From: Flavobacteriales bacterium
Lineage (GTDB): Bacteria; Bacteroidota; Bacteroidia; Flavobacteriales_G; JALEGO01
Reading direction: 5' to 3'
Assembly (NCBI GenBank): GCA_020629755.1
Contig: JAHDCS010000021.1
Coordinates: 1-37,282, forward strand
DNA: 37,282 bases
Part shown: piece by piece, positions 1 to 37,282 of the stretch
Layout: each line of letters begins with the position of its first letter
Numbering within the stretch: position 1 is the stretch's first letter
Program-made: the position numbers and the translations under genes
Notes under the pieces: model-generated
Seen by the model: only the letters and a program-made list of their open reading frames with translations
The model's database searches: none
What the model was told of the DNA's origin: nothing

Positions 1-56
1 AATTAGGGTGTTTATCTTCTCTAAAAAAATGGCACTAGCAATTGAATTTTCTTTTC

Positions 57-659
57 TTAGTAACAATTGCATGTGTTTGAGAATATAATATCTGTGTTGG
101 GCAGCCATTTTTTTATTTTTTTCTGCTCAGACTCATTAAGTCCTGTATACCGCACATCTAATTTTTTAAGAGCATTTAAATTTTTGATTTCTTCAGGCAT
201 CCTTAAAAAAGGGTTGTTCCATAAATCAAGCCATAAGAGTTGATTTAAATTTTCTATTTCTGAGGGGATGTAATTTATTTTATTTTTTCCTAAATAGAGG
301 TATTTTAGTTTTTTCAATGTAAAGAGTGTTTGTGGCAATCTTTCAATTTTATTTGAATGTAAAATCAGTACTTCTAAATTCGGAAATAGCCTTGCAAATT
401 CAGAGGGGATGCTGTCAATTTTATTTTTACTTAAATCAAGGTATTTAAGGTTTTTAAATTTTTCTAAGCGTTTTAAAGGAATGCGGGTATACTTTTTCTT
501 TTTTAAGACTAAGCCTTCAACCAGATTTGGGCTGCGGTATGCATTTTTAAGCTCATGATAAATACTGATGTCTTGTAGGCCAATTACATGGAGGTTTTGA
601 GAAGTTGCAACTCCAGTGCAGTAAAATAGAAAATAAGCAAAAACCAACCATCTACGCAT
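57..659 (-). CDS. Secreted leucine-rich repeat protein
   Basis: A 200-residue protein with an N-terminal signal peptide (MRRWLVFAYFLFYCTGVATS, then Q) and about five leucine-rich repeats between residues 45 and 180 (for example LKYLDLSKNKIDSIPSEF and LKYLYLGKNKINYIPSEI). The spacing of about 23 residues and the xxIPxE/LP consensus are those of bacterial LRRs, which usually bind other proteins. It lacks a T9SS sorting tail, a lipobox and a membrane anchor, so it is probably periplasmic or released. The start is supported by a TAGTTTTG box five bases upstream. It diverges from the ABC exporter across 38 bp. The partner and exact role are not visible. Confidence 0.85.
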   Translation of the reverse strand: MRRWLVFAYFLFYCTGVATSQNLHVIGLQDISIYHELKNAYRSPNLVEGLVLKKKKYTRIPLKRLEKFKNLKYLDLSKNKIDSIPSEFARLFPNLEVLILHSNKIERLPQTLFTLKKLKYLYLGKNKINYIPSEIENLNQLLWLDLWNNPFLRMPEEIKNLNALKKLDVRYTGLNESEQKKIKKWLPNTDIIFSNTCNCY

Positions 660-663
660 CTAT

Positions 664-671
664 CAAAACTA
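664..671 (-). promoter_or_regulatory. Promoter -7 box for the LRR gene
   Basis: On the minus strand the sequence reads TAGTTTTG, an exact match to the Bacteroidota -7 element TAnnTTTG, ending four bases before the ATG. No TTG is seen at the usual -33 distance. The predicted transcript would have almost no 5' leader. Confidence 0.55.
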
Positions 672-682
672 CAAAAATCACC

Positions 683-690
683 TAACTTTG
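683..690 (+). promoter_or_regulatory. Promoter -7 box for the ABC exporter
   Basis: TAACTTTG matches TAnnTTTG and ends seven bases before the ATG at 698. It lies back to back with the minus-strand box at 664-671, so two RNA polymerases could not sit on this 38-bp gap at once. No clear -33 TTG is seen. Confidence 0.55.
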
Positions 691-697
691 CAGACCT

Positions 698-2491
698 ATG
701 GCCAAAAGAGAAAAACCACCCAAACTAAAGAAAGGTGCTTTTAAAAAGTCTTTGCGTCTGTACCGCTTCATAAAGCCCTATAGACTCACGTTTTTTATTG
801 GGTTTATTTTTTTGATTTTAACTGGTGCTACAGCCGTAGCGTTTCCAAAGTTAATGGGCATGATTATAGATGCCGTTAAAAAAGAGGGCCAATTTACAAT
901 TAATCAGGTAGGCATTGGGTTAACCATTGTTATTTTGCTACAGTCTATTTTTTCTTTTTTTAGAATTTATTTATTTGTGTCTGTTGCCGAGCGCGGATTA
1001 GGCCGTTTGCGTGTAGAGGTATTTGATCATTTAATTAGACTGCCTAAAACCTATTTTGACACAAATCGCGTGGGCGAGCTGAATTCGAGGATATCTAATG
1101 ACATTTCTTTGATTCAAGATACATTTACCACCTCTTTAGCTGAACTTATCCGTCAATTCATTATTATTATTGGTGGTATTATAGCTCTGTTTACCGTATC
1201 GGTACGTTTAACCTTTTTCATGTTGGCTATTGTGCCCCTAATTGCAGTGTTTGCAGTAATTTTTGGAAGAGCGTTGCAACGGTTCTCTAAAAAAATGCAA
1301 AAAAAATTAGCGGAGTCTAATTCTATTTTAGAAGAATCTTTACATGGCATTACTACTGTTAAGTCGTTTACTAGCGAAGCCTTTGAGTTATTTCGTTATC
1401 AGAATATCATGAATAAAGTAGTGCATTATGGCTTAAAAAGTGCGTTATACAGAGGCTTATTTGCCACCTTTATAATCCTGTGCATTTTTGGGGCTATTAT
1501 TGCGGTAGTGTGGTACGCGGCGCTTTTAGTAGGCAAGGGGCAAATCAGCATGGGTGATTTATTCACTTTTGTGATGTATACTATTTTTATTGGGGCGTCT
1601 ATTGGCGGGATGGCGGCTGTTTACGCACAAATAGTTAAGGCCATAGGGGCAACAGAAGCGGTACTTGATATTTTTGAAGAAAAAACAGAAGACGTTGATC
1701 TTTCAACAACCCGACAGGTACACGACAACTTTAAAGGCCATTTAAAGGTCTCTGATCTTTCTTTTTCGTACCCCACCCGAGATCAAATAGAGGTGTTAAA
1801 AAAGATAAATTTTGAAGTTTTATCTGGAGAGAAACTAGCCATTGTGGGCAGCTCTGGTTCTGGAAAATCTACATTGGCAGCCCTTATTTTAAGATTTTAC
1901 GATGTAAACAAAGGCCATATTTACATAGATAAAACCAATGCAAAAGCCATACCACTTCATGTGCTGCGCTCGCAAATTGGGGTTGTGCCGCAAGAGTGTC
2001 TTTTATTTGGTGGCACCATTAAAGAAAACATTCTTTACGGCAAACAACAGGCGAGTGAAGCAGAGATGATTCAAGCCGCTAAAGTGGCCAATGCGTTAGA
2101 ATTTATTGAAGAGTTACCTGAAAAATTTGACACTATGATTGGCGATAGAGGCATTCAACTCTCAGGGGGGCAACGCCAGCGTATTGCTATTGCCAGGGCA
2201 GTCATTAAAAACCCTGCTATTTTAATCTTAGACGAAGCAACGAGTTCACTCGACTCCAAAAGTGAACGTGAGGTTCAAATTGCGTTAGATCGCGTAATGG
2301 AAAGCCGTACTTCTTTAATTATTGCCCATAGGTTTTCAACTATTAAATCAGTAGATAAAATCTTGGTTCTAGAAAAAGGAAATGTGGTACAATTTGGCAC
2401 TCACCAAGAGCTTGAAAAAGACAAAAAAGGCGTGTATTACAAACTGCTTTCTTTACAAAAGCTAGGGGCTGAATCTATTTTAGAGGCCTAG
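698..2491 (+). CDS. MsbA-type ABC exporter, fused permease and ATPase
   Basis: A 597-residue half-transporter working as a homodimer in the inner membrane. The first 320 residues form a six-helix exporter permease. The ATPase domain follows, with Walker A GSSGSGKS at residues 384-391, the Q-loop (VVPQE), signature LSGGQ at 488-492, Walker B ILILDE ending at E513 (catalytic Glu present) and the H-loop His in IIAHR. Length and order fit the MsbA/LmrA family (lipid A, lipid or drug export). The substrate cannot be told from sequence. The basic N-terminus (MAKREKPPKLKKG) is typical of Flavobacteriales members. It is followed after 17 bp by a palindromic repeat. Confidence 0.93.
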   Translation: MAKREKPPKLKKGAFKKSLRLYRFIKPYRLTFFIGFIFLILTGATAVAFPKLMGMIIDAVKKEGQFTINQVGIGLTIVILLQSIFSFFRIYLFVSVAERGLGRLRVEVFDHLIRLPKTYFDTNRVGELNSRISNDISLIQDTFTTSLAELIRQFIIIIGGIIALFTVSVRLTFFMLAIVPLIAVFAVIFGRALQRFSKKMQKKLAESNSILEESLHGITTVKSFTSEAFELFRYQNIMNKVVHYGLKSALYRGLFATFIILCIFGAIIAVVWYAALLVGKGQISMGDLFTFVMYTIFIGASIGGMAAVYAQIVKAIGATEAVLDIFEEKTEDVDLSTTRQVHDNFKGHLKVSDLSFSYPTRDQIEVLKKINFEVLSGEKLAIVGSSGSGKSTLAALILRFYDVNKGHIYIDKTNAKAIPLHVLRSQIGVVPQECLLFGGTIKENILYGKQQASEAEMIQAAKVANALEFIEELPEKFDTMIGDRGIQLSGGQRQRIAIARAVIKNPAILILDEATSSLDSKSEREVQIALDRVMESRTSLIIAHRFSTIKSVDKILVLEKGNVVQFGTHQELEKDKKGVYYKLLSLQKLGAESILEA

Positions 2492-2508
2492 TAAAGTGTT
2501 TATATTTT

Positions 2509-2587
2509 GGGGGTGCCCCTTCGGGTCGGGCTATACGCTATATCTTTTAGCCTTCTGCTAAAAGGATGCCGCTGCTATCCCTCACCC
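2509..2587. repeat. GC-rich palindromic intergenic repeat, copy 1
   Basis: This island of high GC begins GGGGGTGCCCC, continues with TTCGGGTCGGGCTA and ends GCTATCCCTCACCC. It contains a perfect 8-bp stem (CTTTTAGC at 2544-2551, GCTAAAAG at 2557-2564, loop of 5). The ends share GGGTG/CACCC complementarity. A second copy with the same skeleton but different inner hairpins lies at 8413-8523. It resembles REP-like intergenic palindromes of Flavobacteriia (recollection, not a search). It may also end transcription of the ABC gene. Confidence 0.7.
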
Positions 2588-2604
2588 AAAGCCTTATTCT
2601 TGGC

Positions 2605-2686
2605 TTGAATTTTCGTTCTTTTCTTCAAGGAAAAGAACAAAAAATAAGGATAGAAGAAAATAACTTAAAAAATGAGGTAACTCCAA
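2605..2686. repeat. 82-bp intergenic repeat, copy A
   Basis: This stretch is repeated at 36981-37065. The first 68 or so bases differ at only one position, and both copies then end in GGTAACTCCAA after an A-run of different length. The core is a perfect 9-bp stem GTTCTTTTC/GAAAAGAAC with a TTCAAG loop at about 2612-2638. It begins 17 bp after the GC-rich palindrome. The rest of the 277-bp gap up to leuS (2687-2768) shows only a short CTCA-TATAG-TGAG hairpin and a T-run, which could be a weak terminator for the ABC gene. Confidence 0.75.
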
Positions 2687-2768
2687 AGAAAGACTCATAT
2701 AGTGAGAGGGATTTTTTTTGGTAATCCGTAAGATAAATCTACTTGATTAGGCGCAACTTCAGCAGTTT

Positions 2769-5537
2769 TCACACCACCACATTCACAATTTTTTTAGGTA
2801 CTACAATGGTTTTTTTAGGTGTTTTTCCCTCAAGCCATTTTTGAGCTTGCTCTGAGCTTAGCACACGTTCTTCTACTTCTTTCGGGTTTAAATCAGCTGG
2901 CAGTTCAAGTTTAAAACGCATCTTGCCATTAAAGGACACCGGGTAGTGAATCGAGCGCTCAACAAGATAAGCTTGGTTAAACGATGGCCAAGACGCAAAG
3001 TGCATCCCCCCAGAAAAACCAAGAGCCACATAAAGTTCTTCGGCTATAAAAGGCGCAAAAGGAGAGACCAACACCAACAGATCTTTAAGCACCTCTTTAG
3101 AGTGGCATTTTTGCTCGGTGAGTTCATTTACGGCAATCATCAGCGCGCTTATGGGTGTGTTAAAGCTATTGCGCTCTAAGTCTTCAGAAATTTTCTTAAT
3201 GGTTTTATGCAAAGTTTTTAAAGAGGCCTCATTGGGTTTTTGGTCATTTACAATAAGAGCATCCTCTTTATAGAATAAACGCCAGAGTTTATTTAAGAAA
3301 TTATGTACTCCATTAATGCCCTTTACATCCCAGGGTTTGGCCTGTTCAAGCGGGCCTAAAAACATTTCATAACACCGCAAAGTATCGGCTCCAAAACGCT
3401 CTACAAGTTCGTCAGGGGTTTGCACATTGTACTTGCTCTTTGACATTTTCTCTACTTCTGAGCCGCACAAATAGCTTCCGTCATCCTCCAAAATAAATTC
3501 TGAAGCGGCATATTCTTTACGCCACTTTTTAAATTTTTCAAGATCTAAAACATCGTTATCACAAAGAGAAATATCAACATGTAAGCGTGAGGTCTGATAG
3601 TCTTTTCGCTTCGAAAAGCTTACAAATTTTTTAGAAATCTTATCGCGGTATACAAAGTTACTCCGCCCTAAAATCATGCCTTGGTTAATGAGTTTTTTAA
3701 AGGGTTCTTCAAAACCAATAAACCCGATATCGTATAAAAACTTACACCAAAACCGTGCGTAAAGTAAATGCCCTGTGGCATGTTCACTCCCCCCAATATA
3801 CAAATCAACTTGCCCCCAGTAATCAGCCTTTTTGCGATCAACGAATGCTGTATTATTCACAGGATCCATGTACCTAAGATAATACCAAGATGACCCAGCC
3901 CAACCAGGCATAGTATTGACCTCCATCTTATCACCGTAGAAGGTTTTCCAGTCCTCTTTTTTAGCGCGCGCTAAAGGGGGGTCACCTTCTTTGGTAGGCA
4001 AATAAGCATCTACATCAGGAAGCTCTATTGGCAAGTCGCTTTCAGCAATAGTATTGGCAATTCCGTTTTCATAATAAACCGGGAAGGGCTCTCCCCAATA
4101 CCGTTGACGTGAAAACACGGCATCTCTAAGCTTATAATTCGTTTGGGCTTTTCCAATACCCATAGAATCTATTTTTTGTGTCGCTAATGCAATGGCTTTT
4201 TGTGGGGGGATGCCATTTAGAAAATCAGAGTTTTTTAAAAGCGCTTTCTTTTGATCATAGGCTTTTTCTTCTAATGAAACACCTTCAAAAATCTCTAGGA
4301 TATCAATAGAGAAGTGTTTAGCAAAATCATAATCGCGCTGATCACCAGCAGGTACAGCCATAATAGCACCCGTGCCATAGCCCATCAACACATAATCGCT
4401 AATCCAAATCGGGATTTGTTTATTTGTAAAGGGATGGATGGCATAGGCGCCTGTAAACACTCCTGAGATGTCTTTAACATTAGCTTGGCGTTCTCTTTGA
4501 GATTTGAGTTTGCTTTGTGTTTTGTAATCAGCAATAGATTCTTTTTGTGCACTGGTTGTAATGTGATCGACTAAAGGATGTTCAGGTGCAAGCACCATAA
4601 AACTTACGCCAAAAATAGTATCGGGACGTGTAGTGTATACCTTAATGACATCTGAATGGCTTTGAATTTTAAAATCAACTTCTGCACCTGTAGACTTGCC
4701 AATCCAGTTGCGTTGTTGCTCTTTCAGAGCGTCTGGCCAATCGATACCTTCAAGACCTTTGAGTAGGCGTTCTGCATAGGCGGTAATTCGCATGATCCAC
4801 TGCTGCATGTTTTTTTGCACCACTGGATACCCTCCTCGTTCTGACTTGCCGTCTTTTACTTCATCATTGGCTAAAACAGTGCCCAGTTCTTCACACCAAT
4901 TTACAGTGGTATCAGCCAAATAGGTTAATCGATAACAACTTAAAATGCTTTCTTTTTTAAGGGCATCAAATTTTTCCCACTCATCTGCTGTGAAGACCAC
5001 TTCACAAGAATGACTAGCCAAAACATCAGCATTGCCCTTTGTAGAGAAAATCTTTATTAAATGCTCAATAGGTTCTGCTTTTTGCGTCTTATTATTGTAC
5101 CACGCATCGTAGAGTTGAGTGAATATCCACTGGGTCCATTTATAGTAGTTAGGGTCTGAAGTACGCACCTCTCTTGACCAGTCAAACGAAAAGCCAATAG
5201 TATCTAATTGCTCGCGGTAACGCCTAATGTTTTTTTCAGTGGTTATTTTTGGATGTTGTCCGGTTTGAATAGCATATTGTTCAGCGGGCAAACCAAAAGA
5301 GTCGTAACCCATAGGGTGAAGCACATTAAACCCTTTATGGCGTTTGTAACGGGCGTAAACATCTGAAGCAATATACCCTAATGGATGGCCAACATGTAAT
5401 CCTGCGCCAGAAGGATACGGAAACATATCTAAGACATAGTACTTAGGTTTTTCAGAAAAGTCTTCTGCTCTAAACACCTTGTTTTTAGCCCAAGTCTCTT
5501 TCCATTTTTTTTCTATTGTCTGAAACGGATATCCCAT
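2769..5537 (-). CDS. leuS: Leucyl-tRNA synthetase
   Basis: A 922-residue class I aminoacyl-tRNA synthetase that charges tRNA-Leu in the cytoplasm. The HIGH motif is HVGH at about residues 48-51, the KMSKS motif is at about 697-701, and the CP1 editing domain lies between them (TTRPDTIFG is its threonine-rich motif). It is longer than the roughly 860 residues of the E. coli enzyme because of inserts near residues 145-205 and just before KMSKS; such inserts are usual in Bacteroidota LeuS. The start MGYPF is chosen over an ATG three codons upstream because a TACCTTTG promoter box overlaps that upstream codon. It is transcribed alone. Confidence 0.97.
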   Translation of the reverse strand: MGYPFQTIEKKWKETWAKNKVFRAEDFSEKPKYYVLDMFPYPSGAGLHVGHPLGYIASDVYARYKRHKGFNVLHPMGYDSFGLPAEQYAIQTGQHPKITTEKNIRRYREQLDTIGFSFDWSREVRTSDPNYYKWTQWIFTQLYDAWYNNKTQKAEPIEHLIKIFSTKGNADVLASHSCEVVFTADEWEKFDALKKESILSCYRLTYLADTTVNWCEELGTVLANDEVKDGKSERGGYPVVQKNMQQWIMRITAYAERLLKGLEGIDWPDALKEQQRNWIGKSTGAEVDFKIQSHSDVIKVYTTRPDTIFGVSFMVLAPEHPLVDHITTSAQKESIADYKTQSKLKSQRERQANVKDISGVFTGAYAIHPFTNKQIPIWISDYVLMGYGTGAIMAVPAGDQRDYDFAKHFSIDILEIFEGVSLEEKAYDQKKALLKNSDFLNGIPPQKAIALATQKIDSMGIGKAQTNYKLRDAVFSRQRYWGEPFPVYYENGIANTIAESDLPIELPDVDAYLPTKEGDPPLARAKKEDWKTFYGDKMEVNTMPGWAGSSWYYLRYMDPVNNTAFVDRKKADYWGQVDLYIGGSEHATGHLLYARFWCKFLYDIGFIGFEEPFKKLINQGMILGRSNFVYRDKISKKFVSFSKRKDYQTSRLHVDISLCDNDVLDLEKFKKWRKEYAASEFILEDDGSYLCGSEVEKMSKSKYNVQTPDELVERFGADTLRCYEMFLGPLEQAKPWDVKGINGVHNFLNKLWRLFYKEDALIVNDQKPNEASLKTLHKTIKKISEDLERNSFNTPISALMIAVNELTEQKCHSKEVLKDLLVLVSPFAPFIAEELYVALGFSGGMHFASWPSFNQAYLVERSIHYPVSFNGKMRFKLELPADLNPKEVEERVLSSEQAQKWLEGKTPKKTIVVPKKIVNVVV

Positions 5538-5543
5538 AGAGCA

Positions 5544-5551
5544 CAAAGGTA
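5544..5551 (-). promoter_or_regulatory. Promoter -7 box for leuS
   Basis: TACCTTTG on the minus strand matches TAnnTTTG; a TTG lies 16 bases further upstream (5568-5570) near the -33 position. The box ends six bases before the chosen ATG at 5537 and overlaps the alternative ATG at 5546, which decides the start. Confidence 0.6.
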
Positions 5552-5620
5552 AACACTCTTATGCACACAAATAAACATCCCCCCAATAAAAAGCAATAAA
5601 AAAGATAGACCGATTCTACT

Positions 5621-7090
5621 CTAGAGAAAGTATTTTACACACAATAACCCAACACCTCCTAATACAATAGTATATGGCAGAGCCATTTTTACCATTTTTG
5701 AATACGAAAGATTGATAAGAGGCGCTAAAGCAGAAGTAAGCAAAAACAAAAAGGCAGCCTGCCCATTTGGAGTAGCTACACTTGGCAAGTTAGTGCCCGT
5801 ATTAATGGCGATAGCAAGCTTATCAAAATGTTCTCTTGTAATTTCACCAGCGTCAAAAATTTCTTTAACCTCGCCAATATAAACGGTAGCCACAAATACA
5901 TTGTCACTAATCATGGATAAGACCCCATTAGCAATGTAAAACATGGTAGGCTGTACAGACATTTCTTGTTCTAACACCCATGAGATAATAGGCGTAAACA
6001 TGTGTTGGTCGTGAATCATGGCTACAATCACAAAAAACACAACCAAAAGACCCGTAAACGGAAGCGCTTCTTCAAAAGCTTTGCCTAATTGGTGCTCTTC
6101 AACAATACCCATAAAAGCCGTTTGAAAAATAATAAGTGCCAAACCGATTAAGCCTACAGGAGCCACGTGAGTAGCCAAACCAATAATTAATAACACTACA
6201 GCTACCGATTGAACAATTAAAGCATAACGCTGCTTGGTAGTACGTTTATTATTTTCTTCTTCGGTATAATTTTCGATAATTTTTCTAGCTACATCTGGTA
6301 ATTCTGAGCCATAATCAAAAACTTTAGTGAGCTCTAAAATAACGGTGGTGATGACTCCGCAAATCAATACAGGTATGGTAATAGGCGTCATACGCATGAA
6401 AAACTCTACAAATTCCCAACCCATTTTCTCTCCTATCAGAAGATTTTGAGGTTCTCCAACGAGTGTACAAACACCTCCTAGAGCAGTTCCGACAACCCCA
6501 TGCATCACCAAACTTCTTAAAAAGGCTCTAAATTCTTCAAGGGTTTCTCCACTTAATTCTTCTTTATCTAACTTACCGCTTTTATCGTAATCTGAAGATC
6601 CAGAATGGATTTTATGATACACGCCATAAAAACCTACAGCAACACTAATTAACACAGCGGTTACGGTGAGCGCATCTAAAAAAGCGCTTAAAACGGCAGA
6701 TATCAATACAAACAAAACAGATAAGGTAAGCTTCGATTTTATTTTGGTAAACACCTTGCTAAAGATGTACATCAGTAAAGGCTTCATAAAATAAATGCCA
6801 GCGACCATAAACACTAAAAGCAGAATAACCTCTAGATTAGCATGCACTTCGTGATAGGCCATCTGAGGAGATGTTAAACCTAAGGCAACAACTTCAATGG
6901 CAATCAATCCGCCTGATTGAAGCGGATAGCACTTTAAAGCCATGGCAAGGGTAAAAATAAATTCACCAAGTACTATCCATGACGTAATCACAGGGCCTAA
7001 AGTAAAGTAGGCAAAAATGTTAAAAATTAAAAACCCAATCATGGTATATTTATACCATTTGGGGCTCTGACCTAAAAAACTTTCTAGCAT
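5621..7090 (-). CDS. nhaB: Na+/H+ antiporter NhaB
   Basis: A 489-residue polytopic inner-membrane protein that exchanges internal sodium for external protons. The sequence aligns by eye with NhaB over its whole length: [10 protein letters not shown] at the N-terminus, [71 protein letters not shown] and [20 protein letters not shown] near the C-terminus. The family is usually about 500-530 residues; this one ends shortly after the last helix ([10 protein letters not shown]). It starts 7 bp after the dehydrogenase stop codon and is probably in the same transcript. Sodium extrusion fits a marine lifestyle (inference). Confidence 0.96.
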
Positions 7091-7097
7091 AGTAGGG

Positions 7098-8351
7098 CTA
7101 ATTTACAGTTTCTAATTTGTTTAAAGAAATCTTAAAGGCAGTCTTTGTAACTCCTTTTAGAGTAGGATTGGTTAACAATATGCTTCTTAAAGAGTGTTCA
7201 ATGGTATGCGACACATCAGAAAAAATGGCGCGATCACTTACTTCTACCTTATTATCACTCATTAAATACGCAAACACTCTAGCCATACCGCAATTGGCAA
7301 TAAAATCTGGTATTAAGCTTATTTGTTCATCGGCAAAGGCAGTAGTGGGGCCATAAAAAATTTCTGGGTCATTAAAAGGAACATTTGCTCCAGCACTAAT
7401 AAGTGTTACGCCAGCTTCAATCATTCGCTCAATCTGATTTTTATTTACCAACCTTGAAGCCGCACATGGCAAAAACACATCGGCCTTAACATCCCAAATT
7501 TTTTGATTGATACGATCAAAAGACTCAGCATAATCAGCGTTTAATTTATTGGCTGTTTTATTGTTAAAAAGCGCTTTGACCTCTGAAAAACTCAAGCCAT
7601 CTTCTTGAATTATGCCTGCTTCTTTATCGATTATACCCACTATTTTAGCCCCCTTTTGAGCCAAATAAAAAGCTGCACCAGACGCTACATTACCCCAGCC
7701 TTGCACAATTATGCGCTTACCCTCTAAGGTTTTGTTATTTAATGAATAAAATAACCGCACAGATTCAGCTACTCCATATCCAGTAATCATATCTGCAATC
7801 TGGTATTGATCTACCTGAGAAGGTTTAAAGTTTTGATCTTCAACTATTTTAGAAACACCTGCTCGGAGTTGTCCAATTTTTTTGATTTTATCGGCGCTTT
7901 TTGTGCCATAATGCCCAGTCACAACCCCTTCTTGCGGATGCCAAAGTCCATGTTCTTCAGTAAAGGGGATAACTTCATCTAATTCATCAATATTTAAATC
8001 TCCCCCCGTGCCATAATAGGCTTTTAAGAGCGGAATTATAGCTTTATACCAGCGTTTGAGCACTTCCTTTTTATCAGGATGATTCGGATCAAAATTAATC
8101 CCTGATTTTGCCCCACCAATTTGTGGTCCAGACACTGTAAATTTAATTTCCATGGTCTTGGCTAAAGAAACCACTTCTCGTTTGTCGAGCCCTTTACGCA
8201 TTCTTGTCCCCCCGCCTGCTGCCCCTCCTCTAAGCGAATTGATCACCAACCACCCTTCAGCATCGGTTAAAAGGTCATTCCAATGAAATACAATTTCAGG
8301 CTCTTTTGCTTCAAAAGAAGCAATTAATGATTTAACATCTGTAAAATTCAT
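7098..8351 (-). CDS. Glu/Leu/Phe/Val-type amino acid dehydrogenase
   Basis: A 417-residue NAD(P)-dependent dehydrogenase that deaminates an amino acid to its keto acid. The substrate domain has [14 protein letters not shown], the lysine motif [11 protein letters not shown] and the [10 protein letters not shown] segment with the catalytic Asp. The Rossmann domain carries [18 protein letters not shown] around residue 220. The family includes glutamate, leucine, phenylalanine and valine dehydrogenases, and the substrate cannot be fixed by eye. The start MNFTDVKSL is chosen because a TACATTTG box sits just upstream and inside the longer reading frame. It is followed closely by nhaB, with which it probably forms an operon. 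Confidence 0.9.
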
Positions 8352-8358
8352 TCTAGAA

Positions 8359-8366
8359 CAAATGTA
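8359..8366 (-). promoter_or_regulatory. Promoter -7 box for the dehydrogenase-nhaB operon
   Basis: TACATTTG on the minus strand matches TAnnTTTG and ends seven bases before the ATG at 8351. A TTG lies 25 bases upstream, slightly beyond normal spacing. Confidence 0.55.
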
Positions 8367-8412
8367 AGAAGAAAGCACATTTGTGATGACACAATTAAAT
8401 GCTTTTTATTCT

Positions 8413-8523
8413 GGGAGTGCCCCTTCAGTGCAATGCACTTTCGGGTCGGGCTAATCGGGGGTGCGCTTCGCTTCCGTGCTTCGCACCTAAACCTAATGGT
8501 TTAGCCCCTAATATCCCTCACTC
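8413..8523. repeat. GC-rich palindromic intergenic repeat, copy 2
   Basis: It has the same skeleton as 2509-2587: GGGAGTGCCCCTTC, then CGGGTCGGGCTA, ending TATCCCTCACTC. The inner parts differ: an AGTGCA/TGCACT hairpin between the first two blocks, a GGTGCG/CGCACC stem (8460-8465 with 8482-8487) and a TAAACC/GGTTTA stem (8488-8493 with 8498-8503). GGGCTAA (8448-8454) can pair with TTAGCCC (8501-8507). The outer frame is kept while stem sequences vary, as expected for a structured mobile repeat. It ends at the base before the stop codon of the HNH gene. Confidence 0.72.
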
Positions 8524-9060
8524 TTATAATTCTGCCCAAGACTCACCACGCATAATTCTTCTGGCTTGTTTTTCTGAGTAACCGAATTGTTTGGCAAGAA
8601 TTTTTACACGTGTTTTTCTGTTGGGGTCGAGTAACTTTCTTTTAAGTAGTTGAATTTGTTTTTTGGTATGATTCCAAGAGTTAAAGTACTTTTCCTTAAC
8701 ATTTGGGCTTGCATTGGCATGTTTGCCTTGCTCTTTTCTCGTCATCCAAACCAAGTTAGAGACATGGTTGTTGTCTTTGTCGTAATCTTTATGAGTAACA
8801 CAAATTTTTTCTTCTGGGTTATCGTTTTCGATAAATGCCCGAGCCACAGCTTTATGGATGTACTGATACTTTGAAGAAGAATGTCTGCGAACAGCTACAG
8901 AAGTGAGTTTCGATATTTTATTTGTTTTAGAGAAATACCAATCTCCTTTGAGATTTTTCTTTTTAACCCTACCGTAGTTTGAGATTAAGATATAATAATC
9001 CTCTTCGTAATTATCTTCTCGGTACTCCTTCCAGATTTCATCTGCGTAATACTCTTCCAT
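8524..9060 (-). CDS. Free-standing HNH endonuclease (NUMOD4-HNH type)
   Basis: A 178-residue protein with the layout of a homing-type endonuclease: a NUMOD4-like segment (EIWKEYREDNYEEDYYILIS and the NYGRV motif, residues 8-32), an HNH_3-like core (IHKAVARAFIENDNPEE, then CVTHKDYDKDNNHVSNLVWM, residues 68-106, with His69, His90, Asn98 and Asn102), and a C-terminal helix-turn-helix (ILAKQFGYSEKQARRIMRGE, about 154-173) for DNA recognition. It probably nicks or cuts DNA. No intron or intein host is seen around it. It has its own promoter box. Its 3' end touches the GC-rich palindrome, so it looks like an insertion between the dehydrogenase and the lipoprotein gene. Confidence 0.85.
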   Translation of the reverse strand: MEEYYADEIWKEYREDNYEEDYYILISNYGRVKKKNLKGDWYFSKTNKISKLTSVAVRRHSSSKYQYIHKAVARAFIENDNPEEKICVTHKDYDKDNNHVSNLVWMTRKEQGKHANASPNVKEKYFNSWNHTKKQIQLLKRKLLDPNRKTRVKILAKQFGYSEKQARRIMRGESWAEL

Positions 9061-9064
9061 GGCA

Positions 9065-9072
9065 CAAATTTA
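9065..9072 (-). promoter_or_regulatory. Promoter -7 box for the HNH gene
   Basis: TAAATTTG on the minus strand matches TAnnTTTG and ends four bases before the ATG at 9060. The nearest upstream TTTG is about 32 bases away, which is too far for the usual -33 element. Confidence 0.5.
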
Positions 9073-9164
9073 CAATGAAAGACGCCTTTTTTTAAAAAAT
9101 CTTACAAAAGACTTAACAAAAGCTACCTATAGTTTATGCATTTCGACTAAAAAAGGGATAATAA

Positions 9165-9644
9165 CTATTGAAAATAATGATACTTAGAATAGATGACCTG
9201 AGCAGTTTCAAAATCAAATTTAGCATCTAAAGCTTGCTCAGAGGCTTCTAAAAAGGATTCAGTTACAATATTACCTGCGCAATCTAAAATAAGATCTTCG
9301 ACTTCAGAACCTGCTTCATAAAACAAATGAAATAAAAGCATAGATTGACCATCTAATGCATTGTAATAATCTTCGACAAGCACTAAACCGCCAAAGGTGT
9401 ATTCAAGAATATCGCCATTTCCGTCTTCAGGAGCCTTTGAGTAAAAAGGCATATCTAAGAGATGATCAAGCACAATGGTCTGATCTTCTAGTAGAGAAAA
9501 TTCAGAAAAAAAAGGATCCGTGAACGAGATGCATAAATTTCTTGAATAATCAGCATTTACATTATCTCCATTAGGCTCTTCTGTTTCACAAGCACTTGTA
9601 AAAAAACAAAAAACCAGTATTAAAGGGTAGAACAATCTTTTCAT
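9165..9644 (-). CDS. Small lipoprotein of unknown function
   Basis: A 159-residue protein beginning MKRLFYPLILVFCFFTSAC, a lipoprotein signal peptide with Cys19 as the likely lipidation site, followed by an acidic linker (ETEEPNGDN). The mature part is acidic with no motif I recognise (YTFGGLVLVEDYYNALDG; LILDCAGNIVTESFLEASEQ). It is likely anchored to the outer membrane or cell surface. It starts 41 bp after the thioredoxin-like gene and is probably the last gene of the operon beginning with the Tae4-like amidase. Confidence 0.75.
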   Translation of the reverse strand: MKRLFYPLILVFCFFTSACETEEPNGDNVNADYSRNLCISFTDPFFSEFSLLEDQTIVLDHLLDMPFYSKAPEDGNGDILEYTFGGLVLVEDYYNALDGQSMLLFHLFYEAGSEVEDLILDCAGNIVTESFLEASEQALDAKFDFETAQVIYSKYHYFQ

Positions 9645-9685
9645 ACCCCTTTTGTACGTGAATAACGCACAAAAGTTTCACGTTC

Positions 9686-10237
9686 TTACTTCCATTTAAT
9701 ATTGCATCCCATACTTGGGTATTGGTGCTTAGGCCCTTCTTTTTGTAAAAGCAATAAATCAAGTGCATTAGAAAGGTCTACACCAGTAGCCTGAGAGCCC
9801 GTGCCTGGGCGAGTAGCATCAAAGCGTCCTCTGTAAAAACATCGCATCTGATTGTCAAACAGATAAAAATCTGGTGTACACTCGGCCTTATATGCTTTTG
9901 CGACTTCTTGCGACTCATCGTAAAGATAAGCAAAAGGGTAACCCAATTTTTGAGCGGTGTCTCGCATTTGCTCAGGTCCGTCCTGCGGATGTGTTTCAAT
10001 GTTATTGCTGCTAATCGCAATAAAAGCAATCCCTTTAGAGATATAGTGATGTGCCATTTCAATGAGCTTTTGATTCACGTGATGCACATAGGGGCAATGG
10101 TTACAAATAAATAGTACTACTGTGCCTTTATCAGATTGCAAGTCAGAAAGCGATTTGTAGTTGTTTGACCTAGTGTCTAATAAAGTGAAATCTGGCGCTA
10201 TAGTACCTAGCGCCATCATCGAAGATTCTACAAGCAT
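9686..10237 (-). CDS. Thioredoxin-like AhpC/TSA family protein
   Basis: A 183-residue peroxiredoxin/thioredoxin-fold protein. APDFTLLDT opens the fold, and the redox site is CNHCPYVHH with Cys45 and Cys48, the CNHCPYV form typical of a conserved bacterial group annotated as thioredoxin family protein. EVAKAYKAECTPDFYLFD gives the cis-Pro loop (TP). It has no signal peptide, so it is cytoplasmic. The ATG at 10237 is used; MALGTIAPDF eight codons on is a possible alternative. It lies 14 bp after anmK, in the same operon. The reducing partner and substrate are unknown. Confidence 0.88.
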   Translation of the reverse strand: MLVESSMMALGTIAPDFTLLDTRSNNYKSLSDLQSDKGTVVLFICNHCPYVHHVNQKLIEMAHHYISKGIAFIAISSNNIETHPQDGPEQMRDTAQKLGYPFAYLYDESQEVAKAYKAECTPDFYLFDNQMRCFYRGRFDATRPGTGSQATGVDLSNALDLLLLQKEGPKHQYPSMGCNIKWK

Positions 10238-10251
10238 TTTTTTTAATGAAG

Positions 10252-11313
10252 TTACGCTTTATAAAACACTCCGCCAATCGAATCTTCTTTAGCACCGGTC
10301 ACGCTTTTAAGCGTATTGACTTCATCTCTTCTATGTAAAACCCCAAGAAAAGCAAAAATTAAAGCCTCTTTAAAATCAATGATTTTTTTTGGGGGGATGA
10401 CAATCGCAGTAGGGGTTTTCTTTTCAATTTCTTTCATTAGAAAGGTATTTAAACACCCTCCGCCAGTAAAAAGCGCGCTTTCAATGTTATAATCGTTAAA
10501 AACAAACGCAATTTGAGTGGAAATGTGCTCTACTAAGGTGCGTAGAATATTTTTCAAAGGAATCTCAGATGAAATAAGCGGATAGATAAACTGCTCATTA
10601 AATTCTATACCTAAAGATTTAGGATGAGGTTGTGTGTAATAATTAAGAGCATTGAGTTTCTTGAGAAGCGCAGGATTAATTTGTCCTTGTTTGGCCCATT
10701 CGCCGTTATAGTCATACGGCTTACCTAAATTGTTAGCATAGGTGTTTAACAGGGTATTGACTGGGCAAATATCAAAGGCGATACGCTGATCTTTCCAGTC
10801 AAAAGAAATATTTGAGAATCCCCCCAAATTCACACAGGCCTGAAATTTAGAAAACAATAACTGATCTCCTCTAGGCACCAAAGGCGCTCCTTGGCCACCT
10901 AAAGCCACATCTTTGGATCTAAAATCACAGACACAGTTAATTCCGGTAGTAGATGCAATTTGATTTCCATTCCCTATCTGAAGGGTAAATCCTTCTTTTG
11001 GCCTATGCCAAATGGTATGGCCATGTGAGGCAATAAAATCTACCGATCGTTTATTAATATTATGTTTTTTAAGAAACGTTAATACAGCATCCCCCAAAAA
11101 AACACCATAGGCATCATCTAATTGTTTTACCTTTTGTTTTGACCAATGATAGGCTTTTTTTAAATTATTCAGCCACTCTTCAGGATAGGCGATCGAGTCA
11201 CAACAAGAGATCTTAAAGTGCCAATTTTCTTTTTTTTCAAAGCTTGCGTATACGATATCCAGACCATCTAATGATGTGCCTGACATAAGACCTATGACCT
11301 TGTAGGTTGACAT
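10252..11313 (-). CDS. anmK: Anhydro-N-acetylmuramic acid kinase
   Basis: A 353-residue ASKHA-fold kinase that opens and phosphorylates 1,6-anhydro-MurNAc to MurNAc-6-phosphate during peptidoglycan recycling. Seen: the N-terminal ATP motif GLMSGTSLDGLD, SHGHTIWHRP, the active-site segment DFRSKDVALGGQGAPLVPRG, NLGGFSN and the late GGGCLNTFLM motif. Length is normal for the family (about 350-370). It is 33 bp downstream of a Tae4-like peptidoglycan amidase, which suggests linked cell-wall chemistry. No promoter is evident in the short gap, so cotranscription is likely. Confidence 0.95.
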   Translation of the reverse strand: MSTYKVIGLMSGTSLDGLDIVYASFEKKENWHFKISCCDSIAYPEEWLNNLKKAYHWSKQKVKQLDDAYGVFLGDAVLTFLKKHNINKRSVDFIASHGHTIWHRPKEGFTLQIGNGNQIASTTGINCVCDFRSKDVALGGQGAPLVPRGDQLLFSKFQACVNLGGFSNISFDWKDQRIAFDICPVNTLLNTYANNLGKPYDYNGEWAKQGQINPALLKKLNALNYYTQPHPKSLGIEFNEQFIYPLISSEIPLKNILRTLVEHISTQIAFVFNDYNIESALFTGGGCLNTFLMKEIEKKTPTAIVIPPKKIIDFKEALIFAFLGVLHRRDEVNTLKSVTGAKEDSIGGVFYKA

Positions 11314-11346
11314 TGGGTTTTTAAGAAATGCAATTAGGGCTTTACT

Positions 11347-12033
11347 CTAATCCCAAGAGTAAGGGATATCCGGGTTATAATTAGATTGCCAGACCATTGA
11401 TTGTCGATTCAAATAGTATTGTGCATCATAATTTCCGCCACCGACATCTTTACCAAGCCAGATAGTGGCGTGAAAATCTTTATCGATAAAAATACCCCCA
11501 CCACAACTTAAATTATTGACAATATCTTCTTTTCCAACAAAATCAGGCGGGCCGTACGTAGCTCTTAAATATGCTTCAAGATCTGTAACTCTATAAATAT
11601 ATTGATCGCCATTTTTTCCGCTAATGGTTTTGCCGGTTATATTGGGTATTTTGTACCCAGAAGTATTAAGCATATGGCTTACTCTTATGGCGCAAGTTAG
11701 ATTGAATGCAGGAACATTTAACATATTCAGCTTAACATTACCACCAATTTCTTCTGCCAATTCTTCGAAACCAACTTCGTTATAAAACGGATAATTCTCT
11801 ATTAGCAATTCAAAATCTGTAGGCGCAGATGGGTTATTTTGTTCAAAATAACAAATGGCGTTATAAGACTCATGATCCATTGGGGTGGGCTTAGGAGAGC
11901 TAAAGTCATGCTCTATTAAAGCGTACGGGTTAGAAGAAGACTCATCCGATTGACTTGTACAGCCACTGTTTGAGCAAATCATCAGTAAAAAAAAGCAAAG
12001 AGCAATACTAAATAGACTATTTGTTTTTATCAT
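11347..12033 (-). CDS. Tae4-like peptidoglycan amidase, predicted exported
   Basis: A 228-residue protein resembling the type VI amidase effector Tae4 family (DL-endopeptidases that cut peptide crosslinks of peptidoglycan). Family-like features are IGGNVKLN, LTCAIRVSHMLNTSGYKIP with the likely catalytic Cys114, GKNGDQYIYRVTDLEAYL, YGPPDF, and FHATIWLG with the likely catalytic His188. Unlike typical T6SS effectors it has an N-terminal export signal (MIKTNSLFSIALCFFLLMIC, then SNSGC), perhaps a lipoprotein with Cys25. The start is chosen because a TACCTTTG box lies just upstream; the longer frame to 12132 would run through that promoter. anmK follows. No T6SS gene is seen in the window. Confidence 0.78.
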   Translation of the reverse strand: MIKTNSLFSIALCFFLLMICSNSGCTSQSDESSSNPYALIEHDFSSPKPTPMDHESYNAICYFEQNNPSAPTDFELLIENYPFYNEVGFEELAEEIGGNVKLNMLNVPAFNLTCAIRVSHMLNTSGYKIPNITGKTISGKNGDQYIYRVTDLEAYLRATYGPPDFVGKEDIVNNLSCGGGIFIDKDFHATIWLGKDVGGGNYDAQYYLNRQSMVWQSNYNPDIPYSWD

Positions 12034-12037
12034 AATG

Positions 12038-12068
12038 CAAAGGTAAATACTATACCTACTAGAGTCAA
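12038..12068 (-). promoter_or_regulatory. Promoter for the Tae4-like/anmK operon
   Basis: Minus strand: TTG at 12066-12068, a 20-base spacer, then TACCTTTG at 12038-12045, both as in the Bacteroidota -33/-7 promoter. It is the best-formed promoter in the window and ends four bases before the ATG. Confidence 0.65.
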
Positions 12069-12114
12069 GTATTTTAAGGCACAGGCTTTTATAGGCAAAG
12101 GGGGCTAAAAAAAC

Positions 12115-12122
12115 TATATTTG
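12115..12122 (+). promoter_or_regulatory. Promoter -7 box for the acyl-CoA dehydrogenase
   Basis: TATATTTG matches TAnnTTTG, 15 bases before the ATG at 12138. It would make a short leader and excludes the in-frame ATG at 12120, which overlaps the box. Confidence 0.55.
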
Positions 12123-12137
12123 TATCAAACAACTAGA

Positions 12138-13277
12138 ATGAATTTTTCACTTACTGAAGAACAGCAGGCTGTTAGAGATGCGGCTAGAGATTTTGCTCAG
12201 AATGTACTTAAACCAGGCGTTATTGAAAGAGATGAAGCTCAAAAATTTCCGGCCGACCAAATTAAGCAATTGGCTGAACTCGGATTTATGGGGATGATGG
12301 TCGATCCAAAATACGGGGGCAGCGGCATGGACAGCATCTCATATGTGTTAGCCATGGAAGAGATCTCAAAAGTAGATGCGTCTACCTCTGTTGTGATGTC
12401 TGTAAATAATTCGTTGGTTTGTTGGGGCTTAGAAAATTTTGGAACCGAGGCGCAAAAGCAAAAATATTTAGTGCCCTTGGCTAAAGGCGAGAAGATTGGC
12501 GCTTTTTGCTTAAGTGAGCCTGAAGCAGGTTCTGATGCAACTTCTCAACGCACAACTGCCGAAGATAAAGGCGATTATTACCTACTGAACGGCACTAAAA
12601 ACTGGATTACTAATGGCGGAACAGCCTCCACCTATTTAGTCATAGCACAAACGCATGCGGATAAAGGCCACAAAGGCATTAACGCCTTTATTGTTGAAAA
12701 AGGCATGGAAGGATTTAAAATTGGAGCGAAAGAAAACAAAATGGGTATCCGTGCGTCAGACACACATTCTTTGATGTTCACAGACGTGAAGGTGCCTAAA
12801 GAAAATCGCATTGGTGAGGATGGATTCGGGTTTAAATTTGCCATGAAAACCTTAGAAGGAGGCCGAATTGGGATTGCTTCACAAGCCCTAGGCATTGCGT
12901 CAGGAGCTTATGAATTAGCGCTTCAGTATTCAAAAGAAAGAGAAGCCTTTGGTAAACCAATTTCAAAACACCAATCGGTCCAGTTTAAATTAGCAGATAT
13001 GGCTACTGAAATTGAAGCTGCGCGTTTATTGTGTTTAAAAGCAGCCTATTTAAAAGACAAACATGAGCCAGTTGGTTTAGCTTCAGCAATGGCAAAGTTA
13101 TTCTCAGCCGAAAAAGCTATGCGTATTGCTACTGAGGCTGTTCAAATTCATGGGGGATATGGTTATGTGAAAGAATACCATGTAGAGCGGTTGATGCGCG
13201 ATGCCAAAATCACTCAAATTTATGAAGGCACCTCAGAAATTCAGAAAATAGTGATTTCACGGGCAGTACTTAAATAA
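12138..13277 (+). CDS. Acyl-CoA dehydrogenase
   Basis: A 379-residue FAD enzyme that makes trans-2-enoyl-CoA from acyl-CoA in fatty-acid or branched-chain amino-acid breakdown. Domain order is standard: N-terminal helical domain (MNFSLTEEQQAVRDAARDFA), middle beta domain with signature GAFCLSEPEAGSDA and the WITNGG flavin motif, and C-terminal helical domain with AFGKPISKHQSVQFKLADMA and QIHGGYGYVKEYHVERLMRD. The catalytic Glu lies in IYEGTSEIQ near the C-terminus, as in short-chain/butyryl-type enzymes. Length is typical. The start MNFSL is supported by the promoter box. It converges with murF, with 15 bp between stops. Confidence 0.95.
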   Translation: MNFSLTEEQQAVRDAARDFAQNVLKPGVIERDEAQKFPADQIKQLAELGFMGMMVDPKYGGSGMDSISYVLAMEEISKVDASTSVVMSVNNSLVCWGLENFGTEAQKQKYLVPLAKGEKIGAFCLSEPEAGSDATSQRTTAEDKGDYYLLNGTKNWITNGGTASTYLVIAQTHADKGHKGINAFIVEKGMEGFKIGAKENKMGIRASDTHSLMFTDVKVPKENRIGEDGFGFKFAMKTLEGGRIGIASQALGIASGAYELALQYSKEREAFGKPISKHQSVQFKLADMATEIEAARLLCLKAAYLKDKHEPVGLASAMAKLFSAEKAMRIATEAVQIHGGYGYVKEYHVERLMRDAKITQIYEGTSEIQKIVISRAVLK

Positions 13278-13292
13278 AAATCTCGAGTAGTT

Positions 13293-14570
13293 TTAGAATG
13301 CCTGGTATACTTTTTCTAGGGCATAACTTCGCGATCCTTTTAAAAGAACAATTGCATTTTTAAAGTCATCTTTTTTTAGTTGATCAAGAAAGGCATTTGT
13401 TGATTCAAAGAAATTGAATGTTTTATATTGGGATTGATGCTTTTTAAAAGCATTTCCTATCAAATATACCTTATACCAATTGTGTTTTGCAATGTATTTT
13501 AATACATCGCCATGTTCTTTTTCTGTGTGTTTCCCCAGTTCATTCATTTGCGATAAGACGAGTATTTTTTTTGAAACAGAAAGCGCGATAAAATTTTTTA
13601 ACGCCAAGTGCATACTTGACGGGTTGGCATTGTAACAATCTAAAATAAACTTAATCCCCTGCTTGTTTTGATACGAAGAGCGGTTGTTTGTTGGCGCATA
13701 AGACTCAATGGCGCGCTTTATTTTTTTTGGGGGGATGTTAAAGTGCTTTGCAATGGTTATAGCACAACGAATATTTTGAAGATTATAGGAGCCAACCAAT
13801 TGGCTTTCAACACTTAAAGACTCATATTCAAACTTTAGAAAAAGACCATTTTTTGAAACTGTTTCTTTTAAAGGTATATAATCAATTGAACGAATGTTTT
13901 GCGCTTTATCTTTTAGAATTTCGTCTTTAGGATCAATAAAAACAGTGCCTGAGTGTTCTTTTAGAAAGGCGTAAAGCTCTGTATTGGCTTCAATAACCTT
14001 TTCAATACTACCATAGCCTTCTAAATGGTCTTTGCCGTTGTTGGTGACTACGCCATAGTTAGGCATAGCAATGGCACTTAAAAACTCCGTTTCACCAAGT
14101 GCATTAGCCCCTAATTCAAGAATGGCAAACTCGGTGTCTTGAGGAATTTTCAGTATGCTTAACGGAAGCCCAATATGATTGTTTAGATTGCCAGGTGTAA
14201 TAAAAGTATTATAGCATTCAGAAAGTACTTTTCCGAGTATTTCTTTAGTCGTCGTTTTGCCATTAGAACCCGCAATGCATATCACCTTAGTCTTTAGGGT
14301 TTTACGATATACCTTTGCCAGACGCTGTAGAAATAAAAGGGTGTCTTCTACAAGTATGGAGTTTGGTAAATGATCAAAACTAGGATCATCTATAATGATT
14401 TTTTTAGCGCCTAAATCAAGAGCTTTTTCAGCGAAAAAATTACCATTGAAACTAGGGCCTTTTAACGCAAAGAAAATATCACCTTTTTGAATTTTTCGGG
14501 TATCTGTACAAACAGCTGCTCCTTTTTGAATACGTTCTAAAAGCTTATGTAGTGCTTTAGAAGAGGGCAT
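13293..14570 (-). CDS. murF: UDP-N-acetylmuramoyl-tripeptide--D-Ala-D-Ala ligase
   Basis: A 425-residue Mur ligase adding D-Ala-D-Ala to UDP-MurNAc-tripeptide, the last cytoplasmic step of the precursor. Seen: the N-terminal MurF domain (CTDTRKIQKGDIFFALKG), the ATP loop GSNGKTTTKE at about residue 101, the central NNGKDHLEGYGS segment, and the C-terminal domain with NNRSSYQ and DCYNANPSSM, diagnostic of MurF. Its start codon directly follows the stop codon of gldJ (no spacer), so the two are translationally linked. A gldJ-murF arrangement ties envelope synthesis to the gliding/T9SS gene set. One GGGGGGAT motif lies inside it (13729). Confidence 0.95.
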   Translation of the reverse strand: MPSSKALHKLLERIQKGAAVCTDTRKIQKGDIFFALKGPSFNGNFFAEKALDLGAKKIIIDDPSFDHLPNSILVEDTLLFLQRLAKVYRKTLKTKVICIAGSNGKTTTKEILGKVLSECYNTFITPGNLNNHIGLPLSILKIPQDTEFAILELGANALGETEFLSAIAMPNYGVVTNNGKDHLEGYGSIEKVIEANTELYAFLKEHSGTVFIDPKDEILKDKAQNIRSIDYIPLKETVSKNGLFLKFEYESLSVESQLVGSYNLQNIRCAITIAKHFNIPPKKIKRAIESYAPTNNRSSYQNKQGIKFILDCYNANPSSMHLALKNFIALSVSKKILVLSQMNELGKHTEKEHGDVLKYIAKHNWYKVYLIGNAFKKHQSQYKTFNFFESTNAFLDQLKKDDFKNAIVLLKGSRSYALEKVYQAF

Positions 14571-16079
14571 TTAAAAACCAGCAGGACTACCCACTCGGTC
14601 CATTACTAATCGAACCCCAATGTAGTCTGTAGATAACTTTTCATCTAAATATCTACGCGTGCCAGGATTCATATAATAAGCCCGATCTTTCCAAGAGCCC
14701 CCCTTATATACACGCGCCTTATCATTGATCATAGAGGTCATGGTATAATCATACATTGCATTTGATTCTGGCTCATTATATGTTTCTTCATATTTATTAT
14801 TGAGTTTAAATGCTTTTTCTTCAGCTTCAGGCTCTTCTGTCCATTGGCCTGTAATATTAGACTCCCAATCGCCATCAAGGTAGTTAATGTTATCTGCTTT
14901 TCTATAGTTTCTACGGGTAATATTCTCATCTTCTGTAACATCTCTCTTTGGAATACGCCCTAATGAATCTTTTTCAGCGACTAATCCGTCTTGGTCTTTC
15001 ACCACTGTTTTATACACGTTACCTCTAAAGGCTCTAAAATCAGAACGGTCTTCATTAGATAGAGGTCTGTATACATCCATGACCCATTCAGAGACATTTC
15101 CGGCCATGTTATATAAACCATTATCATTTGGCCAATACGAATATACAGGTGCAGTAATTTCTGCATTGTCATTGAGGTGTCCGGCAACACCCATCATATC
15201 CCCTGCACCACGCTTAAAGTTTGCGAGCATCATACCTAAATATTTGTCTTCAGGGTTTCTTACCGCGTGTCCTCCCCAAGGCCAATACCGTCTTTCAACT
15301 ACTCTTTCACCAACCGAGTTGCCAATTAGACCATAGGCAGCATATTCCCATTCGGCTTCTGTTGGTAGTCTGTATTTTGGCAATAAAATACCATCTTCCA
15401 TACGAACATTTCTAAAGTCAGAATTCGGATGAAAACTTGGCAAGCCTTCGGTTTTCTTACCAGATTCATACTGTCCTGCAAGGTAAGCTTCGGAGTTAAA
15501 GTTATCTTCATTGATCTGATTGGTGTAATGCTCAAACAATCCTTCTCTAATCATAATCAGCTCATTTACTCTGTCTGTTCTCCAAGCAGCATAATCGACC
15601 GCTTGTAACCAACTTACACCTACTACCGGGTAATCTCTATAAGCAGGATGTCTTAAATAGTAATCTACATAAGGTTCATTATACGCAAGGCGATCCCTCC
15701 ATACTAAAGTGTCAGGTCTTGCATTTTCTACCACTTGAGGGTAATCTATCCCGTATACTCTGCCTAACCAGTATAAATACTCTAACCAATCAAAATTTTT
15801 GATTTCTGTTTCATCCATATAAAACGAAGACACAGTTACACGTCTGGGGATAGCATCCCAGTTATACATCACATCATCAACAATTCGCCCCATCGTAAAG
15901 GTACCCCCTTGAACCAAAACAAGATTAGGGCCTGTTTCTTGCTCAAAAAAGGATGGTTTTTCAAAGCCTCCATTATCAGGATTGTTGTATTCCCATCCGG
16001 TAGTAGAAGAACGCTCTTTATTACATCCTGAAGCTAAAATCAAGACAAAAAGAGATACAATAGAAAAAAGAGACTTCAT
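14571..16079 (-). CDS. gldJ: Gliding motility/T9SS lipoprotein GldJ
   Basis: A 502-residue lipoprotein with a signal peptide ending LILASGC (Cys19). The rest is one formylglycine-generating-enzyme/SUMF1-like domain: GGTFTMGR near the start, FYMDETEIKNFDWLEYLYWL, YPVVGVSWLQAVDYAAWRTD, RLPTEAEWEYAAYG, NMAGNVSEWVMDVYRP and YKGGSWKDRAYY near the end. GldJ and GldK share this fold; the long tail with KLNNKYEETYNEPESN and the neighbours porU/porV and PorP favour GldJ. GldJ is needed for gliding and for stable GldK/L/M/N in flavobacteria. The start MKSLFSI (tenth codon of the longest frame) gives a clean signal peptide. It is probably cotranscribed with the PorP-like gene and murF. Confidence 0.9.
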   Translation of the reverse strand: MKSLFSIVSLFVLILASGCNKERSSTTGWEYNNPDNGGFEKPSFFEQETGPNLVLVQGGTFTMGRIVDDVMYNWDAIPRRVTVSSFYMDETEIKNFDWLEYLYWLGRVYGIDYPQVVENARPDTLVWRDRLAYNEPYVDYYLRHPAYRDYPVVGVSWLQAVDYAAWRTDRVNELIMIREGLFEHYTNQINEDNFNSEAYLAGQYESGKKTEGLPSFHPNSDFRNVRMEDGILLPKYRLPTEAEWEYAAYGLIGNSVGERVVERRYWPWGGHAVRNPEDKYLGMMLANFKRGAGDMMGVAGHLNDNAEITAPVYSYWPNDNGLYNMAGNVSEWVMDVYRPLSNEDRSDFRAFRGNVYKTVVKDQDGLVAEKDSLGRIPKRDVTEDENITRRNYRKADNINYLDGDWESNITGQWTEEPEAEEKAFKLNNKYEETYNEPESNAMYDYTMTSMINDKARVYKGGSWKDRAYYMNPGTRRYLDEKLSTDYIGVRLVMDRVGSPAGF

Positions 16080-16116
16080 TTTCTTATTTTTTTGATACGA
16101 TACCATAATTATATAA

Positions 16117-17121
16117 CTAGAAAGACGGACAACTTATTGTTCTCCAACGCTTTGGTTTTTTACGACAAGGAAAAACATAAGAGAGCGATAATTCATGTGC
16201 ACCAGAAGTATTTCCAATGCCAACTCCACCAATAGTAATATCAAAAGTATACCCAACTTTAAACTGAGGGCCATTTTTATTAATTTGTTCTAAACCAATT
16301 AATACAATAAAGGCATCCGTAAAGGCTATGCCAGCATTTCTATACCAAACTCCACCCACAAATGGTTCTTTAGTGAAATACATACCTAAGTTAGCGGTAG
16401 AGAAGTTTTGTTGTTTTTGGTATACAAAATTTGGGGAGATCGATACATCTTTAAAGTCACGCTCTAAAGGAATTAATGCCCCAGCATGTATGGTATATTT
16501 TCTAGGGATAACGCTACCAAATCCAGAAAAGGCATCATCTGGCTCTAATAAATGATCAACCGCAAATCCGCCATAAAACTTTTTGGAATAGCCTAAAACA
16601 CCTGCGCCAAAATCAAGCCCCTGAGGTCTGTCAAAAGTATTGTTAAAAATATCTAAATCTTGAGTGGTATAAATAAAGCCATAACGCGGGTCAATCATAT
16701 CTGGAAATGTTAAACGTGACCCGTCTAGTGTTTTCATGAAATAACCAACAGACAATGCAGCACGCATAGAAAACCGACGGTTTATAGCGTAGTGGTAAGA
16801 ATACATTAGATTTACTTCGTTGTTTGTCATAATGCCATCTGCCATGCGGTCATGAAAAACCTGAACTCCAACACCACCACCAATGGATTCTATGTTTTGA
16901 TCATAAGATGCGCTATAGGTTACAAAATTGCCTTCAAAAGCTGGGAATTGATTTCTGTAATTAGTTACAAATCTAGGACACCAAGACGTTCCAGCCATGG
17001 CCGGATTTAAGTAGAGCGGATTGGCGTAATACTGAGAAAAATAAGGGTCTTGTGCATAAGCAGTAGTAACACTAACTGCCATACAAACTGACGCAAAAAA
17101 TAAATAAACTAACTTACGCAC
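16117..17121 (-). CDS. PorP/SprF family T9SS outer-membrane protein
   Basis: A 334-residue beta-barrel of the PorP/SprF family. The signal peptide is followed by QDPYFSQYYANPLYLNPAMAGT, the family hallmark, and the barrel ends in GAHELSLSYVFP plus a short basic cysteine-containing tail. These proteins sit in the outer membrane and serve T9SS assembly or surface presentation of adhesins such as SprB. The start is assigned to a GTG at 17121, because translation from it gives a normal signal peptide (MRKLVYLFFASVCMAVSVTT, then AYA); the ATG at 17250 would add 43 residues with no function I can see. It is 37 bp upstream of gldJ. Confidence 0.88.
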   Translation of the reverse strand: MRKLVYLFFASVCMAVSVTTAYAQDPYFSQYYANPLYLNPAMAGTSWCPRFVTNYRNQFPAFEGNFVTYSASYDQNIESIGGGVGVQVFHDRMADGIMTNNEVNLMYSYHYAINRRFSMRAALSVGYFMKTLDGSRLTFPDMIDPRYGFIYTTQDLDIFNNTFDRPQGLDFGAGVLGYSKKFYGGFAVDHLLEPDDAFSGFGSVIPRKYTIHAGALIPLERDFKDVSISPNFVYQKQQNFSTANLGMYFTKEPFVGGVWYRNAGIAFTDAFIVLIGLEQINKNGPQFKVGYTFDITIGGVGIGNTSGAHELSLSYVFPCRKKPKRWRTISCPSF

Positions 17122-17256
17122 TATGTTGTCTCTTTTCAAACAATATACAATATTACGATTTATTTGAGAAACATTTAAGCGATTCTCGATAAAAAACAAT
17201 TTATCAAAAAAATCTGCGTTATGCAATAAGTTTGTAGTTTTAACTTTCAATTAACA

Positions 17257-20200
17257 ATGAAAATCCTTCAGTTTTTATCTTTATTCTTATTCAATATACA
17301 GTTGTTTAAGAGGTATATGAGTCTTGCCATAGGCTTTAGTATGCTATTATTATTTACGCTTAATAATCATGTATCTGCTCAAAATACTATAAGTATTCAA
17401 ATGTCTTGGGAGGATAATGCAGTGTTTTCAGCTCAGAAGATTATTAAAGACCATTTGGGTATACCATATGTCAATCACACACATATATTAAAGGGGGCTT
17501 CCCCTATCGTATTTGAAAAAGCTCAATTAACTAATCTTGTGTTTGAGAACATCTCGACTCTAGAAAAGCAATCCTTGAAAAACACCGATTATATTACTGA
17601 TAAAATCAGTTTAAATGCTGGCATTGGTTACCAAAACAACAAGAGTATTTTATCGTATTCTTTCATCCCCCTAATAAAACAAAACGGGGTATTTAAAAAG
17701 CTCGTGAGCGCTCAATTAACCTACCGAACATCCCCCTATAAAAATCAAAAATCATTGGTCTATACAAACACGTCTGTTTTATCTACAGGCAATTGGTATA
17801 AGTTTTCGGTTCAAAAAACAGGCGTATATAAAATCACCTACGACCAGCTTGTAAATGCAGGCATTAATCCATCAAGTATAAACCCTCAAAACATTGGGCT
17901 GTTTGCACATGACGGAAAAATGTTGTCTACTCAGAATAATCAGTACACACAGGATGACCTAAGTCAAATTGCCATTAAAGTAGTGGGTGAAAATGATGGG
18001 GCGTTTGATCTAGATGATTATATTCTTTTTTATGCTCAAGAACCTACTCGCTGGATGTTTAATAGTGTTTCTCAGAGTTATACACATGAGAATCATCTTT
18101 TTTCAAATGAATCATTTGTGTTTTTATCTACCCAAACCGCTTCACCTAAGCGTATCGAAGACTTATCTGCAATCACAGATCTACAAAGTGTAACAATCAA
18201 CTCTTTTACAGATAAAATGAAGTATGAGATTGATTTGTTTTCTTTGATTAAATCTGGCCAAAGCTGGGTTGGAGAGCATTTTTCTTCAATAACCAATTAT
18301 AGTTTTGATATGCAGATGCAAAACCCAATTCTTTCGTCGCCTGTTTCTCTAAGAATAAAAGCAGTAAGCCGATCAATAGCGGCCTCATCTTTTTTTACAG
18401 TAAAGGCAAATGGGCAAGATATAGGAAATTTAAGTATAGGAAGTGTATCTGGCGTCTATTGGCAAGATTATGCAAAAGAAGCCACGTTTTTTAACGATAA
18501 TATTTTTTTAAATAATGCTGCTGTAAAGATTGATTTAGGTTTTCAAAAAGCCAATGCAAGTGCAGAAGGATGGCTCGATTTTATAGAGCTCAATTACCAA
18601 AGAGCCCTTTCGTTATCAAATTCAGAGCAGTTGTATTTTGAATATCTTAAACCCAATGCAACCGGGTTGGTTCAAAAGTTTGTTGTTTCAGATGCAGGGC
18701 AAATGGATCAAATATGGAATGTTACTGACTTTTATACCCCTAAAGGAGTGCATTACGCCCAGCAAAACCAATCAGCAGAATTTAAAACCAAGAGCGATTC
18801 GGCTCAAAAATTTATTGCTTTTACAGCAAATGGGGTTTTAAAGCCCAACTTCATAAAAAAGGTAAATAACCAAAACCTACATGGTATTCAGCAGGCTGAT
18901 TACGTTATTGTCACGCATCCGTTATTCATAGATCAAGCCAATGAATTAGCAGACTTTCATGCTAATAACGCAGGTTTTTCAACAGCTGTAATCAGCACAG
19001 AAGAGGTGTACAATGAATTTTCAGCGGGGGCTCAAGATATATCTGCTATTAAGCACTTTAACAAGATGTTGTACGACAGAGCCATTCAAAACGGCACCAA
19101 TAAGCCCAGGTATTTATTGTTGTTTGGAGATGCCTCTTATGATTTAAAAGACAGAAATACTCAAAACACCAATTTTGTTCCGGTTTACCAATCTAAAAAT
19201 TATTTAACTCCTGCAGATGGCTCCGGGATTGAGGCCTCGTATTTAACCGATGATTATTTTGGGTTATTGGATGATTTAGAATCCGATAAACTCACTGACA
19301 TTGTAGATGTGGGCATTGGCAGGCTCATGGTGAAAAATACACTAGAAGCGCAACAAATGGTCGATAAAATAAAGGCGTATTACCATTCAAATGCTTTGGG
19401 AGACTGGCGAAATGTTGCCGCTTTTGTGGCTGACGATGAAGATGGCAACATACACATGAGCCAATCCAATCAACTCTCAAACATCAGCCAAGACAGCGCC
19501 GATCAATTAAATTTAAAAAAAGTGTTTTTTGATGCTTTTTTACAGCAAACATCCTCTTCGGGGCAACTCTATCCTGACGTAAACGAGCAAATACAAAACG
19601 CCATGAAAAAGGGCGTGTTGGCTTTAAGCTATACCGGCCATGGCGGTGAAACAGGATGGGGGCACGAAAAAGTCTTAACCACTAATGAAATTAATGCATG
19701 GACCAACCTTAACAACATGCCTGTTATGATTACTGCGACGTGTGAGTTTAGTCGATTCGACGATCCAGAACGCACCTCTGCAGGTGAGCTGTGCTTATTA
19801 AACCCTGAAGGAGGCGTTATTGGTATGCTTACGACCACTCGGCTTGTGTTTGCAGGCCCCAATTTTTTAATTAGTAAAGCCTTTATTGAAAATGCATTTA
19901 GAAAAAACGCCAACAATGAAAACCCTAGACTTGGCGATTTAGTGCGTTTAACCAAGGTGTTTGGCCCTAAAGTTGTAAATACTAGAAATTTTTCATTGCT
20001 CGGCGATCCGGCTGTACAATTGGCACTGCCAAAACTGAAGGTGTATACCACCGCCTGTCCCGATACTTTAAAAGGGCTTTCGCTAGTCACAATCAAAGGA
20101 TTTATAGGAGACGATAATGGGCAAATACAAACAGATTTTAATGGCGTATTATACCCTAAGGTTTTTGATAAGGCTAAGACCATCCAAACCCTGAATAACG

Positions 20201-21087
20201 ATGGAGTGGGCGTATTCTCTTTTTCTGATCAGTCGACTCTTTTATTCAATGGTAAGGCATCGGTAACTAATGGTGAGTTTGAATTTTCTTTTGTAGTACC
20301 CAAAGACATAGGTTTAAATTTTGGAGCAGGTAGAATCAGTTACTATGCAGAAAACGGACTTATTGATGCCGCTGGAGTACATGATGATTTTTTAATTGGA
20401 GGGATAGATACTACCGCGTTGGCAGATCAAAAAGGTCCTGAAATCGAGTTATTTTTAAATAACCGAGATTTTGTATTTGGGGGGATTACAAATCCGTCTC
20501 CGAAATTACTTGCAGACATCGAAGATGAAAATGGTATTAATACCACCGGAAATGGCATAGGACACGATATTACTCTTATTATCGATGAAGACTCTCCCAA
20601 TAAAATAATATTGAATGAAGAATTCCAGAACGAACTTGATTCTTATCAGAAAGGTTCTGTGCAATATGATTTTTCTGATTTACCTCTTGGCAAACATACC
20701 TTAAGACTAAAAGCCTGGGATGTACATAACAATTCAGGCGAAGGGTATTTAGAGTTTTACGTTACCTCATCTGAAGACTTGGCCTTAGATCACATTTTAA
20801 ATTATCCTAACCCCTTTACTACCCAAACCAGTTTTTTCTTTGAGCATAATAAACCCGCTTCTACACTTAGTATAAAAATAGAGATATACACCGTGTCTGG
20901 TCGAAGAGTAAAAACCATTCATCGAAATATCTTTTCAGAAGGGTTTCGCGTAGGCCCAATAGATTGGAATGCGCGTGATGATTTTGAGCAGCCTTTAGCC
21001 AAGGGTGTATATGTGTATACATTAAAAGTGATCTCTCAAAAAGGAGAGATAGCCTCAGAGAGAGAAAAACTTGTGATTTTAAAATAA
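17257..21087 (+). CDS. porU: T9SS sortase PorU, gingipain-like C25 peptidase
   Basis: A 1276-residue surface protease-like sortase that cuts the C-terminal signal from T9SS cargo and attaches it to lipopolysaccharide. A signal peptide is followed by a long beta-rich region (to about 540), a peptidase C25 domain (about 545-920) with His795 in YTGHGGETGWG and Cys829 in ITATCEFSRFDDPERTSAGE, a beta domain, and a PorU-type C-terminal domain (NYPNPFTTQTSFFFEH to the end, about 1178-1276), which PorU keeps uncleaved. Both catalytic residues are intact. Start 17257 is preceded by TAACTTTC, a near-match promoter box; ATG at 17317 (MSLAIGF) is an alternative. porV follows 61 bp later. Confidence 0.95.
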   Translation: MKILQFLSLFLFNIQLFKRYMSLAIGFSMLLLFTLNNHVSAQNTISIQMSWEDNAVFSAQKIIKDHLGIPYVNHTHILKGASPIVFEKAQLTNLVFENISTLEKQSLKNTDYITDKISLNAGIGYQNNKSILSYSFIPLIKQNGVFKKLVSAQLTYRTSPYKNQKSLVYTNTSVLSTGNWYKFSVQKTGVYKITYDQLVNAGINPSSINPQNIGLFAHDGKMLSTQNNQYTQDDLSQIAIKVVGENDGAFDLDDYILFYAQEPTRWMFNSVSQSYTHENHLFSNESFVFLSTQTASPKRIEDLSAITDLQSVTINSFTDKMKYEIDLFSLIKSGQSWVGEHFSSITNYSFDMQMQNPILSSPVSLRIKAVSRSIAASSFFTVKANGQDIGNLSIGSVSGVYWQDYAKEATFFNDNIFLNNAAVKIDLGFQKANASAEGWLDFIELNYQRALSLSNSEQLYFEYLKPNATGLVQKFVVSDAGQMDQIWNVTDFYTPKGVHYAQQNQSAEFKTKSDSAQKFIAFTANGVLKPNFIKKVNNQNLHGIQQADYVIVTHPLFIDQANELADFHANNAGFSTAVISTEEVYNEFSAGAQDISAIKHFNKMLYDRAIQNGTNKPRYLLLFGDASYDLKDRNTQNTNFVPVYQSKNYLTPADGSGIEASYLTDDYFGLLDDLESDKLTDIVDVGIGRLMVKNTLEAQQMVDKIKAYYHSNALGDWRNVAAFVADDEDGNIHMSQSNQLSNISQDSADQLNLKKVFFDAFLQQTSSSGQLYPDVNEQIQNAMKKGVLALSYTGHGGETGWGHEKVLTTNEINAWTNLNNMPVMITATCEFSRFDDPERTSAGELCLLNPEGGVIGMLTTTRLVFAGPNFLISKAFIENAFRKNANNENPRLGDLVRLTKVFGPKVVNTRNFSLLGDPAVQLALPKLKVYTTACPDTLKGLSLVTIKGFIGDDNGQIQTDFNGVLYPKVFDKAKTIQTLNNDGVGVFSFSDQSTLLFNGKASVTNGEFEFSFVVPKDIGLNFGAGRISYYAENGLIDAAGVHDDFLIGGIDTTALADQKGPEIELFLNNRDFVFGGITNPSPKLLADIEDENGINTTGNGIGHDITLIIDEDSPNKIILNEEFQNELDSYQKGSVQYDFSDLPLGKHTLRLKAWDVHNNSGEGYLEFYVTSSEDLALDHILNYPNPFTTQTSFFFEHNKPASTLSIKIEIYTVSGRRVKTIHRNIFSEGFRVGPIDWNARDDFEQPLAKGVYVYTLKVISQKGEIASEREKLVILK

Positions 21088-21119
21088 ACTTGCGGTCAGG
21101 ATAATAAATTTCGTACTTT

Positions 21120-21127
21120 TACGTTTG
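21120..21127 (+). promoter_or_regulatory. Promoter -7 box for porV
   Basis: TACGTTTG matches TAnnTTTG, 21 bases before the porV ATG. No TTG lies at normal -33 spacing. If used, porV has its own transcript in addition to readthrough from porU. Confidence 0.45.
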
Positions 21128-21148
21128 GTATAAAGCGATTCAATTAAA

Positions 21149-22495
21149 ATGAAGCATTACATTTATAAGACATTTAGTTTCTTTTTTGGCCTGGCACTTT
21201 TTATGAGTGGGCAGGCGCAAAGCATTGGCGGAAGTGATGTTACTGTAACTGGAGCCGCAAGTTTAAATACGATTACTACAGCTGTTCCGTTTCTAATGAT
21301 TTCTCCAGATACTAGAGCAAGCGCTATGGGAGATGCAGGTGTAGCCACATCACCAGACGCTAATTCTATTCATTGGAACAATGCAAAAACAGCTTTTGCC
21401 TCAGAAGATTTTGAACTTTCGCTCTCCTATACACCATGGCTTAGAAAACTAGTGAGCGACATTAGCTTATCGTACCTATCCTTTTATAAAAAAATTGACA
21501 AACGAAGTGCGGTGAGCGGATCGTTGCGTTATTTTACCCTTGGCGACATTCAATTTACCAACTCGTTTGGTCAGAACACCATTCAATTTAGACCTAATGA
21601 ATTTTCTATTGATGCTGGGTATAGCATGCAGCTTTCAGAGCGCTTTGCATTTGGTACAGCGATAAGATTTGTAAATTCTAATTTAACAGGGGGCATTAAC
21701 GTACAAGGCACAACCACTAAACCAGGTAGAGCCATAGGAGTAGACTTATCGGGGTATTATGTGAATGATGATGTTGAGTTTAGCGGAAAAGATGCTGAAT
21801 TGGCACTCGGCTTTGCCATTACTAATATTGGCAACAAAATGTCTTATTCTGAAACAGCAAAGCGAGATTTTATTCCTATCAACTTAAGATTGGGCCCAAG
21901 ATATACTGTTAATTTTGACGAATTCAATCAACTTTCGTTAACTCTTGATATCAATAAACTGTTGGTGCCAACTCCTCCGGTATATGCCGTTGATTCTAAC
22001 GGGGTTACTTTATTTGACGACGACGGATCTCCGGTTATTTTAACAGGAACAGATCCTAATAAACCTGTTGTAAGTGGCATGTTTGGTTCATTTTCAGATG
22101 CGCCAGGTATTGTGCTTAGAAATGAAGATGGCGATATATTATACAATGACGATGGTTCAGTGCGTATTGACAAAGGCAGTCGCTTTAGTGAAGAGTTAAG
22201 AGAGTTTACTTTGGGGTTTGGAGCCGAATACTGGTATAACCAACAATTTGCCGTAAGAGGCGGGTATTTTTGGGAGCATCGCTTAAAGGGGAATAGAAAA
22301 TATTTTACTTTAGGGGCTGGGGTCCGCTACAATGTATTTTCTTTAGATTTTTCATACTTAATACCAGCATATTTTGGCGGAAATGTGCAAAGGAGTCCTC
22401 TTGAAAACACCATTCGTTTTACATTAGGGTTTAACTTCGGAAAGCTTGGCAAAAACACTAAGTCAACGCCTGCTGTTGACGGAACATCTAATTAG
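21149..22495 (+). CDS. porV: T9SS outer-membrane protein PorV (LptO)
   Basis: A 448-residue FadL-like outer-membrane barrel. After the signal peptide (MKHYIYKTFSFFFGLALFMS, then GQAQ) it carries the PorV hallmark TAVPFLMISPDTRASAMGDA followed by GVATSPDANSIHWNNAK. It ends in a barrel strand (NTIRFTLGFNFGKLGK). PorV carries folded cargo from the SprA translocon to PorU for removal of the signal domain. Its position right after porU is the conserved flavobacterial order. Residues about 275-330 contain an acidic, Asp/Gly-rich loop (TLFDDDGSPVILTGTD and ILYNDDGSVRID) that may bind calcium (inference). Confidence 0.95.
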   Translation: MKHYIYKTFSFFFGLALFMSGQAQSIGGSDVTVTGAASLNTITTAVPFLMISPDTRASAMGDAGVATSPDANSIHWNNAKTAFASEDFELSLSYTPWLRKLVSDISLSYLSFYKKIDKRSAVSGSLRYFTLGDIQFTNSFGQNTIQFRPNEFSIDAGYSMQLSERFAFGTAIRFVNSNLTGGINVQGTTTKPGRAIGVDLSGYYVNDDVEFSGKDAELALGFAITNIGNKMSYSETAKRDFIPINLRLGPRYTVNFDEFNQLSLTLDINKLLVPTPPVYAVDSNGVTLFDDDGSPVILTGTDPNKPVVSGMFGSFSDAPGIVLRNEDGDILYNDDGSVRIDKGSRFSEELREFTLGFGAEYWYNQQFAVRGGYFWEHRLKGNRKYFTLGAGVRYNVFSLDFSYLIPAYFGGNVQRSPLENTIRFTLGFNFGKLGKNTKSTPAVDGTSN

Positions 22496-22509
22496 TTGTT
22501 AGAAATACC

Positions 22510-22992
22510 TTGAGTAATTTTAGAATAGGATTTGGCTTTGATGTGCATAGATTAAAGCATGGTATTCCTTTTTTTTTAGGGGGGATTAAAATTTCTTCTG
22601 ATTTTGGTGCTGAGGGGCATTCAGATGCAGATGTATTAATTCATGCTATTTGTGACGCGCTTTTAGGCGCAGCCGGATTAAAAGATATTGGCTATTATTT
22701 TCCGAATACAGATCCTAAATACAAGGGGATAGACAGCAAAAAATTACTTTCTGAAGTGCTCGATAAAATAAAAAGCCTTGGCTATTCAATCGGGAACATT
22801 GACAGCACCATAACGCTTGAACACCCTAAATTAATGGCGTATATCGACCAAATGAAAGATGTATTATCTAAGGTTCTAAATATAGATACAGATCAGATAA
22901 GTATAAAAGCAACTACTAATGAGAAACTAGGGTATGTAGGTAGAGGCGAAGGAATTAACGCTCAGGCAGTAGTCTTAATTTTCAAGAATTGA
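22510..22992 (+). CDS. ispF: 2-C-methyl-D-erythritol 2,4-cyclodiphosphate synthase
   Basis: A 160-residue enzyme of the MEP isoprenoid pathway that cyclises CDP-ME 2-phosphate to MEcPP with release of CMP. Metal ligands are Asp11, His13 (GFDVHRL) and His45 (HSDADVLIHAICDALLGAAG); DIGYYFPNTDP and the C-terminal TTNEKLGYVGRGEGINAQAV are family signatures. The likely start is TTG at 22510, because no ATG or GTG gives the full N-terminus. It follows porV by 14 bp, so it may be cotranscribed. Its last 18 bases overlap the end of the convergent SRPBCC gene. Confidence 0.95.
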   Translation: MSNFRIGFGFDVHRLKHGIPFFLGGIKISSDFGAEGHSDADVLIHAICDALLGAAGLKDIGYYFPNTDPKYKGIDSKKLLSEVLDKIKSLGYSIGNIDSTITLEHPKLMAYIDQMKDVLSKVLNIDTDQISIKATTNEKLGYVGRGEGINAQAVVLIFKN

Positions 22993-23514
22993 TTTTAAAT
23001 CTTTAAGCCCTTGGTCAAATAGAGCTGCTAGGTTTGCAGATTCACTCTCAAGTAAAAAGGCATTTACTGGAACTGGCATTTTCATCTCTACTCCCCAGAC
23101 AACTTTAGTGGTGTTAGAATCTATGAATTCTGTGCGCATATAAGGCTCAGACTTTACTTCAAAAGGCTCTGTAAATTCAAGATCCCACACAATTTCTTTA
23201 CCTTGGTCAATTGATTTTAATGCTAAAGTGCCATTACCCACTTGTTTATGAGTGCTCTTCCAAGCATGTACAGATCCTATTTCACCATCAGTGCCCTGGA
23301 AAGTTCTTTGGGTATTAGGGTCCATTTTTGCCCAAGGGCTGTATTCAATTTGATTTTTATAATATTTTATGTAATTGAATATGGTTTGATGATCAGAAGC
23401 TATTTCAATGCTTTGTTCTACAAGTTTAGTTGTTGGTTTTGAAGACGCATAAAAATAAGTAATAGCAAAGGCCGCAACAATTAAAAGAAGTAAAAAGAGA
23501 ATGATTTTTTTCAT
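22975..23514 (-). CDS. SRPBCC family protein with an N-terminal membrane segment
   Basis: A 179-residue protein: one N-terminal hydrophobic helix (MKKIILFLLLLIVAAFAITY) then a START/SRPBCC (polyketide cyclase-like) domain with SIEIASDHQTIFNYIKYYKN, YSPWAKMDPNTQRTF and WGVEMKMPVPVNAFLL. Such folds bind hydrophobic ligands; the ligand is unknown. The start is chosen over an ATG 17 codons upstream because TATATTTG lies immediately upstream of MKKII and the longer frame overlaps the end of mazG. The gene is convergent with ispF and their ends overlap by 18 bases. Confidence 0.82.
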   Translation of the reverse strand: MKKIILFLLLLIVAAFAITYFYASSKPTTKLVEQSIEIASDHQTIFNYIKYYKNQIEYSPWAKMDPNTQRTFQGTDGEIGSVHAWKSTHKQVGNGTLALKSIDQGKEIVWDLEFTEPFEVKSEPYMRTEFIDSNTTKVVWGVEMKMPVPVNAFLLESESANLAALFDQGLKDLKSILEN

Positions 23515-23518
23515 GTGG

Positions 23519-23526
23519 CAAATATA
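23519..23526 (-). promoter_or_regulatory. Promoter -7 box for the SRPBCC gene
   Basis: TATATTTG on the minus strand matches TAnnTTTG and ends four bases before the ATG at 23514. It lies in the 23-bp gap after mazG. Confidence 0.5.
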
Positions 23527-23537
23527 ATTATTCTGAT

Positions 23538-24314
23538 TCATTCTTCTTTTTTTGCCATTTGCCATATAGCATCCATTTCTTTAAGGCTCATCTTTTTGAG
23601 AGATTTATTTTTTAATAAGGCATGATTTTCAATGTAATTAAAACGGCGGATAAATTTTTTGTTTGTTTTCTCTAGAGCCATTTCAGGGTCTATATCCAAA
23701 AAACGTGCGTAATTAATCAATGAAAAAAGCACATCACCAAATTCACTTTCAATTTCTTGTTTGTCTTCTCTTTGTATGGCCTGTTTTAGTTCATCAAATT
23801 CTTCATTGCATTTTTCTAATACCTGAGTGGCGTTTTCCCAGTCAAACCCCACAGATTTAGCTTTATCTTGTATGCGAAATGATTTAACCATTGGGGGCAA
23901 TGCACTGGGGACTCCTGAAAGAATGCCTTTTTTTGTACCGCCTTCTTGTTTTTTTATTTCTTCCCAGTTTTTTTTAACCTCCTGGGCATTATTCACAGAA
24001 GCATCTCCATAAACATGCGGGTGTCGCCTAATTAATTTAGCACATAAATGACTAATCACATCTGAAATATCAAAGGCCTTTTTTTCACTTGCTATTTTGG
24101 CATAAAAGATAATGTGTAATAAGACATCTCCAAGTTCATTTTTTATTTCTTCTAAATCATCATTTGATATTGCTTCAGATAGTTCGTAGACTTCTTCTAT
24201 GGTGAGTTTTCTTAAGGAGGCAATGGTTTGTTTTTTATCCCAGGGGCACTTTTCTCTTAACTCATCCATGATCAGTAAGATTTTCTGAAAAGACTCTTTT
24301 TCTTTTTCTTTCAT
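23538..24314 (-). CDS. mazG: Nucleoside triphosphate pyrophosphohydrolase MazG
   Basis: A 258-residue tandem-MazG protein that hydrolyses NTPs and dNTPs to NMPs and pyrophosphate, removing damaged nucleotides. Domain 1 has CPWDKKQTIASLRKLTIEEV, YELSEAI and ELGDVLLHIIFYA; domain 2 has ESEFGDVLFSLINYARF and the Glu/Asp metal sites. KNWEEIKKQEGG lies between. Length is typical (about 260). It begins 5 bp after the GH5-like gene and is probably the third gene of the GT2-GH5-mazG transcript. Confidence 0.95.
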   Translation of the reverse strand: MKEKEKESFQKILLIMDELREKCPWDKKQTIASLRKLTIEEVYELSEAISNDDLEEIKNELGDVLLHIIFYAKIASEKKAFDISDVISHLCAKLIRRHPHVYGDASVNNAQEVKKNWEEIKKQEGGTKKGILSGVPSALPPMVKSFRIQDKAKSVGFDWENATQVLEKCNEEFDELKQAIQREDKQEIESEFGDVLFSLINYARFLDIDPEMALEKTNKKFIRRFNYIENHALLKNKSLKKMSLKEMDAIWQMAKKEE

Positions 24315-24319
24315 TGGCT

Positions 24320-25654
24320 CTAATTTTTTATAAACACACTTCTTTTCTTAGATTCTAAATGTTTAATCAGATAAAGCCCGTTTTCCATGCCAGATACATC
24401 AATATTGGTTGAGGATGTTTTTAACATAAGCTGACCCATGTCATTGTAAATTTCAAAATTACTTTCTTGAAAGATAGGTGGTGTTTTAATGTGAATAAAT
24501 GAGTATGCAGGATTAGGATAAACAGAATAGATAAGGTCAGTAGTTTTGTTATTTTGACTAGTCAAGTTACAAGAAGATTCATATTGTGTAAGTAATGAGT
24601 TATCCTGATAGAAAGACAATAGATCGTCACTGCAGTCGTTCCAAGACCCAAATCCATCATTGCCATCATATGACCAAAAAAGAACACCTGACCAGTTATT
24701 TTCTTTAGCGGCATTAAGAGTAGCTAAAGGCGGGTATAAGGAGCTATTTGCAGGTGTTTCGCCAATAAAAGTGGGCTTATCTAATCCCCAAAAATCAAAA
24801 TCATATATGTATGGGTCAAACCCAAAAAGGCCCATCCAAGACCAGTAATGGATTTGATAAAAATCTAAACAAGCATTTGGATGATTTATAACATTAAGCA
24901 TCGCGCTATCAGACCACCAGTTTCCTTGTGCATTAGATTGGGTACTCATCCACCCTAAAGAAGCAGAACCTACAGTCACTAATAAATCTGAATGGTCGTG
25001 TATAGCTTTTGTCTGCATTGCCACAAACCGCTGCATATGTTTTTTACTTACTGTACTATCTACCGTATTTATATTAAACGTATTTTCTGTGATGCCCCAC
25101 TCTGGCTCATTGATTACATCAATAGCCAAAAGATTACACTGGTCAGAATACCTGATCGCTAATGGTTCTAACACCTGATGGATATAACTAAGTGTGGCTA
25201 AACTATCGTTAATTAAGGTATGATGCATGCCCGCATACACTCCGGCTACATTGGTGTAATCTTTTAACATATCAAAAGACCACAAACAAAGAATCACTAA
25301 AATATTTTTTTGTTCTGCATAGTCTAAAAAATGATCTAGATCTGAGAAAAAAGTAGGTGAAAGACCAACCACCTGATCATTTGCGTTAAACTCTGGAGAA
25401 GATCGACCATCTGCATGCACCCACACACGAACGGTATTAACACCATTAGACGCGCATTGATTTAACACATTTTCAAAATAAGCGGTATTATAATTTTCGC
25501 CAAAATCTTTTGCAAAATCTCTCCAAGGAATATTTATGCCGTGTATATAGATTGAGTCACCTCTAAAAAAAAGTTTTTCTTGGCATACGCCATAGGTGTG
25601 AGCGCCTAATAAAAAGGCAATAAGTAACAGATTTATACTTTTCTTTTTTTCCAA
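24320..25654 (-). CDS. Secreted GH5-like glycoside hydrolase with T9SS sorting tail
   Basis: A 444-residue protein with a signal peptide (MEKKKSINLLLIAFLLGAHT, then YGVCQ) and a clan A (beta/alpha)8 hydrolase resembling the mannanase/cellulase group: HGINIPWRDFAKDFG, NTVRVWVHADGRSSP, the acid/base Glu183 in INEPEWG, His269-Tyr270 in QIHYWSW and the nucleophile Glu299 in FIGETPA. From about residue 375 it ends in a type A T9SS sorting domain (SVYPNPAYSFIHI; MENGLYLIKHLESKKRSVFI). It is therefore predicted to be exported by the T9SS. Its start overlaps the glycosyltransferase by 22 bases. The substrate, probably a beta-linked hexose polymer, is unproven. Confidence 0.85.
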   Translation of the reverse strand: MEKKKSINLLLIAFLLGAHTYGVCQEKLFFRGDSIYIHGINIPWRDFAKDFGENYNTAYFENVLNQCASNGVNTVRVWVHADGRSSPEFNANDQVVGLSPTFFSDLDHFLDYAEQKNILVILCLWSFDMLKDYTNVAGVYAGMHHTLINDSLATLSYIHQVLEPLAIRYSDQCNLLAIDVINEPEWGITENTFNINTVDSTVSKKHMQRFVAMQTKAIHDHSDLLVTVGSASLGWMSTQSNAQGNWWSDSAMLNVINHPNACLDFYQIHYWSWMGLFGFDPYIYDFDFWGLDKPTFIGETPANSSLYPPLATLNAAKENNWSGVLFWSYDGNDGFGSWNDCSDDLLSFYQDNSLLTQYESSCNLTSQNNKTTDLIYSVYPNPAYSFIHIKTPPIFQESNFEIYNDMGQLMLKTSSTNIDVSGMENGLYLIKHLESKKRSVFIKN

Positions 25655-26718
25655 TGGTTAGGTAAAATCATGGAGGCACATAAAACAAACATACTGTAAA
25701 ACGGGTAAACAAAAAACAGGGCTATTGTCCCTAAGGTGATAGGCATCCATTTTTTAATAAAAAAAAGTTCTATCCATACTTTTAAGCCCACAAAAAGCAA
25801 TAAAAGTGGGTTGAAAAAAGAGGCACACACACTAAATATGTGAATGACATTTAAAAGAAAAAAACCACCACCTATTAATTTTAGATGTTGTGTTTGCGCT
25901 TTAGACGTTTTATGAGCCCATCGCATGCGTTGAGAAAGTAAACTGCGCCAATTATTTTGCCCATGTGTTTCAGCAAAAGAATCTTTATTAATGATCACGC
26001 AGATCTTCTTTTTTGCTGTGTAAAAGCTTTCTAATAAGAAAAAATCATCTCCAGAAGCGGTGTTGATGTGTGATGCATATCCCCCCACATCATAAAAACA
26101 GTCTTTTTTAAAAAATAAATGCGCGCCACTACACAAAACAGGTAGATGTAATAGAGCAGTTTGCCTAGTCAACACCCAAAGCAGTTCTTGTTCTAAATAC
26201 TGTAATTTATGTAGGAACGTACTGCGTATTTTAAGACAAACTTTACCGATTAAAAAATCGGCATCAGAATTTAAAAACATCTGATGTGCAGCACTAATCC
26301 ACCCTGAAGCATAGGTGCAATCTGCATCGCATGTGCCAATAATAGGGTGTTTTGCTTTTTTAATGCCATATAAAAGAGCTTGTTTTTTACCTGTAAGATG
26401 CTGAGGTAAATGTAAAATAGCCGAGTCAAATTTAGCATTTGAAAGTAATGGTTTTAGCACATCTAAAGAGTTATCAGTAGAGTGGTCATTAACAAAAATG
26501 AAGGAGCAATTTTCAAGAGAAAAATCTTGGTTTTCAAAGCTTTCTATTAAGGCTTGAAGATGGTTAGCTTCATTTCTAAATGGAATAATTAAACTGATGC
26601 CTAGCCTATGATGTTTTGGAGTAGTCTCAGGTTCTTTTTTTTTGCCTATGCGCAGTTTATATAAACAATAGGCATAAACAAAAAGTATACCAGTAGATAA
26701 AAACCCCAGAATGAGCAT
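25633..26718 (-). CDS. Membrane-bound GT2 family glycosyltransferase
   Basis: A 361-residue inner-membrane glycosyltransferase: N-terminal helix (residues 1-20), a GT-A catalytic domain with SLIIPFRNEA, VNDHSTDNS, the metal motif Asp131-x-Asp133 (CDADC), GDDFFLLE and QRMRW at 263-267 (the QxxRW motif of processive GT2 enzymes), then about three C-terminal membrane helices. The acceptor may be a lipid or a polysaccharide. It heads a transcript with a secreted GH5-like hydrolase and mazG, and has a promoter box facing that of ruvC. Confidence 0.88.
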   Translation of the reverse strand: MLILGFLSTGILFVYAYCLYKLRIGKKKEPETTPKHHRLGISLIIPFRNEANHLQALIESFENQDFSLENCSFIFVNDHSTDNSLDVLKPLLSNAKFDSAILHLPQHLTGKKQALLYGIKKAKHPIIGTCDADCTYASGWISAAHQMFLNSDADFLIGKVCLKIRSTFLHKLQYLEQELLWVLTRQTALLHLPVLCSGAHLFFKKDCFYDVGGYASHINTASGDDFFLLESFYTAKKKICVIINKDSFAETHGQNNWRSLLSQRMRWAHKTSKAQTQHLKLIGGGFFLLNVIHIFSVCASFFNPLLLLFVGLKVWIELFFIKKWMPITLGTIALFFVYPFYSMFVLCASMILPNHWKKRKV

Positions 26719-26725
26719 ATGCCTT

Positions 26726-26733
26726 CAAATTTA
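26726..26733 (-). promoter_or_regulatory. Promoter -7 box for the GT2-GH5-mazG operon
   Basis: TAAATTTG on the minus strand matches TAnnTTTG and ends seven bases before the ATG at 26718. Three bases away on the plus strand, TAAATTTA (26736-26743) is a near-match that could serve ruvC. Confidence 0.5.
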
Positions 26734-26762
26734 TCTAAATTTATGAGTAAATAAACACTATT

Positions 26763-27320
26763 GTGTCAAGAGTAATTTTAGGGGTTGATCCAGGGACGTC
26801 TGTTTTAGGATATGGAGTGATTAGAGTTCAAAACAAAAACATTGAGTTGATCACTGCAGGAGTAATACAGTTACAAAAGCTAGAAGATCATTACGAAAAA
26901 TTACACAAGATATACCAACGGCTTTCTTCAATTATAAAAGAGTTTAAACCTACAGAATGCGCTGTAGAAAGTCCGTTTTTTGGTAAAAACGTGCAGTCTA
27001 TGTTAAAATTAGGTAGAGCACAAGGTATTTCAATTGTTTGCGCAATGAATTATGGAATTTCAGTTGTTGAATATAGCCCTAAAAAAATAAAACAGTCGGT
27101 CACCGGAAACGGCAATGCCTCAAAAGAACAAGTCGCACGTATGCTTGCTTCAATTTTAAAGGGCGATAAAATACCAGATCTTTTAGATGCAACAGATGCT
27201 TTAGGAGCAGCAGTTTGTCATTATATGCAAAACGGATCAGGTGCAATTGATTATAAAAAGAAAAGCGGTAAGAAAACAAGTTCTTGGAAAAGCTTTTTAA
27301 AACAAAGAGGAGAAATTTAA
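26763..27320 (+). CDS. ruvC: Holliday junction resolvase RuvC
   Basis: A 185-residue endonuclease that resolves Holliday junctions in partnership with RuvAB. The acidic catalytic set is present: Asp9 (ILGVDPGT), Glu69 (CAVESPFFGKN), Asp142 and Asp145 (LLDATDALGAAVCHY). VQSMLKLGRAQG and the SPKKIKQSVTGNGNASKEQV loop are family signatures. The start is GTG at 26763; no ATG precedes VILGVD. The C-terminus is Lys/Ser-rich. A hairpin terminator begins at its stop codon. Confidence 0.96.
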   Translation: MSRVILGVDPGTSVLGYGVIRVQNKNIELITAGVIQLQKLEDHYEKLHKIYQRLSSIIKEFKPTECAVESPFFGKNVQSMLKLGRAQGISIVCAMNYGISVVEYSPKKIKQSVTGNGNASKEQVARMLASILKGDKIPDLLDATDALGAAVCHYMQNGSGAIDYKKKSGKKTSSWKSFLKQRGEI

Positions 27321-27353
27321 AACTAGTACAGTGGTTATTTAACTAGTTTTTTT
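27319..27353 (+). terminator. Rho-independent terminator after ruvC
   Basis: AAAACTAGT (27319-27327) and ACTAGTTTT (27342-27350) form a 9-bp stem with a 14-base loop, followed by T to 27353. It starts inside the ruvC stop codon and covers the stop codon of the convergent metalloprotease. Confidence 0.6.
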
Positions 27354-29695
27354 ACTGACCGAACTTGTTGTTTAGTTTCAAACACGAATACATAAACGCC
27401 TTTTGGCCAAAGATTTGTTGAGATTTGCCCCTGAGAAGTAATAGAACGATGCTCTATTTTTTGACCCAGGTTGTTATAAACGCTAATCATCAGTTGTTCT
27501 TTAGCTTTATTTTCAACAATAATATGATCTAAAAAAGGGTTAGGGTAAATAGTGATTTGATCATCTAACAAATCCGTTTCATTTACATGACTAGGCGGAA
27601 GAACTACATTTTGGGTTAAAGAGTCAGAGGTCAAAAAAGACCAAGTTTCACTCCAATCTGAGGTATCTGTGTTGTGAATGGCTCTCACTCGCCAAAAGTA
27701 CCAAGTGCTGTCTTGTAAATTGTTTAAAGCGTGCTCGGTGTCTTCTGAAAATGGATGAGGTGCTATAAATGGATGAGTGCTTTGTTGGAGTAAAGCACTA
27801 TTAAAAGTTAGAGCAGTATCTACTTCTAGCGCGTAATAATTGGCGGCATCTACACTTTTCCAATTTAACATCACATTTTGCCCCACATGATCGCTTAAGT
27901 TTTCTGGAAGATGGAGTGTTGGAGTGTTATCAAATGTGCCAAACAGATGAACATTGTCTAAGAATAAGTTGTTGCCGCCCTTTGGGGTAAACTCAAATTT
28001 AATCTGAAAACGTTCATTTAAAAGGTAGCTCGGAACAGAGATTTGATGCGAAGACCACTCTGTAGAATCAGCGGGTAAAAAAGCAATGTTATCTAGAGTG
28101 TCTCTTGTAGATAAAAAAGACCCCACTCGGTAATACACTGCTGTCCAGTTTAGGCCGCAATCTCCAGATACAAGCACCCGAAGTATGTCTCTATTTGATG
28201 TATTTTGTTGCGCAAACGCATAATTAAAAGAGATTTTAGCAGAGGTTAATCCGCTTAAATCAGCAGCAGAAGAGTACAGATTAATTTTTGAAGAGATATC
28301 ATGGTTAAAGTTATCATAAAAGATGCTTTTTGAACTGTTGTACCCAATAGAAGAATGAATTTGAAAAGTTGTTTCATTATGATAATCTGCTATCCATCGA
28401 TTAGAAGGCAGTGTATTAACAGATTCAAAATCTTCAAGATATGGGGGCCAAAATTCTGAAGGGTTTTCAACCAGTATAAAAGCGTTAAAATCTGCACTTA
28501 AATTATCTGATGCATTCGATACATCAATGCCTATGTCGTATAATCCAGCATAAGGATACACAAGGCTTATGTCATTTTGTTGTTCAGAAATAAACAATGA
28601 AGAATCAGCCTGCCAGGTTCTTTCACAAACACCATAATAAGAGTTGTCAGTTAGGGTTAAGGTGTCAGAAGCACAAATAATTTTTCTATCTGGAGAGACT
28701 GAAACGGTACTGAGTTCTGTGACACCTGTTGCCACTAAATTGTTTATAGAATAGAGATTATTTCTTTGGGCAATTGATGAATTTAGTAAAGCTTCCATTC
28801 TTTCAGCTTGGCCGTTGGTAAACATTTTTGAGCAAAATGAATACTCCATATAATTTTCAACATTATCTAAACTACCACAGCTTTCACCCTCTAAAGTACA
28901 ACTGCTCCATCCTATAGACAATGGCGTATCACTAACCCCATCATCCATTTGGCAATTATCGGGCTGACCAGGACTGTTTGAACCACCCCAAAGATGATCT
29001 AAATTTAACCAGTGCCCAATTTCATGGGTAAGTGTTCTGTCGTTTTCACCAATATAAGAGGCACTACAAAAAATCGCATCGCTCATGGGCTGATTGTCTA
29101 CCCAGGCAGGTAAAAATGTGAAGCCCGCAGTGTTTTCACCAACGTTTTTGCCGATGTAGATATTTAAATACTTTTCGCGAGGCCATTGGCGATTTTCCGT
29201 CCAGCTATTGTAATAATTGTGAGGCGTATTGGTCTGACTTGTATTGTAACGAACAATACCATTCGTAGGATTACCCTGTGGGTCAATTTTTGCAAGTCTA
29301 AATTCAAAATTAGGGTTTCCGATATGAGATTTAAAGGTGTCTAAAACATCATCTAGATCAGTGTTTAAAGCCTGAAAATCAAGGTTTAATCGCTGCATTT
29401 GGCCTGTAATTACATCGTCAGATAAATTTTCATTGCCATTTTGATGCAAAATATGGAACACGACAGGGATGATGTAATCAGATGTTTCACAAGAAGATTT
29501 TAAAAATGTTTGGGGGGATACAAATCCATTTAAAAAAGAATTAAACGCTTTGTTCTTTTCTTTTATCTGTTCTAATTTGCTTGGATGTGAATGCGCTATG
29601 TCTTCAAGATAACTATAGGTCTTACAATGTTGAGAAACACCAAATAATGTAGAAAAAGCAGTGAAAATAAATGTGAGAACAAACTGCTTACTCAT
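27335..29695 (-). CDS. Secreted M43-type metalloprotease with T9SS tail, paralogue 1
   Basis: A 786-residue protease predicted to be exported by the T9SS. Signal peptide (MSKQFVLTFIFTAFSTLFGV, then SQ), then an M43 (cytophagalysin/pappalysin) domain with zinc motif His224-Glu225-x-x-His228 and His234 (THEIGHWLNLDHLWGG) and a Met-turn in VENYMEYSFCSKMFT. A PKD-like region is followed by a jelly-roll domain (about 425-585, SGDCGLNWTAVYYRVG), an FN3-like domain (about 595-690, WYFWRVRAIHNTDTSDWSET) and a type A sorting domain (ITIYPNPFLDHIIVENK; WPKGVYVFVFE). It is the downstream member of a tandem pair; its ATG overlaps the stop of paralogue 2 by one base (TAATG), implying coupled translation. 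Confidence 0.92.
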   Translation of the reverse strand: MSKQFVLTFIFTAFSTLFGVSQHCKTYSYLEDIAHSHPSKLEQIKEKNKAFNSFLNGFVSPQTFLKSSCETSDYIIPVVFHILHQNGNENLSDDVITGQMQRLNLDFQALNTDLDDVLDTFKSHIGNPNFEFRLAKIDPQGNPTNGIVRYNTSQTNTPHNYYNSWTENRQWPREKYLNIYIGKNVGENTAGFTFLPAWVDNQPMSDAIFCSASYIGENDRTLTHEIGHWLNLDHLWGGSNSPGQPDNCQMDDGVSDTPLSIGWSSCTLEGESCGSLDNVENYMEYSFCSKMFTNGQAERMEALLNSSIAQRNNLYSINNLVATGVTELSTVSVSPDRKIICASDTLTLTDNSYYGVCERTWQADSSLFISEQQNDISLVYPYAGLYDIGIDVSNASDNLSADFNAFILVENPSEFWPPYLEDFESVNTLPSNRWIADYHNETTFQIHSSIGYNSSKSIFYDNFNHDISSKINLYSSAADLSGLTSAKISFNYAFAQQNTSNRDILRVLVSGDCGLNWTAVYYRVGSFLSTRDTLDNIAFLPADSTEWSSHQISVPSYLLNERFQIKFEFTPKGGNNLFLDNVHLFGTFDNTPTLHLPENLSDHVGQNVMLNWKSVDAANYYALEVDTALTFNSALLQQSTHPFIAPHPFSEDTEHALNNLQDSTWYFWRVRAIHNTDTSDWSETWSFLTSDSLTQNVVLPPSHVNETDLLDDQITIYPNPFLDHIIVENKAKEQLMISVYNNLGQKIEHRSITSQGQISTNLWPKGVYVFVFETKQQVRSVKKLVK

Positions 29696-32067
29696 TATTC
29701 AATAATAAGCTTTTTGGTAAAACTCCCTTTTTGACCTTTAAGTCTTAAAATATAAATGCCACTTGCTAAATGCGCTGTGGAAAAGCCAGAAGCATAAACA
29801 TCTTTAGAATCGGGTAAAGAACCAGAAAAAATGGATTCTATCTTTTTACCAAATACATCAAAAAGGTCAATCTCAATAGACTGATTGTCTTTAAGTTGAA
29901 TCATTATTTGAACCCATTCTGATGCCGGATTAGGATGTAACATCATTTTATTGTCGTACGCAAAGCTGTGTTGTGATAGCAAGGGGTCTACTTGAAAACT
30001 CCAGGTCGGTGACCAATTGCCTGCAATAAAACTTTCTATTGCTCTTACGCGCCAGTAATAGGTAATGCCTTTAGATAAGGCAGTAGGCACTTCATACTCT
30101 GTATCGATATTATTGTGCGTGTTATCTATATAGTTTTTTGATCCTTCTTGTAGAAAGGGGCTGTTGAATGAAGGAGTGGTGTCTAATTGGTATTCATAAC
30201 TATCAACCGGGTCGTTTAAGGCTTTCCAATCAAGAGTTACAGAATATTGCTGCAATAGCGCCAAGTTTGAAGGACTTTCTAAAACGGGCTCTGAAGAAAA
30301 GAGGCCGTCAATGTTTAGATTGTCAATGTAAATATTGTTTCCGCCATCTGATTCAAATTCAAATTTGATTAAACCAAACGAAGAAAGCTCTTGAGAGGCA
30401 ATGGAAAAACTAAACGATTTCCATTCTGTGCTGTCTTGAGGCACAAAATTTGAAGTTGTGTTTTGAACAGACATTAAACTAGATCCAGCTCTAGAGAGTT
30501 TCAATATCCATGTTTTTCCGCAATCAGGAGAGTAATAGGCATTGAGCTTATCTTGATTAGCTGTTATTTTTCTAGCAAATGCTGCTTTAAAGGAAACACT
30601 TGCAAAGGTCATATTGCCAAGATCAAACAATGGGCTGATAAGCTCGTCGAACTGTTCTTGACCAGTCACAGAAAAATTATTTAACCACACACTACCCGTA
30701 GAATTATACCCCACTGAAGATGTTTCCCAAGAGGTGTTGTCATTTGTAACATCTATTCTGTCCCACTCAAGACTTGGGATTGTTACAGATGAAAAGTCTT
30801 CACTAATAGGAGCGGGGCTGCCTGTGTTTTCAATGACCCTAATAATGTTATTCTTGTTTAAACTTAAAGAGCCACTAGTGTTTTCAACAGTAAGATTAAT
30901 ATTTGCAAAGCCAGTATTTTCTAAAATTACTTCAGGGTTTTGACTAGAAAATGTACTATTAGACGCTGAAGTAGACCAATTCCAGGTACTTGGATTGTGG
31001 TAAGAAAGGTCATTAAACACAATAGTATCGCCAACACATCCCACATATGAAGAAGGTCTAAAGTCAGCTAAACAAAGATTATCGTTGCCATCAGTGCCAG
31101 TAGCTTGTAGATTAGACGCTGACCAAAGGTTGTTTCTGCCCGCCACTGAAGAAGTTAGCGCCGAGCGCATTCGAGTTGCTTGCCCTTGAGTAAACATATG
31201 TGTGCAGCTGGCATAATTCATAAAATTTTGAACGTTATCTAAGGTTCCGCAAGACGAACTAGAGCTATTACATCCCCCAAAATTACCAATACAATTTGGC
31301 GTATCAGCCACTCCATCATCATCAGAACAGGCCGTTGGATCTTCGACCTCACCATTTCCCCAGGTATGCGGTAAATTAATCCAATGCCCAACTTCATGTG
31401 TGAGTGTTTTGCCATCTGAATTAGAACTACCGATAGTACCCACAGCGGTGTGGCGCACGATAATACCGTCTATAGAAGGGTTAAAATTAGCGATTGAAGG
31501 GTAATAGGTATATCCTAAGGTAATTCCGCCTGATGCGCCAGCATCTATAGTACGTACCACCCAAATGTTTAAATATTTGTTTCTGGGCCATTGTTGTATT
31601 TTAGAGTTATCGCCTGCATTAGAAGTTAAAGGCGTTTGCCAACGATTAATCCCTTTGGTGCAATTTCCTTGTGGGTCTTTTTGAGCGAGTTTAAACTGAA
31701 TTTCAGCATCTGCGGCAATGCCCGAAAATTGACTAATCACATTTGAAAAATCGGCATTGGTTTTTCTGAAATCTTCATTTAAAATGCGCATGGCATCGTA
31801 GACCTGCTCATCGCTAATGTTTTCTGGACCATTTTCGTGTAAAATGTGAAACACAACCGGAATCGTATAAATCGGGCCAGACGCTTTTTGAAGTAAATCA
31901 GACTGATATTTATCTTCTAATTTTTGCTTTTCATCGCTGATGTACTTTTCTAAGTTAGGATGTTGGTTTAAAAATTGTTTTTCAAAATAATTCAATCCAC
32001 AAGGGGCTTGCGCTAAGGCAAAACTTAAGAAGAAAAAACTTGTATAAAAAGAGAATAAAGATTTCAT
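29695..32067 (-). CDS. Secreted M43-type metalloprotease with T9SS tail, paralogue 2
   Basis: A 790-residue paralogue of the downstream gene with the same domain order. Signal peptide (MKSLFSFYTSFFFLSFALAQ), M43 domain with His224-Glu225-x-x-His228 and His234 (THEVGHWINLPHTWGN) and Met-turn in VQNFMNYASCTHMFTQGQA, then a jelly-roll domain (AFARKITANQDKLNAYYSPD), an FN3-like domain (YYWRVRAIESFIAGNWSPTW) and a T9SS sorting domain (MLHPNPASEWVQIMI; LASGIYILRL). The zinc site falls at the same residue number in both copies, consistent with tandem duplication. It is the first gene of the pair, with a leader of about 50 bases after TATATTTG. Confidence 0.92.
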   Translation of the reverse strand: MKSLFSFYTSFFFLSFALAQAPCGLNYFEKQFLNQHPNLEKYISDEKQKLEDKYQSDLLQKASGPIYTIPVVFHILHENGPENISDEQVYDAMRILNEDFRKTNADFSNVISQFSGIAADAEIQFKLAQKDPQGNCTKGINRWQTPLTSNAGDNSKIQQWPRNKYLNIWVVRTIDAGASGGITLGYTYYPSIANFNPSIDGIIVRHTAVGTIGSSNSDGKTLTHEVGHWINLPHTWGNGEVEDPTACSDDDGVADTPNCIGNFGGCNSSSSSCGTLDNVQNFMNYASCTHMFTQGQATRMRSALTSSVAGRNNLWSASNLQATGTDGNDNLCLADFRPSSYVGCVGDTIVFNDLSYHNPSTWNWSTSASNSTFSSQNPEVILENTGFANINLTVENTSGSLSLNKNNIIRVIENTGSPAPISEDFSSVTIPSLEWDRIDVTNDNTSWETSSVGYNSTGSVWLNNFSVTGQEQFDELISPLFDLGNMTFASVSFKAAFARKITANQDKLNAYYSPDCGKTWILKLSRAGSSLMSVQNTTSNFVPQDSTEWKSFSFSIASQELSSFGLIKFEFESDGGNNIYIDNLNIDGLFSSEPVLESPSNLALLQQYSVTLDWKALNDPVDSYEYQLDTTPSFNSPFLQEGSKNYIDNTHNNIDTEYEVPTALSKGITYYWRVRAIESFIAGNWSPTWSFQVDPLLSQHSFAYDNKMMLHPNPASEWVQIMIQLKDNQSIEIDLFDVFGKKIESIFSGSLPDSKDVYASGFSTAHLASGIYILRLKGQKGSFTKKLIIE

Positions 32068-32121
32068 ATTACCGTGTTTAGTATGTTGTGATTTAAAGAC
32101 GAAACTTTAAAGCTGAGCTTA

Positions 32122-32129
32122 CAAATATA
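32122..32129 (-). promoter_or_regulatory. Promoter -7 box for the M43 pair
   Basis: TATATTTG on the minus strand matches TAnnTTTG, 54 bases before the ATG of paralogue 2. This is the longest predicted leader in the window; its content shows no clear structure. Confidence 0.45.
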
Positions 32130-32197
32130 AGTCCTGCAAGCTATTTAAGAAAGTATTCCTTAAATTTAAATCAAAATTCACCATCCCCCATAGGTTT

Positions 32198-32854
32198 ATG
32201 AGCGATATATACTTAACTCTTGATCAAGCAAAGGATTTTTGTCATAAAAGCGAAAGTACATTGCGAAGATTTGTGCGCAGTGCACTAAACGATAAAGCAA
32301 CCAAACACGCGATTAAAAAAAAGAAACTTAAAAATGGAGGCTATCAGTATTTAATCTCAAAAAAGATATTAGCTGAAAAGTACGGTATTAAAGGATCGTT
32401 AACGCCCAAGCCAAAACGCACTCAAACATCCCCCCAAAAAAACAATTTAACAAGTAAGCCTATCTCGGGATTAGCGATAAAAACGCTGCAAGACTATGTG
32501 AAAACTCTGGAGAGCCAATTAAAGGTTAAAGACCAACAGCTCAACGATCAAAGCCATCAAATCTCGGAACTTTTAGAGCGCGACAAAGAGAATCATTTAT
32601 TGCTAGAAAAAATAAATCATGCACTTATTAAATTTAGAATTCCTGAATTTATAGAAACACAAACAATTCCGATTCAAGCACACGATAATCAGACAGAACA
32701 GAGTCTAGAAGAGCTAAGAGAAGATCAAAACAGTTCTGTTTCTGAACAGGTCATTGAGAAAGCAGAAAATCCGGTGAAAAGCAAGGTAAAGAAAAAGAAA
32801 AAAAAGAAAAGAAAATCAAAGGCAAATTTTACAGAGTGGCTTGAACAATTTTAG
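32198..32854 (+). CDS. Putative DNA-binding protein: helix-turn-helix, coiled coil, poly-lysine tail
   Basis: A 218-residue protein I cannot name. The N-terminus (YLTLDQAKDFCHKSESTLRR through KYGIK, residues 5-65) resembles a MerR/excisionase-type winged helix-turn-helix. Residues 95-145 form a coiled coil (LQDYVKTLESQLKVKDQQLN; HQISELLERDKENHLLLEKI). After an acidic, Gln-rich linker the C-terminus is very basic (KSKVKKKKKKKRKSKANF). The layout recalls replication- or segregation-associated DNA-binding proteins of plasmids and integrated elements, but no plasmid genes are nearby. The last 14 bases overlap the Nudix gene. One GGGGGGAT motif (reverse strand) lies in its linker at 32428. Confidence 0.72.
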   Translation: MSDIYLTLDQAKDFCHKSESTLRRFVRSALNDKATKHAIKKKKLKNGGYQYLISKKILAEKYGIKGSLTPKPKRTQTSPQKNNLTSKPISGLAIKTLQDYVKTLESQLKVKDQQLNDQSHQISELLERDKENHLLLEKINHALIKFRIPEFIETQTIPIQAHDNQTEQSLEELREDQNSSVSEQVIEKAENPVKSKVKKKKKKKRKSKANFTEWLEQF

Positions 32855-33449
32855 AACCAGACTAGAAGAAAAACTAAGACTTCCTTTACCAAAAATCAGT
32901 TCATTTCAAAAGGTTGTTCCGCGATTAAGAGGAGGGATGAGAATTCCTGAAACAGCAAAAAAAAGCGCTGTTTTAGCTATTATTGAACAGGAGAAAGAAC
33001 AAAACAACATTCTTTTTATTAAACGAAAAAGCGGTCAATTTTCCCATGCCTCTCAAGTCGCTTTTCCTGGAGGTAAAAAAGAACAGTCAGATAAAGATCT
33101 TTTAGAGACAGCCTTACGTGAAACTAGGGAAGAAATAGGGGTGGAGATTGAGGAGTCACAAATTATTGGGCGTTTATCTAAGGTGTATATTCCAGTATCA
33201 GATTTCAGTGTTCAACCCTTTGTGTGCGTGCTTAAAAGACTCGATGGCTTTAAGCTTTCTATTGATGAAGTGCATTCTGTGCTTCGAGCAGACATTAGCT
33301 CTTTGAAAATCACTCATCCGCAAATAGAGCACAAGATGGGCCACACAATAAAGCCTGGGTTTTTAGGTTATTCGGTTAACAAAGAATTTGTATGGGGCGC
33401 TACAGCCATGATGCTCACCGAGCTTTTAGATGTTATTGATTCACTTTAA
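32841..33449 (+). CDS. Nudix hydrolase, CoA pyrophosphatase-like
   Basis: A 202-residue Nudix enzyme. LFIKRKSGQFSHASQVAFPG precedes the Nudix box FPGGKKEQSDKDLLETALRE then TREEIGV (residues about 75-101, with Glu94, Glu97 and Glu98 as metal ligands). The K/R-(x)-S-H-x-x-QVAFPGG form is that of the CoA diphosphatase (NudL/YeaB) group, which cleaves CoA or acyl-CoA to phosphopantetheine and 3',5'-ADP. The start is a TTG at 32841 inside the end of the upstream gene, giving a 14-base overlap and probable coupling. CoA substrate is family-based, not shown. Confidence 0.9.
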   Translation: MNNFRTRLEEKLRLPLPKISSFQKVVPRLRGGMRIPETAKKSAVLAIIEQEKEQNNILFIKRKSGQFSHASQVAFPGGKKEQSDKDLLETALRETREEIGVEIEESQIIGRLSKVYIPVSDFSVQPFVCVLKRLDGFKLSIDEVHSVLRADISSLKITHPQIEHKMGHTIKPGFLGYSVNKEFVWGATAMMLTELLDVIDSL

Positions 33450-33458
33450 TTTTATTAT

Positions 33459-36400
33459 TTGGGGAGGGTAAACCAAATATTGTTTGTTATTATTTGCTTT
33501 TTGATTGTGTTGAACACAAAGGGGATTGGCCAAGAAGTGGTGTATAAGTATGTAGATATTAAAAACATTACGTCACTAAATCAAAAAATAGATTCATTGA
33601 GTATCGTAGAAAATTCATTTGAGCTTTTGTGCGATGAAAAACCATTAGACAGGTCTAATTACACACTTTTTCCTTGGTCATCAACTCTTGTGATTACATC
33701 AGAGGTAAAATGCAAAAATATACGCGCAAAGTATATAACCTATCAGTTTGATTTTTCAAAGGCTTATACACATAAAGAGTTCGAAAAAATAGCGACACCA
33801 TCAGCGATAAAAGATCCTTTTAAGTATCAATTAGGACAGCCCGAGAAAAAAAAAAGGCTTTCATCTTTGTATAAATCGGGAAGTATTTCAAGATCTATAG
33901 GTATGGGCAATAAACAAGATGTTGGTGTTCAGTCGTCTTTAAATCTGCAATTAGAAGGCAAACTCTCTGATAATTTAAATATACGGGCTGCTATAACAGA
34001 TCAAAACATACCTGTTCAGCCCGATGGAAATACAACACAAATACAAGATTTTGATAATATTTTTATTGAGCTATACAATAAAAAACATGACCTAATCGCC
34101 GGAGATTATTACACAGAAAACTCAGAACCCTATTTCTTGAAATACAATAAAAAAGCGCAAGGGTTACATTACCGATACAACAACCAAAAAAATGTTAAAC
34201 TAGGGCTTGCCGCTGGTGCATCTAGAGGTAAGTTTTCAAGACAAACCATCACGCAAATCGAAGGAAAGCAAGGCCCTTACAGGTTAATAGGTTCTGAAAG
34301 TGAATCTTTTATTGTAGTGCTTTCAGGAACAGAAAAGGTATATATAGATGGTCAGCTGTTAACTAGGGGGCAAAATAGAGATTATATTATTGACTATAAC
34401 ACCGCGCAAATAACATTTACACCAAACATATTAATTACTAAAGACAAACGTATCATTGTTGAGTTTCAATACACCGACCAAAGCTATGCTCGATTACTTA
34501 CAGCATTTAATGTTGAACATAAGATAGATTCATTTAGTTATGCGGTTGATTATTTTTTGGAGACGGATTTAAAAAACCAAGAAATTAATGCAGGTCTGAC
34601 AGACGCGCAGAAGCTTTTTTTAGCGAGTCAAGGCGATCAGATTCAGTCTGCTGTTTTTTTATCAGAAGATTCTGTTGGGTATTCAGAAGAAAGGGTGTTG
34701 TATGAAAAAATAGACTCCTTAGGATACTCAGGGGTTTATAAATATTCCACAAACCCACAAAAGGCTGTGTATAGCGTTCGATTTTCTGAGGTTGGCGAAG
34801 CGCAAGGAATGTATAACAAAGTAAATAGCGCCGCAAATGGCAATGTATTTGAGTGGGTTAAACCAGACACTATTGGAGGGATGGTGATAAAAAAAGGACG
34901 TTTTGAACCTCTTGTGTTATTGCGAAGCCCTAAGCAAAATCAAATGGCACATTTTCAAGCCAAACAAAGCCATAAAAAAGGGTGGATAGAATGCCAAGGA
35001 GCACTGTCAAATCAAAACATTAACACCTTATCGCAGAATGATAAGGCTAATGATTTTGGCACTGCACTTAAAGCGTCTGCCTCTCAAAAGTTACTAGAAA
35101 GAAAAAATGCGCTTCTTTTTAACTATGCCTATGAGTTTAACCACAAAAATTTTAGACACATACAATGGTTTAGAGAGCCTGAGTTTTTGCGTAACTGGAA
35201 TATAACCCAACAAAACACCCAGTCTGAATTACATCATCATGTTGCTCAACTCGCTTATCTTGATACCCTTAAGCAAAATATATCTACTTATTCTTTGAAT
35301 CACTTGTCTTTAGGCGCTTTAAATTACAAGGGGTTTCAAAATAATATTACGCAAAGATTTTCAAAAAAAAGCCTTAAACTACAAGCTTTAAGTGGTTGGG
35401 TTTCATCTCGCTCAACGCTAGAGAATACTAACTTTTTAAGGCATCAATCTACCTTAGAAAATATATTTTCAAATACTTTATCTGTTGGATTAAGATCTGA
35501 TTTAGAACACAATATAAAAGCAGCCACCCAGACCGACTCACTAATGCCCAATGCCTATAGTTTTACAGATTTAAAACCCTATTTCTTATACCAAGATTCA
35601 TCGGGTAATCAACTGCAAATTGGATATATCTATCGGTCAGATCGGCATATAAAAAGCAATGTATTATCTCCGTTAAGTAAAGCACATAGTTTTGAAATAG
35701 CATCTAAAATAAGACAGCAAAAAAATCTTAAACTAGCACTTACCTCTACATTCAGAGATTTAAGTATACAAGATAAAGACGCAAATTTAACCCCTCAAAA
35801 AACCTTACTTAATCGATTAGAAAGCTCTTTTAGAGATAAAAAATCAGCGATGAATGCACAGTTTTTTTATGAGTTAGGATCAGGTTTTGAAACACAAAAA
35901 GAGTTTATTTATGTACAAGTAGCGCCAGGCACAGGAAACTATACCTGGGTAGATTATGACAGTTCTAATACAGCTGAGCTTTCTGAATTTGAAGTTGCTG
36001 TTTTTAGTGACCAAGCGAACTATATAAAAGTACTTAGGGATGTCAATGCTTTTGTACAAACAAAAAACAACCGCTTAAATCTCTCTTTGGCTGTTCTTCC
36101 ACAGAAGTGGATTTCTAACACAAAAAATAACATCATTAAAAGAGTATCAACAACAAGTAATTTTTCTATGGATTGGAAAACCACAGAAGAAAATTTGTGG
36201 CAAAGCAGTAACCCGTTTTTAATTAACACAAATGACACTCAAGTGGTTGGATATGTCTCGTCGATTCGAAATAGTGTGTTTTTTAATCAATCTTCAAGAG
36301 TATATAGTTTAACGTATAATCAAAGTAGTGCAGAAAATAAATTTTTAGCTAATAATGGTTTTGAGCAAAAACACGCATCAAGCCATCAGTTGGTATCTCG

Positions 36401-36917
36401 GTTTTCAAAATTCAAAAAATGGATATTTGAACACACCTACACCAGGGGCATTAAAGAGCAGGTAAATCTTTTTTTTACACAAAGAAATTACCAGATCAAT
36501 CGGTCTGAACAAGCATTTAAAATAAGCCACAGAGCAAATAAATACAACCGTGTGATCGTAGATTTTTTATGGACAAAAAACCAAAACAAACCAGATTTAG
36601 GAGGGCAAATAAGCACGCAATTAAACGGTGGTATTACGTATAGATACAGTAAAGCTAGAAGCATCCACATAGAAAGCAAGGCCTCAGTAGCCTTTGTGCA
36701 ATTCAGCAACACTTTGGGGCAAACCTTAAACAATAACTCGCCCATTGCATTTGAAATGCTTTCAGGCCTTCAGGTAGGCAGGAATTATTTATGGAATCTA
36801 AACATTCAAAGAACCCTAAAGAAAAAAACCCAGGTTAATATTTTATACAATGGCCGGCTTTCTGAAAAAACGAGCGCAGTACATAGTTTAACCGCTGAGG
36901 TGAGGGTGTTTTTTTAG
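33459..36917 (+). CDS. Large outer-membrane beta-barrel protein of unknown function
   Basis: A 1152-residue exported protein. It starts with a signal peptide (MGRVNQILFVIICFLIVLNT, then KGIGQ) from a TTG at 33459; a second TTG at 33480 follows a GGGGAGG at better spacing. Residues 100-350 contain repeated strand motifs (LEGKLSDNLNIRAAITDQNI; GTEKVYIDGQLLTRGQNRDY; IIDYNTAQITFTPN; RIIVEFQYTDQSYARLL). The remainder alternates short strands and polar loops, and the protein ends VRVFF, the aromatic C-terminal end of Bam-inserted barrels. It has no T9SS tail. The motifs recur in large Bacteroidota surface proteins, but I cannot assign a role. It follows the Nudix gene by 9 bp. Confidence 0.75.
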   Translation: MGRVNQILFVIICFLIVLNTKGIGQEVVYKYVDIKNITSLNQKIDSLSIVENSFELLCDEKPLDRSNYTLFPWSSTLVITSEVKCKNIRAKYITYQFDFSKAYTHKEFEKIATPSAIKDPFKYQLGQPEKKKRLSSLYKSGSISRSIGMGNKQDVGVQSSLNLQLEGKLSDNLNIRAAITDQNIPVQPDGNTTQIQDFDNIFIELYNKKHDLIAGDYYTENSEPYFLKYNKKAQGLHYRYNNQKNVKLGLAAGASRGKFSRQTITQIEGKQGPYRLIGSESESFIVVLSGTEKVYIDGQLLTRGQNRDYIIDYNTAQITFTPNILITKDKRIIVEFQYTDQSYARLLTAFNVEHKIDSFSYAVDYFLETDLKNQEINAGLTDAQKLFLASQGDQIQSAVFLSEDSVGYSEERVLYEKIDSLGYSGVYKYSTNPQKAVYSVRFSEVGEAQGMYNKVNSAANGNVFEWVKPDTIGGMVIKKGRFEPLVLLRSPKQNQMAHFQAKQSHKKGWIECQGALSNQNINTLSQNDKANDFGTALKASASQKLLERKNALLFNYAYEFNHKNFRHIQWFREPEFLRNWNITQQNTQSELHHHVAQLAYLDTLKQNISTYSLNHLSLGALNYKGFQNNITQRFSKKSLKLQALSGWVSSRSTLENTNFLRHQSTLENIFSNTLSVGLRSDLEHNIKAATQTDSLMPNAYSFTDLKPYFLYQDSSGNQLQIGYIYRSDRHIKSNVLSPLSKAHSFEIASKIRQQKNLKLALTSTFRDLSIQDKDANLTPQKTLLNRLESSFRDKKSAMNAQFFYELGSGFETQKEFIYVQVAPGTGNYTWVDYDSSNTAELSEFEVAVFSDQANYIKVLRDVNAFVQTKNNRLNLSLAVLPQKWISNTKNNIIKRVSTTSNFSMDWKTTEENLWQSSNPFLINTNDTQVVGYVSSIRNSVFFNQSSRVYSLTYNQSSAENKFLANNGFEQKHASSHQLVSRFSKFKKWIFEHTYTRGIKEQVNLFFTQRNYQINRSEQAFKISHRANKYNRVIVDFLWTKNQNKPDLGGQISTQLNGGITYRYSKARSIHIESKASVAFVQFSNTLGQTLNNNSPIAFEMLSGLQVGRNYLWNLNIQRTLKKKTQVNILYNGRLSEKTSAVHSLTAEVRVFF

Positions 36918-36980
36918 GAGAATAAATTGTTGAAGTTACCCCATTTTTCGTTAGCGAATCTTTCATAAACCTCATTATCA

Positions 36981-37065
36981 TTGAATTTTCGTTCTTTTCT
37001 TCAAGGAAAAGGACAAAAAATAAGGATAGAAGAAAATAACTTAAAAAAAAACGGGGTAACTCCAA
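36981..37065. repeat. 82-bp intergenic repeat, copy B
   Basis: The second copy of the element at 2605-2686, in the same orientation. It differs at one position in the first 68 or so bases (GAAAAGGAC in place of GAAAAGAAC, which still allows a G-U pair in the 9-bp stem) and has a longer A-run before GGGGTAACTCCAA. In this copy the 3' end forms the left arm of a terminator. Confidence 0.75.
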
Positions 37066-37093
37066 GATAAATTACTGGAGTTACCCCTTTTTT
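37053..37093 (+). terminator. Strong terminator after the large barrel gene
   Basis: GGGGTAACTCCA (37053-37064) and TGGAGTTACCCC (37076-37087) make a perfect 12-bp stem with an 11-base loop, followed by six T. On the minus strand the same stem is followed by CG and nine T, so it may work in both directions. Confidence 0.85.
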
Positions 37094-37145
37094 CATTGAT
37101 TGATCTTTCCTAGCTTTTATTCTAGTTGAGTTTGTCTTGTTTCAC

Positions 37146-37169
37146 AAGTGAAAATGCACTTTTTTTTTT
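37146..37169 (+). terminator. Weak hairpin with ten-T run
   Basis: AAGTG and CACTT (37146-37150 with 37157-37161) form a 5-bp stem with a 6-base loop, then a run of T to 37169. The stem is short, so terminator function is doubtful. Confidence 0.3.
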
Positions 37170-37203
37170 AAAAAAATGGGGTATGTGTTTTTAGGAATAA
37201 AAA

Positions 37204-37253
37204 AAGCGTTTGAACTTTGTAATTCTCTCTCATATAACAAAAGACAAACGCTT
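37204..37253 (+). promoter_or_regulatory. 9-bp inverted repeat flanking a promoter-like box
   Basis: AAGCGTTTG (37204-37212) and CAAACGCTT (37245-37253) are perfect inverted arms 32 bases apart. Between them lies GAACTTTG (37212-37219), one base off TAnnTTTG. The right arm ends at the base before the ATG at 37254. It could be an operator, or a hairpin masking the start if transcription begins upstream. Confidence 0.45.
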
Positions 37254-37282
37254 ATGAACTATTCACTAATTGCAAACAGATT
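37254..37282 (+). CDS. Start of a gene cut by the window edge
   Basis: The ATG opens a frame reading MNYSLIANR up to the window end. Only nine codons are present, so no product can be named. The start is supported only by the promoter-like box and inverted repeat before it. Confidence 0.4.

Follow-up and report, generated by a model that had tools for sequence, protein, structure and literature searches.

The wHTH gene and its neighbourhood

The window, meaning the whole stretch of 37,282 nucleotides that was analysed, is the entire contig C43 (1-37282) of a genome of 2.36 Mb (G000), which is distributed over 92 contigs and is 98.3% complete. An open reading frame on the forward strand starts with ATG at 32198, has a stop codon ending at 32854 and encodes 218 amino acids; the coordinates, length and layout given in a preliminary description of this DNA were correct. 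The frame at 32198-32854 is a real gene and more than a chance reading, because four intact homologues are known. Judged from the reading frame, these homologues and an AlphaFold2 model, its product is composed of a winged helix-turn-helix (wHTH) domain, a coiled coil, a Lys-rich segment and a C-terminal helix. The gene is present in a single copy in its genome, and its GC3 resembles that of the neighbours.

Pfam matches place it near genes for leucyl-tRNA synthetase, NhaB, a Mur-ligase-family protein, YgbB (IspF), RuvC, and PorP/SprF, a C25 peptidase and PorV (type IX secretion), a setting that bears out its earlier placing among chromosomal genes. A Glu/Leu/Phe/Val-type dehydrogenase, AnmK and a glycosyltransferase were also recognized. 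Part of the window proteins, including the wHTH protein, were scanned at E 1 and the others at E 1e-5. Rep_3, relaxase and partition families were not found among the 25 scanned window proteins (a set without 23538-24314 and 27335-29695). The divergent neighbour at 29695-32067 on the reverse strand is, by Pfam, an M43 metallopeptidase with a type IX sorting tail, and the 130 bp upstream of the wHTH gene (32068-32197) would offer a divergent promoter region. An M43-like frame was read in the same position in two relatives (G001 and G003), not in a third (G002).

Downstream, at 32841-33449 on the forward strand, lies a gene for a Nudix hydrolase resembling CoA pyrophosphatases. Its product matches PF00293 with 50.1 bits and PRK10707 (CoA pyrophosphatase) with 81.9 bits, under the cut-off of 134. 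With the possible TTG start at 32841, it overlaps the wHTH gene by 14 bases. In all four genomes of the GTDB family to which the window belongs (f1), a wHTH homologue stands just upstream of the Nudix gene, the distance from the wHTH stop to the Nudix start being -14 (window), 3, 12 and 0 bases. The coupling of the two genes that had been proposed therefore stands as regards this conserved tight spacing; the TTG start itself is unproven. The spacing suggests co-transcription, which need not imply a functional link.

The Nudix protein was found in 43 of the 46 genomes searched, and therefore what is specific to the lineage is the wHTH gene, not the Nudix gene. When 30 Nudix loci from the 43 genomes with a match were checked, the wHTH gene was directly upstream in the four f1 loci. 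At the other 26, the longest upstream reading frames (up to two per locus) begin differently; we take them to resemble, for example, 6-phosphofructokinase, RadA or N-acetylglucosamine kinase.

Distribution of the wHTH protein

Intact homologues occur in all four f1 genomes (the own genome included), which span three genera. The contigs of the three relatives are recorded as 'Flavobacteriales bacterium' MAGs, and their proteins are 49, 44 and 43% identical to that of the window. An alignment of the four proteins (A1) has a mean column identity of 57%. No homologue was found in any of the 38 genomes of the order outside f1 (4/42 for the whole order), and a search of 60 genomes, again with the own genome included, gave four matches, all in f1. 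In a sample of the class, 4 of 395 genomes matched; two of these belong to f1, and in the other two the match lies on small contigs (4.4 and 17 kb) bearing plasmid genes. One further match, in G194, was left unused, having 25 bits and four stops in frame.

Anatomy of the protein

The preliminary description had joined a DNA-binding-like head, a coiled coil and a nearly pure Lys/Arg tail in one protein. The AlphaFold2 modelling that it had proposed supports the head and the coil, predicting a winged HTH, a long coil helix and a disordered linker; the tail does contain a run of nine Lys/Arg residues and is not the end of the protein, since FTEWLEQF lies beyond it. The model was built from four sequences and has a mean pLDDT of 71.9 and a pTM of 0.32; because four sequences are few, it supports the types of domain only.

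The winged helix-turn-helix occupies residues 1-65 (32198-32392, forward strand), as indicated by alignment, model and homology to plasmid proteins. In blocks of 10 residues, pLDDT is 81-92 over residues 1-60. The core reads KSEST(L/I)RR and NGGY(Q/K)Y, and the residues invariant in A1 include L6, T7, A11, K17, S18, E19, S20, T21, R23, R24, N46, G47, G48, Y49 and Y51. The coiled-coil helix covers residues 91-145 (32468-32632, forward strand) by A1 and by the model, in which these residues form one helix with block values of 83-95 over 91-140 and 71 for 141-150. Among its invariant residues are Q107, V110, K111, D112, Q114, Q121, E124, L125, R128, D129, E131, N140, A142, L143, I144 and K145. 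The coil thus contains a conserved Q(L/I)xVKDxQ stretch and ends in a conserved R-D-x-E ... I-N-x-A-L-I-K; three of the invariant residues are glutamines at heptad spacing (107, 114 and 121). I148, P149 and E150 are invariant after the coil.

Residues 158-208 (32669-32821, forward strand) form a linker, predicted as disordered from its composition and from a pLDDT below 50 over 158-201, with the Lys/Arg-rich run at its end. The longest such run is 9 residues in the window protein, 7 in G001, 6 in G003 and only 3 in G002. The net charge of the linker is small, with 14, 14, 8 and 14 Lys and Arg against 9, 8, 6 and 13 Asp and Glu in the four proteins. The last eight residues, FTEWLEQF (211-218; 32828-32851, forward strand), are better conserved than the Lys/Arg tail before them and may be a short amphipathic helix acting as an anchor or a docking tip; the model has a short helix at 211-215. 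A209, F211, W214 and L215 are invariant, and the four C-termini read FTEWLEQF, FSDWLNQF, FSDWLSDLK and FSEWLNHLS, with the consensus F[ST]xWL. In the best of ten 11-residue windows, the hydrophobic moment of the tip is 0.59-0.62, a weak statistic that 0.2-7% of shuffles equal, and its net charge is 0 or -1, that is, neutral to slightly acidic. The tail pattern was found in 1 of 393 six-frame reading frames of at least 80 amino acids in a 392-kb sample of the own genome, this one being the window protein itself.

Family and fold searches

The protein had been called unassigned, and this holds at the level of families. Searches of Pfam, NCBIfam, PHROGs, PADLOC and PDB sequences with the window protein gave nothing above a curated cut-off or at E below 0.01. 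The best matches below threshold were an excisionase family of PHROGs (E 0.015) and Pfam HTH_17 (PF12728; E 0.12), for which the window protein scores 13.0 bits and the best of the four f1 proteins 16.8, the gathering cut-off being 27. A profile search of the PDB returned rows at chance level (best E 0.032), and Foldseek with the AlphaFold2 model gave no match at E 0.001 or below. With VIA-align, the top fold matches were Xis and BldC chains (Z 6.2-6.8), with many MerR regulators lower; RacA (5i44, Z 4.8) and Par of pSK1 (8csh, Z 4.3) are also present and neither stands out. The window protein and its alignment met no match in phages, plasmids and viral contigs. In a search of genome contigs, the single protein gave none and the alignment only the three relatives already known. 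The f1 homologue L003 gave none in phages and, in plasmids, one Dyadobacter plasmid (pNIV1, E 0.004) along with one insignificant row.

DUF536 (PF04394; gathering cut-off 20.7 bits), in which three glutamines are conserved according to PMC11500499, was not matched by the window protein at E 1. Of the four homologues only L003 exceeds the cut-off (26.0 bits), L004 reaching 17.7, and none of 395 genomes of the phylum matches at E 0.001. L003 aligns to model positions 2-19 only, so that just the first part of DUF536 resembles it. By a hand count along the hmmscan coordinates, its glutamines fall on model positions 3, 10 and 17, and those of the DUF536 protein of pKG6_1 (L136), also counted by hand, on 3, 10, 20 and 21; the three glutamines of the f1 family are spaced 7 and 7. 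Two DUF536 proteins of Latilactobacillus curvatus plasmids, from records named in PMC7117683, were compared. They contain an HTH, a coil with a (K/D/N)xQI stretch and an aromatic tip (KRWWKFW and KHWWQF), and one of them adjoins a Rep initiator; one of the two, L137, narrowly misses the DUF536 cut-off with 19.8 bits. Comparison of A1 with the two lactobacillar proteins by hhalign was insignificant (8.9%). Membership in DUF536 or in the RocS family is not claimed for the window protein.

Relatives on Rep_3 plasmids

Outside f1, the A1 profile met two contigs, each with a Rep_3 initiator (G379:C16 and G344:C288). The G379 protein used as a query led to plasmids of Spirosoma and Hymenobacter (an H. 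swuensis record, with 25% of the query covered, was not used), and L003 led to Dyadobacter pNIV1, as given above. A profile of the winged helix alone (residues 1-70 of the four f1 proteins) scored 30.6 bits against the G379 protein, 29.3 against that of Spirosoma, 34.7 and 41.2 against two of Hymenobacter and 38.3 against that of Dyadobacter; the best of 200 shuffles of each target gave 3.8, 6.4, 8.8, 3.6 and 9.5, respectively. Comparison of A1 with these five plasmid-type proteins by hhalign gave 97.9% and E 4.6e-13 (for one comparison) over 95 columns, which take in the wHTH and the first part of the coil; an earlier set of four together with the G344 protein had given 97.1% and E 6.3e-11 over 56 columns. 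By sequence, then, the winged helix of the window protein has a common origin with those of Bacteroidota proteins encoded on Rep_3 plasmids, and the likeness to plasmid-type replication or segregation factors noted in the preliminary description is well supported.

A Rep_3 initiator is found on all five records; it adjoins the gene in Spirosoma, Hymenobacter 5516J-16 and Dyadobacter, and lies one reading frame off in G379 and three genes off in H. monticola. The Cytophagales proteins (Spirosoma pSLIN08 Slin_7065, Dyadobacter pNIV1 KZC02_RS00090, Hymenobacter MUN84_RS22535 and MTP16_RS25820) are annotated merely as hypothetical, HTH-domain or DNA-binding. They have in common with the window protein the homologous winged helix, a similar start of the coil, the order of parts and an aromatic C-terminal tip. 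Unlike them, the window protein is chromosomal, with no Rep_3 among the 25 scanned window proteins, and ends in a Lys-rich linker and FSxWL. The five plasmid-type C-termini (RRSLWRRLFGR, RRSLWHRLFGR, KKTFWQRMFGK, KKRFWQRVFGK and RKSFWHRVFG) are basic and follow (K/R)x(F/L)WxRxFG, which may correspond to the residue pattern of the MinD/RocS membrane anchor, a likeness read from the pattern itself and from the wording of published accounts. Their hydrophobic moment, 0.41-0.50 in four of them, is unexceptional against shuffles (0.07-0.32 for the four without Dyadobacter), and in L050 the best window lies away from the tip. This Cytophagales plasmid family (L049 2048-2548, L050 3986-4534, L051 2584-3084 and L135 2451-2894), with its winged HTH, coil and basic aromatic tail by or near Rep_3, is possibly a partition or stability factor.

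G344:C288 was at first taken as a plasmid relative and then dropped. Its protein scores -1.0 bits with the wHTH profile against 9.5 for the best shuffle, and therefore its match is to the coiled coil only; used as a query, it met no plasmid at E 0.001. The protein (L014, 2100-2744, reverse strand) is a Rep_3-linked HTH/coiled-coil protein on the 4.4-kb contig. Its C-terminus reads like a transmembrane stretch, and it may be a DNA-to-membrane tether of another make.

The iterated word GGGGGGAT

The window contains 11 copies of the octamer GGGGGGAT, where 0.53 would be expected, and the word, with overlapping neighbours, tops the list of over-represented 8-mers (positions 3004, 4204, 5577, 10391, 10818, 13729, 20479, 22579, 26079, 29512 and 32428, for example). 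The last of these copies (32428-32435, reverse strand) falls inside the wHTH gene, where a variable linker joins the winged helix to the coil, and probably has no part in the system of the protein itself. The own genome contains 732 copies, about one per 3.2 kb, against 75 of a reversed control word. The word is found 11 times in the sister species (G001), 11 times in G002, 30 times in G003 and 3 to 90 times in the other 38 genomes of the order. In the own genome a T-tract of about eleven bases stands in front of the word, and the base after the word is G in 56% of cases; the word is part of a lineage-specific iterated motif consisting of a T-tract and GGGNGGAT.

De novo counts of 8-mers gave species dialects of this motif. 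GGGGGGAT was counted 129 times against 7.3 expected in 392 kb of G000 (score 43.6); in 140 kb of G001, TGGGTGGA was counted 28 times against 2.2 and GGGTGGAT, the dialect of this species, 20 times against 1.6 (scores 15.7 and 12.5). A weaker dialect, GGGAGGAT, appeared 16 times against 1.6 in 140 kb of G002 (score 10.1). The top words were unrelated, with scores of 5.6-7.4, in 291 kb of G003 and in samples of G013, G016 and G006, three genomes from another family of the order that are without the protein. From whole-genome counts and genome sizes, TGGGNGGAT occurs 292 times per Mb in G000, 127 in G001, 58 in G002, 20 in G003 and 4-34 in the other 38 genomes. In most of those order genomes, too, the reversed control is the rarer of the two (45 against 5 in G004, for example), and a moderate excess alone therefore says little.

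Of the 129 sites in the G000 sample, 120 are genic and 9 intergenic, the coding fraction by long reading frames being 0.96. A Chi-like polarity was considered and found weak, the G-richer strand carrying 72 sites and the other 57. The preliminary description had proposed GGGGGGAT as a binding site to be tried for the protein. The word counts across genomes led to rejection of this idea as unsupported: the word is abundant in its own species only, and the protein with its recognition helix is conserved in three relatives where the word is rare. Since G003 (85% complete, 6% contaminated) has the protein without the motif above background, the motif does not track the wHTH protein and is a separate finding. 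With its species dialects, it resembles an uptake-type signal or an iterated signal of another kind. A literature search on uptake sequences in Bacteroidetes returned no title on Bacteroidota uptake sequences among its matches.

A candidate chromosomal DNA tether

The most likely reading is that the protein is a chromosomal, plasmid-derived tether of DNA, made of one protein and comparable with Par, RocS and RacA, and we hold it with somewhat less than even confidence. The likeness rests on the architecture and on a relationship to plasmid proteins of putative function, which suggests a plasmid upkeep gene adopted by the chromosome. The protein would dimerize through its coil, and the winged helix would bind DNA at direct repeats, at its own promoter region or at dispersed sites. 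The Lys-rich linker and the FSxWL tip might then hold this DNA at the inner membrane or on a partner associated with the membrane, as has been proposed for RocS, Par of pSK1 and RacA (PMC11500499). Such a tether would act next to ParB, which the f1 genomes retain, in positioning or segregating the chromosome, and the Nudix gene would merely be co-transcribed. ParB_N matches occur in all four f1 genomes, so the wHTH protein is no replacement for ParB; SMC_N matches over the cut-off also occur in all four, the model meeting other ATPases as well.

RocS of Streptococcus pneumoniae is described in PMC11500499 as a chromosomal protein with a MerR-type wHTH, a coiled coil, DUF536, a flexible end and a C-terminal amphipathic helix, serving as a membrane tether for DNA; RacA and Par of pSK1 are given there as similar in build. 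This membrane anchor is shared by RocS, Par and MinD (PMC11500499, PMC13042908), and that of RocS resembles that of MinD and has a net charge of +2 (PMC13042908). The window protein has, by prediction, the N-terminal MerR-type winged HTH of such anchors (pLDDT 81-92 over residues 1-60, with Xis, BldC, MerR, RacA and Par among the matches) and a helix (91-145) in the place of their central, oligomerizing coil, so that its parts come in the order known from RocS. The basic MinD-like helix is missing, the amphipathic tip of the window protein having a net charge of 0 or -1 against +2 in RocS and MinD (PMC13042908). The absence of a DUF536 match, the non-basic tip and the other phylum set it apart from RocS. 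Par of pSK1 likewise combines a wHTH, a coil and a disordered C-terminal region with an anchor-like end (PMC11500499), but it is a plasmid partition system, and its fold match is no better than those of many MerR proteins. RacA of Bacillus subtilis, which has a MerR-like wHTH, a coil and a disordered end and anchors chromosomes (PMC11500499), is specific to sporulation and has DivIVA as its partner, and its likeness to the window protein is one of build and fold.

The tether is supported by the whole layout being kept in four genomes with the tip conserved behind a variable linker, by the modelled domains, by homology of the winged helix to Rep_3-plasmid proteins and by RacA and Par among the structural matches. 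The DUF536 score of L003 and the rarity of the tail pattern support it as well. Against it, RacA and Par are outscored by Xis and BldC, the window protein is without a DUF536 match, the tip is not basic, the linker has a small net charge and the moment of the tip is equalled by 0.2-7% of shuffles. With ParB and SMC_N in all four genomes, there is no evident need for a second segregation factor, and the operon-like pairing with a metabolic gene suits a regulator equally.

The main rival is accordingly a local transcription regulator, which we regard as possible and on balance rather unlikely: a MerR/Xis-like winged helix with a coil as dimerizer, acting on its own promoter, on the Nudix gene and possibly on that of the divergent peptidase, the Lys tail providing non-specific affinity for DNA and the tip contacting RNA polymerase or a partner. 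The conserved adjacency and tight spacing to the Nudix gene, the divergent promoter region, the best fold matches and the excisionase family as best PHROG would fit such a regulator. Yet the four 250-bp upstream regions have no 10-mer common to three of them, and their common 9-mers are of A and T only; the search for an effector-binding domain was negative, G002 has another divergent neighbour, and the homologous plasmid proteins sit by or near Rep_3 and not by Nudix genes. An unlikely explanation is a nucleoid-associated, DNA-bridging protein, in which the wHTH and the poly-Lys tail would bind with little specificity, the coil would bridge duplexes and the C-terminal helix would dock a replication or repair protein. 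Bridging agrees with the confidently modelled wHTH, with the resemblance of FSxWL to a short linear docking motif and with three proteins of the four having Lys/Arg runs of 6-9, but the run is not kept in G002, the linker charge is about zero in G003, and the conserved wHTH core suggests a specific site.

It is very improbable that the protein reads GGGGGGAT (a T-tract with GGGNGGAT) as a multi-site chromosome organizer or as part of DNA uptake. The three genomes with a dialect, which is strong in G000 and G001 and weaker in G002, all have the protein, and no such motif is atop the word lists of the three protein-less genomes. G003, though, has the protein without such a motif in 291 kb, its TGGGNGGAT density lies within the protein-less range, the wHTH core is nearly unchanged as the middle base and abundance of the motif vary, and the upstream regions of the four genes are without the motif save for a five-G variant in the window and GGGGGGAG in G001. 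The remnant of an integrated plasmid, with no current role, would explain the plasmid ancestry of the winged helix and the narrow distribution and was already disfavoured; it is the least credible of all, as the gene is intact over three genera at 43-49% identity with coil and tip conserved, has the GC3 of its neighbours, and is not accompanied by Rep_3, relaxase or partition families among the scanned proteins. The tether can also be put in a bolder form, which is doubtful: a Bacteroidota chromosomal one-protein anchor domesticated from a Rep_3 plasmid maintenance gene, which would be an analogue of RocS and RacA outside Firmicutes with a new type of tip (Lys-rich linker and FSxWL) and, at its boldest, would read the iterated T-tract-GGGNGGAT sites where species have them.

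To our knowledge, the means beyond ParABS and SMC by which Bacteroidota chromosomes are held and moved are little studied. If the tether is true, it would suggest that plasmid upkeep genes can become chromosome factors more than once, and the window protein would be a compact test protein for chromosome anchoring. If it is only a local regulator, the gene is an ordinary lineage-specific one. RocS illustrates that one small protein can be enough to hold a chromosome at the membrane, and the authors of that work pointed to the same build in plasmid Par (PMC11500499).

Other reading frames of the window

The M43 peptidase with its sorting tail is the second of two tandem long reading frames of similar build at 27335-32067 on the reverse strand, which lie beside RuvC. 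Downstream of the Nudix gene, a frame of 1152 amino acids (33459-36917, forward strand) has no Pfam match at E 1, and a similar frame is found behind the Nudix gene of G001. At 11347-12132 on the reverse strand, residues 146-198 (53 residues) of a 261-residue frame match Tae4, the Type VI amidase effector 4 (T6SS), with 41 bits.
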